A stretch of 64,000 bases of DNA, taken from assembly GCF_002305875.1 (NCBI RefSeq), contig NZ_CP022098.1:9052001-9116000 (forward strand), read 5' to 3'. The position numbers and the translations under genes were made by a program. This stretch comes from Cystobacter fuscus. GTDB lineage: Bacteria; Myxococcota; Myxococcia; Myxococcales; Myxococcaceae. The notes below the pieces were generated by a model that saw nothing but the letters and a program-made list of their open reading frames with translations, was not told where the DNA came from and ran no database searches. Shown here piece by piece: positions 1-64,000 of the stretch. Within the stretch, counting starts at the first letter, position 1. Each line of letters begins with the position of its first letter.

Positions 1-233
1 TCCATCGGGCTTTTCAGCCTGATCGGCGCTCTAGGGATCAGAACGGAGTGGCCCTCCCCCAAACTACGCAGCAGTTTCTTCGTTGGGCCGCGAGTCTACG
101 GGGTTGAAAGACTCTACTGTGGCAGGGAACGCCGATAGGGCGCCATCATTAGGCTTGGCTTGGATGCTGGCTTCTCGTCCTCTCCATGGCTGCGGCTGAT
201 GCAGCCAGAGGCATTGCGTCGAGAATCTAGAGG
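1..233. other. Non-coding left edge
   Basis: No convincing coding frame, RNA gene or repeat is visible here. It lies downstream of the stop codon of the interrupted HEPN gene, which runs leftward. A gene ending outside the window cannot be excluded. Confidence 0.4.
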
Positions 234-893
234 TTACCGATTCTCAATCCACTGCCGCATCCAGGCCGGACTCAATCCGAGGTATTCTAGCCATCTAAGA
301 GTATCTTTGGGGCCGATAAGCCGGTCTCCTGTGCGACTGTCGTGAATTTTTGTTACAAAAATCTGAGCCTTCGATGCCAGTTGTGGATTGGTTGAGTCTG
401 CAAGCAAATATGCGGCCATGATGAGTTTGTCCGCGTTCTTGCTTGAGGGTTGTGCGCGAATCATCAGGCCGCAGAGGGATGCCTCAAAATCATTAAATTT
501 GATTCTTCCTGCGAGGTAAAGATCTGTAATGGCAGAAGGTGTTATGCCGCTTTTTCTGCCAGATAAATATGTGCTGTCGCTAATTTTTGAGTATTCTTTG
601 TTTTTGATGAAACTTCGGATTATGTCTTCTGGAGGAGGTAGGTAGCGAATGGTCTGGCGCCACTCCTTTTCCCAGGAATCTAGCTTGAGGTGTTTGGAAA
701 TTGCTCTGGCGGTGAGCGCTTGTATTGCCGGTAGATAGCCAAGAGAATCGTTGGACAAGGGGAAGAAAGATGGGAAGGGCCAGATTAGCTTGTCTTGGTA
801 TACTTGCCTGCCATGAGCGATCGAGTTTCGAATGTCGATTAGGTTCTCCACTAGTCCCTGTGATTTAATATTCAGCATTCCCAAGTGTTCTAG

Positions 894-2639
894 AACACCG
901 ACCGATTTGATTTTTTAGTAAAATCAGGGATTTACGTGAGGGGGTGGACAACAGGGGCTGAATTTGATCAGGTCGGCACATGACCTTAGCCGTCAGTCCG
1001 CCGAAGGTGACCGGAGAGATAGCTCGATGGACTCCTCCGCGGGAGTTGAACGAGCAAGAGCAACAGATTGTCGAACGGATGAGCCGTAACGGCAAGCTGT
1101 TCGCTTTTCTGCGTCTGAATCGGCACAAGCTGATGGATGAGGCTTTTCAGGCGGAACTGGCCTCCATGTACCGCCAGACAGGAGCAGGGAAAGTGGCTAT
1201 AGCACCCGGGCTGATGGCAATGGCAATACTCTTACAGGGATACATGGGAGTGTCGGATGCCACCCTGGTGGAACTGACGGTCTTCGACTTGAGAGTGCAG
1301 ATGGTGTTGGGCTGGTTGGGTCACAGCGAGCCGGCGTTCTCCCAGGGCTCGTTGTATGAGTTTCGTCAGCGGCTGATGAGAAACCAAATGGACCGGCGCC
1401 TCCTGGAGAAGACAGTCGAGGTGGCGCGGGAACAGAAAGAGTTCGGTGAGCGAAAGCTCAAGACGCTGTTGCGAGTGGCGATTGACTCAAAGCCACTGGA
1501 GGGAGCTGGCCGGGTAGAGGACACCATCAACCTGGTAGGACACGCAGCGCGCAAGGTGATGATGTGCGTGGCGAAGCTGCTGGGATGTTCCAAGCAGCAG
1601 GCCTGCCGAGAGGCGGGTATTCCCTTGTTGTTGGAAAAAAGTATCAAGAAGGGATTGGATGTGGACTGGAGCGAAGCGGGGCAGAAAAAGAAAGCGCTGC
1701 AAGCCCTGCTCGAGCAAGTGGAAAGCATGATGTCCTGGCTAAGAAAGAATCTGGCAGAGGAGATGGAAGAGGAGCCTTTGAGGGAACACGTTCAGACTCT
1801 CGAGCAGATTCGCAAGCAGGACCTGGAGCCGGACCCAGAAGGAGGAGGTGTCCGCGTTCGCCAGCAAGTGGCGGAAGAGAGACGAGTGTCGGTAGAAGAT
1901 GGGGAGATGCGTCATGGACGCAAGAGCAAAAGCAAGCGCTTCAACGGATTCAAGCAGCATGTGGCCACGGCGCTGGACGAAGAACTCATCCTGGCATGTG
2001 CTGTGACGCCCGCCAACCGACCTGAAGCGGAGGCAACACCGGCGCTTGAGAAGGACATGGAGAAGCAAGGAGTGAAGATTGACGAGTTACACATAGACCG
2101 GGGGTATATCAACAGCAGTATCGTGGACAGCGTGCTCGAGGAGGGAGGGGAAGTGCTGAGCAAGCCGTGGAAGGCACGCAATGGGGAGTTGTTCGCGAAG
2201 TCAGACTTCAAAATAGATATGCGAAGCCGGACCATCACGTGTCCGGAGGGGAAGACAATGCGCTTCGAACTGGGAAAGACAGTCGAATTCGCGACAAAGG
2301 ACTGTGAGACTTGTCCATTGCGCGAGAAATGTACACAAGCCCAGATAGGACAAGGACGGACTGTGGCAATCAGTGAAGATGAAGCGCTCCAGCACAAGTT
2401 GCGCAAATTAATGAAGACACCTGCTGGGCGAGAGCGACTCAGGAAGCGAGTAGGGGTGGAACATCGACAAGCCCATATAGCGCGACGACAGGGGCGTCGT
2501 GCGCGCTATCGGGGCGTGCGTAAGAACGTCTTTGATCTACGACGTGCGGCCAGCATCCAGAATTTGGAGACATGGCAACGCCATCTAGAGTTGTCCCAGC
2601 AGCAGGTGGGATGATGTGGTTTTTAAATCGGTCGGTGTT
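894..2639 (+). mobile_element. IS1182-family insertion sequence (1746 bp)
   Basis: The ends are inverted repeats: AACACCGACCGATTT reads inward from 894, and its complement ends at 2639. A 4-bp direct duplication CTAG flanks the element (890-893 and 2640-2643). One transposase gene fills it. It interrupts the minus-strand HEPN gene just before its R-x4-H motif. Intact ends, matching target duplications and an open transposase suggest a recent, possibly still active, copy. The ends and duplication are read directly; the family assignment follows from the transposase. Confidence 0.92.
980..2614 (+). CDS. IS1182-family transposase
   Basis: This 544-residue DDE transposase catalyses movement of the surrounding IS. 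The N-terminal DUF772-like helical region (about 35-140) is followed by the catalytic DDE domain. Candidate catalytic acids are Asp169 in AIDSKPLEG and Asp373 in HIDRGYINS. A CxxC...C cluster (CETCPLREKC) sits near residue 450, followed by the Arg-rich C-terminal segment with VEHRQAHIARRQ seen in IS1182 members. Length is normal for the family and no frameshift is seen. The start at 980 lies 86 bp inside the left inverted repeat; a few alternative upstream starts are possible. Family assignment is confident. Confidence 0.93.
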   Translation: MTLAVSPPKVTGEIARWTPPRELNEQEQQIVERMSRNGKLFAFLRLNRHKLMDEAFQAELASMYRQTGAGKVAIAPGLMAMAILLQGYMGVSDATLVELTVFDLRVQMVLGWLGHSEPAFSQGSLYEFRQRLMRNQMDRRLLEKTVEVAREQKEFGERKLKTLLRVAIDSKPLEGAGRVEDTINLVGHAARKVMMCVAKLLGCSKQQACREAGIPLLLEKSIKKGLDVDWSEAGQKKKALQALLEQVESMMSWLRKNLAEEMEEEPLREHVQTLEQIRKQDLEPDPEGGGVRVRQQVAEERRVSVEDGEMRHGRKSKSKRFNGFKQHVATALDEELILACAVTPANRPEAEATPALEKDMEKQGVKIDELHIDRGYINSSIVDSVLEEGGEVLSKPWKARNGELFAKSDFKIDMRSRTITCPEGKTMRFELGKTVEFATKDCETCPLREKCTQAQIGQGRTVAISEDEALQHKLRKLMKTPAGRERLRKRVGVEHRQAHIARRQGRRARYRGVRKNVFDLRRAASIQNLETWQRHLELSQQQVG

Positions 2640-3464
2640 CTAGGAAGTGGCAGATCCGGGAGGCTATTGGAATGTGATCGGTCACCGCTGACTTAACCGA
2701 TTTGAATTTTTCCCCCTTTAATTGTTGGAGCCTGGGGCCGCGATGCTTCAGGGTTCTCTCGAGTAGCCTTGTGAGGAATGATTCGATGTCTGTTTTAATT
2801 TGCTCCGTCAAGCCCTTGTCGTATTCTTTGGCGAGCAGTTCAAGTATGTGGAAGAACGACAAGAATGCTTCGTCTGCGTATAAATGAGACTCTTCCTCTG
2901 CCTGCATCCACCGAGCTTTGCGCCACCGATCAAGCAGTGAGGCAACAAGCAGTCTTGCCCCAGGATTTGTAGAGGTAATTGCTGGGAGTAGATGTGAAAG
3001 GCTCTTCGAGTGATCTCCGGTTTCGGAGATTAGCTTGTTGTTGGAGACAAGGGAGGGTTGCGGGGTGTGCTCCTTGTATGATGAAACTGTTATGTCAAAA
3101 GGGGTGAGCGGCTCATCAGTGAGAAATGTGATTGCTCCCAGCAATACCAGAAGGCGCGGACGAGCGTATCGGGCGTTCTCAGAGACGCTGTCAATTTTAT
3201 CGAGATCTGAGTGTAAATTTATTATTAGATATCCGTTCGGAGCAGAGGGCTGGGTTGACTCGTTGTCAAGAGGCGACCATTGGTGGGTTTCCGGAGGAAC
3301 GGAGGATGTGTAGACGTGGGCGTCCGCCGTGGCGAAGTCCGCCTCAAGTTTGAATTGCAATGGAATCGTGTACGTTGCTGCGCCTGACAGGGTTGGGGAC
3401 ATTATTTGGGCTCGCGGACGGGGATGCTGTGGTTGCGGTGTCTAGTCATGAGCTGATAGCTCTG

Positions 3465-3496
3465 GTGCTCCAGTATGTGGGTGCTCCAGTATGTGG
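3465..3496. repeat. 16-bp perfect tandem duplication
   Basis: GTGCTCCAGTATGTGG occurs twice head to tail (3465-3480, 3481-3496) in the 250-bp gap between the HEPN gene and the Mrr-like gene. It could be a slippage duplication in the promoter or leader of the HEPN gene. No other feature is visible in this gap. Confidence 0.8.
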
Positions 3497-3652
3497 TTCA
3501 TGTGTCGTTGGGAGCATGGAGAAACACCGAGAATGATGCTGGCCCAGTGTGCAGATCTCGCGGAGTCCCTGCGATCGGCGTGAGCTTCGCCTCTGTTTGG
3601 CTGCGGGTTGGTGTGTCCGGACGGTGCGTCAACTCTCGCATTATGGGAAGAC

Positions 3653-4387
3653 CTATAATTCCGTAATGAGCGCACGGGCTTCGGGATCGGCTTCGAGTTC
3701 TATAACTCGCCTCCGTATGGATTCAGTAAGAAAGCCGATCTCCGCTAGGTGACGGGCAGCGTTGAATCGCCACCCGTCGTCGTGATGCATCGTCGCGACC
3801 CACTCAAGATAAAGCCGCGCTTCACTCAGCTGCTGGCCAATTGCGAAATTGACAGCAGCCTCCCATTCCTCAAATGGAACCTCTTCCAACGCTTCCGAGA
3901 TTATGTCGGGGGACCCGCCCTCCTCAAGAGAGCGAAGAGCTTGGCCCAGATGCAGATGGTACGCCCAATCCTGCGGGAAGATTATCCGCCCCAGCCCCAA
4001 CCAATCCCACGCCAGCGCCTCTTCCGCACCGACGACTTCTAGTTGGATCGAAACGGGTGCGCCTGCTGCTCGGCGCGGAGCTGCCTTCGTGAAACGAGAA
4101 CTGGTTATAAGCACTCCGATCTCCGCACCGACATCATCCACGAAGCTGATGAACGACTCGACATTCCCGATGTCGATAGGCGTCCGCCAACGCTTTGCAT
4201 CGACCACTAGGAATGGGGCGTCCGCGCCTCGTCGGAACACAGCAACGTCCAGTTGTCGCTTCTCACCTGAGTGGCGACCGGTGAAGTGGTAGTTGTCTTT
4301 CCCCGAAGGCTCGACCCAGAAGTGTGGAGGTGGGAACTCGCGCCGAAACTTCTCCACAATTGCGCGCTCGTATCGCTTCCAGTCCAT
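3653..4387 (-). CDS. Mrr-like restriction endonuclease domain protein
   Basis: A 244-residue protein. The N-terminal half (about 1-130) looks like the PD-(D/E)xK nuclease fold of Mrr-type restriction enzymes: an Asp in RQLDVAVFR, a VDAKRW strand where many relatives have ExK, then FVDDVGAEIGVLITSSRFT, typical of the Mrr catalytic core. The C-terminal half is helical and unrecognised. Start ATG 4387 was chosen because the frame upstream of it runs into the neighbouring IS (from 4438) and is shared with IS copy 2. The IS lies only 50 bp upstream, so the native promoter may be displaced. It is followed on the same strand by the interrupted HEPN gene. A role in restricting foreign DNA is inferred from the family. 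Confidence 0.7.
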   Translation of the reverse strand: MDWKRYERAIVEKFRREFPPPHFWVEPSGKDNYHFTGRHSGEKRQLDVAVFRRGADAPFLVVDAKRWRTPIDIGNVESFISFVDDVGAEIGVLITSSRFTKAAPRRAAGAPVSIQLEVVGAEEALAWDWLGLGRIIFPQDWAYHLHLGQALRSLEEGGSPDIISEALEEVPFEEWEAAVNFAIGQQLSEARLYLEWVATMHHDDGWRFNAARHLAEIGFLTESIRRRVIELEADPEARALITEL

Positions 4388-4437
4388 TATTTGATCATAC
4401 TGCCTTGGGACCCGCCTGACTTCATTGGAAATCTTCG

Positions 4438-6114
4438 GGGTCTTCGGTACGTCGAGTGGGCAGGACTGTCGACAAGAGGCCGTGCGCATGGGGAGGACAT
4501 GGGGCTCAAGGGCGTGCGGAGCCGAGCGATGGCCATGGGATTCAAGTCCCCGCGAGAGTTCGAGGCATGAATGAGACAGGGGCACGACCTGGGGTGCCGA
4601 AAGCCGCAGCCGTGCATGACAGAGCGCCTGGCTCCGCTGCCCTACTGGCCGGGTTGCAGTCGAATCTGTCGGCGCTGCGGGGCTCGGTCCCCAGCCGCCT
4701 GCTTCTACGGCGAGGGGCTATGCCGCTACTGGCAACGGCGGAGTGAACTCCATGCCCCCGCAGCACAGCAGTATCATCGCCCTGAATGCCTTGGGATTGC
4801 GGAAGCCATAGGCGCGGCGGCTGAGGGCTCGAATCTTGTTGTTGATTCCCTCCACCACTCCGTTGCTCAGTCCCGTCTCCACGTAGGCGAGAATGCCGTC
4901 CTTGTGCCGCTGGACTGTCTTCGCCAGCTTCGCGAAGGGGGCGAGCCTGGAGTGGCTGGCCCATTGACACCACTTGTCCAGGTGCTCCGAGGCTCGCTTG
5001 GGCTGCACGTAGTCCATGCCCCGTGCCAGGCTTTCCTTGAGCAGATAGGCCCGGTAGAGCGTCTGGTTCGTCTTCTTCAACTCGCTGAGCTTCTCTCCCT
5101 GGCGCACCGTCAGGTTCCACGGATTCTTCAGCAACGCCCAGCGGCTCTGTTTGAGCGCCTTTCCCTCCTGGCTCCCCGCCTGCTCGCGCACCTCTTGCCG
5201 GCGCACCGTATCCAGCGCTTCGTTCGCCAGCTTCTGCACGTGGAACCGGTCGAACACCTTGCGCACATGTGGGGCACGGTTGCCCACCGCCTTGCTGAAG
5301 GCCGCCGACAGGTCCATCGTCGCGTGCGTCAACTCCTTCGTCCTCTCCTCTCCCAGCTCGTCGAAGAAGGCGTCCAGGGTCTCTTCGTTCTTCCCCTCTC
5401 CCACCCAGACGACTCGCGAGCGCAGGTGGTCCACCACCAGGCTCACGTACTTGTGCCCGGCTTTCCAGCCCAGCTCGTCCACTCCAATGATTTGCAACCC
5501 CTCCAGGCGGCCTGGCGACAGGCGCTCCTCGACAATGCGCTCGATGATGGTGCCCACCGTGCGCCAGTTGATGCCCAGCAGCCGGCAGATGGAGGACTTG
5601 TCCAGGCGTTGCGCCTGCCAGGCCACCAGCTCCTCGAAGGCCCGCGTGAAGCTCGAGTCGTGCGCCGCCCAGGCCACCCGCTCCACTCTCACCCCATGCT
5701 CGCGGCAGTGCACACGGCGCGGGGCGTAATGCAGCCAGAAGATGGTTTGTCCCAGCGCCAGGTGCCGCCACAACCGCCCAGGGCTCGCGTCGTAGCCGGG
5801 GGCGGGCCGGCCGCACACTCCGCAGCGAGGCTTGCGCTGGCGCGGGCGCACCTCCACCACCACTCCCTTGGCCTCCAGCCGGGCCCCTTGCACACTCAGC
5901 CCCTGGATGCGCAACACCCGCCCCAGCACCTCTCGCAGCCTTGGCCCCGCCACGCCCCGCCTCCCCCTCCAGCACCCCGGGGGCGGCACGTATTGCAACT
6001 CCGCGACCTGGTCTCTTCCCAGAGCGACAGCCTCTATCGGCTTCTCGCTCCCCATCTCTCATCGGAGACCCTCCCGTCCACGGCGGGAACGCCCATTTCG
6101 GCTACAGAAGATCC
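4438..6114 (-). mobile_element. ISL3-family insertion sequence, copy 1 (1677 bp)
   Basis: The ends are imperfect inverted repeats: GGGTCTTCGGTA at the left, and the complement of GGATCTTCTGTA at the right. The length equals copy 2 (31961-33637), with two visible base differences (4611 C versus T, 5788 C versus T). The flanking 8-mers differ (AATCTTCG at 4430-4437, ATTTTCCT at 6115-6122), so there is no target duplication, unlike copy 2. A gene on the right side is truncated. Together these suggest recombination between IS copies or an adjacent deletion. About 280 bp inside the left end carries no supported gene. Confidence 0.92.
4718..6055 (-). CDS. ISL3-family transposase (copy 1)
   Basis: A 445-residue transposase of normal ISL3 length. 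An N-terminal zinc-ribbon-like CGVCG (about 78-82) is followed by an HTH region and the DDE catalytic domain. Candidate catalytic residues are Asp193 (GVDELGWK), Asp248 (ATMDLS) and Glu402 (VVEGINNKIRAL), the last in the conserved C-terminal block with RRAYGFRN. It differs from copy 2 by Ala90 versus Thr90. The frame is intact, so the element may be mobile. Family assignment is confident. Confidence 0.94.
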   Translation of the reverse strand: MGSEKPIEAVALGRDQVAELQYVPPPGCWRGRRGVAGPRLREVLGRVLRIQGLSVQGARLEAKGVVVEVRPRQRKPRCGVCGRPAPGYDASPGRLWRHLALGQTIFWLHYAPRRVHCREHGVRVERVAWAAHDSSFTRAFEELVAWQAQRLDKSSICRLLGINWRTVGTIIERIVEERLSPGRLEGLQIIGVDELGWKAGHKYVSLVVDHLRSRVVWVGEGKNEETLDAFFDELGEERTKELTHATMDLSAAFSKAVGNRAPHVRKVFDRFHVQKLANEALDTVRRQEVREQAGSQEGKALKQSRWALLKNPWNLTVRQGEKLSELKKTNQTLYRAYLLKESLARGMDYVQPKRASEHLDKWCQWASHSRLAPFAKLAKTVQRHKDGILAYVETGLSNGVVEGINNKIRALSRRAYGFRNPKAFRAMILLCCGGMEFTPPLPVAA

Positions 6115-6693
6115 ATTTTCCTGGACTTGAATGAAGGCTTCCAAGAAGAGGAGCGCCTGCACGCGAGGGCCTCCTTCGATACCTTCTGCCTGAACACGCC
6201 TTGGGGGGCGCTCTACCATGCCGTGTCTCCGCCGCCACCGCGAAGCGCTAAGCGCATAGCGGACCGGCTCGCTTCCGTGCTCCGCTTCTGGGACGTGCTC
6301 CAGGGCCCTCGCTATGCGTTCTGGTCGTTCGATGACGACTACACGCTGGAAGCGCTCATGGATGATGTCTGGCGCAAGACCCTGGAGGCATGGTGCCCCG
6401 GGGGCCCCGCCCCGCTCCGCGAGCACCTGGCGCTGACGATGGAGCGCATGGCTCACGCGACCCGCGAGGAATGCCTGGAGGCCGTGCTCCGGGTGATTCC
6501 CCTCATCGTGGAAGGGGACAACGACTTGAAGCACCCCGAGGTGCTCCGCGATCCGGGCTTCCTGCGCGAGCGCCTCTCCGCGCTTCCCCCGGAGAAGTTC
6601 GTCTCGCTCTCCGGCGCTGAAAAATACACGGTGTCCGCGCAGTTATCCGCTTGGGACAGGGAGTTGGGACGTCAAGGCGCTGGAAATAAATAA
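6115..6693 (+). pseudogene. 3' fragment of an unrecognised gene, truncated by ISL3 copy 1
   Basis: An open frame of about 192 codons runs out of the right end of the IS without a start codon near the junction, beginning IFLDLNEGFQ and ending at 6693. It is rich in aromatic and acidic residues (for example RYAFWSFDDDY). No family is recognised. Because the IS lacks a target duplication, the 5' part was probably lost in a rearrangement rather than lying on the other side of the element. A size and composition like immunity proteins of polymorphic toxins is suggestive only. Confidence 0.55.
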
Positions 6694-6719
6694 AGTCGCC
6701 AACATCGCCTGATCACTCT

Positions 6720-9700
6720 TCAGTCGAGCAGTTGCATGAGGTCCGCCCGGGTGATGGCCGCTCCCCCCGAGGCTCCGCCGAGCGCGGACTCGAAGAGCGC
6801 CCGCTTCTTCTCCTGCAGGGTGAGGATCTTCTCCTCCACCGTGCCCCGGGACACCAGCCGGTACACCATCACCGGCCGCTGCTGGCCGATGCGGTGCGCG
6901 CGGTCCGCCGCCTGCGCCTCCACCGACGGGTTCCACCACGGGTCCACCAGGAAGACGTGGTCCGCCGCCGTGAGGTTGAGTCCCGTGGCGCCCGCCTTGA
7001 GCGAGATCAACATCACCGGTGGGCCCTCCGGATCCTGGAACCGCTCGGCCACGGCACCGCGATTGGCCGTGCCGCCGTCCAGCCGGATGAAGCCGATGCC
7101 CGCCTCCCGCAGCGCCGGCTCGATGAGATCCAACATGGACGTCCACTGCGAGAAGACGAGCGCCTTGTGCCCATCCGCCACCGCGGTGCCGAGCGCCTCG
7201 ATGAGCGCCTCCACCTTGGAGGACGTCTTCGCCTGCTGTCCCGGCACGAGCGCGGGGTGGCACGCCGCCTGGCGCAGCCGCAGCAGCGCCTCCAGCGCCT
7301 TGAGCACGCTGCCCCCCTCCTCGAGCTGGGACACCACCTCCTCGCGTGTGGCGGCGTACACCGCGTCATAGACGGCGCGCTCCCGCTCGCTCAGCGTGAC
7401 GTGCCGCACGGACTCGGTGCGCGGCGGCAGCTCGGGCGCCACGTCCCGCTTGAGCCTGCGCAGGACGAAGGGACGGATGCGCGCGCGCAACCGCTCGGCC
7501 GCGCCCTTCTGGTTGTCCGACACGGGCCGCGCCCACCGCTCCTCGAACTCCTTGCGCCCCCCGAGCAGCCCCTGGTTGGTGAAGTGCATCAGGCTCCAGA
7601 GCTCCTCGAGCCGGTTCTCGATGGGCGTGCCGCTCAAGGCCACCCGGAAGGCGGCCCGCAGCCCGTACGCCGCGCGCGCCACCTGGCTGTCCGGGTTCTT
7701 GATGGCCTGGGCCTCGTCCAGCACCACCGTGTCCCACTCCTTCGCGCCCAGCACCTCCGCGTCCAGGCGCAACAGCGCGTAGGTGGTGAGCGTCACGTCA
7801 GCCGTCTCGTCCAGGGCGCGGCCGGGGCCGTGATAGACGGACACCTTCAGCGAGGGCCGGAAGCGTTTCACCTCCGCCTCCCAGTTGGGCAGCACGCTCG
7901 TGGGCGCCACCACCAACGAGCCCGGCCCCAGCGTGCAGATCGTCTGCAGCGTCTTGCCCAGACCCATGTCGTCCGCGAGCACGCCGCCCAGTCCCGCCTG
8001 TCGCAGAAAGGTGAGCCAGCTCAGGCCCTGGAGCTGGTAGGGGCGCAACGTGGCGGTGAGATCCTCGGGCAGCCGCGCGTCCGGCAGCTTCTCGAAGCCC
8101 TGGACCAGGGGCGCCAGCCGCTCGAGCCCGGGCGGAGGGGGGTGCTCCAGCGCCTCGCACAGCCCGGTGAGCTGGGGGATGGCATGGTTGGCGAGCCGCC
8201 CATCCTTCCCCCGCGCGGCCAGCAGGTCCGCCACGCGCTGGCCGTGCGTCTTCAGCCAATCGGTGGGCAGGGGCGCCCACCCGCCGCCCTCCAGCGGCAC
8301 CAGCCCGAGCCCCTCCTCCCACGCGCGCATCACCGCGCCCGCGTCCACCGAGCGGGGCGCGCCATCACCCGCGCCCTCCACCTGGAAGTCGAACGAGAAG
8401 CCCACCTGGGGCACCCCATCACGCGAGGCGCCCGCGTCCACCGACAGCACGGGGCGCAGTTGCACGTGGGGGCTCACCACGCGTGCCGCGTCTCCGGTGA
8501 GGTCGCCACGCCAGCGCCGCAGCTTGTCGGCGAGCTGCACCGCCTCCTTGCCCTGCACCGTCACGCGCCGGCCGGGCACCATGTTCAGCTCGTCGCGCAA
8601 CTGGTGGACGAGCTTCTGCTCGGCGGCCTCGTCGCGCACGGGCACCGCGCCCTTGAGGTACACCATGCGCCCGTTGTCGATGCGCACCGAGGGCGGCGCG
8701 CCGTACACCAGGGTGGGCAACACCGAGAGCCCGGAGTCGAGCTGATTCAGCTCCACGGAGATGCGCGGCTCGAGCGTGCGATCGATGGGCGGCAGCCGCT
8801 GGCTCTTCACGTCCACCGGCATGCGCCGCGCGAGGTCCGGCAGCACCTTGCCGGTGAAGTCCCCCATCTGCGCGGGCGAGAAGCTCTTCTCCTGGGGCAG
8901 GCTCTCCAGCCACGCGCCGGTGAGGCCCTGCTCGCCGAGCGGACAGAGCGCGCCCCCGCATAGCGCCACCCCGGCACTGACCACCTCGGAGATGCGCGGA
9001 TCCTTCTCGATCTTGAGCACCGTCTGCTCTCCGCGATCCTCCACGGTGACGCGCGGCAGGAGGGGCTCGCTCGACACGGACACCAGCGCGCCGTCGAAGA
9101 TCACCGTGCGCGCGGGCTCCAGCACGCGCAGCAGCGCGCCGAGCCGCTCGGGCGGAAGCGCGCCCTTCGTGGGCCGCGACAGCAGCTTGTCCGCGAGCAG
9201 ATCGCACGGCTCCACGTGGATCCGCGCCGCCTCCACGGGGTTGGCCAGCAGCGACGCCAGACTGCGCGCGAGCAGCCGAGCGGTGTTGTCCGGACGCACC
9301 AGCAGGCGCTCGAGTTGCAGACCTCCGTCCACGCGCTTGAAGCGGTACACCATGCGCTCCGGCTTCGGCGCGGTGCCCGGGCGCGGACCGGCCTGGGCCG
9401 TGGGGGTCTGGGCGGGAGGGGGTCGGTTCGGAGCGAGCCGGTTCGGAGCGGGCATGGGCCGCGCGGCGGGACGCGGCGCGGCAGCGGCCTGGGTCCGCGA
9501 TTGGTGGAGGACGATGGCCGCCGCCACCACGTGCTCACAGGGATCCACCCGGCCGCGGCAATCACACTCCCAGATCTCGTCCTCCGGGTAGAGCACGGTT
9601 CTCAGGGGCGCCGGCCTGCCCGCGGCGCGCACCCGCAGGACGGCCTCTTCCTCTCCGACGGACTGCACCGAGACGGCGCCCGCGCGGGCCAGGCCCATAC

Positions 9701-9767
9701 CAGCGGACCAGGTGTCCGGGCGCGCTTCCTCCCGGACGGCTTCGAGCAACTCCGCGGTCACTGACAT
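6720..9767 (-). CDS. SNF2-family helicase with SWIM zinc finger
   Basis: An ATP-dependent DNA translocase of 1015 residues. Near the N-terminus is a SWIM zinc finger ([12 protein letters not shown], about 63-74). A long linker region follows, then the SNF2 ATPase core in the C-terminal half: Walker [13 protein letters not shown] box in [11 protein letters not shown], and helicase C-terminal motifs [19 protein letters not shown] and [10 protein letters not shown]. This SWIM plus SNF2 layout is common in bacterial RapA/HepA-like proteins of uncertain role, with transcription recycling or DNA remodelling proposed. The ATG at 9767 is preferred over a start 12 codons upstream, as MSVTAELLE starts the domain-like sequence, although its ribosome site is weak. 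Confidence 0.92.
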
Positions 9768-9931
9768 ACGAGGACTGCTATCCCCGCGCCGGGCCCCACG
9801 CAAAAAAAGGCCTCCGGCCCGGGGCGGACCCGCTCCCGGGGGAGTGGCCCTCGCTGGAATTCCAACATGCTTGTCGCGGCATCCGGGGGTGGGGATGATG
9901 CGCGCTTCCTCCCGGTCGAAGGTGAAAACAG

Positions 9932-10846
9932 ATGAAATCCCTGGTCGCGTCAGCGTGCATCACCGCATTCCTGCTGCTGGGCTGTGGTGTGGGTCCTTCC
10001 AACACGGGCACGCCCCCGGATGACGCGGGCACGCCCCCCGCGGGAGACGGGGGAACCCAGCCGGTGGTGACCAAGAGCGCCAAGCGCGGAATCGCCTTCG
10101 ACTTCGCGACGCCCGAGGACATGGCGGCCGTCGCTCCCGGGGTGAGCTGGTGGTACAACTGGAGCGCCAGGCCCCACGCGAACATCCCCTCGGACTACCG
10201 GTCCCGCTACGGCATGGACTTCATCCCCATGCTGTGGAACGGCAACTTCGACGCCGCGAGCATCGAGTCCTTCCTCAAGGCCCATCCGGAGATCCAGTAC
10301 CTGCTGCTGCTCAACGAGCCCAACCTCAATGATCAGGCCAGGATGACGCCCCAGGACGCGGCGAAGCTGTGGCCCCGGTACGAGAGCGTCGCCGCGAACA
10401 CGGGAGTGAAGCTGGTGGGCCCCGCGATGAGCTGGGGAACCCTCGAGGGCTACTCGGATCCGGTGGTCTGGCTCGATGCCTTCTACGCGGCCTACCGCGG
10501 GGCGAACGGCAACCGCGACCCGCGCATCGATTACATCGCCTTCCACTGGTACGACTACGGGCTCGCGGGCCAGCTCGATCGGCTCAAGAAGTACGGCAAG
10601 CCCTTCTGGGTCACGGAGTTCGCCAACTGCCACAGCCAGAAGGATGGCGCGCAGATCGACTCGGTGGCCAAGCAGAAGGCCCAGATGGCGGAGATGGTCG
10701 CCGTCTGCGAGAGCCGCGAGGACGTGTTCCGCTACGCCTGGTTCACGGGCCGGTGGACGAATGACCCGTGCTTCGCGAGCCTGCTGGGCGCGCCGGGCAC
10801 CCTGACGGAGCTGGGCGCCCACTACCTCTCGCTCCCCTACCGCTGA
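9932..10846 (+). CDS. GH128-like glycoside hydrolase lipoprotein
   Basis: A 304-residue exported protein. Residues 1-18 form a lipoprotein signal with lipobox LLGC (Cys18), followed by a Pro/Gly/Asp-rich tether to about residue 46. The rest matches the Asl1-like glycosyl hydrolase catalytic domain (Glyco_hydro_cc, GH128), a TIM-barrel family with endo-beta-1,3-glucanase members. The two expected glutamates are Glu129 (LLLNEPN, acid/base) and Glu229 (FWVTEFAN, nucleophile). It is probably anchored to the membrane surface and cuts fungal or algal glucan, fitting a predatory or saprophytic lifestyle. It is transcribed divergently from the helicase and ends 6 bp from the convergent SDR gene. Substrate is inferred from the family. 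Confidence 0.85.
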
Positions 10847-10852
10847 CGCGCC

Positions 10853-12406
10853 TCACCACTCCGTGTGGCGGTAGTCCTTGAAGAAGTTGCCCCACACGTA
10901 CTGGCCGCTGTTCACCGAGGAGATGACCGGATCCACCACGCGCGCCGCGCCGTCGACGATGTCCAGCGGCGGCTGGAAATCCAACTCCCGCTGCTTGCGC
11001 TCGGCGAAGACCGCCGGGTCCTCGTCGGTGACCCAGCCGGTGTCCACCGCGTTCATGAAGATGCCGTCCTTGGCGTAGTCGGTCGCCGAGGTCAGCGTCA
11101 TCATGTTCAGCGCGGCCTTGGCCATGTTGGTGTGCGGGTGTTTGTCCGTCTTCGTCCCGCGCGAGAAGCTGCCCTCCATGGCGGAGACGTTCACGATGTG
11201 GCCGGGCGTGGAGCGCTCGCGCATCATCAGCGGCTTGAGCTTCCCACAGAGGATGAAGGGCGCCACCGCGTTCACCAGGTGCACCTCGAGCATCTCCGCC
11301 GTGGGCACCTCCGCGAGCCGCATCCGCCAGGAATTCATCCGCCGCAAATCCACCTGCTGGAGGTCCGCGTCCAGTCGGCCCTCGGGGAAGAGGGCGCGCG
11401 TGTCCCCCTCCTGCTCGAGGGCGTACGGCAGCAGGGACAGCGCGGCGGACGAGTGGATGCCGAGCGCGGGATCGGCGCTGCGCCACGTGGGCTCGAGCGC
11501 CTGGGCCCCCGCCCCCAGGACGGGACGCAGCTCGGCGACACACGCCTCATGTCCGGCGAGCAGCGGGCGCGCCTCCGCCGGGAGCTCGTCGACGGGGAGC
11601 AGCTCCCCCTGGAGCAGGTGCGCGTAGAAGCCGGGCGGGCGGCGCACCGTCTGCGCCGCGTTGTTGATGAGGATGTCCAGCCGGTGGTGCGTCCGCTCGA
11701 CGTGCCGCGCGAACAGCTCGACACTGGGAGCGTGGCGCAGATCCAACCCGTGCAGGTGCAGCCGGTGGGACCACTCCGCGAAGTCCGGCTCGCGCAGGTA
11801 GCGACGCGCCGCGTCCTTGGGGAATCGGGTGGTGGCGATCACCCGCGCCCCCGAGCGCAGCAACATCAACGACGCCTGATAGCCAATCTTCACGCGCGCC
11901 CCGGTGATGAGCGCCACCTGTCCGGACAGGGACGCGCGCTGGGTTCGCTTGGCGTAGTTGAAGTCCGCGCACGCCCCGCACATGGCGTCATAGAAGAAGT
12001 GCAGCTTGCGGAACTCCTCCTTGCACACGTAGCACTTGCGCGCGACCTCGAGCAGCCGCTCCGGCCCCTCCGAGGGCGGCGGCGGAAGCAGCGGCACCGT
12101 GAAGACGGCGCTCCGGCGCAGCGAGCGGATCTCCGTCCCCGCGCGCAGCTCCCGATCATGCTCGCGCTTCGTCTCCTTGCGCTCGCGCCGGAGCGCCTTG
12201 ACGAGCCGGGCCTTCGTGTCCCGGTCCGGGTGCACCACTTTGCCGGCGGCGGTCAGCAGCGCGACCCGCTCCGCCTCGGGGATGGCCTTGAGCAGGCGGC
12301 GATCCCCAGCCAACCGCTCGAGGAGTTGTGTGCACCGGAGCACCTCGTCCAGGGACGGGGCGGCGGGCACTTCAGCGGGGGGCGTCTGGGCGTCTGCATC
12401 CTTCAT
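10853..12406 (-). CDS. SDR-family oxidoreductase-like protein with Cys4 motif, catalytic Tyr replaced
   Basis: A 517-residue protein. The charged N-terminal region (1-120) is unrecognised. A C-x2-C...C-x2-C cluster (Cys125, 128, 143, 146) looks like a small zinc site. The Rossmann fold starts near 160, with the nucleotide loop TGARVKIGY (168-176) and an NNAAQT motif near 240. In the usual YxxxK position the sequence reads TNMAK, so the catalytic Tyr is a Thr while Lys is kept; Ser is present in VNVSAMEG. Longer insertions than in classical SDRs are seen. It may bind NAD(P) without classical dehydrogenase chemistry. Function is unknown. Confidence 0.8.
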   Translation of the reverse strand: MKDADAQTPPAEVPAAPSLDEVLRCTQLLERLAGDRRLLKAIPEAERVALLTAAGKVVHPDRDTKARLVKALRRERKETKREHDRELRAGTEIRSLRRSAVFTVPLLPPPPSEGPERLLEVARKCYVCKEEFRKLHFFYDAMCGACADFNYAKRTQRASLSGQVALITGARVKIGYQASLMLLRSGARVIATTRFPKDAARRYLREPDFAEWSHRLHLHGLDLRHAPSVELFARHVERTHHRLDILINNAAQTVRRPPGFYAHLLQGELLPVDELPAEARPLLAGHEACVAELRPVLGAGAQALEPTWRSADPALGIHSSAALSLLPYALEQEGDTRALFPEGRLDADLQQVDLRRMNSWRMRLAEVPTAEMLEVHLVNAVAPFILCGKLKPLMMRERSTPGHIVNVSAMEGSFSRGTKTDKHPHTNMAKAALNMMTLTSATDYAKDGIFMNAVDTGWVTDEDPAVFAERKQRELDFQPPLDIVDGAARVVDPVISSVNSGQYVWGNFFKDYRHTEW

Positions 12407-12560
12407 GCCCCGAGTCCATACCTTCCGCGGCGGGTCCCGGAAAGGACGGGGGAAGTCGCCCCAACGGGCAGTCAGTGGACAACCAGGCCCTGAAACGATG
12501 TGCTCGGCCAGTTGACGTATACCCTACATCAGCTCCCCCGCGTGAAATTGGCGCCCACTT

Positions 12561-13388
12561 ATGAAGATGCCCCCCACATCTTCCCGTGAATCGGGTCAAG
12601 CGGCCGTCGAGGCGGCGCTCATCATCCCCATGATGGTGTTCATGGTGCTGGGCATCATCCAGCTGGGCATGATGTATCAGGCGCGGCTGATGACGGAGTA
12701 CGCGGCCTACCGCTCCGCGCGGGCGGGAATCGTCAACCACGGACACTGTGAGTTGATGCGCAACGCGGCGTACTTCGCCGTGCTGCCCACGCTGGGGCCC
12801 AGGCCCTCGGGAGAGTCGGGCCGGGTCGACGACCTGGAAAGAGCAATCGCGGCCTACAAGGAGTACGCCGTCAAGGGAACGACCGACCCGGTGCTCTTCC
12901 ACAGCGGCACCAAGCTCGAGAAGGTGCGCGTGGAGGTGCTCAACCCCAGGAGGAGCCAGATCTCGGGTCTCTTCTCCACCTATGGCGATGCCATGATGTC
13001 GCAGGAGATCGACTACGACGACGTGCGCGACGACACCATCGTCCGCGCCAACCTGCTGACGGTGCGCATCACCTATTTCTACGAGATGCGCATCCCCTTC
13101 GCCAACTGGCTCATCCACGGCTGGTTCATGGGCTTCGATTCCCTGGACAAGCTCAGGGGCCTCCAGTTCGAGAACCAGCGTCTGGGAGGCGAAGCCTCTC
13201 ACCAGGCCCTGGAGAAGCTGGGTGCGAACAAGGGCAAGACGAACCGCCAGAAGGGTGACTACAAGCTCATCTCCAGCCTCGCCCTGGACAAGCGCAAGTA
13301 CATCATCCCCCTGAGCTCGAACTATTCCATGCGCATGCAGTCCAACATGATGCAGAAGCACGTCAGCCCCTGCGCGGTGGACGAATGA
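12561..13388 (+). CDS. TadE-like pilus/secretion protein
   Basis: A 275-residue pseudopilin-like protein and the first gene of a five-gene operon. The N-terminus carries the TadE signature ESGQAAVEAALIIPMMVFM, where Glu and a hydrophobic helix (about 14-40) form a type IV prepilin-like signal. A long extracytoplasmic region follows. TadE/TadF/TadG proteins are minor pilins of Flp (Tad) pili. No Tad ATPase, secretin or prepilin peptidase lies in the window, so the machinery must be elsewhere. The gene ends 13 bp before the next. Confidence 0.75.
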   Translation: MKMPPTSSRESGQAAVEAALIIPMMVFMVLGIIQLGMMYQARLMTEYAAYRSARAGIVNHGHCELMRNAAYFAVLPTLGPRPSGESGRVDDLERAIAAYKEYAVKGTTDPVLFHSGTKLEKVRVEVLNPRRSQISGLFSTYGDAMMSQEIDYDDVRDDTIVRANLLTVRITYFYEMRIPFANWLIHGWFMGFDSLDKLRGLQFENQRLGGEASHQALEKLGANKGKTNRQKGDYKLISSLALDKRKYIIPLSSNYSMRMQSNMMQKHVSPCAVDE

Positions 13389-13401
13389 CGAGGAGCCCCT
13401 G

Positions 13402-14901
13402 ATGTTCCGTCTGATTCGCAAGATGCGCCGCGACGAGCGCGGACAGGCCATGATCATCGGCGCGATCGCCATGCTCATCCTGGCCGTCATGGTGATGACC
13501 TCGGTGAGCATCGGTCACGGGGTCTACTCGAAGATCAAGGCGCAGGACGCCGCGGACGCCCAGTCCTATTCCATCGCCGTCACCCAGGCGCGGACCTATA
13601 ACTTCCTGGCCTACACCAACCGCGCGATGGTGGTGCACTACTCGGCCATGCTCACGCTGATGTCCTACGTGAGCCATGCCCTCTACCTGCAGAAGACGGT
13701 GGGCACCGCCGCGAAGTACCTCAAGTACATCCCCGCGATCGGCGCCATCTTCGCGGCCATCGAGCAAGCCATCGATGCCTGGGTCAAGATCGTGGACATC
13801 CTGACCCAGGCGATCATCCCCGTCCTGACCTTCGTCAACATAGGGTTATGGCTGGCCCAGGAGGCGCTGCTGATGTCCACGTACATGAACATCTACAACG
13901 CGCAAGCAAGCGAGCCATTCACGGGGACGGATCCCAAGGCCAAATACGGCTTCTTCACGGGGGGCCAGGGCGGCCAGCTCGGACAGGATCTCTTCGACAT
14001 CATGAAGGAGACCAACGCGACCAACTTCCTCCACGTGTTGGATGACGGCCCGAGCTCGAATGCCCCTTCCGCCATTGGGGACACCGGGCTGAAAGATCGC
14101 AAGAAGCTGCTGAGCAACAGCAACACGTTGAGCGATCCCAACATGGCGAAGTACCGCCTGCTCATGGGCAACATCGCCAACGGCGTGCGCAAGAAGTGGA
14201 CCGCCGAGGGCGAGGGGCCCCTGCTGATTGGCCGCCGATGGAGCATCAACATCTGCCTCGGTATCGGGATCAACATCAACAAGGTGGCGGACTCGCAGAT
14301 CAAGAGCTTCGTCTCGGAGGAGCGCAGGGACGAGCTCTTCGCCTCGGACGACATCCGCATGCGGGTGCTGGCCCCTTGCTTCGGCCCCTTCCGCAAGACC
14401 ATCTTCAAATTCGATTACCGGGTCCGCGTCGCGGCGAACAAGGACGGGGGCTTCCATGAGGCGAACGGCTCGAAGTCAAACGATCATCATACGTGGCAGG
14501 GCATCACGCCCTTCATCCTCGCCGATCCGAGCTACTACTCTCCGTGGACCTACCACTTCGGCTACCCGTGCAACGTGGTGTTCGCCAGCAAGGAAGTGAT
14601 CGAGGCGCGCAAGGTCTTCCAGCTCAAGACGAAGTTCATGGGGGGGGAGCTCGACATGACCCAGAAGGAGACGGGTGACCAGATCTTCGCCGACATGACG
14701 GGCGGCATGCTCGCCATGTCGGTGGGACGCGCCCTCTATCATCGCCCTGGCGACTGGAAGGAGGAGCCCAACTTCTACAATCCCCTGTGGACGGCCCGCC
14801 TCGCGCCGATCAGCACGCACTGGGAAAAGCAGCTCGTGGACGCAATGGTGGGAGTCATGGACGACTGGGACACCATCCAGCGCTCGTCGCTCAACTACTG
14901 A
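13402..14901 (+). CDS. TadG-like protein (Flp pilus-assembly N-terminal domain)
   Basis: A 499-residue protein with a GAGGAG ribosome site before ATG 13402. The N-terminus (DERGQAMIIGAIAMLILAVM) is the TadG-like prepilin helix, followed by the conserved segment DAADAQSYSIAVTQARTYNFLAYTNRA. Another hydrophobic stretch lies near 110-150. The rest is extracytoplasmic and unrecognised. Its stop overlaps a possible start of the next gene by one base (TGATG), so the operon is tightly coupled. It probably anchors or caps a pilus-like structure, inferred from the family. Confidence 0.72.
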   Translation: MFRLIRKMRRDERGQAMIIGAIAMLILAVMVMTSVSIGHGVYSKIKAQDAADAQSYSIAVTQARTYNFLAYTNRAMVVHYSAMLTLMSYVSHALYLQKTVGTAAKYLKYIPAIGAIFAAIEQAIDAWVKIVDILTQAIIPVLTFVNIGLWLAQEALLMSTYMNIYNAQASEPFTGTDPKAKYGFFTGGQGGQLGQDLFDIMKETNATNFLHVLDDGPSSNAPSAIGDTGLKDRKKLLSNSNTLSDPNMAKYRLLMGNIANGVRKKWTAEGEGPLLIGRRWSINICLGIGININKVADSQIKSFVSEERRDELFASDDIRMRVLAPCFGPFRKTIFKFDYRVRVAANKDGGFHEANGSKSNDHHTWQGITPFILADPSYYSPWTYHFGYPCNVVFASKEVIEARKVFQLKTKFMGGELDMTQKETGDQIFADMTGGMLAMSVGRALYHRPGDWKEEPNFYNPLWTARLAPISTHWEKQLVDAMVGVMDDWDTIQRSSLNY

Positions 14902-14915
14902 TGGAGACCCGGGCC

Positions 14916-16091
14916 ATGAACCATCCCCTTGCCCACCCCCGCGCGAACCTCCGGGCGCGCCGCCTCCCGGCCCGCCGGGGCAGCTCGACGGTCGAGTTCG
15001 CCATCATGGCGCCACTGCTCGTGGTGCTCGTGCTGTGGTCCAACTACTTCTGGGAAGTCCTCCGGGTGCGCATCAAGGTCGCCGAGGCGGCGCGCTTCAT
15101 CGCCTTCGAGCGCACGGCGCGCAAGGACCTGGGGCAGATCACCGCCGAGGCCCAGAGCCGCTATCAGGATCTCAATGGCTCGGACTCGGGCGTGGCGCTC
15201 GGCTCGGGCTTCCGCAACAAGCTCACCCTCTCCTTTTCCGCCAGTGACAAACCCGCGCCGGTCACGGGCTCGATGTCGGGCATCGGCTCGAGCGCGGGGG
15301 TGGGCGGAATGCTCGGCATGGTCACCTCCCTGGTGGGCAGTTCCGTGGAGGGCATCGTCGGCCAGATGGGCTTCGACCCGTCGAAGGGCGCGGTCCAGAG
15401 CACGGTGACGGCCCGGATGGAGAACAGGATCATCCCGGAGCGGATCGGCCAGTACATCACCGGCTTCTCCGACAACAAGCTGAACGTGGGCTTCACCGAG
15501 TCCGTCTACGTGTACCACGACACCTGGCGCGCCTGGCAGCCAGGAGACAACCCGAAGAACAACCAGGGCGTCGTGGAGAGCCGGGTGCGCGAGCGGGTGC
15601 AGAAGGTGGCCTATATGGGATTGCTCGGCAGTGCCGCGGGCTCGGCACTGAGCGCCATCGGCACGGTGCTCAGCCTGTTCAAGCTCGAGTATCCCTTCAA
15701 CAACGATTTCATCAACAAGGCGGTCCTCGTGCGGAAGGTGCCCGACAGCGGCTACTTCTCCGCGCCGTCGCCAGCGGGCAATCGGCCCACGCGCACCGTG
15801 CCAGGAGACGTGCTCCAGGCGGCCTATTGGGAGTCGGACGACCAGGCCTGCTTCAACAGCTGCGAGCCCGACGAGATCAAGAACAAGCGGGGCGTCAAGA
15901 ACGGCGGGGGTCGTGACGACAACTGGCCGATGCGCGCCTATAACTGCCGGGGTCCTTTCTTCCAGGGCGCTTCCAAGTCGGACGAGCCGGAGTCGGTGTA
16001 CTCGCAGGTCGGTAACTTGAGCCTGTCCCAGAGCTACTTCCGCTACGACGGAAACGCGTGCGCCGAGGATCCGAACGCGAGCACTCACTGA
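14916..16091 (+). CDS. TadE-like pilus/secretion protein
   Basis: A 391-residue protein. The N-terminal signature RRGSSTVEFAIMAPLLVVLVL is again the TadE type, with Glu within the helix, followed by RIKVAEAARFIAFERTARKDL. The extracytoplasmic body is Gly/Ser-rich near 95-150 and has Cys residues in its last third. Start ATG 14916 has GGAG nine bases upstream; an in-frame ATG at 14901 overlapping the previous stop is an alternative. It is the third pilin-like gene in the operon. Confidence 0.72.
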   Translation: MNHPLAHPRANLRARRLPARRGSSTVEFAIMAPLLVVLVLWSNYFWEVLRVRIKVAEAARFIAFERTARKDLGQITAEAQSRYQDLNGSDSGVALGSGFRNKLTLSFSASDKPAPVTGSMSGIGSSAGVGGMLGMVTSLVGSSVEGIVGQMGFDPSKGAVQSTVTARMENRIIPERIGQYITGFSDNKLNVGFTESVYVYHDTWRAWQPGDNPKNNQGVVESRVRERVQKVAYMGLLGSAAGSALSAIGTVLSLFKLEYPFNNDFINKAVLVRKVPDSGYFSAPSPAGNRPTRTVPGDVLQAAYWESDDQACFNSCEPDEIKNKRGVKNGGGRDDNWPMRAYNCRGPFFQGASKSDEPESVYSQVGNLSLSQSYFRYDGNACAEDPNASTH

Positions 16092-16141
16092 AGCGCGGGT
16101 GAGGGTGGGCCAGGACGGCACGGCATGCGGGGAACGAGGCG

Positions 16142-16999
16142 ATGAAGTTGTCGGACAAGACAGGCAAGGTGCCGAGGGCCCTCGGGCTGGTGGGCGTGCT
16201 CGCGCTCATCGCCACGGTGATGTGGATGCCCGAGGCGCCCCCCGAGCCCGAAGCCGAGGCGCCAGAGCCCTCCCCCGCCCCGCGGCAGGAGATGCCCGCG
16301 CCACCGCCTCCAACCCCCTCGGGCACCGTGCAGCGCCTGCGCCGGCTCATTCCGGTCTTCCCCGGAGCCCAGTTGACGCCCATGGGCCAGTTGCAGGCCA
16401 ATGGCAACCCGATGGAGATGGGCTTCTTCGAGGTGAAGACCTCCGCCCGCGAGGTGATGGACTTCTACATCCAGCAGTTCGAGCAACGAGGCCGTCAGGT
16501 CGTCGAACAGCCGGATGGCTCCGGGGGCGGAGCAGTCAACTACTACGACGAGAAGCTGGGAGCGCTCGTCACCGTCAACGTGATGGCCGGAGGCACGCAG
16601 GTGTCCCCGCGAACGCGGGTCTTCCCGGCCATCATCGAGGCCCCCGAGGGCATCCACCTCAAGGCCGAGCCCCCCACGGTGCTGCCCCAGCCCAATGGCC
16701 TGGTGACGGTGCTGCGCGTGGATGATCAGAACCCGGGCCCGGCGAAGGACAGCTCCACGCTCACGCAGATCGCCCGGGGCTCGCCCCGGGAACTCGCCGA
16801 CTTCTACCGCAAGGAGATGGCCGAGCGCGGCTACTCCGCCGTGGGGGGACGCAGCGACAAGGACGTGGAGGTGCTCGACTTCGAGCGGCGGGGGGAACGG
16901 GTGTCCCTGACCCTCTCCGCCATGCGCACGAAGGAAGGCAACCCCGAGACCATCATCGCCGTGGTGATGGAGACGAAGCAGAAGGAGGTCAGACCATGA
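16142..16999 (+). CDS. Membrane-anchored protein with an internal duplication
   Basis: A 285-residue protein of unknown function within the Tad-like operon. A single N-terminal membrane segment (about 13-30) is followed by a Pro/Glu-rich linker (31-60). Two related halves of roughly 85 residues follow: the first contains SAREVMDFYIQQFEQRGRQV, the second SPRELADFYRKEMAERGYSA, and both end in a strand-rich LxVxxM...TxxxPxII-like segment. The duplicated fold is therefore read from the sequence. It is exported or periplasmic. Its stop overlaps the next start in ATGA, indicating coupling to the small pilin-like gene. Confidence 0.7.
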   Translation: MKLSDKTGKVPRALGLVGVLALIATVMWMPEAPPEPEAEAPEPSPAPRQEMPAPPPPTPSGTVQRLRRLIPVFPGAQLTPMGQLQANGNPMEMGFFEVKTSAREVMDFYIQQFEQRGRQVVEQPDGSGGGAVNYYDEKLGALVTVNVMAGGTQVSPRTRVFPAIIEAPEGIHLKAEPPTVLPQPNGLVTVLRVDDQNPGPAKDSSTLTQIARGSPRELADFYRKEMAERGYSAVGGRSDKDVEVLDFERRGERVSLTLSAMRTKEGNPETIIAVVMETKQKEVRP

Positions 17000-17181
17000 A
17001 GAGGCTGACGACCCGTCGGGCCCGGCGCGACCGTGGCCAGCAGCTCACGGAGTTCACGTTGCTGTCCGCCGCGCTGCTGGTGATGGGGGGCGGGCTCATG
17101 CACTTCGCTCCCGACATGCTCGACGTCATCACCATCTACATCCGCGGCTTCTACGTCATCCTCGGCTTTCCGCTCGGCTGA
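16996..17181 (+). CDS. Small Flp/TadE-like membrane protein
   Basis: A 61-residue protein overlapping the previous gene by four bases (ATGA). A basic N-terminus precedes RGQQLTEFTLLSAALLVMGG, the same Gly-Gln-x3-Glu prepilin-like pattern seen in the larger operon members, then a second hydrophobic stretch. Its size is close to a Flp pilin, so it could be the major subunit or a minor pilin. This is inferred from pattern and context only. Confidence 0.6.
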   Translation: MKRLTTRRARRDRGQQLTEFTLLSAALLVMGGGLMHFAPDMLDVITIYIRGFYVILGFPLG

Positions 17182-17186
17182 TGCCC

Positions 17187-17202
17187 GGGCTCGCGCGAGC
17201 CC
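17187..17202. terminator. GC hairpin between convergent genes
   Basis: GGGCTCGCGCGAGCCC is a perfect 16-bp palindrome in the 26-bp gap between the Tad-like operon and the convergent gene at 17208. It lacks a T-tract, so it is only a candidate terminator. Confidence 0.4.
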
Positions 17203-17207
17203 CCCGC

Positions 17208-17912
17208 TCACTCCTCGGGCAGGCGGGGAATGACGACGGGCACCGACTTGAGCTCCGGGCGGGCCCCCGTGCCCGACTTGCGCGCCACCCAGGTGGCTCC
17301 ATCACCGCCGCGCACGGACTCCACGCCGAAGAGCGGCACCTTGTCCGACAGCACCGCCTCCGCGGCGCGGCCGTCCTCCAACCGCCAGGTGCGCCGCACC
17401 GCCTTGCCCGCGAAGGGGCCCGACTTCACCGGCGCCTCCGTCTCCGGACCCGGCCGCCCGCGCAGTTCCGGGCTGTCCACGGGGAGATCCACGGGGATGG
17501 AGATGGGCGCGTGGGGCTCCAGCGAGAGCGCCAGCCGGTCCACCGTCGGACGCGCCTCGCCGATGAGCCACAGCACCACCAGCGAGCGTGGCTTCACGTC
17601 CAGGTACTCGAACTCGACCTGGAACAGGGGCCCGTCCTTGCGCTCGGTCCGACCCACCACCGCGGCCCGCACCCGCACCTTGCCCTCCTTCGTGGTGACG
17701 TCGTATTCGACGAAGGAGCCCACCTCGGGGCGGAACTTCCCGTAGAGCAGCGGCAAGGGCACCAGCGTGCGCGCCTCCTCCAGGCGCGAGGCGGCGACGG
17801 TGGGCGTGCCCGCGTCGAGGGGCGTGCCGGCATCGGGGAGCGGGCCCGCGGGCGCTCCGGGGCCAAGCTGGAGCGTGAGGGCGAGGACGGAGGCGGACAG
17901 GGCAGGGAGCAT
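17208..17912 (-). CDS. Exported protein, paralogue of its divergent neighbour
   Basis: A 234-residue protein with a hydrophobic N-terminal signal (about 1-20) and an Ala/Pro/Gly/Asp-rich linker. The core has GSFVEYDVTTKEGKVRVRAAVVGR...GPLFQVEFEY, which aligns in pattern with GWARYTAQSSDGATEIVFKVGMF...GQWYILEMDA of the divergent gene at 17978. The two are probably distant paralogues of a beta-rich envelope family. The intergenic gap is 65 bp. No function is recognised. Confidence 0.65.
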   Translation of the reverse strand: MLPALSASVLALTLQLGPGAPAGPLPDAGTPLDAGTPTVAASRLEEARTLVPLPLLYGKFRPEVGSFVEYDVTTKEGKVRVRAAVVGRTERKDGPLFQVEFEYLDVKPRSLVVLWLIGEARPTVDRLALSLEPHAPISIPVDLPVDSPELRGRPGPETEAPVKSGPFAGKAVRRTWRLEDGRAAEAVLSDKVPLFGVESVRGGDGATWVARKSGTGARPELKSVPVVIPRLPEE

Positions 17913-17977
17913 GCCGGGTACTATCCGGCCCCATCATGGACGGCGACAAGCCGCCCGACATCGAAACAGGAGGAAGC

Positions 17978-18631
17978 ATGAGCCGGATCTGGGCAGTCAT
18001 CCTGACACTGTGGTTCACCGCCATGCCCACCGCGTCCGCGCAGGGGGACATGTTCGGGCTGCCCCTCGTGCCCCAGAGGAATGGGTGGGCACGCTACACC
18101 GCCCAGTCCTCCGACGGGGCCACGGAGATCGTCTTCAAGGTGGGCATGTTCGGCACGCACAAGGGCAGGAGGGGACAGTGGTACATCCTCGAGATGGACG
18201 CGCCGGGCATGGGGCGCATCGCCCTCCACTTCCTGGTGGCCGGGGAGAAGTTCTCACCCGAGAACCTGCTCCTGATGCGCTCGTACATCCCGGGCCGGGA
18301 GACCCAGGAGCAAGAGCCCCCCAGGGACACCGAGGGCGTGTCCCCCCCGATCAAGGTCCTGCGCAAGCACCCCGAGACGGTGGCCGGGCGGCAACTCGAG
18401 GTGACGGAGTATCTCATCGGCGACAAGCTCAAGGCGGGCTGGTCTCCCTCCGTCCCCGGGCTCGGGATGACCTACCTCAACGGAGACAGTCCGCTGCGGC
18501 TCGTGGCGTTCGGCGTGGGAGGAGATCCATGGAAGGACTCGGGCTCCGGGCGTCCCCAGGGGCCTGAAGCCGAGAAGGGCAAGGAGAAGGAGAAGGAGAA
18601 GGACAAGGGCAAGGAGAAGGACAAGAAGTAG
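17978..18631 (+). CDS. Exported protein with Lys/Glu repeat tail
   Basis: A 217-residue protein. ATG 17978 follows a near-perfect AGGAGGAA ribosome site. A signal peptide ends at about Ala21 (TASAQG). The core resembles the protein encoded at 17208. The C-terminal 25 residues are a low-complexity Lys/Glu/Asp/Gly tail built from KEKEKEKDKGKEK-like units, encoded by AAGGAG-type repeats prone to slippage. It is probably periplasmic. Function is unknown. Confidence 0.72.
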   Translation: MSRIWAVILTLWFTAMPTASAQGDMFGLPLVPQRNGWARYTAQSSDGATEIVFKVGMFGTHKGRRGQWYILEMDAPGMGRIALHFLVAGEKFSPENLLLMRSYIPGRETQEQEPPRDTEGVSPPIKVLRKHPETVAGRQLEVTEYLIGDKLKAGWSPSVPGLGMTYLNGDSPLRLVAFGVGGDPWKDSGSGRPQGPEAEKGKEKEKEKDKGKEKDKK

Positions 18632-18636
18632 GGCGT

Positions 18637-19254
18637 TCAGCCCCGAGGGGCCTTCGCGGACAGCCCGGCGCGCACAAGCACCTTGCGCAGCGCCTCGGAG
18701 TCCAGGTCCACCAGGCGCGTGTGGATGTGGAGCTGATCGCCCCGCCCCGCCCGCAGCAGCGTGCGCGGAGGCTCGTCCTGGGTGCGCCGCAGCTCGAACC
18801 ACTCCAGCTCGGAGAAGCGGGTGCGCTTGCCCAGCTGGTCCACGAAGCCCTCGGAGGACAGCAGCAGCGCGGGCACCAGGTGAAGGCCCACCCCCATCAG
18901 CCACGCGCTCAGCAGCAGGCAGAAGGCGCCCAGCGCGGGCCGCGTCCCGGTGGCCAGCACCTGCACCCCGATGAGCACCAGCACCGCCATCGCCCCCATC
19001 ACCTGGAGATAGGTCTCGGAGGAGGCCCGGGACGCGAGCACCACGACCGCGCGGGCGCGCAGCAGGGAGACCAGGGCCACCAGGGACAGGAGGGCCACGC
19101 CCCCGGCCGCCACGGCCACGGCCAGCTCCAGCGCCGCCTGTCGGCCCACGAGCGCGCGGGACTCGCGCACGAGCCAGACCGCGCTCCCGAGAAACACCCC
19201 CAGCGCCAGGGCATGGAAGGCGACCGCGCGAGTGGGAAACGACGGGACACGCAT
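18637..19254 (-). CDS. Four-helix integral membrane protein
   Basis: A 205-residue protein with about four hydrophobic helices in the first 135 residues (near 8-30, 40-65, 80-100, 105-128). A cytoplasmic tail contains WFELRRTQDEPPRTLLRAGRGD. ATG 19254 is preferred because an upstream in-frame start would overlap the divergent glucosidase gene. No family is recognised. It converges with the gene ending at 18631, five bases away. Confidence 0.65.
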   Translation of the reverse strand: MRVPSFPTRAVAFHALALGVFLGSAVWLVRESRALVGRQAALELAVAVAAGGVALLSLVALVSLLRARAVVVLASRASSETYLQVMGAMAVLVLIGVQVLATGTRPALGAFCLLLSAWLMGVGLHLVPALLLSSEGFVDQLGKRTRFSELEWFELRRTQDEPPRTLLRAGRGDQLHIHTRLVDLDSEALRKVLVRAGLSAKAPRG

Positions 19255-19291
19255 GGGCGGAGAAGATATCCCGGGGATGGGAGGAGCGGGC

Positions 19292-21979
<2,688 letters not shown>

Positions 21980-22025
21980 CACGGGTGGGGACCGCCCGGG
22001 GTCCGTGCGCTATGCTCGCGAAGCG

Positions 22026-22820
22026 ATGAGTGACACGAGCGGCGGGCCAGTACGCAAGCTGGCCATCGAGGTGAGGGAGCTCCACAAGTCCTTCGGCGAC
22101 CAGCAGGCCTTGCGCGGCGTGGAGCTCGTCGTTCCCGAGGGCACCACCTGCGTGCTGATGGGCATGTCCGGCTCGGGCAAGTCGGTGCTGATGAAGCACA
22201 TCATGGGCCTCTTGCGCCCGGACCGGGGCGCGGTGCTCGTGGAGGGCCAGGAGGTGGCGAAGATGGACGAGGCCACGCTCGATCAGATGCGCCGCAAGCA
22301 GGGCATCCTCTTCCAGGCCAATGCCCTCTTCGACTCCCTCAATGTCTTCGACAACGTGGCCTTCCCGCTGCGCGAGCGCACCCGCATGCCCGAGGAGGAG
22401 ATCCGCCAGACGGTGAACGAGACACTGGCCAAGGTGGGGCTGTCCCACGCGGCCCAGCGCTTCCCGGGCGAGCTGTCCGGCGGCATGCAGAAGCGCGTGG
22501 GCTTCGCGCGCGCCACCATCCTCCGGCCCAGAATCCTCCTGTACGACGATCCCACGGCCGGTCTGGATCCGCTCACCACCGCCGCCGTCAACGAGATCAT
22601 CGTCACCGGCAAGCAGCAGCTCGGGGCGACCTCGCTCGTCATCACCCCGGACGTGGCGTCCGCCTTCGGCATGGCCGACAGCCTCGCCCTCATGCACGAG
22701 GGCCTCATCGTCGCGTCGGGCCCACCGGACGTGGTCCGCGAGTCCCCCCACCCGGCGGTGAAGGCCTTCCTGCGCAACTGGCTGGCGCGCCGCTCGAAGA
22801 ACCGCACGCCCCAGGGTTGA
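22026..22820 (+). CDS. MlaF-like ABC ATPase with altered catalytic residues
   Basis: A 264-residue ABC ATPase resembling the Mla/Ttg2 lipid-transport ATPases. Walker A is GMSGSGKS (46-53) and the signature LSGGMQKR (150-157). Walker B reads LLYDDPTAGLD, so the catalytic Glu is Asp175. The switch loop reads VITPD, so the usual His is Pro208. Both changes normally cut ATP hydrolysis strongly. No MlaE permease or MlaD substrate-binding gene is adjacent, so this is an orphan ATPase. Start ATG 22026 was chosen over an upstream codon because the domain begins shortly after. Confidence 0.85.
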   Translation: MSDTSGGPVRKLAIEVRELHKSFGDQQALRGVELVVPEGTTCVLMGMSGSGKSVLMKHIMGLLRPDRGAVLVEGQEVAKMDEATLDQMRRKQGILFQANALFDSLNVFDNVAFPLRERTRMPEEEIRQTVNETLAKVGLSHAAQRFPGELSGGMQKRVGFARATILRPRILLYDDPTAGLDPLTTAAVNEIIVTGKQQLGATSLVITPDVASAFGMADSLALMHEGLIVASGPPDVVRESPHPAVKAFLRNWLARRSKNRTPQG

Positions 22821-22853
22821 CAGCCAGCGGGGCCGCCAGCGAGGAAGGACGGC

Positions 22854-23186
22854 ATGATCTCACTCCCCGAAGGCGCGACGATGAAGGACTACCAGCGCTA
22901 CATCCACGAGCTCGAGACGCTGCATGGATGGCTGAAGGTGGACCTGGTGCACAACTGCTTCCTCATGGGCGAGGAGGTGGGTGAGCTGTTCAAGGCGGTG
23001 CGCCGCTACAACAAGTACTACGACGAGGGAAAGAGCACCCCGACCGAGGAGGCCAGGGCCCACCTCGCCGAGGAGCTGGTGGACGTCTTCAACTACCTGG
23101 TGGCCATCGCCAACCGGACGGGCGTGGACCTGGAGCAGGCGTTCCGCGAGAAGAACGCGCGCAACCAGCAGCGCACCTGGAGCTGA
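22854..23186 (+). CDS. MazG-like nucleotide pyrophosphohydrolase domain protein
   Basis: A 110-residue all-helical protein with the two metal-binding Glu/Asp motifs of the MazG-like fold: EEVGELFKA (about 41-49) and EELVDVFNYL (about 74-83). Members hydrolyse NTPs or dNTPs to monophosphates for pool cleaning. GAGGAAGGA precedes ATG 22854. It follows the ABC ATPase by 33 bp and converges with the PBP gene. Confidence 0.75.
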   Translation: MISLPEGATMKDYQRYIHELETLHGWLKVDLVHNCFLMGEEVGELFKAVRRYNKYYDEGKSTPTEEARAHLAEELVDVFNYLVAIANRTGVDLEQAFREKNARNQQRTWS

Positions 23187-23193
23187 GCGGCGC

Positions 23194-25068
23194 TCACAAC
23201 GCCGCGGCGAACCTCGCGGCGATGGGCACGGCGACCCGGCCCCCCACACCGCCCCCCTCCACCAGCACGGCGAAGGCAATGCCCTGGCGGAAGCCGATGA
23301 ACCACGCATGCGTGGGCAGGGGCGTGCCGGTGCCGAACTCGGCGGTGCCCGTCTTGCCGGCGAGCCCCGTCACGCCCACGGCCGCCCGGCCCGAGCCCTC
23401 GGTGACCACGGCCCGCATCAGCGCCTGCAAGGGCGCGCGGGTTCCCGGTGCGAGCGGGGCGCTGGGGCCTCCCGACAGCTCGGTGAGGAGATAGGGCGAG
23501 CGCCACCTGCCCGACTCGGCCGCCGCGGCCACCGAGGCCATGTGCAGCGGCGTGGCCAGCACGCGGCCCTGGCCGATGGAGGCAGCCGCCCGCTCGGCCT
23601 CATCCCGGGGCACGGGGAACGAGGCGCCGGGAGAGGGAAGCCCCACGTCGTACGCCACGTCGAAGCCGAAGCGGTGGGCCGCGTCCTCGAGCGCGCCCGT
23701 GCCGAGCCCCGCGGCCAGCGTCACGAAGGCGGTGTTGCAGGAGTGGGCGAAGACCTGACGCAGGCGGGAGACCCCGAAGGCCTCGCCCTCGAAGTTGCGG
23801 AACGCCTTGCCCCCCACCGTCACCGTGGGCGGGCACGACACCGCGGCGTCCACACCCATGCCCCGGGCGAGCAACGCTTCCGACGTGACGACCTTGAACG
23901 TCGAGCCGGGCGGATAACGGCCGGTGAGCGCGCGATTCAACGGCTGCTCGAGCGGTCGGCTGGCGAGGGCGAGGATGGCGCCCGTACGCGTATCCACCGC
24001 GACGAGCGCCGCGGGCCAGGTCACTCCGTCGAGCGCGGCTTCCGCGGCCGACTGGATCTCGGGCAGAAGCGTGGTCCGCACCGGCGTACCGGGTGCTCCC
24101 GCGAAGCGGCCGAGGACGCGCACCTCACCCGAAGCACGGGTGAGGCGCACCTCTCCGGACGGGAGCCCCGCGAGCCGCGACTCATGGGCCAGCTCCAATC
24201 CCGACAGGCCCACGGTGTCTCCCCGCTGGTAGGTCGGCCCCCACTGCGCGAGCAGCTCGGCCGTCACCTCCCCCACCCGGCCCAGGGTGTGCGCCGCGAA
24301 GCCCTCCTCCGGGGTGAGCCAGGCGCTCTTGCGGCGGAAGAAGATGCCCGGCACGGGCGCCAGCGCCGGACGCACCTGCTGGTAGAGCGCGGGCCGCACG
24401 TCGATGATGGGAACGAAGTGCTCGGGGGACACACCCGGTGCGTTCAGCGTCTTGTCCAACCGCGCCGGATCCACGCCCAGCCGCGTCTGGAGCGCCAAGG
24501 CGACGGCCGCGCGGCTCTGGATGCGCCGGGGCTCGACGCCAATGGTGATGACCTCGCCCTCGCCGGTGAGGGGATGCCCCCGCCCATCGAGCAGGCGGGC
24601 CCGCTCGGGACGCGTCCTCGTACGCGAGAAGCGGTCCCCCTCGCGCGCCTCGGGGTGCAGCACCGCCGGAGACCAGCGCACCCACCAGCGGCCCTCCTGG
24701 CGCACGAAGCGCAGCACGCCGTCCACCTCCCACTCGCCCAGCCCGCGCAGGACGTGCAGGGCGCGGAAGGTGACCAGGGCGCTGTCCGCCTCGCGCTCGA
24801 TGCGTCCCAGCTCGAAACGTGAGGCGATGATGCGCAGCTCGTCCCGGAAGCGCTGGTGTTGCACCTCGAGATCGGCTGGCGGCTCGACCACCGCGCGCCT
24901 CATGGCGGCGAGGTCTCCCTCGCCCCAGGCCCGCAGGTAGTCCCGGGCCACGTCGAGCGGGCCCACCTCCACCGGCGCCGGCCGACCACGTACGGACACA
25001 CACGAGGCCAACATCAAGGCCGCCGCGACACTGACTACCCTCCACCCTCGCCAGAACACGCCTCGCAC
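23194..25068 (-). CDS. MecA-like penicillin-binding lipoprotein (transpeptidase)
   Basis: A 624-residue cell-wall D,D-transpeptidase. Lipobox LASC places Cys23 at the mature N-terminus, so it is a lipoprotein rather than TM-anchored like most class B PBPs. Residues about 35-140 form an NTF2-like (MecA_N) domain, followed by a dimerisation region and the transpeptidase domain with SxxK (Ser389-Lys392), SxN (Ser443-Asn445) and KTG (Lys572-Gly574). The MecA_N architecture is that of low-affinity PBPs such as PBP2a and PBP3-like proteins of Gram-positives. Low beta-lactam affinity is possible but cannot be read from the sequence. Confidence 0.88.
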   Translation of the reverse strand: MRGVFWRGWRVVSVAAALMLASCVSVRGRPAPVEVGPLDVARDYLRAWGEGDLAAMRRAVVEPPADLEVQHQRFRDELRIIASRFELGRIEREADSALVTFRALHVLRGLGEWEVDGVLRFVRQEGRWWVRWSPAVLHPEAREGDRFSRTRTRPERARLLDGRGHPLTGEGEVITIGVEPRRIQSRAAVALALQTRLGVDPARLDKTLNAPGVSPEHFVPIIDVRPALYQQVRPALAPVPGIFFRRKSAWLTPEEGFAAHTLGRVGEVTAELLAQWGPTYQRGDTVGLSGLELAHESRLAGLPSGEVRLTRASGEVRVLGRFAGAPGTPVRTTLLPEIQSAAEAALDGVTWPAALVAVDTRTGAILALASRPLEQPLNRALTGRYPPGSTFKVVTSEALLARGMGVDAAVSCPPTVTVGGKAFRNFEGEAFGVSRLRQVFAHSCNTAFVTLAAGLGTGALEDAAHRFGFDVAYDVGLPSPGASFPVPRDEAERAAASIGQGRVLATPLHMASVAAAAESGRWRSPYLLTELSGGPSAPLAPGTRAPLQALMRAVVTEGSGRAAVGVTGLAGKTGTAEFGTGTPLPTHAWFIGFRQGIAFAVLVEGGGVGGRVAVPIAARFAAAL

Positions 25069-25128
25069 TGTGCGGGCGCTCTCCGTCGAGTCAAGAAACG
25101 AGGAGGAGGCGCCCCGGCGGCCTGGAAG

Positions 25129-27045
25129 CTACCCGCCCAGCCGAGGCTCGCTCGTGAGCTCACGCGCCTCGCCGAGCGGTGCGCCCTGGCCCGCCGAGGT
25201 GGATGGGACCTGCTTCACGCCGTAGTCCTCGAGCCACGCGTTGAGCATCAGCACCTGCTCCATGCTCGAGCGCGCCCACGGGGAGTCGTTCTCCGCTGCC
25301 TCCTGGGTGAGAGAGCGCGCGTGGGCCTCGTCGAGCAGCGGCTTCACCGGAGCCCGCGCATCGTCGAGCATCGAGGTGAACTGGCCGCGCAGGAAGCGCA
25401 CGTACTCGGGATCCTTCGTGGAGGGATAGGGGCTCTTGCGCCGCTCCACCACCGACCTGGGCAGCAGGTCCGCCGTCGCCGCCCGCAGGAGGCTCTTCTC
25501 CCGACCGTCGAAGGTCTTCATCGACCAGGGGACGTTGAACACGTACTCCACCAGTCGGTGGTCGCAGAACGGCACGCGCACCTCCAGGCCCGTGGCCATG
25601 CTCGTGCGATCCTTGCGGTCCAGCAGCACCTGCAGGAAGCGCGTGAGGTGCAGGTAGAACACCTCGCGCATGCGCCGCTCCAGTCCCGTCTCCCCCTCCA
25701 GCCGGGGCACCTCGGCGAGCGCCTCCTGGTAGCGCGCCTGGAGGTAGCCCTGGATGTCGAGCCGCCGCAGCAGCTCGGGCGAGAGGGCGTGGTAGCGCGA
25801 GCCAAAGTGCTTCGTCGTCATGGCATTCCAGGGGAAGGCGTCGGCCGCGATGGCCTGGGGATCATGGAACCAGGCGTAGCCCCCGAACACCTCGTCCGCG
25901 GACTCGCCGGAGAGCGCCACGGTGGAGTGCTGACGGATGGCGCGGAAGAGCAGGTACATCGACGTGTCCATGTCCCCCATGCTCACGGGCAGATCCCTCG
26001 CGTGCAGCACGGCGGCGCGCGCCTTGGGATCCGCCAGCTCGCTCGCGGACAGGACGATGTCGGTGTGCTGGGAGTGGACATGCGCGGCCACTTCCGCCAC
26101 GAAGGGGGCATCCGGCGTGCCACGCAGCTCGTCGGGAGTGAAGTCCCGCGCGTTGTTGACGAAGTCCACGGCGAACGAGCGCACGGGCCCGGCGCCCTGC
26201 GCGACCAGGGCACGCTGCGCCAGCGCGGTGATGGCACTGGAGTCCAGCCCTCCGGACAGCAGCGTGCACAGCGGCACGTCGGAGATGAGCTGACGCGAGA
26301 CGATGTCCTCGAGCAGCTCGCGGATGGTGCGCACCGTGGTCTTCAGATCGTCCGTGTGCGGCCGCGCCTCGAGCTTCCAATAGGCCCGCTCCTTGAGGCC
26401 GTCGCGCGTCACCGTCAACACGTGGCCCGGGCGCAGCTCGCGCATGCCGCGGAAGATGGCCTCGCCCGGCGTCTTGGCGAACGCGAGCAGCTCGCGCAGA
26501 CCGTCATCGTCCACCTCGGCGCGTGCCATGGGGTTGGCGAGGATGCCCTTGGGCTCCGAGCCGAACAGCACGCCGTGGGGCGTGGGGTAGAAGTACAGGG
26601 GCTTGATGCCCAGACGGTCGCGCACGAGCAACAGCTTCTGCTCGCGCACGTCCCACAGGGCGAAGGCGAACATGCCGTTGAAGCGCTCGACGAACGAGGG
26701 CCCCCACTGCCGGTAGGCCTCGAGCACCACCTCGGTGTCGCTGTGCGTGCGGAAGGTGCGCCCGAGCGACACGAGCTCCGCCCTCAGCTCCCGGAAGTTG
26801 TAGACCTCGCCGGTGTAGACGAGCACCGCCACCGGCTTGCCCTCCTCTTCCGCCACCATCGGCTGGCGCCCTCCTTCCAGATCGATAATGGACAGACGCC
26901 GGTGCCCCAGGGCCGCATGTGGCTCCAACCACAGCCCTGAATCATCGGGCCCCCGGTTGTGCATCGTCTGGGCCATCGCCTCCGCGGTGCGACGCTCCCG
27001 CGTCAGGTTCCGCTCGAAATCGATCCACCCCGCGATTCCACACAT
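25129..27045 (-). CDS. asnB: Asparagine synthase (glutamine-hydrolysing)
   Basis: A 638-residue enzyme making Asn from Asp, ATP and Gln. Start ATG 27045 has an AGGAGGTGG ribosome site and exposes Cys2 (MCGIAG), the glutaminase nucleophile of the class II amidotransferase domain (about 2-200, with NRGPDDSG). The synthetase domain carries the PP-loop LSGGLDSSA. It is divergent from a MarR regulator across a 204-bp gap containing a palindromic operator candidate. Paralogues of AsnB also amidate secondary metabolites or glycans, so the substrate may not be free Asp. Confidence 0.93.
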   Translation of the reverse strand: MCGIAGWIDFERNLTRERRTAEAMAQTMHNRGPDDSGLWLEPHAALGHRRLSIIDLEGGRQPMVAEEEGKPVAVLVYTGEVYNFRELRAELVSLGRTFRTHSDTEVVLEAYRQWGPSFVERFNGMFAFALWDVREQKLLLVRDRLGIKPLYFYPTPHGVLFGSEPKGILANPMARAEVDDDGLRELLAFAKTPGEAIFRGMRELRPGHVLTVTRDGLKERAYWKLEARPHTDDLKTTVRTIRELLEDIVSRQLISDVPLCTLLSGGLDSSAITALAQRALVAQGAGPVRSFAVDFVNNARDFTPDELRGTPDAPFVAEVAAHVHSQHTDIVLSASELADPKARAAVLHARDLPVSMGDMDTSMYLLFRAIRQHSTVALSGESADEVFGGYAWFHDPQAIAADAFPWNAMTTKHFGSRYHALSPELLRRLDIQGYLQARYQEALAEVPRLEGETGLERRMREVFYLHLTRFLQVLLDRKDRTSMATGLEVRVPFCDHRLVEYVFNVPWSMKTFDGREKSLLRAATADLLPRSVVERRKSPYPSTKDPEYVRFLRGQFTSMLDDARAPVKPLLDEAHARSLTQEAAENDSPWARSSMEQVLMLNAWLEDYGVKQVPSTSAGQGAPLGEARELTSEPRLGG

Positions 27046-27144
27046 GGTCGACCACCTCCTGTTCAATGACTTTCGTATGGCATCAATCGGTCGGCGCGAT
27101 GCCTCTCCGGCCGCGTCTCGCCCTCGCACGAGGAGGTGATAATC

Positions 27145-27170
27145 GCATTCGTTGCGCCGCGCAACGATGC
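27145..27170. promoter_or_regulatory. Candidate MarR operator between asnB and marR-like gene
   Basis: CGTTGCG CCG CGCAACG (27150-27166) is a perfect inverted repeat with TTGCG half-sites. It extends to GCAT...ATGC with one unpaired base. MarR-family regulators usually bind TTGC-type palindromes of this size. It lies midway between the divergent starts at 27045 and 27250. Confidence 0.55.
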
Positions 27171-27249
27171 GCCGCGTCGTGAAACGCATCACCAGGAGCG
27201 GCGCCGTACGAAGGGCTGATATAAAGTGAATTCAAACCATCGAGGTGTC

Positions 27250-27726
27250 ATGGCAGAGAAGTCGGAAACACGACAGCGGACCCACATTCCCGGGCAGACC
27301 CTCTCGGTGATGGAGCGGGAATTGAGTGTGTTGGTGCGTCGGCTGGGCTCGCTGCTCTGGAGCAAGAACGAGGAAGGAGCCCTGGATCGGTGGACGTACG
27401 CGCTGCTGATGCGGCTGGCGGAAGAAGGCCCGTTGCGCGGGGGCGAGATGGCGCGACGCTTCGGCATCGACAAGTCGACCGCCAGCCGACACCTCGGCCG
27501 GCTGGAGGGCCAGGGGTTGATCCGAGCGGATCCGGATCCAGAGGATGCCCGCTCGGTGCTATTCCAGGTGACGGAGCAGGGAGCGGAACACCTCGCGGCG
27601 ACCCGCGCGACGCGGCTCCACCCCCTGCGTCGGGTGGTCGCCTCGTGGCCCGAGCGCGACCGCTCGGAGCTCACCCGGCTTCTCGGCCAGCTCAACCGGG
27701 AGCTCGACCAGTACGGAGACACCTAG
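27250..27726 (+). CDS. MarR-family transcriptional regulator
   Basis: A 158-residue regulator. The winged HTH spans about 45-110, with recognition helix GIDKSTASRHLGRLEGQGLI and wing DPEDARSV. An N-terminal and a long C-terminal helix are the usual dimerisation parts. ATG 27250 has a GAGGTG site; a GTG at 27226 in frame is an alternative. The divergent arrangement and the palindrome at 27145-27170 suggest it controls itself and the asparagine synthetase gene. Ligand is unknown. Confidence 0.85.
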   Translation: MAEKSETRQRTHIPGQTLSVMERELSVLVRRLGSLLWSKNEEGALDRWTYALLMRLAEEGPLRGGEMARRFGIDKSTASRHLGRLEGQGLIRADPDPEDARSVLFQVTEQGAEHLAATRATRLHPLRRVVASWPERDRSELTRLLGQLNRELDQYGDT

Positions 27727-27759
27727 CCCGGCACGCGGGCAGGCCGTGGAGCGGAGGGC

Positions 27760-28164
27760 TCACAGGCCCGGCGCGGGCGGCTCCGCTTCCTGGATGCTCG
27801 GGTGGGCCCAGGCGGGTACGTCCCCTTTCTCGAAGAAGAGCAGGGTCCTGGTTCCACTCCGGTCCTCGATGGCGAGACAGTCGAGGTCTCCGTTGTCATC
27901 AATCTTGAGGTAGACCTGCACGGGCCGGGCGATGCGATGCAGGAAGTCCTGGTGTTCATCTCCCAGGGTGAACTCGATGGAGCCCAGCTCCGAGCCCCTG
28001 GGCTCCACGTCGATGCCCAACAGGGGCAGCGCGCGAACCAGCTCCTGGGCCCCCATCTGCACGCTCTCCACTTCCACGCGGACGGGATGACTCAGCGCCC
28101 GCCTGCTCAAGCCCGCGAAGTAGTTGAACCACCCCTGAGGCGGAATCTCCGTCGTGCGTTCCAT
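27760..28164 (-). CDS. Small cytoplasmic protein, DUF5335-like
   Basis: A 134-residue protein without signal peptide or membrane segment. It has PPQGWFNYFAGLSRRA at the start and a strand-rich core (VRVEVESVQMGAQ...LPLLGIDVEP, then IARPVQVYLK), a pattern I associate with the DUF5335 family. No biochemical function is known for the family. The start at 28164 is followed immediately by domain-like sequence. It is the last intact gene before a decayed stretch. Confidence 0.6.
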   Translation of the reverse strand: MERTTEIPPQGWFNYFAGLSRRALSHPVRVEVESVQMGAQELVRALPLLGIDVEPRGSELGSIEFTLGDEHQDFLHRIARPVQVYLKIDDNGDLDCLAIEDRSGTRTLLFFEKGDVPAWAHPSIQEAEPPAPGL

Positions 28165-28240
28165 GCGCGGCCTCCTCCAGGAAAGGTAGGTGCGCGCCAC
28201 GGAGGGAGGCGGGCTTCGGCGTCCGCCCTCCCTCCCCCGC

Positions 28241-28404
28241 TCACCCGGCGGCCAGCTCCCGCTCCAGGGCCCGCGCATCGGCCTCGGCGAGCGTTCGCGA
28301 GCGCTCGAGGGCATGCGCTCCGCGGCTGCCCAGCCCCGCGAACTTGAGCAGGAAGAGTCCCAGCGCGGTCCGCAGGAGGTATTTGCGCCGCTCCTGTTGG
28401 ACAT
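28241..28404 (-). pseudogene. Possible decayed small gene (about 55 codons, one frameshift)
   Basis: A minus-strand frame reads QQERRKYLLRTALGLFLLKF...ERSRTLAEADARALERELAAG to a stop at 28241, with good codon bias, but has no start codon in frame. An ATG at 28404 lies in another frame; adding one base after ATGTC would give MSQQERRKY. It therefore looks like a small membrane-associated or signal-bearing protein gene with a one-base deletion. Sequencing error is an alternative. Confidence 0.4.
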
Positions 28405-28453
28405 GGACGACGGGCCAGTCCTCAGACGAGCATGCGCGTGACGCCCGGGAGCC

Positions 28454-28983
28454 CTACGCGGGCGGCGGCGAGGAGGGTCGCAGGTGGCTGTAGGCGATGG
28501 CCGCCAGCGCGTCGAAGACGGGCACGGTCCAGGAGGCCCCATGGACCCGTCTCCACTCCTCCGCGAAGGCCATGAAGGCCTCGAGCTGCTCCGGACTCGG
28601 AGACACCTTGGGCCGCCGCCGCTTGGCCAGCGCGAGTGCCTCCAGCGGGCTGTACCCTCGCGACACGAGCACGCACAGCGCCAGCAGCGCGCTGCGGCCG
28701 ATGCCGTACTCGCTGAATGAAGACCTTCTCCCCCCGATCCAGGCGCTCGCGGACCCAGGCCACCCCGTCGCGAATCATCGGCAGGCTGATGGCACACATG
28801 TCCACCGTGGGCAAGTGCAGCAGGGTGATGCCGTGCTCGCGCAGCACGCGCTCGTCGTCACAGCACTCCACCCGGACGTCGACGACGCAACGGATGCCGA
28901 GCCGCTGGGAGAGATGGGCCGCGGCTTCCATCGGGAAGCTGCCTCCCACCACGAGCTCGGGAGTCACCCAGTCGAGGTTTCAT
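28454..28983 (-). pseudogene. Dual-specificity phosphatase, frameshifted at the catalytic Cys
   Basis: The frame from GTG 28967 reads TPELVVGGSFPME...GIRCVVDVRVE...GITLLHLPTVD...GEKVFI, a dual-specificity/tyrosine phosphatase-like fold. A second frame continues EYGIGRSALLALCVLVSRGYSPLEAL to 28454. The family motif HCxxGxxR spans the junction. The DNA reads ATTCAGCGAG near 28710-28720; restoring two bases gives ATT CAC TGC GAG (I-H-C-E). The lesion thus removes the nucleophilic Cys codon. An extra A after ATG 28983 may also have shifted the start. As read, no active phosphatase is made. Confidence 0.7.
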
Positions 28984-29099
28984 CTCCATCGGCTCCTGCA
29001 ACATGCGTGGCGCTCCCGTCAGGGGGGAGCACACGATAGGAATCGGGCTCGCGAAGAGAAGCGAAGGGACGCGGGCGCGGATGCGCCACGGGCCCTGGA

Positions 29100-29606
29100 C
29101 GTTGAAGGCCCGACACAGGCCCTCCTCTCTTCATTTCTTCCGGCCCTCGAACACGCAGGTGCAGCGGCTCCTCCCGCTTGGCGTTGAAGTGTCCAAATCC
29201 AATCGCGGATGTCCGCCTGGGGATGGGAGAACAGGCGCGCGCCCTTGGCGGCGATCTCCTCGGGGTTGCTCGCGCGCGCGCAGCCCCGCCATGGCCTGGG
29301 CCAGCCGCACCGGCTCCACGGGCCCTGGCGCCAGCTCGAACAGCTCGCCCGCCACCTGGTTGACCCAGCCCTGCTCCGTAGCCGGACTCGGCGTCGTTGA
29401 GCATCCCCATGAGTACCGGGGTTTCATCCATCCTCCAGCCAACACTCCGCCACACGTGGGGGAAAGGCCAGCACCATGGCGAAGGAGTACCGAAGTCCTG
29501 GAGCGGGAGGGGGCGGCGGTACGTAGCTCGAGGCTCGGCGAAGTTCGCGGGGCAGGCCGTGGTGGGCTTTGCGTACGGTGGTGCGTGAGTACCAGAAGTG
29601 ATCCAT
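29100..29606 (-). pseudogene. Fragments of an unrecognised gene in three frames
   Basis: Minus-strand fragments with coding-like composition follow one another in different frames: MDHFWYSRTT...WLEDG (29606-29424), MDETPVLMGMLNDAESG (from 29431), WVNQVAGELFELAPGPVEPV (about 29370-29270), then NPEEIAAKGARLFSHPQADI (about 29270-29200). They may be parts of one protein of about 190 residues with at least two frameshifts. No family is recognised. Together with the two preceding entries this is a local patch of gene decay, or of poor sequence. Confidence 0.4.
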
Positions 29607-29621
29607 CAGAAGCCCGACAGC

Positions 29622-30299
29622 TCAATCACCACCCCGTCTCAGTTTCTCTCGAGCCTCCTGCAACAGCACGGTCAACACGCGGCCGCGCACATGTCTTAGT
29701 TCGAGCAACTGCTTCCCGGAGCGTGTCCGGACTGAATGTGGGCGCACGCAGCCCTGCTCGGCCTGTCTGTCGAGCCATTCGATCAGCTCCGCCAGTGAGC
29801 GGGCCAGCACGGCCTTGTCATCCTCGTCCCGCCCGAAGTTGATCACCTGACCGACATGACCTTGGGGTCCTGGGGCGAGATCCACTCCGAGGTAGTTGCC
29901 CTCCAGAGGTTCCTTCCACAGCGGCACCCACCCCGGGTGGGTGTACACACGCTGAATGGCGCCCGGAGCCAGGGAGAGCGCGGATTTGTTCAAATCCTGC
30001 AACTCGCGGGCGGAACTGTGCGCACGCAGCCCGGCCCACTGTCTCCACTCGGCCTGGGCCTCGGCCACCGAGAGAAATTGGAAGCCGGCGAGCACTCCCA
30101 TCTCCCCATCGCCCTGGCCGTCGTTCAGCCTCCACCACTGAGTCACCTCTATCGGGAGGGGACCGCCAACGACCTCCTCGAGTCCCTGGATGCTGGCCTC
30201 GTTGGCGGGTGGACGGAGTTGGTTGGCCAACTCCGGCGCATTCCCTTGCAACCACTCCCGGTAGCGCAGCCACGCTTGCTCGAGCGGAGCGCCCCACAT
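29622..30299 (-). CDS. SMI1/KNR4-family putative immunity protein
   Basis: A 225-residue cytoplasmic protein. Residues about 40-170 match the SMI1/KNR4 (SUKH) pattern: IQGLEEVVGGPLPIEVTQWWRLNDGQ, then GNYLGVDLAPGP and GQVINFGRDEDD. SUKH proteins are the commonest immunity family of bacterial polymorphic toxins and often protect against nucleases. The start at 30299, two bases after the stop of the gene before it, fits operon coupling. It is the last gene of the PAAR-Rhs operon. Confidence 0.8.
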   Translation of the reverse strand: MWGAPLEQAWLRYREWLQGNAPELANQLRPPANEASIQGLEEVVGGPLPIEVTQWWRLNDGQGDGEMGVLAGFQFLSVAEAQAEWRQWAGLRAHSSARELQDLNKSALSLAPGAIQRVYTHPGWVPLWKEPLEGNYLGVDLAPGPQGHVGQVINFGRDEDDKAVLARSLAELIEWLDRQAEQGCVRPHSVRTRSGKQLLELRHVRGRVLTVLLQEAREKLRRGGD

Positions 30300-30301
30300 G
30301 C

Positions 30302-30625
30302 TCAGTCCTCGTACTCGTAGTCGGCGCTCCAAGCCCAGCGCTCATCCGGCCGCTGCCGGAATAGATAGGTGGCGACCTTCAGTCCGGTGGCGTATCGGCG
30401 GTGTAGCAGGAAGAGCTTGCGCACGGCGAACTCCATGGATTCATCCGCCACCATCGAACCCGGTACCCCCGGGGCGGTTTCAAAAGAAAGCTGATAGCTC
30501 TCCTTGTCCCCGGCGCCGGGTTTGCACTCGGCCCGCAGGGTCACGGCATGCCAGCCCTGTGGCATTCTCGCGAGCACCGCCCGGCCCAACTCACGATCGA
30601 CCTCGAACTGTTCGTCCTGGAGCAT
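30302..30625 (-). CDS. Putative immunity protein (YezG-like)
   Basis: A 107-residue protein, Trp- and acid-rich, with GWHAVTLRAECKPG and a C-terminal DERWAWSADYEYED, patterns seen in YezG/DUF600-type immunity proteins. It lies three bases after the longer, similar gene ending at 30629 and before the SUKH gene. It probably neutralises a toxin of the Rhs locus. Assignment is from pattern and position, not a strong motif. Confidence 0.6.
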   Translation of the reverse strand: MLQDEQFEVDRELGRAVLARMPQGWHAVTLRAECKPGAGDKESYQLSFETAPGVPGSMVADESMEFAVRKLFLLHRRYATGLKVATYLFRQRPDERWAWSADYEYED

Positions 30626-30628
30626 CGT

Positions 30629-31258
30629 TCAACCATAGAGGAACTGCGTCTCGACCTCAAAAGTATTCCGGTCACCCTTGACCCGCCAGAGCGGCCATCG
30701 CAACTCCCGGCCATGCCGATCATACAAGCGGAAGGCCCTTTGCAACAGTGCCTCCAATTCAGGCGTGACGGCGAGTTCCCGACGCTCCCGGTCGAGGAAG
30801 GCCACCAGCTTGGCGGGAGTCGGCAGCCTGCGCTCGAAAACGACCTTGTTCCAGTTGGCGCCAGCAGCCGCGATCATCGCTTTGGCCACCTCCTGATCCA
30901 GCGCGGTCCGTTCCTGGACCAGCGCCTCGTGGGCCGCCAGCGTTTCGAGTGCTACCTGGTAGGTCCACCCCGCCCCACTTCGCCGGAAGCGGAATTCGAT
31001 CATCCGTATCGGCTCGCCCGACTGCGGAGCCCGCTGGAAGAAGGTCCTCAGCGCCTCCGTCAACGCGCTGGAGTTCTGCTTGATGGGGGGCGGCTTGGGC
31101 GCCTCGATAAGCCCCCCTTGTAAGGCAATTCCCTCCTGATCCATCGCTACTGCTTGGCAAGACGCCTCCGTATGGGAGGAATGCGCGTCCTTGAGAAACC
31201 CCAACATCAGACTGCCCAGTGACTCGATCTGCGGCTGCAACTTCTCCCGAATACCCAA
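30629..31258 (-). CDS. Putative immunity protein, first gene after the Rhs toxin
   Basis: A 209-residue protein. Its second half (RMIEFRFRRSGAGWTYQVALETL...ALLQRAFRLYDRHGREL, then FEVETQFLYG) is like YezG/DUF600 immunity proteins and resembles the shorter next gene. It starts 13 bp downstream of the Rhs toxin stop codon, the classic cognate-immunity position, so it is the best candidate partner of the C-terminal nuclease. The ISL3 insertion upstream may have cut it off from the operon promoter. Confidence 0.65.
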   Translation of the reverse strand: MGIREKLQPQIESLGSLMLGFLKDAHSSHTEASCQAVAMDQEGIALQGGLIEAPKPPPIKQNSSALTEALRTFFQRAPQSGEPIRMIEFRFRRSGAGWTYQVALETLAAHEALVQERTALDQEVAKAMIAAAGANWNKVVFERRLPTPAKLVAFLDRERRELAVTPELEALLQRAFRLYDRHGRELRWPLWRVKGDRNTFEVETQFLYG

Positions 31259-31799
31259 TGTCTATCTCCGATCAGTTCCTGGGGTTGGCAATAGTCGTTC
31301 GGAATCCTGGCACTCTATTTCCATCCGGCCCCACGAGGTCATGGATGACTTCGTGGGGTCGCATCTCGTCGCCATGATATTGAGGCTCGTGAATGGACCT
31401 GCTGCCCGGATTTTCCTTGGCGTACTCGATGGCCTGGTTCTCCCAGCGCTTCTTGGTGCTCAGGTTGGATTTGGTCCCATGCTCGGCGATCACGTTCTCT
31501 TGGACGTTGACGTTATCGGCATGAGCCGCGCCACGCTCGGGGACCAAGTGGCCACGGTGGTCGACCCCCGTCTGGAGTCCCTCGGGCCTGATGCTGCTGG
31601 ACAGCCCCTCCTTCTCATAGGTGGTAGGAGGATCCAACACGCCCTCGGCATGGATGGTGCGGCCCTTGGAGTCTACATGGTAGACGGCATCCCCGTTGCC
31701 ATACTCGACGCGACGGGTGCCCTCAGGCATAGACGTTCCATCCGACAGGAACATCTCGTCCTTGCCGAGCACCGTCTCCCGGCGCGAGCCTGGAGGAAG

Positions 31800-31885
31800 C
31801 GGCTCGGGTTCGGGGCGGATCTCAGGGACCGCTTCGGGTTCGGGTCGAATCTCGGGGACCGGTTCGGGTTCGGGTCGGCCCCGTA
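31800..31885 (-). repeat. 30-bp tandem repeat encoding PEPEPVPEIR units
   Basis: About two and a half 30-bp units encode a Pro/Glu-rich linker (PEPEPVPEIR, PEPEAVPEIR, PEPEPLPPG) between the hydrophobic region and the nuclease domain of the Rhs toxin. Such linkers usually separate domains and vary in copy number. Confidence 0.75.
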
Positions 31886-31960
31886 GGCCCTTCAGCCCAC
31901 GACCCACGACCCAGGGATCGAGCAGGCTGCCCACCAGTTCGCCCAGTGCCCCACTTTTCT

Positions 31961-33637
31961 GGGTCTTCGGTACGTCGAGTGGGCAGGACTGTCGACAAGA
32001 GGCCGTGCGCATGGGGAGGACATGGGGCTCAAGGGCGTGCGGAGCCGAGCGATGGCCATGGGATTCAAGTCCCCGCGAGAGTTCGAGGCATGAATGAGAC
32101 AGGGGCACGACCTGGGGTGCCGAAAGCCGCAGCTGTGCATGACAGAGCGCCTGGCTCCGCTGCCCTACTGGCCGGGTTGCAGTCGAATCTGTCGGCGCTG
32201 CGGGGCTCGGTCCCCAGCCGCCTGCTTCTACGGCGAGGGGCTATGCCGCTACTGGCAACGGCGGAGTGAACTCCATGCCCCCGCAGCACAGCAGTATCAT
32301 CGCCCTGAATGCCTTGGGATTGCGGAAGCCATAGGCGCGGCGGCTGAGGGCTCGAATCTTGTTGTTGATTCCCTCCACCACTCCGTTGCTCAGTCCCGTC
32401 TCCACGTAGGCGAGAATGCCGTCCTTGTGCCGCTGGACTGTCTTCGCCAGCTTCGCGAAGGGGGCGAGCCTGGAGTGGCTGGCCCATTGACACCACTTGT
32501 CCAGGTGCTCCGAGGCTCGCTTGGGCTGCACGTAGTCCATGCCCCGTGCCAGGCTTTCCTTGAGCAGATAGGCCCGGTAGAGCGTCTGGTTCGTCTTCTT
32601 CAACTCGCTGAGCTTCTCTCCCTGGCGCACCGTCAGGTTCCACGGATTCTTCAGCAACGCCCAGCGGCTCTGTTTGAGCGCCTTTCCCTCCTGGCTCCCC
32701 GCCTGCTCGCGCACCTCTTGCCGGCGCACCGTATCCAGCGCTTCGTTCGCCAGCTTCTGCACGTGGAACCGGTCGAACACCTTGCGCACATGTGGGGCAC
32801 GGTTGCCCACCGCCTTGCTGAAGGCCGCCGACAGGTCCATCGTCGCGTGCGTCAACTCCTTCGTCCTCTCCTCTCCCAGCTCGTCGAAGAAGGCGTCCAG
32901 GGTCTCTTCGTTCTTCCCCTCTCCCACCCAGACGACTCGCGAGCGCAGGTGGTCCACCACCAGGCTCACGTACTTGTGCCCGGCTTTCCAGCCCAGCTCG
33001 TCCACTCCAATGATTTGCAACCCCTCCAGGCGGCCTGGCGACAGGCGCTCCTCGACAATGCGCTCGATGATGGTGCCCACCGTGCGCCAGTTGATGCCCA
33101 GCAGCCGGCAGATGGAGGACTTGTCCAGGCGTTGCGCCTGCCAGGCCACCAGCTCCTCGAAGGCCCGCGTGAAGCTCGAGTCGTGCGCCGCCCAGGCCAC
33201 CCGCTCCACTCTCACCCCATGCTCGCGGCAGTGCACACGGCGCGGGGCGTAATGCAGCCAGAAGATGGTTTGTCCCAGCGCCAGGTGCCGCCACAACCGC
33301 CCAGGGCTCGTGTCGTAGCCGGGGGCGGGCCGGCCGCACACTCCGCAGCGAGGCTTGCGCTGGCGCGGGCGCACCTCCACCACCACTCCCTTGGCCTCCA
33401 GCCGGGCCCCTTGCACACTCAGCCCCTGGATGCGCAACACCCGCCCCAGCACCTCTCGCAGCCTTGGCCCCGCCACGCCCCGCCTCCCCCTCCAGCACCC
33501 CGGGGGCGGCACGTATTGCAACTCCGCGACCTGGTCTCTTCCCAGAGCGACAGCCTCTATCGGCTTCTCGCTCCCCATCTCTCATCGGAGACCCTCCCGT
33601 CCACGGCGGGAACGCCCATTTCGGCTACAGAAGATCC
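31961..33637 (-). mobile_element. ISL3-family insertion sequence, copy 2 (1677 bp)
   Basis: Same ends as copy 1 (GGGTCTTCGGTA, complement of GGATCTTCTGTA). It is flanked by a perfect 8-bp target duplication ACTTTTCT (31953-31960 and 33638-33645), as expected for ISL3. It has inserted in the Rhs gene between the hydrophobic region and the linker. Removing it restores MEQKSGALGEL in frame. The duplication shows a simple, fairly recent transposition. It lies in the same orientation as copy 1, forming a direct repeat about 27.5 kb apart. Confidence 0.96.
32241..33578 (-). CDS. ISL3-family transposase (copy 2)
   Basis: Identical to the copy 1 transposase except Thr90 for Ala90. Candidate catalytic residues Asp193, Asp248 and Glu402 and the CGVCG finger are kept. 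The frame is intact, so this copy may be the active source, consistent with its clean target duplication. Confidence 0.94.
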   Translation of the reverse strand: MGSEKPIEAVALGRDQVAELQYVPPPGCWRGRRGVAGPRLREVLGRVLRIQGLSVQGARLEAKGVVVEVRPRQRKPRCGVCGRPAPGYDTSPGRLWRHLALGQTIFWLHYAPRRVHCREHGVRVERVAWAAHDSSFTRAFEELVAWQAQRLDKSSICRLLGINWRTVGTIIERIVEERLSPGRLEGLQIIGVDELGWKAGHKYVSLVVDHLRSRVVWVGEGKNEETLDAFFDELGEERTKELTHATMDLSAAFSKAVGNRAPHVRKVFDRFHVQKLANEALDTVRRQEVREQAGSQEGKALKQSRWALLKNPWNLTVRQGEKLSELKKTNQTLYRAYLLKESLARGMDYVQPKRASEHLDKWCQWASHSRLAPFAKLAKTVQRHKDGILAYVETGLSNGVVEGINNKIRALSRRAYGFRNPKAFRAMILLCCGGMEFTPPLPVAA

Positions 33638-35948
33638 ACTTTTCTGCTCCATCGACATGCCGTCCCACGACATGACGAGGCCCACCATACCCACGATCCC
33701 CACGATGGCCAGCCCCACGGCCACCACGGCCGCGGCAAGGGGGGCGACCGCGGCAAGCAGCAGCAATCCGGCGCCGAAGAGGGCCGTCATCAGCAACCCC
33801 TTGGCGGCCCCTTCCAGGAAGCAGGAGAGGCAGAATCCCTCTCCGCTCAGGGCCATGTTGACGCCCAGCCCCACGGCCGTGCCCACGACGGCGCCCAGCA
33901 GCAGTGCTGGCAAGGCCACTCCGGCCACGGCCACCACCGCCGCCGCCGCCGCGACGCCGGCCACCACCGACAGCACGCCCCCCCCAACTCCAGAGCCCTA
34001 ACGGATCCGTTCGGTTGATCGGATCGTTATGCGCGTAGGCATAGAAGTGGGTGCCGTTGAGCCATTTGAGCGGGTCTGGCGAGGTGTAGCGCCCGAGCCG
34101 CGGCGCATAGTAGCGGAAGCGGTTGTAGTGAAGCCCCGTCTCCTCGTCATGGTATTGGCCGGGCAGCCGCAGTGGGTTGTCTACCCTGCCGGAGACCGAG
34201 GCCAGGCCGAAAGCACCATAGACGGCGGACCAGACCACGCGGCCCAGCCAGTCCGTAATCCGCTCGGGTGCGCCCTGGAGATTGGTGTGGAAGAGGTAAA
34301 CCTGTCCGTCCACACGCATAGCCAGCGGCACGTGGGTGCCAGGCTGGTAGAGATAGTCCTGGATGGTGACCTGACCCTGCTCGCGGCGCTCCTCTCGTAC
34401 CAGGTGCTCGCCGGCCCACAGGTAGCGGACCTCTCGTCGAGCGGTGCGCTTCCACAGGCGCCGGCCGAGTGCATCGTAGCCAAAGGTCACCTCGAGCCCC
34501 GCGGGCGTGCGCGCCCTCACCAGCAGGTTTCGAGCGTCGTATTCGAAGTACCACTGCCCGGCTGGCTCGTGCAGCGAGATGAGGTTGCCCCTCTCGTCAT
34601 ACGCACACTGCTGCTCGCCCTGGTACAGCAGTCTGTCGGCAGCGTCGAACGAGGCCTGCTCCCCATTGGCCCTCACCCGGTTGCCGCACGCATCGTAGGC
34701 GAACTCCTCGTCGGGCAACCCCGCCGACTGCGTCGCCAGCAGTCTCCCCTCCGCGTCGTAATGGAAAGAGCGCTCCGCGTGCTCGGAGTCTTTCGTGGAG
34801 AGCAACCGTCCCTGCTCATCATGCGTGTAGTCCTGCCGGAAGAGCAGCGCGCCGTTGGCCCCGCCATGACGGCTTTCGCTCCACTGCGGCAGCCCCGCTT
34901 TGGAGAGGCCCACGGAGGTGGTGACGCCATTGGCCGCATGGAACTGGTGGCCCCGGTCGTTCGGCAGGTGTTCCATCGTGTGGAGGCCACCGTTCCAGTC
35001 GGTCACCTCCGCGAGCCGCAGGTCGGCGTCATAGCCATAACGCACCTGCTCGCCCGAGGGCAGCACCAATGCGGTGAGCAAGCCCGCCTCGTCATAGGTG
35101 TACTCGATGACCTGCTCGTCCTGTCGCTCGCGGACGAGTTTGCCCTGCTCGTCGTAGGTGAACTCCACCTCTCCTTCGGGCCCGGCTGCGCGCGTGACGC
35201 GTCCCCGGGCATCCTGCGTCAGGTGCAGCACCACGCCATCCGCGTAGCGGATTTCTCGGTGCGACGTGCCCTCGTAGGCCACTGTGAAGAGTGGCATCTG
35301 GCCCACCGAGCAGGAGAGCAGACGTCCTGACGCGTCGTAGGTGTAGTGCTCCGCCGAGCCGTCCGGGCGCTCCACCCGATGGGGGTTGGGCCCCGCGCCA
35401 TAGGTGAAGCGGGTGCGTCGCCCGCCTGGATCCGTCAGCGTGGTGAGGCGCTCCCGCTCATCGTACTCGAAGCATGTGACCCCTCCGAGCCGGTCCTGAA
35501 GCAAGGTGGGTAGCCCAGAAGCCTGGTGCTCCAGCACGGTCGCCGTCTGGTCGGGATGGGTGAGCTTTCGTGGCTGTCCCTGAGCGTCGTAGGAGATGCG
35601 CCACACGTGCTGCTGGTCATCACTGATCTCGACGAGTTTGCTCCCCTGGTAGCGCATTCCGAACCGCATGCCAGAGGGGAGGGTGAGCGCTTGCAGGTGC
35701 CCCTCGGAATCGTTCTCCATATGCCAGCGGCGATTCAGGGGCGTGGTGACACCGCCTACGTAGCCGAGCGGGTCCAGGTGCAGCCGCCGGACATGGCCTC
35801 GTCCGTCCCTGGCGAGGATGTCCCCGGTGAGTGGATCCCGTTCGGCCTCCTGCCCCAGGGCATTCAGATTGCGCAGCAGGAGTTCCCCCAGCTGAAGTCT
35901 GCGCAGTTCTCTGGTCTGCTGCTCTCCGAGCTTGAGCATGAAGTCTCC

Positions 35949-36821
35949 TCATGTCCTTGGTGGCAATCGAGGGGATGCTTCCCGCCCTCCCTCGGGCGTG
36001 TAGTGAATTCGTAGGATCTGCTCCGGCTGCTCACCCTGCAGCCAGAAGCAGTCGATGGGGCCGAGGACTTCCCGCACGAGGGACGCGCTGCTCGTGCGCA
36101 GGAAGGGGCGTAGCACGCGTGGATCGTAGAAGCGGAAATACAGCTCCTGCCCTGTCGCTCCCTCCACCATCAGCAGCTTGCGCAGGTGCCGCCGCACCTC
36201 GGCGAATGGTTGGGCACAAGCAAGGTAGATGCCCCAACTCTTGCCCCACCCCTCCGCCAGAAGTGCGTGGAGCAGGCGGCCCTCTCTTGGCAGACTCACC
36301 AGATAAGGCGCGACCTCGGCGAGCACTTCGGCCTGTGGGCCCTCATAGAGGGACTTAGAGAACTCCACGGACTCCCGAAGCAGCACGCGGACGCGCTCGC
36401 TCCTGGCGGCGTCGAGCACGGCCAGCAAGGGTAATGACTCGACCTCAAGTACCTCCAGCAGGCGGCTGGCGAGCTGCACCCGCTCCGGTGTCAGGGGCTC
36501 CGCAGGGGGCGTCGCCCCTTCGAAGTAAACGGACAGGTCCGTGGTGCCGGCACGGACCCAGGCCCCATGGTGGATCTGGGCCTCCTTGGTGATGCGGCGC
36601 CCATCCAGCAGGGTCCCCGTCGCGCTGTCCAGGTCCCGCAGCAGGCAGGTCATTCCATTCCATACGAGCTCGAAGTGCAGCGCGGACAGATGCGGATCGC
36701 TCGCGACAACGAGACCGGCCTGCTCGCCCCGACCGACCCGGAGCACTTGTCCCGGCTCAAGTACAGCCCTGTGGAGGGCAGGAGCCTTGAATCGTATTTC
36801 GACGATAAGCCGCGTGCTCAT
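35949..36821 (-). CDS. FHA-DUF4123 fusion, type VI effector adaptor
   Basis: A 290-residue protein. Residues 1-105 form a forkhead-associated domain (LRVGRGEQAGLVV, HLSALHFELVW, RDLDSATGTLLDG), which binds phosphothreonine peptides. Residues about 125-275 form a DUF4123 domain (LHALLAEGWGKSWGIYL, ELYFRFYDPRVLRPFL), the chaperone/adaptor that loads effectors onto VgrG or PAAR spikes. It sits between PAAR and Rhs genes, overlapping the PAAR gene by four bases (ATGA) and ending 9 bp before the Rhs start. The fusion suggests that loading is tied to Ser/Thr kinase signalling, which is abundant in myxobacteria. Role is inferred from domains and order. Confidence 0.87.
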   Translation of the reverse strand: MSTRLIVEIRFKAPALHRAVLEPGQVLRVGRGEQAGLVVASDPHLSALHFELVWNGMTCLLRDLDSATGTLLDGRRITKEAQIHHGAWVRAGTTDLSVYFEGATPPAEPLTPERVQLASRLLEVLEVESLPLLAVLDAARSERVRVLLRESVEFSKSLYEGPQAEVLAEVAPYLVSLPREGRLLHALLAEGWGKSWGIYLACAQPFAEVRRHLRKLLMVEGATGQELYFRFYDPRVLRPFLRTSSASLVREVLGPIDCFWLQGEQPEQILRIHYTPEGGREASPRLPPRT

Positions 36822-37177
36822 GAGGCGGTTTTTGTCACGAAGGACGCGCCGCTATTAGAGGCCGAACTCATACACCCGGCCTGAGCCGGGGCGCCAATCA
36901 AGACAGTGGGACACCCGGCGACGACAACGCCACCATGCGAGGTCGGATCTCCCAGCCGGGCAGCGGGCTTGCCACCGATAAGCACCGTGGGTTCTCCCTG
37001 TGAGATGGAATCGGGTGGACCATTACACACGAGCATGTCCCCGACCCGGGCCGCTGGTTGGAAGCCGATGAGGACCGAGGGCTCTCCTGCCACCGTGGGC
37101 CCGCCGACATGCGGCACGGGTCCTGGCTCGACCTTCGGGCAGGTATGCATATCTGTAATCCTGGCTGCCGGCGGCAT
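36818..37177 (-). CDS. PAAR-domain spike-tip protein
   Basis: A 119-residue protein starting MPPAARITDMHTCPK, with the repeated PAARxGD pattern (QPAARVGDM, KPAARLGDP) and VLIGG strands of PAAR proteins, which cap the VgrG spike of type VI secretion systems and carry effectors. GAGGAGGAACC precedes ATG 37177. It is the first gene of the PAAR, adaptor, Rhs, immunity operon. No VgrG or T6SS structural gene is in the window. Confidence 0.9.
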   Translation of the reverse strand: MPPAARITDMHTCPKVEPGPVPHVGGPTVAGEPSVLIGFQPAARVGDMLVCNGPPDSISQGEPTVLIGGKPAARLGDPTSHGGVVVAGCPTVLIGAPAQAGCMSSASNSGASFVTKTAS

Positions 37178-37254
37178 GGTTCCTCCTCGAGGACCGTGCT
37201 CAGACCTCAAGTCCCCTCCACTTTATCAGTTCCGGTGGGACGCTCCGCTTTATG

Positions 37255-38073
37255 TCAGCCCGGACGCGCCGGGCGCGGAGACTCCATGGCGGCGGCCCGA
37301 CCCAGCGAGGGGAACGTCCGCCGGTTCTCGTAGAGGATGAGGACGCCCATCACCACGAGCAGGCCCGCGAAGGCTCGCTTGAGGGTGGCCTGGGAGATGA
37401 AGCGCGAAAGCCAGGTGCCGCCGACGGAGCCCGCGATGGCCAGGCCCGTGAAGAGCGTGAGGGCCCCCCACGCGACGTTCACATGACCGAGGTAGCCCGC
37501 GAACCCCACGAAGGAGTTGAAGGCGATGACGAGCAGGCTCGTGCCCACCGCCTGCTTCATGGGCAGACCGACCCGCAGGACGAGCACCGGCACGATGAGG
37601 AATCCCCCGCCAACTCCGACCAACCCCGTGAGCGCGCCCACGCCGAGCGCGGACGCGGCGATGAGGGGAAAGGAGGCCGCGCGCGGCTCGGCTCCGGTGG
37701 CCGGGGTGGTGAGCTCGCGCCGGGCGTTGCGCGCCATGAAGACCGCCGCCACCAACATCACCGTGGCGAAGAGCACCAGTTGCACGGTGCCCGGAAGGAA
37801 GACCGACAGACGCGCGCCGACGAAGGTGCCCCCCATCGCCATCGCCCCGAAGACGAGCGCGGCCCGGAGCTGGAGGTTGCCCGCGCGCCAGTGTCCGATG
37901 GCGCCGAAGAGGCTCGTGGTGCCCACGATCGCCAGCCCCATGGCGATGGACTCCTTGGGCTCGAAGCCCAGCACGTAGACGAGGATCGGCACCGTGAGGA
38001 TGGAGCCCCCTCCCCCGAGCAGCCCCAGGGACACACCGATGAGCGCGGCGAGCGCGAAGCCCACCAGGGGCAT
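37255..38073 (-). CDS. TauE/SafE-family permease (sulfite exporter-like)
   Basis: A 272-residue membrane protein with about eight hydrophobic helices. Two related halves each contain a Gly-rich signature: GLLGGGGSILTVPILVY near the start and GLVGVGGGFLIVPVLVL in the middle. Members export sulfite or organosulfonates or import sulfur oxyanions. It is third in an operon after persulfide dioxygenase and rhodanese, so removal of the sulfite made by the dioxygenase is a natural role. A GTG at 38121 overlapping the rhodanese stop (GTGA) is an alternative start. Confidence 0.85.
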   Translation of the reverse strand: MPLVGFALAALIGVSLGLLGGGGSILTVPILVYVLGFEPKESIAMGLAIVGTTSLFGAIGHWRAGNLQLRAALVFGAMAMGGTFVGARLSVFLPGTVQLVLFATVMLVAAVFMARNARRELTTPATGAEPRAASFPLIAASALGVGALTGLVGVGGGFLIVPVLVLRVGLPMKQAVGTSLLVIAFNSFVGFAGYLGHVNVAWGALTLFTGLAIAGSVGGTWLSRFISQATLKRAFAGLLVVMGVLILYENRRTFPSLGRAAAMESPRPARPG

Positions 38074-38117
38074 GGCCGGAGGGACGAACAGCGCGAGCAC
38101 GCCATGAAGGCCCGGGC

Positions 38118-38459
38118 TCACGTGGGCGGAACTCCCGAGCCGCTCGGCGCGGCGGACCCCTCGCGTACCGCCAGCATGCCCCCCTTGAGGTTGTAGAGAC
38201 GGCCAAAGCCGCGCCGGGCCAGGATCTCGGCGGCCGTCACGGACCGCCGGCCCGAGCGGCAGATGAGCAGCAGCGGCTCCGCGCGGGACCAGGTGGCGCA
38301 CGCGTCCTCGAGCGTGCCCAGGGGAACGAGCTCGGCCCGGGACAGATGGCCCAGGGGTCCCTCGAACTCATCGGGCTCGCGCACGTCGATGCGCCGCACC
38401 TCGGGCCCCAGGGTGTCGAGCTGCTCGGGAAGCAGATCCAGGAAGAGAGGAGAGGACAT
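38118..38459 (-). CDS. Rhodanese-domain sulfurtransferase
   Basis: A 113-residue single-domain rhodanese. The active loop is CRSGRRS with Cys67 as the persulfide-carrying nucleophile, and IDVREPDEFEGPLGHLSRAELVPL is the typical N-terminal block. It probably moves sulfane sulfur between glutathione-like thiols, persulfide and thiosulfate. It lies 13 bp after the persulfide dioxygenase stop codon and before the sulfite exporter-like gene. Confidence 0.88.
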   Translation of the reverse strand: MSSPLFLDLLPEQLDTLGPEVRRIDVREPDEFEGPLGHLSRAELVPLGTLEDACATWSRAEPLLLICRSGRRSVTAAEILARRGFGRLYNLKGGMLAVREGSAAPSGSGVPPT

Positions 38460-38472
38460 GGTCGCGCGTTCC

Positions 38473-39159
38473 TTACGAGTCCAGGCGCCCACAGGAGCGG
38501 TTGGCGGGCACGGCCACGTCCAGCTTCCGGGGCATGGGCAGGTGGAGGTTGCCCATGAGGTGGATGAACTCCTCGCGGCCGCGTCCCGCGAGGCGCGGGT
38601 TGTGCCGCTTCTCCTCGCCGATGGTCGTCACCGTCCGGCCCAGGTAGTCGTGCCCGGGGTAGACGAGCGTGTCGTCCGGCAGGGCGAAGAGCACCCGGGT
38701 GATGGAGTCGTGGAGATGGCCCGCGTCCCCATTCTGGAAGTCCGTCCGCCCGGTGCCGCGGATGAGCAGCGTGTCCCCCGTGAACACCCGCTCCCCCAGG
38801 CGGTAGCTCACGCCGTCATCGGTATGTCCCGGAGTGCCGAGCACGCGCACCACCAGGGCCCCGACGCACACCTCGTCCCCATGCCGCACATGGAGATCGG
38901 CGCACGACGCCCCCCGCTCACTGGCCACCACCGTGCACCCGGTACGCTCGCGCAGTCGCCCCGCGGAGGTGATGTGGTCCGCGTGCACGTGCGTCTCCAG
39001 CACATGGGTGAGGCGCAGGCCGAGCTCGCGCACCAGCGTGAGATCCCTCTCCACCTGCTCGAGCACCGGATCGATGAGAGCGGCCTGCCCCGAGGACGGA
39101 TCTCCCAGGAGGTAGGTATAGGTCGAGGACTCGGCGTCGAAGAGCTGACGGAAGATCAT
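38473..39159 (-). CDS. Persulfide dioxygenase-like metallo-beta-lactamase-fold protein (ETHE1/Blh type)
   Basis: A 228-residue enzyme. The metal motif is THVHADH (His57, His59, Asp61, His62), with GTPGHTDDGVSY and FTGDTLLIRGTGRTDFQ as in ETHE1-type persulfide dioxygenases, and PGHDYLGRTVTT near the end. These oxidise glutathione persulfide to sulfite with O2 using one Fe. It is the first gene of the operon behind the sigma54 promoter at 39173-39188. It works downstream of sulfide:quinone oxidoreductase. Confidence 0.88.
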   Translation of the reverse strand: MIFRQLFDAESSTYTYLLGDPSSGQAALIDPVLEQVERDLTLVRELGLRLTHVLETHVHADHITSAGRLRERTGCTVVASERGASCADLHVRHGDEVCVGALVVRVLGTPGHTDDGVSYRLGERVFTGDTLLIRGTGRTDFQNGDAGHLHDSITRVLFALPDDTLVYPGHDYLGRTVTTIGEEKRHNPRLAGRGREEFIHLMGNLHLPMPRKLDVAVPANRSCGRLDS

Positions 39160-39172
39160 GCCCCGCGCTCAT

Positions 39173-39188
39173 TGCGATCACCGTGCCA
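39173..39188 (-). promoter_or_regulatory. Sigma54 promoter of the persulfide dioxygenase operon
   Basis: On the minus strand the sequence reads TGGCACGGTGATCGCA, matching the -24/-12 consensus TGGCACG-N4-TTGCA at all but one position, with GG and GC correctly spaced. It lies 14 bp upstream of the dioxygenase start. Two TGAAACACC repeats lie about 40-65 bp further upstream. Confidence 0.85.
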
Positions 39189-39228
39189 GGGCCGCCCCTC
39201 CTGGAGGAACGCCCGGACGCCCCCTGGT

Positions 39229-39257
39229 TGAAACACCGCGTGAAACACCGGGAAACG
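39229..39257 (-). promoter_or_regulatory. Upstream activator repeats TGAAACACC
   Basis: On the plus strand TGAAACACCGCG (39229-39240) and TGAAACACCGGG (39241-39252) are adjacent 12-bp units, followed by GAAACG. The same TGAAACA element recurs upstream of the sulfide:quinone oxidoreductase gene. These are likely binding sites of the enhancer-binding protein encoded next door. Confidence 0.7.
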
Positions 39258-39259
39258 CG

Positions 39260-40618
<1,359 letters not shown>

Positions 40619-40635
40619 GGGGCGAGAGGGGCGCG

Positions 40636-41913
40636 CTAGGCCCGTCCGCGTAGCATCAACTTCCAGTAGAGCTGCGGCAAGCCGTACTTCTTGAGCAGCC
40701 ACATGTCATGCCGTTCCTTGATGGAATCGATGAACGGGAAGGTGGGCGTGGGCTTGCCCTCGTAGCCGAACTCCGCGAGCAGCAGCTTGCCGTAGGCCGT
40801 GGTGAGCGGGCAGGAGGCGTAGCCATCGTACTTCGCGGCGGGCTCGCGCCCCGCCATGACGGCCAGCAGGTTCTCCACCAGCACGGGCGCCTCCTTGCGG
40901 ATGGCCGCGCCGGTGCGCGAGGTGGGAAGGTCCGAGGCATCTCCCAGCGCGAACACCTCCGGGTAGTCCGGGTGGCGCAGCGTGTACTTGTCCGCCTTCA
41001 CCCAGCCCCGGTTGGGGCCGTCCTGCCAGGCCAGGGGGCTCGCCTTGATGAAGTCCGGCGCGCTCTGGGGTGGGCACACGTGGAGCAGCTCGTAGGCGAG
41101 GACGATCTGCTCGGCGCCTCCATCCGCCCGGGTGTGCCGGAAGACGGCCTCGTTGCGCGCTCCGCGCACCTCCACCAGGTCGTGCTGGAAGCGCGTGTCG
41201 ATGCCATAGCGCTCCACCACCTGCTCCAGCACCGCCGCGTACTCCTTCACCCCGAAGATGGCCTTGCCCGCGGAGGCGAAGACGACGTGCGCGGCCTTGT
41301 CGAGGCCCCGCTTCCGGAAGTGGTCCGCGGCCAGGTACATGATCTTCTGCGGCGCACCCGCGCACTTCACCGGCGTGGAGGGGTGGGTGAAGAGGGCAGT
41401 GCCCCCCTGGAAGGCACGGAGCATGTCCCACGTCTTGGGGGCATAACGCGCCTCGTAGTTGCTGGAGACATTGGGCCGCGACTCCAGCGCCTCGCGCAGC
41501 CCGCGCACCTTGTCCCAGTCGAGCTGGATGCCCGGCGCCACCACGAGGAAGTCATAGCCGAGCTCCAGACCGCCCCGGGTGCTCACCTTCCGGGCCACCG
41601 GGTCCACGTCCCGTGCCCAGTCCTGGATCCACTTCACTCCCTTGGGAATGAGGCGGGCCTCGTCGCGCACGGTGTCCTCCACGCGCGCCTCGCCGGCCCC
41701 CACCAACGTCCAGAGCGGCTGGTAGTAGTGCTGGGCGCTGGGCTCGATGATCGCCACGTCCTTCTGCCCGGCGCGGGCCAGCCGCGCGGCCACGCTGATG
41801 CCCGCGGTCCCCCCACCGATGATGAGAATCCGATGCCTCGAGGCGCTGGGAATCCGGGCCAGCCGCGCGCCCTCCTGCCCTGCGCGGACGTGTTCGCTCA
41901 TCGCTTCGCTCAT
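40636..41913 (-). CDS. sqr: Sulfide:quinone oxidoreductase
   Basis: A 425-residue FAD enzyme oxidising sulfide to persulfide/polysulfide and reducing quinone. The FAD loop is ILIIGGGTAGISVAARL. Redox Cys184 (PVKCAGAPQKIMYL) and Cys368 (ASCPLTTAYGKLLLAEF) match the two catalytic cysteines of SQOR-like enzymes such as human SQOR, and the C-terminus (LYWKLMLRG) also fits that group. Start ATG 41913 lies 55 bp downstream of a sigma54 promoter. The next gene, 17 bp away, is the likely regulator. It acts peripherally at the inner membrane. Confidence 0.92.
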   Translation of the reverse strand: MSEAMSEHVRAGQEGARLARIPSASRHRILIIGGGTAGISVAARLARAGQKDVAIIEPSAQHYYQPLWTLVGAGEARVEDTVRDEARLIPKGVKWIQDWARDVDPVARKVSTRGGLELGYDFLVVAPGIQLDWDKVRGLREALESRPNVSSNYEARYAPKTWDMLRAFQGGTALFTHPSTPVKCAGAPQKIMYLAADHFRKRGLDKAAHVVFASAGKAIFGVKEYAAVLEQVVERYGIDTRFQHDLVEVRGARNEAVFRHTRADGGAEQIVLAYELLHVCPPQSAPDFIKASPLAWQDGPNRGWVKADKYTLRHPDYPEVFALGDASDLPTSRTGAAIRKEAPVLVENLLAVMAGREPAAKYDGYASCPLTTAYGKLLLAEFGYEGKPTPTFPFIDSIKERHDMWLLKKYGLPQLYWKLMLRGRA

Positions 41914-41967
41914 GTCACTCCCCCGCTGTGGGAACCATCCTGGGTGGATGGAAGGACCCTGACCCAG

Positions 41968-41983
41968 TGCAGCACTCGTGCCA
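41968..41983 (-). promoter_or_regulatory. Sigma54 promoter of the sulfide:quinone oxidoreductase gene
   Basis: On the minus strand the sequence reads TGGCACGAGTGCTGCA, matching TGGCACG-N4-TTGCA with one mismatch and correct GG/GC spacing. It is 55 bp upstream of the start codon, with TGAAACA repeats about 40-70 bp further upstream. Confidence 0.85.
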
Positions 41984-42024
41984 CCCCTCTCCTCCGAGAA
42001 CACACGAGCGCCCCATCCTCCGGT

Positions 42025-42053
42025 TGTTTCAAGATGTGTTTCAGGGTGTTTCA
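42025..42053 (-). promoter_or_regulatory. Three TGAAACA upstream elements
   Basis: TGTTTCA occurs at 42025-42031, 42037-42043 and 42047-42053 (TGAAACA on the transcribed strand), spaced 12 and 10 bp, close to one helical turn. The same element is found before the dioxygenase operon, so both promoters probably answer to one activator. Confidence 0.7.
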
Positions 42054-42145
42054 CGCAAACCGTTCACCCTCCGCACCTCGAGCCAAGCACTCACTGGCCT
42101 CTAATCGCTGTCCGTGCCTTGCTCCATCGCGCTCCAGGAGGACGA

Positions 42146-42934
42146 ATGAATCCCCCACAAGACATTCCCACGCACGTGGCCCCCGCAGTCGCGCGCTACA
42201 CGGACGCCGTCGTGAAGCGACTCCAGGCCGTGCTCGGCGACGCGCTGCTGGGCGTCTACCTCATCGGCTCGAACAGCCTGGGGGGGTATGAAGCCGGACC
42301 GAGCGACATCGACCTCATCGCCATCTGCGCTCGGCCCGTGGAGCTCGCGACGAAAGAGGCCCTCGCGAGGGAGCTGGATCACCGCGCCCTGCCCTGTCCC
42401 GCCCGGGGCCTGGAGTTCGTCCTGTACCCCAAGGACACCGTCTCGCGGCCGACCCCGAGCCCCCGCTTCGAGCTGAACCTCAACACCGGCGCCGGAATGG
42501 GCCACCGGTTCACCGTCCGCCCGGAAGACGAGTCCCCGCACTGGTTCGTCATCGACCTCGACATCGCCCGCCAGCACGGGGTGAGACTGGCCGGACCGCC
42601 CGCCAACGAGCTGCTCGCACCCCAGGACAAGCGCTGGGTGCTCGACGCCATCCGCACCTCGCTCGCGTGGCACTCGCGGGAGGAGCCGGCGAGCGCCAAC
42701 AACGTGCTCAACGCCTGCCGGGCCTGGCGGTATGCCGAGGAGGGCGTATGGAGCACCAAACTGGCCGCGGCCACATGGGCCCGGGAGCGGCTGGAGGAGC
42801 CGTCCCTCATCGATGCCGCACTCGCCACTCGGCGGGGTCAACCCGGCCCCGCGCTGACCCCGGAGGCAGTGCACGCCCTGGTGCAACGGGTTCTCCGCGT
42901 CGTCGAGCGCGCCATGCCCCGAGACAACCCATGA
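42146..42934 (+). CDS. Aminoglycoside nucleotidyltransferase-like protein (AadA/DUF4111 type)
   Basis: A 262-residue protein. The nucleotidyltransferase motif is GSNSLGGYEAGPSDIDLI (41-58), with the metal Asp54 and Asp56. The C-terminal helical DUF4111-like domain has NNVLNACRAWRY...WSTKLAAATWA as in ANT(3'')(9) enzymes. ATG 42146 has an AGGAGGACG site. It may adenylylate streptomycin/spectinomycin-like aminoglycosides; chromosomal relatives often have no proven resistance role. It is divergent from the sulfide regulon and convergent with the lanthipeptide genes. Confidence 0.78.
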   Translation: MNPPQDIPTHVAPAVARYTDAVVKRLQAVLGDALLGVYLIGSNSLGGYEAGPSDIDLIAICARPVELATKEALARELDHRALPCPARGLEFVLYPKDTVSRPTPSPRFELNLNTGAGMGHRFTVRPEDESPHWFVIDLDIARQHGVRLAGPPANELLAPQDKRWVLDAIRTSLAWHSREEPASANNVLNACRAWRYAEEGVWSTKLAAATWARERLEEPSLIDAALATRRGQPGPALTPEAVHALVQRVLRVVERAMPRDNP

Positions 42935-42939
42935 AGACG

Positions 42940-42975
42940 AGGGGCCTGGAACTCCCGAGGGAATTCCAGGCCCCT
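42940..42975. terminator. Bidirectional hairpin terminator
   Basis: An inverted repeat AGGGGCCTGGAA / TTCCAGGCCCCTT with a 12-base loop lies 5 bp after the nucleotidyltransferase stop and before the convergent LanA gene. The stem of about 12 bp is perfect; the T-tract is short. Confidence 0.7.
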
Positions 42976-43019
42976 TCGTGCCCGGACCGGCTACCCGCCG
43001 GGCACCTCACCACGATGAC

Positions 43020-43232
43020 TCAGTAGCAGTACTTCGGAGGACACGGCGTGCAGTAGGCCGACGTGGGCTCCAGGATGCCGCCCCCCGTCACGGACTCCAG
43101 AACGCTGTCGTCCAGGGCAAAGGCGGACGCCGGGTTGGCGGGCAGCGCGGCACGCTCCTCCGCCGACAGGCTGTTGAAGTACTCGGGGTCACGCCAGGCA
43201 CGGAGGATATGCTCGGTGTTCGACTTGCTCAT
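43020..43232 (-). CDS. lanA: Class II lanthipeptide precursor (mersacidin-like leader)
   Basis: A 70-residue precursor. The leader (MSKSNTEHILRAWRDPEYF, then LPANPASAFALDDSVLESVTGG) has the NPA and ExVTGG pattern of mersacidin/lichenicidin-type leaders and ends in a double Gly. The predicted core is GILEPTSAYCTPCPPKYCY. It contains three Ser/Thr and three Cys, all Ser/Thr lying before at least one Cys, so up to three (methyl)lanthionine rings are possible. The start overlaps the LanM stop by ATGA, so LanM precedes LanA, the reverse of the usual order. No product family is recognised. Confidence 0.88.
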   Translation of the reverse strand: MSKSNTEHILRAWRDPEYFNSLSAEERAALPANPASAFALDDSVLESVTGGGILEPTSAYCTPCPPKYCY

Positions 43233-46200
43233 GGGGGCTCTCCCTTGGATGGGGGTTGGATCCTCGACTGCTCCGAATGCCGCCAACCCTTCGGCTTCGG
43301 AATCGTGTGGCCCGGCGGCGCGAGCGCGAGCAGGGAAGGCAGGCGTTCCGGCGCGGCCAGACGCGCCAGCCCGTAGCCGATGCCCGCGAGCCCCACCATG
43401 AGCCCCGGCGTCTCGATGTTGCGTTGCAGCCCGAAGAGGCAGCCCCGCTCGTCCAGGACGCGCAGCACCGTGCGGGCCCGCTGGTAGACCTGATGCTCCA
43501 GCGCCTCGTCTCCCAGGACGCGCGCCGCCTCCAGGAGGAAATCCAGGTTGCCCAGGTCGCCATGGCACAGGGAGTGGTTCTGGCCGAAACCGCCCGCGAG
43601 CGTCGTGGCCACGGCGTGGGCGAGCTCCTCGCGCACCCGGGCATCGTCATACATGGGCAGCCCCGACAGCCGCGCCAGACCGATGCCCGGCGCGCCATGG
43701 CACCACGCGGTCATGAAGTGCATCCCACCGCCATGCGGCCCCGCCAGCTCGGCGGCGCCCGCGCGCAGATCCGGCCAGTTGCGCTCCGCGGCGGAGAACA
43801 GCCCCCGCTCGAACTCGATGCCCTCGCGCGCCATCCGGCCGAAGCGCTCGTCGCCCGTGGCCGCCGCGAGCCGCAGCAGCGCCAGGCTGATGCCCGCGGC
43901 GCCGTGGGACATTCCCGCCAGGGCGAGCTGTCCCGCCAGCGGCACCACCCACCCCATGCCCCGCTCCTGGCGCCGGGCGGAGTCGAGCAGGCGCTCTCCA
44001 CAGGCGCGGGCGGCCTTCCACAGCAGCTCCGACGGCCGGTGCTCCGCGAGCGTGAGCAGGGCGATGAGGCACCCCGCCGAGCCCACGCCCAGGTCGAGCA
44101 TCTCATCGCGCTCGATCAGCGCCGGCAGCCGCTCCAGATAGTGCTCGGCCCTGTCCAGCGTCCGCGCGTCCGCCCACAGCACGCCCAGGTGCGTGAGTCC
44201 GTAGAGGACGCCGCCCCAGCCATTGAGCAGGCCCAGTCCCCGTACCTGGGAGGCATCCAGTTCGATCTGATGCTCCTGGGCGCACAGGGCCATCCGGGCG
44301 GTGCGGGTGAAGGACTCCTCGCCCGTGGCGGCCCCCAGGTAGCCGAGGAACAGGGCGATGCCCCCCAGCCCCTGGTAGAGATCGGCCCCCGCGTGCGCGA
44401 GCTGCCATCCGCCCGCATCGGCGTAGTCGAGCGTCAACCAGTGGGCCTCCTCCGGTCCACGGAGGCTCAACCCCACGAGCTTCTCCCCGATGCGCCGGGC
44501 CGCCGCGAGCAACTCCTCCCTCCCCGCGCGCTCGCCCGGCTCCGGGACCGGATAGGAGGGACGCTCGCCACCCGGCTCCCCCAGGCGCAGCGCATCGAGC
44601 GCGCGGTGGATGATCCAACGCTGGCGTTCGAGATCCTCGTCGGACAGGAGCGCCACCCGGCGCCGCACGCGCTCCAGACCAGGAGTCTCCAGGAAATCCT
44701 CCAGGCGCGCCCCCGAGCTCGTCCAGACGTGCCGCGTGCCGGGCAGGGTCGTGAACAGGGGGACGTCTCCGCGCAGGAGATCCTCGAGCTCGAAGGGAAT
44801 CAGGGACGCCAGGAAGGGGCGCTCCACGGCGCCCTTCCAGAGGTGCTCGAGGAAGCACTGACGCTCCAGGGCATCCCCGAGCGCATGGGGATGGAAGCTC
44901 TCGAGCAACAGGGAGCCATAGACGGACGTGTGGCGGAAGACGACCCGCACCGGCGCCTCCGCGAACGCCGCGAGGGGCCCGTCCCCGGCGAGCAGCGCCT
45001 CTCGCCGCCGCAGCAGCAGGCGGTACATGCGCGAGAAGCCCTCGGACAACGCGTCGGCGTAGTCGAGCAGCGAGGCGTCCACCCCCTCCAGGCGCGGACG
45101 GTTGTGGGAGCCGGGGACCTCCACCTGGCGGCGCTCGAACCGCATGCGATCCGTGCCCCGCTCGACCGGCATGAGGAAGGCCTGGGGAGTGAGCTGCCCG
45201 GCGCTGGAACCGAGGCCACTGATGTCCACCCCGGGGCGCTCCCGGGTGCCCCAGGTGCGTTGGGGCAGCAGCCCGCTCTTGAGCACCGACTCCCCGAGGG
45301 GCGCTCCCGGATGGCGCTCGGTGTCCCGCTGTTCGCGCACGCGCACGGGGGGATGGAAGAGCGTCTCGAGGTCCACCAGCACGGGGTGCTCGCCGGAGGC
45401 GATCAGGTTCTCGTGATGGAAATCGGTGGCGTCGAGCACGTACAGCAGGGCGATGAAGCCGCCCTGGCGCAGATAGAAGCGGCGCACCTCCTCGGCCGAG
45501 GAACAGGGGGCCGGGGTCACGAACTCCACCCAGCCGTGGTCTCCGCGGTCGAGCACCTCGAGGGTGCGCGGGGCGGGCTCGAGGCCCTGCTGCGCCAACC
45601 AGGACAGGAGCCGCTGGAAGGCGGCCTCGGTGGCGAGGGACCTGGGCTTGTAGACCAGGCGCGTGCCCGACTCGAAGCGCAGCAGGAAGACACCCCGGCC
45701 ACCCCGGTGGGAGTCCGAGACTCCGCCTTCGGCTTCCACCAGCCGGCCCAACGGCACGCCTCCCGAGAAGCGGCGCTGGAGCTCCGGCGCGTCCTCGCGG
45801 AAGTGGCGCAGCAGCTCCACCCCCGCGCGCTCCCAGTGGGCGATGCACTCGACGAGCTGACGGGCCAGGACGGGGTAGCGCGCCAGGATCTCCAGGGCCA
45901 CCTCGCGTCGGCGCAGGGAGTGGGCGAAGTCCTGGAAGCGCGCCCGCGGCGTGTCGCCCGTGAGCCGCTCCTGCAACTGCGCCGCGTGCAACTCCACGAC
46001 GAGGGTCCGGCTGAGCAACGGAGTCAGCAGCGTGGGCAGATGGCCCAGCAGCTCCCGCCCGAGGGTCTCGGGCTCGAAGAGCGCCCCGGGAAACGACGTC
46101 TCGAGTTCGCCCAGTCCGCGCAGGAGACGGGCGAGGCCGCTTCGCACCAACGGCTCGGCCAGGGCGAGGAACGCGGAGCGCTCCGGCCCCCCCGCGCGCT

Positions 46201-46588
46201 CGGGCCAGGAGAAGGGCTCGGAGACGGGCTCCACGTAGGCCCGTTCGATCTCCTGGAGCCACGCGGGGGCGGACTCCATGGACGACCGCAAGGCCTCGGG
46301 GGACAGGCCCAGCAGGGAGAGGAAGTCCTCCTCGGTGAGTCCATCGGCCGCGAGCCGGCGTGTCCACCACTCCTCCCGGACGAAGGGCTCCTGCGCGCGC
46401 CAGCGTTCGGCGCGGCGACGGGCCCGCTCCCCCGCTGTCCTGACCGGGCCGCCGTGACGCCGCAGGGCAAGGATGCGCTCGCTCAGCTCGGTTCCGAGAT
46501 ACCAGCGCGAGGCAGCAGGTGTTTCCCCTCCCTTCGCGCCCTGCGCATCGGCGTCATTGTCGGAGGAGGACACGCGGGCTCCATTCAC
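43229..46588 (-). CDS. lanM: Class II lanthionine synthetase LanM
   Basis: A 1119-residue bifunctional enzyme of normal LanM length. The N-terminal dehydratase domain (about 150-650) phosphorylates and eliminates Ser/Thr; kinase-like motifs include RLVYKPRSL and DFHHENLI...PVLVDLETLF. The C-terminal cyclase (about 740-1119) has the zinc ligands WCHG (Cys963) and LCHG (Cys1008, His1009). It is followed by the precursor gene with a four-base overlap. No LanT transporter, protease or immunity gene adjoins, so export may depend on distant genes. The promoter lies in the gap to the divergent VWA gene, which holds a CGTGAAG/CTTCACG inverted repeat. Confidence 0.95.
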   Translation of the reverse strand: MNGARVSSSDNDADAQGAKGGETPAASRWYLGTELSERILALRRHGGPVRTAGERARRRAERWRAQEPFVREEWWTRRLAADGLTEEDFLSLLGLSPEALRSSMESAPAWLQEIERAYVEPVSEPFSWPERAGGPERSAFLALAEPLVRSGLARLLRGLGELETSFPGALFEPETLGRELLGHLPTLLTPLLSRTLVVELHAAQLQERLTGDTPRARFQDFAHSLRRREVALEILARYPVLARQLVECIAHWERAGVELLRHFREDAPELQRRFSGGVPLGRLVEAEGGVSDSHRGGRGVFLLRFESGTRLVYKPRSLATEAAFQRLLSWLAQQGLEPAPRTLEVLDRGDHGWVEFVTPAPCSSAEEVRRFYLRQGGFIALLYVLDATDFHHENLIASGEHPVLVDLETLFHPPVRVREQRDTERHPGAPLGESVLKSGLLPQRTWGTRERPGVDISGLGSSAGQLTPQAFLMPVERGTDRMRFERRQVEVPGSHNRPRLEGVDASLLDYADALSEGFSRMYRLLLRRREALLAGDGPLAAFAEAPVRVVFRHTSVYGSLLLESFHPHALGDALERQCFLEHLWKGAVERPFLASLIPFELEDLLRGDVPLFTTLPGTRHVWTSSGARLEDFLETPGLERVRRRVALLSDEDLERQRWIIHRALDALRLGEPGGERPSYPVPEPGERAGREELLAAARRIGEKLVGLSLRGPEEAHWLTLDYADAGGWQLAHAGADLYQGLGGIALFLGYLGAATGEESFTRTARMALCAQEHQIELDASQVRGLGLLNGWGGVLYGLTHLGVLWADARTLDRAEHYLERLPALIERDEMLDLGVGSAGCLIALLTLAEHRPSELLWKAARACGERLLDSARRQERGMGWVVPLAGQLALAGMSHGAAGISLALLRLAAATGDERFGRMAREGIEFERGLFSAAERNWPDLRAGAAELAGPHGGGMHFMTAWCHGAPGIGLARLSGLPMYDDARVREELAHAVATTLAGGFGQNHSLCHGDLGNLDFLLEAARVLGDEALEHQVYQRARTVLRVLDERGCLFGLQRNIETPGLMVGLAGIGYGLARLAAPERLPSLLALAPPGHTIPKPKGWRHSEQSRIQPPSKGEPP

Positions 46589-46650
46589 GAACGAGGGTTC
46601 CGGGGAAGAAAGGCTCTTCCCGCCCTGCCCAATCTACCCGAACGCTCCCA

Positions 46651-46672
46651 CGTGAAGTCGCCCGTCTTCACG
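46651..46672. promoter_or_regulatory. Inverted repeat in the divergent lanM/VWA gap
   Basis: CGTGAAG TCGCCCGT CTTCACG is a perfect 7-bp inverted repeat with an 8-base spacer, 63 bp upstream of lanM. It is a candidate operator; no regulator gene adjoins. Confidence 0.45.
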
Positions 46673-46771
46673 AAAGAACACTCCCGTAGATCCGCGGGGC
46701 GGCTCGCGCGTTACAGCCCCGGCGCGCGCTGGATTGTCAGCACCCCTCCTTCCCTCACCGGACTCCCCGTC

Positions 46772-47986
46772 ATGACCCTGAAGACCTTCTCGCGCCCCGC
46801 GCTCGGGGCCGCGCTCGCCCTCTCCATGTTCGCCGCGCCCCACGCCCTCGCGGGTGACCCTCCCCCGGCCCCGCCCGCCCAGGTCCAGCCCCAACAACAG
46901 ACGCCCCCGCCTCCCGCGCCCCCACGGCAGGAGGCCCAGCCGAGGATCGATCTGGTCTTCGTCCTGGACACCACGGGCTCCATGAGCGGGCTCATCGAGG
47001 GCGCCAAGCAGAAGATCTTCTCCATCGCGTCGCGCATCGCCCAGGGCAAGCCCACGCCTCGGGTGCGGGTGGGACTGGTGGCCTACCGGGACGTGGGCGA
47101 CGAGTACGTCACCCGGTGGACGGATCTCACGGACGACCTGGATGGCGTCTTCACGCACCTGCGCCAGCTCCGGGCGGATGGCGGCGGGGACACGCCCGAG
47201 CACGTGGGACGCGGCCTGGGCGAGGCGGTGTCGAAGCTGTCGTGGGACCCGAGCCGCGAGACGATGAAGCTCATCTTCCTGGTGGGAGACGCGCCGCCCG
47301 CGCAGCGCGAGAAGCAATGGAACTTCCAGCACTGGGTGAAGCGGGCGGCGGAGCAGCACATCGTGGTGAACACGGTGCGCTGTGGAAGCGACCCCGAGAC
47401 CCAGACGCAATGGAAGTACGCGGCGAAGACGACGGACGGGTTGTACGAATCCCTGGAGCAGTCGGGCGGCATGGCGGCGGTGGTGACGCCCTATGACGCG
47501 GAGCTGGCCCGGGTGAACGCGGAGCTGGCGCGCAAGACGATGTACGCGGGGAAGAAGGAAGCGCGCGAGGCGAACCAGGCCCGGGCCGGACAGATGGCGG
47601 AGCTGCCCGCGGAAGCCGCGGCCGAGCGCATCCAGTTCATGAAGACGACCCGGGGCCGGGGCAAGGGGGCCGCCGCCGCCGCGGTGAGCAGCGCGCCCGC
47701 GCCGGTGCAGGGCGCGGTGGACCTGACGGCGCAGCCCGAGGCCCTCGCCGGCGTGGCGGACGACGAGCTGCCCGGGGAACTGCGCGCGCTGGACACGGCG
47801 GGCCGCGCGGCGAAGGTCAAACAACTCGCCGACGAGCGCAAGGACCTGGAGGAGAAGGCCGCGAAGCTGGCGGCGGAGCGCGACTCCTGGCGCGCGAAGA
47901 ACGTGGCCGACAAGCAGGACGCCTTCGACGCCAACGTCATGAAGAGCGTGAAGGCGAAGGCCGCCGCGCACGGGCTGAGCTACTGA
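46772..47986 (+). CDS. Exported VWA-domain protein
   Basis: A 404-residue protein with a signal peptide ending near AHALAGD (about 28) and a Pro/Gln-rich linker. A von Willebrand A domain follows (about 58-250) with MIDAS motif DTTGSMS and the later TDL/GDAPP segments. The C-terminal third is charged and helical, probably coiled coil (AAKVKQLADERKDLEEKAAKL). VWA domains bind protein ligands through a metal ion. No pathway is evident. The ATG at 46772 was chosen because the signal peptide follows; the frame extends far upstream without meaning. Confidence 0.82.
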   Translation: MTLKTFSRPALGAALALSMFAAPHALAGDPPPAPPAQVQPQQQTPPPPAPPRQEAQPRIDLVFVLDTTGSMSGLIEGAKQKIFSIASRIAQGKPTPRVRVGLVAYRDVGDEYVTRWTDLTDDLDGVFTHLRQLRADGGGDTPEHVGRGLGEAVSKLSWDPSRETMKLIFLVGDAPPAQREKQWNFQHWVKRAAEQHIVVNTVRCGSDPETQTQWKYAAKTTDGLYESLEQSGGMAAVVTPYDAELARVNAELARKTMYAGKKEAREANQARAGQMAELPAEAAAERIQFMKTTRGRGKGAAAAAVSSAPAPVQGAVDLTAQPEALAGVADDELPGELRALDTAGRAAKVKQLADERKDLEEKAAKLAAERDSWRAKNVADKQDAFDANVMKSVKAKAAAHGLSY

Positions 47987-47997
47987 ACCCTCCCCTT

Positions 47998-48082
47998 GCA
48001 TGAACCAGCATACTCGCGCATTATCATGCAAAACAACGCACTAATGCGGAGATTCATGCGAACGAAAAGCGCTGGTTCATGC
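47998..48082. promoter_or_regulatory. Nested inverted repeats upstream of the MFS gene
   Basis: Outer arms GCATGAACCAGC (47998-48009) and GCTGGTTCATGC (48071-48082) are perfect complements. Inner arms CGCATTA (48017-48023) and TAATGCG (48042-48048) also match. TCATGC-type hexamers recur in both orientations. It looks like multiple binding sites of one regulator, or a large hairpin in the leader. It lies between the VWA gene and the MFS gene. Confidence 0.55.
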
Positions 48083-48129
48083 GTCATCTTGCCGATTTGG
48101 GAGTTCTGGTGCCCGAGAGGAGGGCGCTC

Positions 48130-49305
48130 ATGAGGGCCTCCCCACTCGAAGTCCCGGCGCGCGCCGAGCCCACCCCGGGCGAGGCCCGCGCCGCGGTCTC
48201 CACCGTCTTCTTCATCAATGGTTTCGTCTTCGCGAGCTGGGTGCCGCACATCCCCACGGTGCAGAACCGGCTGGGGTTGAGCACGAGCCTGCTGGGACTG
48301 GCGCTGTTGGGGGTGGCGGCGGGCGCGCTGGTGGCCATGCCCGTGACGGGAGCGCTGGTGTCGCGCTGGGGCAGCCGCTTCGTCACGCTCGTGAGCGCGC
48401 TGCTGCTGTGCGCCCTGGTGGTGTTGCCCGTGCGCGCGCTCGACTTCCCGTCCCTGGTGCTGGCGCTGGTGTCGCTCGGGGCCGCCAACGGCTCCATGGA
48501 CGTGGCGATGAACGCCCACGCCGTCGCCGTGGAGCGCCGGGTGGGAAGAACCATCATGTCCTCGTTCCATGGCCTGTTCAGCCTGGGCGGCCTGGCGGGC
48601 GCGGGAGGCTCCGTGCTGCTGCTCTCCCGGGGGATGCCGCCCGAGACGCACCTGCTGGGAGTGGCGGCGTTCGGGGGCACGGCGGTGCTCGCCTGCGCGC
48701 GCTTCCTGCTGCCCGCCTCGGCGGATGGGACGGGGGCCGCGCATGCCTTCGCGCTGCCGCGGGGGCCGCTGCTCGTGTTCGGCGCAGCGGCCTTCGTGGT
48801 GATGATGGTGGAGGGAGCCATGGCGGACTGGAGCGCCGTCTACCTGCGCCAATCCCTGGGGGCCGAGGCGGGACTCGCGGGCGCGGGCTACGCGGGCTTC
48901 TCGCTGGCCATGGCGATGGGGCGGCTGACGGGGGACCGGCTCGTCAGCGGCCTGGGCCCGAGGGTGCTGCTCGGCGTGGGAGCCCTGCTGGCCGCCGGGG
49001 GACTCGGGGCCGCGCTGCTCTTGCACCACCCGGTGGCGGCCATCGTGGGGTTCGGGTGCGTGGGGCTCGGCCTGTCCAACCTCGTCCCCGTGCTGTTCAG
49101 CGCGGCGGGCCGGGTCTCCTCCATTCCCGCCGCGGTGGGCATCGCGGCGGTGTCCACGACGGGCTACGGCGGCTTCCTCGTGGGCCCTCCGCTCGTCGGA
49201 CTGCTCGCGGACTGGACGCGCCTGCCCGTGGCCCTGGGACTGCTCGTGGTGCTCCTCGGCCTCATCGCCGCGGGGGCGCGCCGCGTGTTCCCGGACGGGG
49301 CCTGA
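48130..49305 (+). CDS. MFS transporter
   Basis: A 391-residue protein with about 12 hydrophobic helices, of the small YbjJ-like MFS group. Visible features are the first helix VFFINGFVFASWVPHIPTVQ, the loop-2/3 signature region VTGALVSRWGSR, and MDVAMNAHAVAVERRVGR. Substrate is unknown. ATG 48130 follows GGAGGGCGC; an in-frame start at 48079 would begin inside the upstream inverted repeat. A strong hairpin follows the gene. Confidence 0.82.
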   Translation: MRASPLEVPARAEPTPGEARAAVSTVFFINGFVFASWVPHIPTVQNRLGLSTSLLGLALLGVAAGALVAMPVTGALVSRWGSRFVTLVSALLLCALVVLPVRALDFPSLVLALVSLGAANGSMDVAMNAHAVAVERRVGRTIMSSFHGLFSLGGLAGAGGSVLLLSRGMPPETHLLGVAAFGGTAVLACARFLLPASADGTGAAHAFALPRGPLLVFGAAAFVVMMVEGAMADWSAVYLRQSLGAEAGLAGAGYAGFSLAMAMGRLTGDRLVSGLGPRVLLGVGALLAAGGLGAALLLHHPVAAIVGFGCVGLGLSNLVPVLFSAAGRVSSIPAAVGIAAVSTTGYGGFLVGPPLVGLLADWTRLPVALGLLVVLLGLIAAGARRVFPDGA

Positions 49306-49314
49306 AAACGAGAA

Positions 49315-49340
49315 GGGGGTGGGCCGTGAGACCCACCCCC
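49315..49340. terminator. Bidirectional hairpin terminator
   Basis: GGGGGTGGG CCGTGAGA CCCACCCCC is a perfect 9-bp stem 10 bp after the MFS stop, between it and the convergent metalloprotease gene. Confidence 0.75.
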
Positions 49341-49367
49341 CTCAGCGACTACCTCGAGCGCTTCGGA

Positions 49368-51563
49368 TTACTCCTGGTGGAGGACCTCGAGCGTCACGTT
49401 CTCGAAGCCACCCTTCGCGCCGTACACCAGGATGTAGTAGTTGCCCGGGCGCACGTCGTTGAGGTTGCACGTCTCGTTGTTGTGGTCGTTCACGCCGCGG
49501 CAGTCGTACTCGAAGGTGTTGGGCGCCGAGCCGTGCTGCGCGTACAGGTCCACGTTGCCCGTGCCGCCGTGCAGGCGGATCTGCACGTGGTTGTTGCCAC
49601 CGTTCCTGCGAGCGGGAACCGCGAGCTTGAAGATGCGCTCGGAGCCCGGCGTACCGGAGAGGCCTTCCACCTTCTGGCGGTTCTCGATGTTGGTGTAGCC
49701 ACCCTTCCAGGTCACCGTCAGCGTGGCGCCGGAGTAGGCGCTGTAGCCGTTGAGCAGGACGTACCACTTGCCATTGCTCGGCGCGGCGAAGGTGCACGAC
49801 TCGTTGTTGCCGGACTTGTAGGGACGGCAGTCGTACAGGCTGGTGGTGGGCGCGTTGGCGTAGCGCACGTACAGGTCCGCGTCGCCCGTGCCACCGGCCA
49901 GGGTGACCTGGAGGTCATACGCACCCTCGGGCACGTCGAAGTCGAAGTACTTCTTGGAGCCCTTCGCGCCCTCGACGTTGGCCGGCACGTTCTTCTCGAT
50001 CGGCGACGTGGGCGGAGGAGGCACGGGCACGCCCACACCCACGGCCTTCCAGGCGTTGGAGACGGAGGCGATGGTGGCCGCGTCATAGCCGAGCTGCTGC
50101 GCGGCCTGCTCGGTGGCGACCTTGGCCTGCTCGAACGAGGTGCTCGCCGTCATGATGTCGGCGTTGGCCTTGTAGAAGATCTTCGCGGCCTTCTCGATGC
50201 CGATGCCCGTCACTTCCGTGGTCGTCTTGCCCCCGGGGTGCTTGCCACCCTGGCTCAGCAGGTAGAAGGCCAGGTTGGAGATGCCCGAGCTGTAGTGCAC
50301 GTCCACGCCGGAGGAGTAGTCCGGGTAGTAGTCCAGCGAGTCACCGTCCTGGGTGGGGTTGGCCATGTAGCGCAGGCCGTCGCCGGGGATGGACGGCGTC
50401 CACACGTCGTCACCGACGATCCACGTGGCGGCGCTGACGACCTTGCCGTCCCGGTACCACTCGCACACGGCGCCGAAGATGTCGGACCAGGACTCGTTGA
50501 GACCACCGGACTCGCCCGAGTAGATGAGATCCGACTCGTACTCGGTCACGGCGTGGGTGAGCTCGTGCGCGGTGACGTCCAGCGAGTTGGCCAGGTTGCT
50601 GGCGTTGACGCCGTCACCGTCGCCGTAGACCATCTGGGTGCCGTTCCAGAAGGCGTTCACGTACTTCACCTGGTGGTGCACGGTGCTGATGAGCGTGGCG
50701 CCCGCGTTGTTGATGGAGTCGCGGCCGAACAGCTCGCTGTAGCACTTGTAGACGGTGCCCAGGTGGTCGTAGTTGGTGTTGACGACCGCGTCGGCCACGG
50801 GAGCCGCGCCCTCGATGCGCGTCAGGACACCCGGCAGGGTGCTCTTGGTCTGGCCGTCGTACATCTTGCGGTCCAGGGCCGTGTGCACGTGCGGGATGCG
50901 CTGGACGATGGAGCCATCCAGCGAGTTGATGAGCACCGAGTCGTCCACCGGCGTGCCGTCCGCCTGCGTCCCCGTCTGGCGGACCTCATAGACGAGCAGG
51001 AGCTTGTCGCCCGCGCGGTAGTAGAAGAGCTCCGGCTCGCCGGCGGCGGTGCGCGCGGACAGCGGGGCGTCACGGTCCTCGGCGGCCGCGATGGCGGCGG
51101 CCTCGGGAGCCACCACCGCCTTCTCCGGGCCCGTCAGGTCGCCGCGCACGTTGGTGTTGGCGGCGATGATCTTCCCGGCGCGCGCGTGCAGGCGCAGCTC
51201 GCCACCGTAGATGGCCCGCCCGTTGTGGCTGACCTGGTAGCGGTGGTGCTCATCACCCTGCGCGTCCTTGTAGGAGCGCGTGAGCCGCAGGTTGTCCGGG
51301 CTGATGCGGAACTGGGGCGCGATGGTCGCCAGGGCCGGAGCGAGGTCCGCGGCCAGCGAGGAGGCCGGGGCGGCGCCCAGGTCGCCCACGATGAACCGGG
51401 CCACTCCCGCCTCATCCTTGTCCACGACGTTGTTGCCAAGCGCCGACGCCAAAGTCTTGACACCCTCGGCCTTGGACCCCTCCAGGCCGCTGCCTTCGGT
51501 GCACGCGCTCATCAACAACGACAGGGCGGTGACTCCCACGACTCCGCGAATTCGATGACTCAC
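49368..51563 (-). CDS. M4-family (thermolysin-like) metalloprotease with two PPC domains
   Basis: A 731-residue secreted protease. A signal peptide (about 1-20, SLLMSAC) is followed by FTP/PepSY-type propeptide regions to about 235 and the M4 catalytic domain with HELTH (His333, Glu334, His337) and NESWSD (Glu357). Two repeated beta-sandwich pre-peptidase C-terminal (PPC) domains follow, each with a GGTG(D/N)xDLY pattern. The GTG at 51563 has GGAGG seven bases upstream; an upstream GTG is weaker. It probably digests extracellular protein during predation. Confidence 0.93.
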   Translation of the reverse strand: MSHRIRGVVGVTALSLLMSACTEGSGLEGSKAEGVKTLASALGNNVVDKDEAGVARFIVGDLGAAPASSLAADLAPALATIAPQFRISPDNLRLTRSYKDAQGDEHHRYQVSHNGRAIYGGELRLHARAGKIIAANTNVRGDLTGPEKAVVAPEAAAIAAAEDRDAPLSARTAAGEPELFYYRAGDKLLLVYEVRQTGTQADGTPVDDSVLINSLDGSIVQRIPHVHTALDRKMYDGQTKSTLPGVLTRIEGAAPVADAVVNTNYDHLGTVYKCYSELFGRDSINNAGATLISTVHHQVKYVNAFWNGTQMVYGDGDGVNASNLANSLDVTAHELTHAVTEYESDLIYSGESGGLNESWSDIFGAVCEWYRDGKVVSAATWIVGDDVWTPSIPGDGLRYMANPTQDGDSLDYYPDYSSGVDVHYSSGISNLAFYLLSQGGKHPGGKTTTEVTGIGIEKAAKIFYKANADIMTASTSFEQAKVATEQAAQQLGYDAATIASVSNAWKAVGVGVPVPPPPTSPIEKNVPANVEGAKGSKKYFDFDVPEGAYDLQVTLAGGTGDADLYVRYANAPTTSLYDCRPYKSGNNESCTFAAPSNGKWYVLLNGYSAYSGATLTVTWKGGYTNIENRQKVEGLSGTPGSERIFKLAVPARRNGGNNHVQIRLHGGTGNVDLYAQHGSAPNTFEYDCRGVNDHNNETCNLNDVRPGNYYILVYGAKGGFENVTLEVLHQE

Positions 51564-52011
51564 TGAACTGCCTCCGGTCACTGGAACAATTGGGGAACGG
51601 GCATTTCCAGTGAGCTGTGTATAACTGCTTTTTACAAAATAGGGAACTTATTACGACATCATCGTTCATTATCATTTATCGAGAATGGAGAATTTTGACC
51701 GTTCGGTCAGGGTGCAACGGAGCTCGTGAAATCCGAGGGAGCCCCCTTTGACTCGAAGCGCATCTTTTGCTAGGCGCCGGGCCCATTGGCGAAGGCGGAA
51801 GGAAGGCCCCCGCGCGGTGTCTGTGTATGGCTTGAGCCGGGCGCCGCGCGTGGAATCTTCCGTGGGGAAGGAAGCCACCCGGAGGAGGGCCTCATGACGC
51901 GCCTGGCTGTCATTGAAGGCGGAGTCCAACACCGCACGCGGAGTGGGAAACGTATGTTAGGGTTTGTCCGCCCTACCCCAACATCGCCATCACAGGAGGT
52001 CCTTCCCCTTG
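51564..52011. other. AT-rich intergenic region with divergent promoters
   Basis: About 450 bp without a convincing gene between the divergent metalloprotease and lipoprotein genes. Positions 51600-51695 are unusually AT-rich for this genome and probably hold the protease promoter. A palindrome at 51696-51709 is listed separately. Confidence 0.5.
51696..51709. promoter_or_regulatory. TGACCG-TT-CGGTCA palindrome, TetR-type operator candidate
   Basis: Two perfect 6-bp arms with a 2-base centre, 133 bp upstream of the metalloprotease start. TetR-family proteins often bind such GACCG/CGGTC sites. No TetR gene is in the window. Confidence 0.45.
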
Positions 52012-53805
52012 GTGATTTCCAACCCTCGTCACCGCACGAGCTCCCGCCCGGGCGCTCGCGCGCGCTTCTCCTGGCATTCCCTGATGCGCTGCGCCCCGCT
52101 GCTGGGCGCGCTCGCCGCGTGTGGTCCGACGGACTCCGCCGCTCCCCGAGAGGAGCAAGGCATTGGCCAGACAGCCCGGGCACTCGAGTCCACGCTCCAG
52201 GCCTCGGCCGAAACGTCCGTGAGCACCACGACGCCCCCCTGGTCCGTCGACGCCCAGCCCACGGTGGCCGTGGGCAATGGCGTCTACCTCGTCGTCTGGG
52301 AGATGGAGGGCCACGACACTCCCGACATCCTCGCCGTGCGGGTGCGCGCCTCGGACGGCGCGCTGTTGGACTCCTCGCCCCTTCACATCGCCACGGGCAG
52401 CCAGGTCTCCTACCTGCCCTCGGTGGCCTTCGACGGAGCCAACTTCCTGGTGACCTGGACGGACCTCACCTCGAGCCCGGCCATCGTGGGAGCACGCGTG
52501 CGGGCCTCGGATGGCGCGCTGCTCGATACGGAGCCCCTGCGCATCAGCCCACCGGATTTCCTGCCCCAGTACTCACCGACCGTGACGTTCGACGGGACGA
52601 ACTACCTGGTGTTCTGGCACGGCTACGCCTGGCTCGGCCAGGGCATCGCGGACCACAGGCTCCAGGGCATCCGGATCCGTCCCTCGGACGGCACGCGCAT
52701 CGAGTCCGCCTCCTTCCACGTCGCCGTGAACGAGCCCGCCTTCCATGCCGCCTCGTGGGGAGGCGCGAGCCTGGTGGCGTGGGTCGACGGCGGGGTGAAG
52801 GCGGCCCGCGTCGACGCGGCGGGACAGGTGCTCGACACCACTCCCCTGAACCTCTCCCCGGCGTCCGCGACCCAGGTCCGGGTCGCCGCGCGGGCGGGCG
52901 AGTTCCTCGTGATCTTCAACGAGGGCTCATCCTTGAAGGCCCGGCGCGTGCGCGCCTCGGATGGGGCGCTGCTCGACGCCTCGGACATCCTCGTGGGCTC
53001 CGGAGCCGAGTTCCCCGCGGACACCGGCTGGAACAGCGCGTCCTTCAGCGCGACCTTCGATGGACAGGACTACCGGGTGCTCTGGCAGGCGTCCCGCGGC
53101 GGAGGTCGCCAGCTGCGCACCACGCGGGTGTCCTCCTCGGGGACGGTCGAAGCGGGCGCGGAGGATGGGCTCGCCACGCTCCATGGAGGCTCCGGGGATT
53201 GGGTGGGCATCGCCGCGCAGAGCCCCTCCCACTTCCTGGTGACCTATACTCAGTATGATTCGTCGGTGGAGAACAACCGCACCCGCTTCCGGCTCGTCGG
53301 CCCGAATGACTGCGCCCACGACGTGTCACCGCCGCTCGTGAGCTGTCCGGCCACGCGCCGGCTGGAATGCACCTACAGCGGCCAGACCACCGTGGACATG
53401 AGCGTCGACGACAACTGCGGAATCCAGTTCGTGAGCAATACGCCGCAATACTTCGGTCAACCGGGCACCTGGACCCACTCGGTCGGCGCCATCGACCTCG
53501 CCGGCAACCTGACGAGCTGTGACACGGTGTGGACGGTCGTCGATACGCGCCCGCCCCACCTGAGCCTCAACGGCTCGACGAGCCTCTCCCTGCCCTACAA
53601 CACGCCCTACCAGGAGCCAGGGGCCACGGGTGGCGACGAGTGCGACGGTCCCTACATGGACACCTGGTCCTGGCCGAACCGGATTCAGGTCTCCGGCACG
53701 GTCAACTCCCAGGTACCGGGCACCTATCCCCTCACCTACCGCCTCACGGACGGCGCCGGCAACACGACCACCGCCACGCGCACCGTGACGGTCCTCGCGC
53801 CGTAG
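52012..53805 (+). CDS. Lipoprotein with repeated beta units and a DUF5011-like domain
   Basis: A protein of about 597 residues. A long basic N-terminus leads into a lipobox LAAC, so it is probably outer-membrane or surface anchored. Residues about 70-430 hold five related units built around VRASDGALLD (with variants such as IRPSDGTRIE and VDAAGQVLD), as in a beta-propeller-like array. The C-terminus (about 510-597) is a DUF5011-like Ig fold (SLPYNTPYQEPGATGGDEC, GTYPLTYRLTDGAGNTTTATR). The start is uncertain: TTG 52009 or GTG 52012, both behind AGGAGGT. Function is unknown. Confidence 0.75.
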   Translation: MISNPRHRTSSRPGARARFSWHSLMRCAPLLGALAACGPTDSAAPREEQGIGQTARALESTLQASAETSVSTTTPPWSVDAQPTVAVGNGVYLVVWEMEGHDTPDILAVRVRASDGALLDSSPLHIATGSQVSYLPSVAFDGANFLVTWTDLTSSPAIVGARVRASDGALLDTEPLRISPPDFLPQYSPTVTFDGTNYLVFWHGYAWLGQGIADHRLQGIRIRPSDGTRIESASFHVAVNEPAFHAASWGGASLVAWVDGGVKAARVDAAGQVLDTTPLNLSPASATQVRVAARAGEFLVIFNEGSSLKARRVRASDGALLDASDILVGSGAEFPADTGWNSASFSATFDGQDYRVLWQASRGGGRQLRTTRVSSSGTVEAGAEDGLATLHGGSGDWVGIAAQSPSHFLVTYTQYDSSVENNRTRFRLVGPNDCAHDVSPPLVSCPATRRLECTYSGQTTVDMSVDDNCGIQFVSNTPQYFGQPGTWTHSVGAIDLAGNLTSCDTVWTVVDTRPPHLSLNGSTSLSLPYNTPYQEPGATGGDECDGPYMDTWSWPNRIQVSGTVNSQVPGTYPLTYRLTDGAGNTTTATRTVTVLAP

Positions 53806-53818
53806 CCAGGCCTCCCCA

Positions 53819-53862
53819 CGCGGGCGGCGGCGGGAGCGGACTTCCGCCCTCGCCGCCGCGGG
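53819..53862. terminator. Bidirectional GC hairpin
   Basis: A long imperfect inverted repeat (GCGGGCGGCGGCGGGAGCGGA against TCCGCCCTCGCCGCCGCGGG) fills the gap between the convergent lipoprotein and OYE genes. Confidence 0.5.
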
Positions 53863-53863
53863 C

Positions 53864-54967
53864 TCACACCAGCGTGGCGAGCGCTTCGCGATCGAAGGCG
53901 GCCAGCTCCGAGTCGCGGCCCTCGCGCACCTTGCGCGCCCACTGCGCGTCCGAGATGAGCGCGCGACCCACCGCCACCAGGTCGAACTCCTCCCGCTCCA
54001 GGCGCCGCAGCAGGTTGTCGATCGACGCGGGCTTGGAGCCCGCGCCCTTCATGAGGGTCTCGAGGAACTCGCCCGCCAGCCCCACCGAGCCCACGGTGAT
54101 GGTGGGCCTGCCGGTGAGCTTCTTCGCCCAGCCGGCGAAGTTGAGGTCCGAGCCCTCGAACTCCGGCTCCCAGAAGCGGCGCTGGGAGCAGTGGAGGATG
54201 TCCACGCCCGCGTCGACGAGCGGCGTGAGCCACGCCTCCATCTCCTTGGGCGTCTGGGCGAGCTTCACGTTGAAGTCCTGCTGCTTCCACTGGGACAGGC
54301 GCAGGATGATGACGAAGTCCTCGCCCACCGCGGCGCGCATGGACTTCACCACGTCGACGGCGAAGCGGGTGCGCTCGGCGAGCGAGGCGCCGCCATAGAC
54401 GTCGGTGCGCTCGTTCGTGCCCGCCCAGAAGAATTGATCGATGAGGTAGCCGTGGGCGCCGTGGATCTCCGCCACGTCGAAGCCCAGCCGCTTGGCGTCC
54501 GCGGCGGCCTTGCCGAAGGCGGCGATGGTGTCCGCGATGGCCGACTCCGTCATCGGCTCGGTGAAGCGCTTGCCGGGCGAGGACAGGCCCGAGGGGCTAT
54601 CCACCGGAGGCGGAGCGGCCCACTTCACCTGGGGGTTGCGCGCCGAGCCCACGTGCCAGATCTGCGGACCCATGCGTCCACCGGCGGCATGCACCTCGTC
54701 GATGATGCGCTTCCAGCCGGCCAGCGCCTGCTCCCCGTGGAAGTCCGGCACGTTGGGATCGTTCTTGGCCGAGGGCCGGGCCACGACGGTGCCCTCGGAC
54801 AGGATGAGGCCCACCTCGCCCTCGGCGCGGCGGCGGTAGTAGGTGGCGACCTCGGACGGCGGCACGCCATTGGGCGAGAAGGACCGGGTCATGGGCGCCA
54901 TGACGATGCGGTTCTTGAGATGAAGGGACTTGTAGGAGAAGGGTCGGAACAGAGCATCTGCGGCCAC
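53864..54967 (-). CDS. Old-yellow-enzyme family NADH:flavin oxidoreductase
   Basis: A 367-residue FMN enzyme with a TIM-barrel. Typical motifs are NRIVMAPMTRS at the start, GPQIWHVG (substrate-binding His), FDVAEIHGAHGYLIDQFF in the middle and the FMN-phosphate segment VAVGRALISD near the end. It reduces activated alkenes or nitro compounds with NAD(P)H. It is divergent from a small peptide gene across a gap with the palindrome TAAGGAA/TTCCTTA. Confidence 0.9.
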   Translation of the reverse strand: MAADALFRPFSYKSLHLKNRIVMAPMTRSFSPNGVPPSEVATYYRRRAEGEVGLILSEGTVVARPSAKNDPNVPDFHGEQALAGWKRIIDEVHAAGGRMGPQIWHVGSARNPQVKWAAPPPVDSPSGLSSPGKRFTEPMTESAIADTIAAFGKAAADAKRLGFDVAEIHGAHGYLIDQFFWAGTNERTDVYGGASLAERTRFAVDVVKSMRAAVGEDFVIILRLSQWKQQDFNVKLAQTPKEMEAWLTPLVDAGVDILHCSQRRFWEPEFEGSDLNFAGWAKKLTGRPTITVGSVGLAGEFLETLMKGAGSKPASIDNLLRRLEREEFDLVAVGRALISDAQWARKVREGRDSELAAFDREALATLV

Positions 54968-55094
54968 GGGGAACGGACCTCCGGTTCAGCGGTGTTCGGG
55001 CGCGCCTTATAACGGCCTCCCCCTCCCCCCGCCGCACCCTCTCCGTTTTGGCGGACGAAAATCCGCGCAACCGGCGGACGGCTCCTTCCGACAA

Positions 55095-55112
55095 TAAGGA
55101 AGGATTTCCTTA
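55095..55112. promoter_or_regulatory. TAAGGAA-GGAT-TTCCTTA inverted repeat
   Basis: A perfect 7-bp inverted repeat with a 4-base centre, 18 bp upstream of the 45-residue peptide gene and 128 bp upstream of the divergent OYE gene. It is a candidate operator for one or both. Confidence 0.5.
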
Positions 55113-55129
55113 CCGAACCGGTGTCCGCC

Positions 55130-55267
55130 ATGAGCCACGCCTCCGCCGTCATCAACCTGGATGAGTTCCGCAAGCGCCGTGAGAGCAAGCCCGCCGCCGT
55201 GCGTCCCATGCCCACGCTGGGTGTCTGGTCGCCGGTGTGGGTGTGGGTGATGGTCTGGCCCGCGTGA
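55130..55267 (+). CDS. Small Trp-rich peptide (45 residues)
   Basis: The frame has ATG 55130 and reads MSHASAVINLDEFRKRRESK, then a Pro-rich turn, then the tail VWSPVWVWVMVWPA. The hydrophobic Trp/Val C-terminus could insert in a membrane. Codon use is GC-biased as in real genes. The ribosome site is weak. It converges with the hybrid kinase gene, ending 3 bp from its stop. No family is recognised. Confidence 0.55.
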   Translation: MSHASAVINLDEFRKRRESKPAAVRPMPTLGVWSPVWVWVMVWPA

Positions 55268-55270
55268 AGC

Positions 55271-58200
55271 TCAGCGCTCCTCGGGGGGAGGAACGAGCGA
55301 GAGGATGACGGCAAGCAGCTCGGAGCGCTCGATGGGCTTGGGCACGTGGGCCTTGAAGCCGGCGAGCAACGCCCGGGTGCGATCCTCCGCGCGGGCGTAG
55401 GCGGTGAGCGCCACGGCGGGGATGCGGCCGCCCTCGGACGCGGGAAGGGCGCGCACCTTGCGGATGAAGGCATGGCCATCCTCGCCCGGCATGCCGATGT
55501 CGGAGATGAGCAGGTGGGGCCGCGTCTGGAGGAGCACGCTCAGGCCCTCGGCGGCCGAGGCCGCGGTCTCCACCCGCATGCGACACCCCTCGAGCAGCGT
55601 GCGCAGCAACTCGCGCGTGTCCGCCTCGTCGTCCACGAGCAGCACCCGCAGGCCCTCGAGCTGGGGCGGGCATCTCAGGTCGGGCTCGTCGCGCGAGCCC
55701 GTGGCGGAGGAGGCACCTGACTCCTTGCGCCGCACCACGGCCGTGGGCAGCCGCACCGTGAAGGTGGCGCCCCGGCCCTCGCCCTCGCTGAACGCATCGA
55801 TCGTGCCGCCGTGGGCTTCCACCAGGTGCTTGACGATGGACAGGCCCAGGCCCAGGCCCCCGTACTTGCGCGCGACACTGCCCTCCGCCTGACGGAAGCG
55901 CTCGAAGACGTGCGGCAGGAAGTCCACCGGAATGCCCTTGCCGGAGTCCGCGACGACGATCTCCACCGAGGAGTCGCGCCGATCCACCAGCACCTGGACA
56001 CGGCCCGCCTTGGGCGTGAACTTCACCGCGTTGGACAGCAGGTTCCAGACCACCTGCTGCAGCCGGGTGGGATCCCCCATGACGGTCGCGACGGAGTCGA
56101 GCACGGGCTGCAGGAGGATGCCCTTGGCCACCGCGGCCGGGCGGATGGACTCGAGCGCGGCTTCCACCACCGAGCTGAGATCGACGGACTCGACCTCCAG
56201 GACCAGCTTGCCGGACATGATGCGGCTGATGTCCAGCAGGTCCTCCACGAGCTGGGACTGGGCGTGGGCGTTGCGCTCCACCGTCTCCAGCGCGCGCGTG
56301 CGCCGCTCCTCGGGGAGCTGACCCGAGCGGAGGATCTGCACCCAGCCCAGGATGGCGGTGAGCGGCGTGCGCAGCTCGTGTGACACCGTGGCGATGAAGT
56401 CGTCCTTGAGCCGGTTGGCGTGCTCGGCCTCGGTGCGCGCGGCCTGCTCGCGCTCCAGCAGGGCCACGCGCTCGACCTCCAGCGCCTTGCGCTCGGTGAT
56501 GTCCAGCACCGTGCCCGTGAAGCGCACGGGCCGTTGCAGGCCATCGAAGTACACCCGGCCCCGCGCGTCCAGCCAGCGCTCGGTCCCATCGGGCGCGCGC
56601 ACGGTGCGGTACTCGGTGTGGAACACCCCTCCGCTCCGGAAATCCATGGCGCGCTGGACGACCTGGTCCACCCGCTCCCGGTCCTCCGGTTGAAGGCACG
56701 AGAGGAAGGTGGGGAAGTCCACCGGGGCGTCGGGTGGCAGACCGAAGAGCTGCTTGCAGCGGGCATCCCAGATGAGCGTCCCGGTGCGGGGATCCATGTC
56801 CCAGGTGCCCAACTGCGTGGCCTCGATCGCGATGCGAGCGCGCTCCTGGGCCTTCTGGGTCTCCAGGGCCAGACGCTCGTTCTCCAGGGCGCCGCTGGTG
56901 TACCGCGCCAGTTGCACGACCAGGGCCTCGTCATCGGCCGAGAAGTCGCCGCCATCCATCTTGTCCGAGAGCTGGATGAGGCCCAGGTTCTTCCCATCTC
57001 GTCCCACCAGGGGCACCGCGAGCCAGCCGCGCATGGGCGGATGTTCGCGATGATGGGCGCCGAAGCCACGCCAACGGGGATGGGCCTCCAGCTGCGCCTG
57101 GGTCATGCGGACCGGCTGGTTGCGCTGACATACCCAGGCGTAGATGCCACTGCCGTCCGGCTTCGCGGAGTACTCGCGCCAGGGCGCGTACTTCTCCGAG
57201 AGGGAGACCTCGGTGATGGCCTGACTCCAGTTCTGGTCCTCCGTGAGGGACACCACCGCCTGGTGCGACTCGACGAGCGCCCGGGCATGCAGGGTGAGGG
57301 CGTGCAGCATCCCCTCGCGCGACGAGGCACCGTGGATGGCTGCGGCGGCCTCCGCCAGGCCGAGGATCTGCCGCTCCCGGCGCTGCTCGAACCTGCGGGC
57401 CCGCGCGCTCTCGGCCTCGGCCGCGCGTTGGGCGGACATGTCCTCCATGGCGCCCACCATGCGCAGCGCCTTGCCCTGCTCATCCCGGGCCAGATAGCCC
57501 CGATCCACGATCTCGGCATGGCTGCCGTCGGCGCGCAGGAAACGGTACTCGCACAGCCAGCGCTCGGAGCTCGCCGACGCGATGAAGGCATGGATGTCAC
57601 GCTCCACGCGCTCGCGGTCCTCCGGATGGATGTGCCCGAGCCACCATGCGCCGTCCGCGCCCACCTGCTCGGGCGCGTAGCCGAACAGGGTCCGCACCCC
57701 CTCGTTCCAGCCCACCGTGTCGTGCACCAGATCCCAATCCCAGATGGCCGCCTGGGTGGCCCGCGAGGCGAGCTCGTAACGCTCCTCGGAGCGCTTCAGG
57801 GCCGCTTGCAGGCGTTTCTTCCCGGTCACGTCCCGGAAGAAGACGATGATGCCGCCCGCCTCCTCGGGATAGGCCGTCACCTCGGTCCAGACATCCAGCG
57901 GCGGGTAGTACTCCTCGAACGCCACCGGGACGCGCTCGCGCATCACCCGGTGGTACTGGGACCAGTACTGCAGGGAGGGATCCCGGGAGAGCGGGAAGAC
58001 ATCCCAGAAAACGCGTCCCAGGGACTGCTCGCGAGGCGTCTGGCTCAAGCGCTCCTGGGAGCGGTTGACGCGGATCATCCGCCACTCGGAGTCCAGGATG
58101 AAGAAGGCATCCCCGTTCTCCACCGCGTCGAGCGTCAGCCGACCCTCGTGGAGGCGGAGCCGCTGGCTGGCCGTATAGCTGGACACGGCCTCGGCCACCG

Positions 58201-58582
58201 CCTGGCTCATGCTCTGGTTGAGGACGCGCTCCTCGTCCAGCGAGGGCACCAGGCCCGCCTGCTCGAAGAGATCATCGAGGATCTCCCGCAGCTCGCCATA
58301 CTCCCGGACCACCGCCTCGAGATCGAAGCCGATCCGCAGCCGCTGCAGGCCGTGCTGGGCCCCCTGGTTCTTCACCGGACTGGACGAGTCGTAGTCGCGC
58401 GCCCGCTCCCGGCGCCCCTCGCGCAGATTGTGACTGAGGGCCGAGAGGAAATGGGGCATGTGATCTTCCAGCTCGGAGCGGCTGTGGGGCCGCGTGGCAT
58501 GGAAGCGCGCGACATGCTCGAGCCAGCGCCGCATGATCTCCTCGCGCCGGGAATCCAGCAGCTCGGCGAGACGGCTCTCCAA
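55271..58582 (-). CDS. Hybrid sensor histidine kinase (RsbRD_N-like, PAS, GAF, REC)
   Basis: A soluble 1103-residue kinase. An N-terminal RsbRD_N-like helical domain (about 5-130) is followed by a PAS (about 155-260), a second PAS/PAC (about 275-400), a GAF (about 410-560), a third PAS (about 570-690), a HisKA with phospho-acceptor His735 (SHELRTPL), HATPase with GLGLGLSIVKHL, and a receiver with Asp1028 (LLISDIGMPG). No membrane segment is seen. Start TTG 58582 is chosen because AGGAGAA lies just upstream; a GTG at 58666 would begin before the terminator of the upstream peptide gene. Output is unknown. Confidence 0.9.
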   Translation of the reverse strand: MESRLAELLDSRREEIMRRWLEHVARFHATRPHSRSELEDHMPHFLSALSHNLREGRRERARDYDSSSPVKNQGAQHGLQRLRIGFDLEAVVREYGELREILDDLFEQAGLVPSLDEERVLNQSMSQAVAEAVSSYTASQRLRLHEGRLTLDAVENGDAFFILDSEWRMIRVNRSQERLSQTPREQSLGRVFWDVFPLSRDPSLQYWSQYHRVMRERVPVAFEEYYPPLDVWTEVTAYPEEAGGIIVFFRDVTGKKRLQAALKRSEERYELASRATQAAIWDWDLVHDTVGWNEGVRTLFGYAPEQVGADGAWWLGHIHPEDRERVERDIHAFIASASSERWLCEYRFLRADGSHAEIVDRGYLARDEQGKALRMVGAMEDMSAQRAAEAESARARRFEQRRERQILGLAEAAAAIHGASSREGMLHALTLHARALVESHQAVVSLTEDQNWSQAITEVSLSEKYAPWREYSAKPDGSGIYAWVCQRNQPVRMTQAQLEAHPRWRGFGAHHREHPPMRGWLAVPLVGRDGKNLGLIQLSDKMDGGDFSADDEALVVQLARYTSGALENERLALETQKAQERARIAIEATQLGTWDMDPRTGTLIWDARCKQLFGLPPDAPVDFPTFLSCLQPEDRERVDQVVQRAMDFRSGGVFHTEYRTVRAPDGTERWLDARGRVYFDGLQRPVRFTGTVLDITERKALEVERVALLEREQAARTEAEHANRLKDDFIATVSHELRTPLTAILGWVQILRSGQLPEERRTRALETVERNAHAQSQLVEDLLDISRIMSGKLVLEVESVDLSSVVEAALESIRPAAVAKGILLQPVLDSVATVMGDPTRLQQVVWNLLSNAVKFTPKAGRVQVLVDRRDSSVEIVVADSGKGIPVDFLPHVFERFRQAEGSVARKYGGLGLGLSIVKHLVEAHGGTIDAFSEGEGRGATFTVRLPTAVVRRKESGASSATGSRDEPDLRCPPQLEGLRVLLVDDEADTRELLRTLLEGCRMRVETAASAAEGLSVLLQTRPHLLISDIGMPGEDGHAFIRKVRALPASEGGRIPAVALTAYARAEDRTRALLAGFKAHVPKPIERSELLAVILSLVPPPEER

Positions 58583-58608
58583 TGACTTCTCCTGTCGTGA
58601 TGCGGAAA

Positions 58609-58635
58609 GACCGGCCCCCTCGTCCGGGGCCGGTC
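58609..58635 (-). terminator. Hairpin terminator of the 69-residue peptide gene
   Basis: GACCGGCCCC CTCGTCC GGGGCCGGTC is a perfect 10-bp stem, followed on the minus strand by a short T run. It lies between the peptide gene stop (58670) and the kinase start (58582). Confidence 0.7.
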
Positions 58636-58669
58636 CACGGAACTCCCCTTGAGAGCGACCCCCCACGCG

Positions 58670-58879
58670 TCACGTCACGCTCACGCCTGGGTACCGGCCC
58701 GGCGTGTTCACGGGCTTGATGACGTGTGGATTGCCACCGAGCGAGGGGGTCTCCCCTGGACCCTCGTCCGGCTGCATCACCGGAGGAGCGTGATGGGGAT
58801 GCTCTTCCTCCTCCGCCCCCGCGTCTCGGGAGGGGGGTGTAGGAGTCATGGGAATATGCAGGACGTCTTTCTTGCTCAT
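58670..58879 (-). CDS. Small Pro/His/Glu-rich peptide (69 residues)
   Basis: ATG 58879 follows a perfect AGGAGG seven bases upstream. The peptide begins MSKKDVLHIPMTPTPPSRD, then an EEEEHPHHAPP stretch, and ends in HVIKPVNTPGRYPGVSVT. There is no signal peptide and no Cys, so it is unlikely to be a lanthipeptide. It has its own terminator. Leader-like polar start plus Pro-rich tail could suit a modified peptide, but no modifying enzyme adjoins. No family is recognised. Confidence 0.65.
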   Translation of the reverse strand: MSKKDVLHIPMTPTPPSRDAGAEEEEHPHHAPPVMQPDEGPGETPSLGGNPHVIKPVNTPGRYPGVSVT

Positions 58880-59001
58880 GGCTGTACCTCCTACAGGTGG
58901 GTACCTCAACAATGAGGATGTCCCCGGCGGAAGACACCTGGCCCCTGGTTGCCCGCCTGCCCCGGTGACCACCTGCCCTTCATGAAGGCTATGGTGCCGG
59001 C

Positions 59002-59988
59002 ATGAACGCCCAGCAACTCCTCACGCGGCTCCAGGACACCTCGCCCGACGGGCCCCTGGACCGCCTCGCCGCGCTCGTGGTGGAGCATGAGCTGACCCAG
59101 CCGCTCACCGCCCTGCTTCCGCCCTCCCTGCTGGCCCGCGCCGTCACCCAGGCACTCGAGGGCGCCCTGGCCTCGCCCACCGCGGAGCACGAGCTGGCCT
59201 CGGCCCTCCAGCACTTCCAGGAGCAGCTCTCCCAGGACAAGCACACCGTGCGCGAGGCCCTGCCACCCGAGCTGGCCAAGATGGCGGTGGAGCTGGCCTC
59301 GCGCCGCTACTCCCCGGATCGGGCGCTGGTGCTCGCGCTGTTGGATCGCCCGCCGGTCCGCACGCTGGTGGGGGCGCTGCTGCTCAACGTGCTCATCGAG
59401 TTCAGCCGCAAGGTGAGCGCGCCCGTGACGGAGAACCGCATCGCCAAGGGCTTCTCCGGCCTGGCGCGTCTCGCGGCCGAGCAGGCGCGCAACAGCGGAG
59501 CCCTGGGCGGCATCGCCGGGGCATTGTCGGACGAAATCGAGCGGCAGGTGGAGAAGCGGGCCCGCGACTTCGTCGACTCGGCCCTCTCGGGCATCTTCCA
59601 GCAGGTGGCCGACGCGCTGAGCAACCCCACCCGCCACGCGGAACACGCCGAGCTGCGCGTGGCGCTGCTCGATGGGGTGCTCGGCCTGAACCTGTCGCGG
59701 CTGGGACACGAGCTGGGCCAGGTGGACGTGCCCGGCGGCACGGCCGTGGCGCGCAAGGGAATTGCCCAGTGGCTCGCCTCGGGGCGGGCCCTCCCGGAGC
59801 TCGAGGCGTTCATCACCCGGGCGATGGAGCGGGATGGCCAGCGACCGGTGCGCGAGGTGCTGGGCGCGTTCGGCCTGCTCGACACCTTCCAGACGATGGG
59901 CCGGGAGTCGGTGCGCGGACGGTTGGGGCCCATCGTGGGCTCGACGCCCTTCGCCCGGTGGCTGGAAGAGGTGATGCGTGAGCCCTGA
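59002..59988 (+). CDS. Conserved-looking helical protein, unknown
   Basis: A 328-residue, Ala/Leu-rich, mostly helical protein without signal peptide. A hydrophobic stretch (VRTLVGALLLNVLIEF, about 118-133) may be amphipathic or a single membrane segment. I recognise no family. It is transcribed away from the small peptide gene and lies 60 bp before an Ap4A phosphorylase-like gene on the same strand. Confidence 0.6.
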   Translation: MNAQQLLTRLQDTSPDGPLDRLAALVVEHELTQPLTALLPPSLLARAVTQALEGALASPTAEHELASALQHFQEQLSQDKHTVREALPPELAKMAVELASRRYSPDRALVLALLDRPPVRTLVGALLLNVLIEFSRKVSAPVTENRIAKGFSGLARLAAEQARNSGALGGIAGALSDEIERQVEKRARDFVDSALSGIFQQVADALSNPTRHAEHAELRVALLDGVLGLNLSRLGHELGQVDVPGGTAVARKGIAQWLASGRALPELEAFITRAMERDGQRPVREVLGAFGLLDTFQTMGRESVRGRLGPIVGSTPFARWLEEVMREP

Positions 59989-60048
59989 GCCCCACCGGGT
60001 GCGAACGGTTCGCCGCAAGCCCCGGAGGAGGCGGTAAGGTACGCCGTG

Positions 60049-60948
60049 ATGAACACGCGCACCGCTCCCCCATCCCTGCTGCGGCCCGAGGACCTGTGGT
60101 CCCAGACGCTCGAAGCGACCCGGCATGGACTGGCCACCGGAGCCCTGCAACCCATCGCCACCGAGTGCCGCACCCTGAACCACCGGGGCGTCCCCTTCCA
60201 GGTGCGCATGCTCGGACGGGCGCACCTCAAGGACGAGCGCGCCAAACGCGAGCCGCCCCGCGCCACGCCCTTCAACCCCTTCGAGAATCCGGATCCGGAC
60301 CTCGTGGTGGGCGGGCTGACGCCCACCCACGTGTGTCTGCTCAACAAGTTCAACGTCGTCGAGCACCACCTGCTCATCGTGACGCGCGTCTTCGAGGAGC
60401 AGGAGTCGTGGCTGACGGCCGCGGACTTCGAGGCGCTCGCGCTGTGCATGAGCGGGCTGGACGGGCTGGCCTTCTACAACTCCGGCGAGGCGGCGGGCGC
60501 GAGCCAGCGGCACAAGCACCTGCAGCTCATCCCCCCGCTGGGGCCCGACGGCCTGCGCGTCCCCATGGAGACGTGGCTGTCCGCGCCCCTGGCGCGCGGC
60601 GTGGTGACGACGGTGCCCGACCTGGGCTTCGGCCACGTGGCGACGGGGCTCGGGTCCTGGGAGGACGAGCCCGCGAAGGATGGGGCGCGCATGCTCGAGG
60701 CCTACCAGGCCCTCATGGCCGCGGCCGCCCTGGGCACCACGCCGCTGCCGCCCTACAACCTGCTGGCCACGCGCGACTGGATGCTGCTCGTGCCCCGCGC
60801 GTGCGCCGAGTCCCAGGGCATCAACGTCAACGCCATGGGCTTCGGCGGCTCGCTGCTCGTCAAGACGGAGCAGCAGCGCCAGCAGCTCGAGGCGCAGGGG
60901 CCCATGGAGCTGCTGCGACAGGTGACCCGGCCGATCGTGCTCGGGTGA
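60049..60948 (+). CDS. Ap4A phosphorylase-like ATP adenylyltransferase
   Basis: A 299-residue HIT-superfamily enzyme. The catalytic motif is HKHLQ (His155, His157, Gln159) in SQRHKHLQLIP, with HHLLIVTRVFEEQ before it and a C-terminal domain ending NVNAMGFGGSLLVK, as in yeast APA1/2-type Ap4A phosphorylases. It splits diadenosine tetraphosphate with phosphate, releasing ADP and ATP. ATG 60049 follows a GTG codon that could also start. Confidence 0.85.
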   Translation: MNTRTAPPSLLRPEDLWSQTLEATRHGLATGALQPIATECRTLNHRGVPFQVRMLGRAHLKDERAKREPPRATPFNPFENPDPDLVVGGLTPTHVCLLNKFNVVEHHLLIVTRVFEEQESWLTAADFEALALCMSGLDGLAFYNSGEAAGASQRHKHLQLIPPLGPDGLRVPMETWLSAPLARGVVTTVPDLGFGHVATGLGSWEDEPAKDGARMLEAYQALMAAAALGTTPLPPYNLLATRDWMLLVPRACAESQGINVNAMGFGGSLLVKTEQQRQQLEAQGPMELLRQVTRPIVLG

Positions 60949-60963
60949 GGCGCGGGAGGGGGC

Positions 60964-62064
60964 TCAAGCCGTCGTCAGGATGCGGTGGCGGTAGAGTTCC
61001 AGCAGGATGTCCTCGTGCAGGTCCGCCTGCTTCTCCTGGCGCAGCCGCTCGCGCACCTTCTCGACGGGCTCGAGACCGGTGAACTCCACGAGGAGCGCGT
61101 AGGCCATGCCGGGCAGCGCCACGGCGTCGTACTCGCTGTAGGCCCCGAGCGCGACGCTGCCGTCCGCGAGCCACTTCACCGTGGCCTCGGAGTTGAGCTT
61201 GAGCACCTTGGGCAGTTCGGGCGCGACGGCGTCCCGGTGACTCTTCTCCAGCACCTTGAGCTCGATGACGCCATCGAGCCCGAGCAGCTTGTCCACCTGC
61301 TCCGGCGTGAGCGCGCGCACCAGGTCGTAGCAGGCCCGGTAGAACTCCGCCTCGCGACCCTCCCACTTGCCCCACAGCGCGGTGTAGTCCTTGGCGGGCA
61401 TGGGCCGATCGTCCAGCTCCTCCACGCTCGGCGCGTCCGTCAACTCCGGCTTGTCGCGGCCCGCGAGGATGTACTCGGGCAGCAACTGGAGCACGGCGTA
61501 GCGCGACAGTTGGATCTCCGCGAGCGTCAGGTACGTCTTGAGCGTCATCCAGAACTTGCGCCCATCCGCGCCCGCCACGTACTTGCAGAAGAACGTGGAG
61601 CACACGGCCTCGCGGTAGGGCCAGATGGTGCAGCCGCCCTGCTGCTCCTCGTAGTAGGGGCAGCGCATGGAGGCGGCGCGGCCGAAGAACTGGCGCGAGT
61701 TGCGGTAGAGCAGGTTGTAGCGCGCGGAGGCCTTCACCCACTGGGGCGTCACGCCCAGGCGGGTGCCCATCTTCTCCTCCATGCGCCGCCGGCCCTCGGC
61801 CAGCTCGGCGCGTCCGTCCGAGAGCAGCGCCCCGACGAGGAAGTTGGGCAGGCGGGGGTAGTAGGTGCAGCACTTGGTGTCCGGCCGGAACAGGCGGCTC
61901 ACCCCATCCACGGACTCCACCGTGCCCGAGGCCGAGGAGGGACACATGGCGCACGAGTCACACGTGGCCTTGGTCTCCACGGGCACCTCCTTCCGGAAGA
62001 AGTCCGGAAGCAGATCCCGGTAGAGGACCGGCAGGCTGTCGAGCATGGGACGCATGAAGGGCAA
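60964..62064 (-). CDS. Cys-cluster protein (YkgJ-like), unknown
   Basis: A 366-residue soluble protein. It has clustered cysteines: CDSCAMCP (about 35-42), a CC pair in TKCCTYYPRL (about 64-73), then MRCPYYEEQQGGCTIWPYREAVCSTFFCKY (about 133-162). The spacing looks like a zinc or iron-sulfur site as in YkgJ-type proteins. The C-terminal part is helical. The gene ahead of it in the same direction encodes a MAPEG protein. No function is assigned. Confidence 0.65.
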   Translation of the reverse strand: MPFMRPMLDSLPVLYRDLLPDFFRKEVPVETKATCDSCAMCPSSASGTVESVDGVSRLFRPDTKCCTYYPRLPNFLVGALLSDGRAELAEGRRRMEEKMGTRLGVTPQWVKASARYNLLYRNSRQFFGRAASMRCPYYEEQQGGCTIWPYREAVCSTFFCKYVAGADGRKFWMTLKTYLTLAEIQLSRYAVLQLLPEYILAGRDKPELTDAPSVEELDDRPMPAKDYTALWGKWEGREAEFYRACYDLVRALTPEQVDKLLGLDGVIELKVLEKSHRDAVAPELPKVLKLNSEATVKWLADGSVALGAYSEYDAVALPGMAYALLVEFTGLEPVEKVRERLRQEKQADLHEDILLELYRHRILTTA

Positions 62065-62088
62065 CTCCTCGGAGGGGGGCTGGGGGGC

Positions 62089-62556
62089 TCAGGCGAAGAC
62101 GCGGATGAGGATGAGCACCATCACCGTGAGCATGGACAGCATGCCGAAGCCGAAGCTCACCGAGCGCCAGGGCTGCATGGACTTGAGGTAGGCGATGGAG
62201 TGCCCCACGCGCGCGGCGGTGAAGACGATGAGGGCGATCTTCAGGGCGAGCGACGGAGCGCCCAGCAACACCGCCACGAGGCCGAGGATGAGGAAGGCGG
62301 GGATGTTCTCCAGATCGTTGCGGTGGGCCCGGAGCACGCGCGCCACCTCGGGGGGCTCCACATCGGAGAGCTGGGCGCCGAAGCGGGCCGCGTCCTCGGA
62401 GTTGGTGGCCACCTTGAGCCGCGAGCGCACCACACCGGTGTAGATGCCCACGGCGATCATCTTGATGACGAGCAACACGGCACACAATGCGTAGAGCCGC
62501 AAGCCCGGCAGGGCGATCAACAAGGTGGGCGAGACTTCGAAGGGCAGGTCGTTCAT
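62089..62556 (-). CDS. MAPEG-family membrane protein (MGST1-like)
   Basis: A 155-residue protein with four hydrophobic helices and the MAPEG signature RAHRNDLENIPAFLILGLVAVLL. Later residues TAARVGHSIAYLKSMQPWRSVSFGFG also fit. Members are glutathione transferases/peroxidases acting on lipid or xenobiotic electrophiles in the membrane. Confidence 0.85.
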   Translation of the reverse strand: MNDLPFEVSPTLLIALPGLRLYALCAVLLVIKMIAVGIYTGVVRSRLKVATNSEDAARFGAQLSDVEPPEVARVLRAHRNDLENIPAFLILGLVAVLLGAPSLALKIALIVFTAARVGHSIAYLKSMQPWRSVSFGFGMLSMLTVMVLILIRVFA

Positions 62557-62657
62557 CAGGCCTCCTCTACCAGCCGCGTCCGCGTTTGGACAGCCGGGAG
62601 GGCCATACGCCGGGTGGCTTGACGGCGGACCCCGGCTTGTCCAAGTTGCCGCCCCTC

Positions 62658-63317
62658 ATGCCTGTCCTGAGTGGAGCAGTCACCTTCTCGCGCTTCCGGT
62701 CCGCACCGGCCGGAGACGCCCCATCCGACACGAAACGCTGGCTGTCCAAGGGCCTGAAGTCCGGGCACTTCGAGCCCATCGACTTGAAGAAGACCGAGGA
62801 CGAACGGGCCGCGGGCTTCGTGGAGCTGGAGAACTCCGATGGCACGGACTTCTCCACGGGCAGCGTGCTCTATGGCGAGTACGCGCTGTTCGGCTACCGC
62901 GTGGACACCGTGAAGGTGCCCGCGCCGGTGCTCAAGGCGGAGCTGAGCAAGTGGGAGAAGGCCTTCGAGAAGGAGAACGGCCGGCCCCCCACCCGCGGCG
63001 AGAAGAGCGAGAACCGCGCTTCCATCAAGCACATGCTGCGCCAGCGCGCCGTGCCCTTCACCAAGGTGCACGACGTGAGCTGGAACCTGAAGACGAACCA
63101 GGTGCAGCTCTGGGCTTCCTCGCGCAAGACGGTGGAGGAGATCCTCTTCGCCATCGAGGAGTCCTTCGACGTGAAGCTCCAGCCACTCGTGCCCGTGTCG
63201 CTCGCGGCCGAGGCCGGCATCTCCGACGAGAACCTGGTCCCCACCCCGGAGCTCATCGGCATGGAGATTTCCCAGAGCGAGATCGAGAGCAACGAGGTGA
63301 GCCATGGCGACGCGTGA
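62658..63317 (+). CDS. rdgC: RdgC-family protein
   Basis: A 219-residue protein resembling the recombination-associated protein RdgC, which binds duplex DNA as a ring and modulates RecA. Shorter than Escherichia coli RdgC (about 300), as in many delta-proteobacteria. Typical pieces are MPVLSGAVTFSRF at the start, GYRVDTVKVPAPVLKAEL, and VQLWASSRKTVEEILFAIEESF. It overlaps the next gene by 14 bp. Confidence 0.72.
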   Translation: MPVLSGAVTFSRFRSAPAGDAPSDTKRWLSKGLKSGHFEPIDLKKTEDERAAGFVELENSDGTDFSTGSVLYGEYALFGYRVDTVKVPAPVLKAELSKWEKAFEKENGRPPTRGEKSENRASIKHMLRQRAVPFTKVHDVSWNLKTNQVQLWASSRKTVEEILFAIEESFDVKLQPLVPVSLAAEAGISDENLVPTPELIGMEISQSEIESNEVSHGDA

Positions 63318-63996
63318 GCAGGCACGAATCGAAGCGGCGTTCATGCGGGGAGACACGGGCGTCGACGGGGGCGCCACCGAGGAGGAGACGCGGGACGAGG
63401 CCCAGGTCGAGCGCGACAAGGCCCGGGAACAGCTCCTGCGGGGCCGGGCCTATCTCGGCCGCGAGTTCCTCACCTGGCTGTTGTGGCGCTCGGAGTCGGG
63501 CGGCGCGCTCGTGGACTTCGAGGGCACGGGGCTGGAGGTGCTCTACATGGGCCGCTGCACGCTTCGCGGCGTCAACGGGGACGTGACGGAGATGATGGCC
63601 AAGGGCACGCTCGCGCCCTACTCCGAGAACGTGCGCCACTCGCTGGACCGCGGGCTGCTCGTGCACCAGGCCCGGCTGCGCTTCACCCACGGCGAGAAGG
63701 TGTACGAGGTGACGCTGGACGCGGAGTTCCTCGACATCCGCGCGGCGAAGCTGCCGGAGCTCATGACGGAGGAGGAGGATGATCAGCTGCTCGAGCGGCT
63801 CTACCTCACCGAGCAGCTCTCCGGCATGGTGGACGCGCTGGTGGTGGCCTTCATGCAGGTGCGCGCCAGCCGCAACTGGAGCAAGAAGATCGTCCCGGAG
63901 ATGAAGAGCTGGATGAAGGGCGAGTCCGAGGAGCCCAAGGCCACCCAGGCGCCCAAGACCACCAAGGTCCAACTGGCCCGCGCCGCGCGCGGCTGA
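63304..63996 (+). CDS. RdgC-linked protein, unknown
   Basis: A 230-residue protein starting within the end of the rdgC-like gene, so the two are co-translated. Charged N-terminus, then a possible beta core (GALVDFEGTGLEVLYMGRCTL, LLVHQARLRFTHGEKVYEVTLD) and a helical, Lys-rich C-terminus. It may be the C-terminal part of an ancestral RdgC, split into two genes, since the sum of lengths exceeds one RdgC. This is inference. It ends 4 bases before the window edge. Confidence 0.65.
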   Translation: MATREQARIEAAFMRGDTGVDGGATEEETRDEAQVERDKAREQLLRGRAYLGREFLTWLLWRSESGGALVDFEGTGLEVLYMGRCTLRGVNGDVTEMMAKGTLAPYSENVRHSLDRGLLVHQARLRFTHGEKVYEVTLDAEFLDIRAAKLPELMTEEEDDQLLERLYLTEQLSGMVDALVVAFMQVRASRNWSKKIVPEMKSWMKGESEEPKATQAPKTTKVQLARAARG

Positions 63997-64000
63997 GGCC

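What the first reader, a model, noticed from the sequence alone, without database searches (positions are those of the whole stretch)
43020..46588. Minimal lanthipeptide locus with LanM before LanA and no transporter
A four-base ATGA overlap couples the precursor behind its synthetase. The predicted 19-residue core GILEPTSAYCTPCPPKYCY, with three Ser/Thr and three Cys, matches no lanthipeptide I know. Translational coupling would limit precursor to about enzyme level, unusual for a secreted antibiotic.
Basis: partly seen in the sequence, partly recalled or inferred. Interest (0 to 1): 0.75.

Follow-up and report, generated by a model that had tools for sequence, protein, structure and literature searches.

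The report
Ordinary lanthipeptide enzyme-precursor pair, exporter elsewhere
A myxobacterium carries a two-gene locus, one enzyme and the small peptide it ring-closes, from a peptide family shared with Myxococcus and Archangium; the missing export pump is probably supplied by one of several unlinked pumps in the same genome, so the locus is a new member of a known kind rather than a new system.

Summary
On the minus strand a complete class II lanthipeptide synthetase (LanM, 43229-46588) overlaps a 70-residue precursor (LanA, 43020-43232) by ATGA, and no exporter, protease or immunity gene was recognised nearby. The nearest C39 peptide-exporter gene is 2.4 Mb away. The precursor has a mersacidin/lichenicidin leader, and its core belongs to a family of at least 22 peptides in Cystobacter, Archangium and Myxococcus with an invariant CTPCPPxxC. 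The M. xanthus cluster of this type (MXAN_2853-2857) was published in 2012 and 2014. Myxococcus versions carry one to three precursors plus an exporter. The window and Archangium versions, and a second Myxococcus locus, do not. Six Myxococcus genomes hold two such LanM loci but only one lantibiotic-type C39 exporter, so sharing in trans is the simplest reading. The coupling argument fails: lanA has its own Shine-Dalgarno, and its Archangium orthologues sit about 92 nt beyond lanM without overlap. The pair is under purifying selection, yet a sister Cystobacter retains only a deletion scar of it and another lacks it entirely: a maintained but dispensable accessory locus. New member of a known kind; ring pattern, export and function are untested.

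The parts
43020..43232 (-). lanA: 70-aa precursor, leader MSKSNTEHILRAWRDPEYFNSLSAEERAALPANPASAFALDDSVLESVTGG, core GILEPTSAYCTPCPPKYCY
   Evidence: TIGR03898 70.1 bits; orthologues with invariant CTPCPPxxC; dN/dS about 0.25
43229..46588 (-). lanM: class II lanthipeptide synthetase, dehydratase plus cyclase
   Evidence: TIGR03897 963.4 bits; PF13575 and PF05147; LicM2 6st5 E 2e-124 and CylM 5dzt E 1.5e-49; active-site columns invariant in 14 relatives
43229..43232 (-). ATGA overlap of the lanM stop and lanA start
   Evidence: sequence; same overlap in 9 of 10 Myxococcus clade C loci fetched as 20 kb regions
43236..43247 (-). Shine-Dalgarno of lanA (aagggagag, about 7 nt before ATG)
   Evidence: sequence; GGAG-type site present at all 17 lanA junctions examined
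42935..43019 (-). strong hairpin downstream of lanA, between convergent genes; probably a shared terminator (no T-run)
   Evidence: RNA fold -56.8 kcal/mol, z -6.15; the terminator scan found no T-tailed site

Best explanation
This is a functional class II lanthipeptide biosynthetic pair. LanM recognises the mersacidin-type leader, dehydrates up to three Ser/Thr (T57, S58, T62; T62 is invariant in the family and position 58 is always Ser or Thr) and joins them to Cys (C61, C64, C69, all invariant) to give a small multi-ring peptide. The precursor is then cleaved after Gly-Gly and exported in trans by an unlinked C39-peptidase ABC exporter, most likely one of the two LanT-HlyD pairs in the same genome that have no modification enzyme beside them. 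Shown: intact conserved enzyme and precursor, purifying selection, no local exporter, unlinked exporters present, related loci with the exporter attached, and loss in sister species. Inferred: dehydration and ring pattern, export in trans, and that the product is secreted.
For: LanM and LanA family scores far above cut-offs. Dehydratase and cyclase residues are invariant in 14 relatives and aligned with LicM2/CylM. The core half with CTPCPPxxC is kept across 22 precursors with at least 3 Ser/Thr and 3 Cys each, and in a Myxococcota genome of another taxonomic family as SALCSPCPPASC. dN/dS is about 0.33 for lanM and 0.25 for lanA against Archangium at dS about 0.55. LanM tree: window + Archangium, a second Myxococcus locus, and the Myxococcus LanT-bearing locus are three fully supported groups of one clade. 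All 14 genomes with this core have C39 exporters. Six Myxococcus genomes have two LanM loci of this clade but only one strong C39 exporter, which implies sharing. The window genome has two LanT-HlyD pairs with no modification enzyme called nearby (L140, L141), the same situation reported for C. fuscus DSM 2262 in PMC3951391. In M. xanthus the related operon MXAN2855-2857 has a proposed DigR site and two genes potentially involved in lantibiotic synthesis are reduced in sgmT and digR mutants (PMC3509222).
Against: No expression, mass or export data exist for this locus. None of the window genome's C39 exporters is a one-to-one orthologue of the Myxococcus LanT (best 58% against 90-100% within Myxococcus), so the in-trans exporter is a guess among several. 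Two close relatives have lost the locus, so its product is not essential.
Confidence: 0.78

Rival explanations
1. The product is not exported at all: the modified peptide acts inside the cell or is released on lysis, so no exporter is needed.
For: No transporter, protease or immunity gene recognised beside the locus in the window or close by in either Archangium genome, nor beside the second Myxococcus locus.
Against: The double-glycine leader end (GG or GA across the family) is kept, which matters for C39 cleavage; sister loci carry LanT directly behind the precursors; exporters are present in trans in every genome with the core.
Confidence: 0.12
2. A decaying remnant: the cluster lost its exporter and is on the way to being lost altogether.
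For: A sister Cystobacter (G032) retains only a deletion scar with the lanM start and the lanA tail, and G033 lacks the locus.
Against: Both frames are intact with purifying selection at dS about 0.55 against Archangium; the exporter-less arrangement is itself shared by Cystobacter and Archangium, so it has lasted at least since their divergence or transfer.
Confidence: 0.1

Closest known systems
Myxococcus xanthus lantibiotic cluster MXAN_2853-2857 (PMC3951391, PMC3509222)
   Same: Gene order lanM then lanA(s), mersacidin-type leader, CTPCPPxxC core and ATGA overlap in the M. xanthus AM003 equivalent; Myxococcus LanM about 57% identical
   Different: Myxococcus has one to three precursors, a 70-74-aa HlyD-like membrane stub and LanT; the window has one precursor and no exporter. 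Identity of the MXAN genes with the AM003 ones is inferred from gene order
Mersacidin / lichenicidin (class II lantibiotics, TIGR03898)
   Same: Leader family and LanM class (LicM2 is the best solved relative)
   Different: Unrelated core (from general knowledge); no LanT, LanFEG or LanR genes at the locus
Second Myxococcus LanM locus (L050, L051, L053)
   Same: LanM-LanA pair without LanT, LanM 56-57% identical
   Different: Different core (e.g. CPATPTPNELTCLYTNCGRIACCR), no ATGA overlap

Membership tests
Class II lanthipeptide synthetase (LanM) | Full-length dehydratase (DUF4135) fused to LanC-like cyclase | tested here: met
   TIGR03897 963 bits; PF13575 and PF05147
Class II lanthipeptide synthetase (LanM) | Dehydratase residues and Zn ligands (Cys, Cys-His) conserved | tested here: met
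   D292/H294, K314, D389/H391/N394, D406, R548, T554, C963, C1008, H1009 invariant in 14 sequences and in regions aligned to LicM2 and CylM; their roles are from general knowledge of CylM
Mersacidin/lichenicidin-type precursor (TIGR03898) | Leader profile ending in a double-glycine site | tested here: met
   70.1 bits, profile 1-44 of 44
Lanthipeptide | Lanthionine or methyllanthionine bridges in the mature peptide | not testable with these tools
   needs expression and mass spectrometry; Ser/Thr and Cys are present
Complete type IB lantibiotic cluster | LanT (C39 ABC exporter) in the cluster | tested here: not met
   none in the window; nearest 2.4 Mb away

The most novel reading that the evidence does not exclude
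The conserved CTPCPPxxC peptide is a myxobacterial signalling or matrix-associated peptide rather than an antibiotic. It would be kept across Cystobacter, Archangium, Myxococcus and a more distant Myxococcota lineage, controlled in M. xanthus by the c-di-GMP receptor pair SgmT/DigR, and exported by a pump shared among several lanthipeptide loci.
Probability: 0.1. Interest if true: 0.55.

Novelty: new member of a known kind. Interest (0 to 1): 0.27.

Why it matters
It adds an unreported member to a small, sharply conserved peptide family in predatory myxobacteria whose product has, as far as the searched library shows, not been characterised. It also gives a clean case of lanthipeptide loci that appear to borrow an exporter. 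Mining by transporter, as in the 2014 survey, would miss such loci.

Tried and rejected
Genome-contig scan with the single LanM protein found nothing; the precursor alignment worked. A DigR-like palindrome upstream of lanM was sought in 15 loci; no site exceeded shuffled controls, so no regulatory claim is made for the window. The idea that the neighbouring aminoglycoside-nucleotidyltransferase-like gene (42176-42934; name from reading the sequence, not from a family search) is part of the locus was rejected: in Archangium its homologue lies elsewhere (about 258 kb from lanA in G007). Recent insertion in the window genome was rejected because a sister genome keeps a scar containing pieces of both genes. 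LanM hits on plasmids are distant (at best about 42%). Structure prediction was not used: the enzyme family is settled by profiles and solved relatives.

Full report
Observation. On the minus strand of the window, 43229-46588 encodes an intact 1119-residue LanM (963 bits against TIGR03897, cut-off 304) and 43020-43232 a 70-residue precursor (70 bits against TIGR03898, cut-off 23.5). The lanM stop and lanA start overlap as ATGA. No exporter, protease or immunity gene was recognised beside it. Six C39 peptidase genes exist in that genome, none in the window; the nearest is 2.44 Mb from lanM.

Family. The precursor has close relatives in the same taxonomic family. Twenty-two sequences align with an invariant CTPCPPxxC, a nearly invariant Ser at position 58 (Thr in one), and a strongly conserved leader. 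Each core has at least three Ser/Thr and three Cys. A precursor in another Myxococcota family, next to its own LanM, keeps the motif as SALCSPCPPASC. Named members include Myxococcus qinghaiensis, M. vastator and M. xanthus AM003. The M. xanthus DK1622 cluster MXAN_2853 (LanT) - 2854 - 2855/2856 (precursors) - 2857 (LanM), reported in PMC3951391, has the same gene order as the Myxococcus loci read here. The 2854-type small protein is a 70-74-residue stub that resembles the start of HlyD-type proteins. In M. xanthus a DigR site is proposed before the LanM gene, and two genes potentially involved in lantibiotic synthesis are reduced without the c-di-GMP receptor SgmT or its regulator DigR, although the LanM gene itself was not significantly changed in both mutants (PMC3509222).

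Where the exporter went. A LanM tree gives three fully supported groups within one clade: A, the window plus two Archangium genomes, no exporter nearby; B, a second Myxococcus locus with another core, no exporter nearby; C, the Myxococcus CTPCPP locus with exporter. In Archangium about 20-30 kb on either side shows no close LanT; one of the two genomes has a distant (38% identical) C39 exporter about 24 kb away. Six Myxococcus genomes (G062, G065, G075-G078) hold both B and C loci but only one strong C39 exporter, the one of locus C (in G078 it sits on a separate contig); that exporter presumably serves both. The window genome has five strong C39 exporters: one with LanB/LanC-like genes, one with a second LanM cluster, one in a locus with a radical-SAM-like gene, and two LanT-HlyD pairs with no modification enzyme called in the fetched 20 kb. 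The 2014 survey made the same remark for C. fuscus DSM 2262 and suggested such orphans process precursors encoded elsewhere. Export in trans is therefore the simplest reading, but it is inference.

Coupling. The ATGA overlap occurs in the window and in nine of the ten Myxococcus clade C loci fetched as 20 kb regions, but not in the closest relatives (gap about 92-94 nt in Archangium). At all 17 junctions examined lanA has its own GGAG-type Shine-Dalgarno. Coupling therefore need not fix the precursor at enzyme level, and several Myxococcus loci raise dosage by repeating lanA.

Selection and loss. Against Archangium, dN/dS is about 0.33 (lanM) and 0.25 (lanA) at dS about 0.55, so the exporter-less pair is maintained. 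In G032, a relative with flanks 91-94% identical, the same site holds only a scar: 60 bp of the lanM start (85%) next to the lanA tail reading PPKYCY-stop. In G033, closer still (94-96%), the neighbouring nucleotidyltransferase gene, lanA and lanM are all gone. Since the more distant G032 keeps pieces of both genes, the locus was most likely present in the common ancestor of the three and lost twice: accessory and dispensable.

Verdict. A real, probably functional class II lanthipeptide pair, a new member of a known kind. The unusual part, no local exporter, recurs in the clade and has an ordinary explanation. Mechanistic steps not shown: dehydration, ring pattern, cleavage, export and biological role.

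Noticed in passing
L047:10382-10597 and equivalents in Myxococcus loci: A 70-74-residue protein resembling only the N-terminal membrane segment of HlyD adaptors sits between lanA and lanT, where other clusters have a full-length adaptor; PMC3951391 listed the apparent M. xanthus equivalent as a hypothetical peptide.
   Followed up: partly
G003, G004, G007 (Archangium-like genomes; e.g. L076): These genomes carry 9-14 mersacidin-type precursors scattered over the genome but, where counted (G004, G007), only a few LanM, reminiscent of prochlorosin-like one-enzyme-many-substrates systems.
   Followed up: no
L054 (window genome 1484000-1503999): Second lanthipeptide cluster of the same genome: 58-aa precursor, LanT, LanM plus a glycosyltransferase-like and an FAD-oxidase-like gene, suggesting extra tailoring.
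   Followed up: no
window 4718-5929 and 32241-33452: Two nearly identical 403-aa transposase-like genes about 27.5 kb apart in the same orientation.
   Followed up: no
L052:9486-10267: Truncated LanM remnant (cyclase end only) still followed by a precursor gene in a Myxococcus genome that also has an intact paralogue.
   Followed up: no
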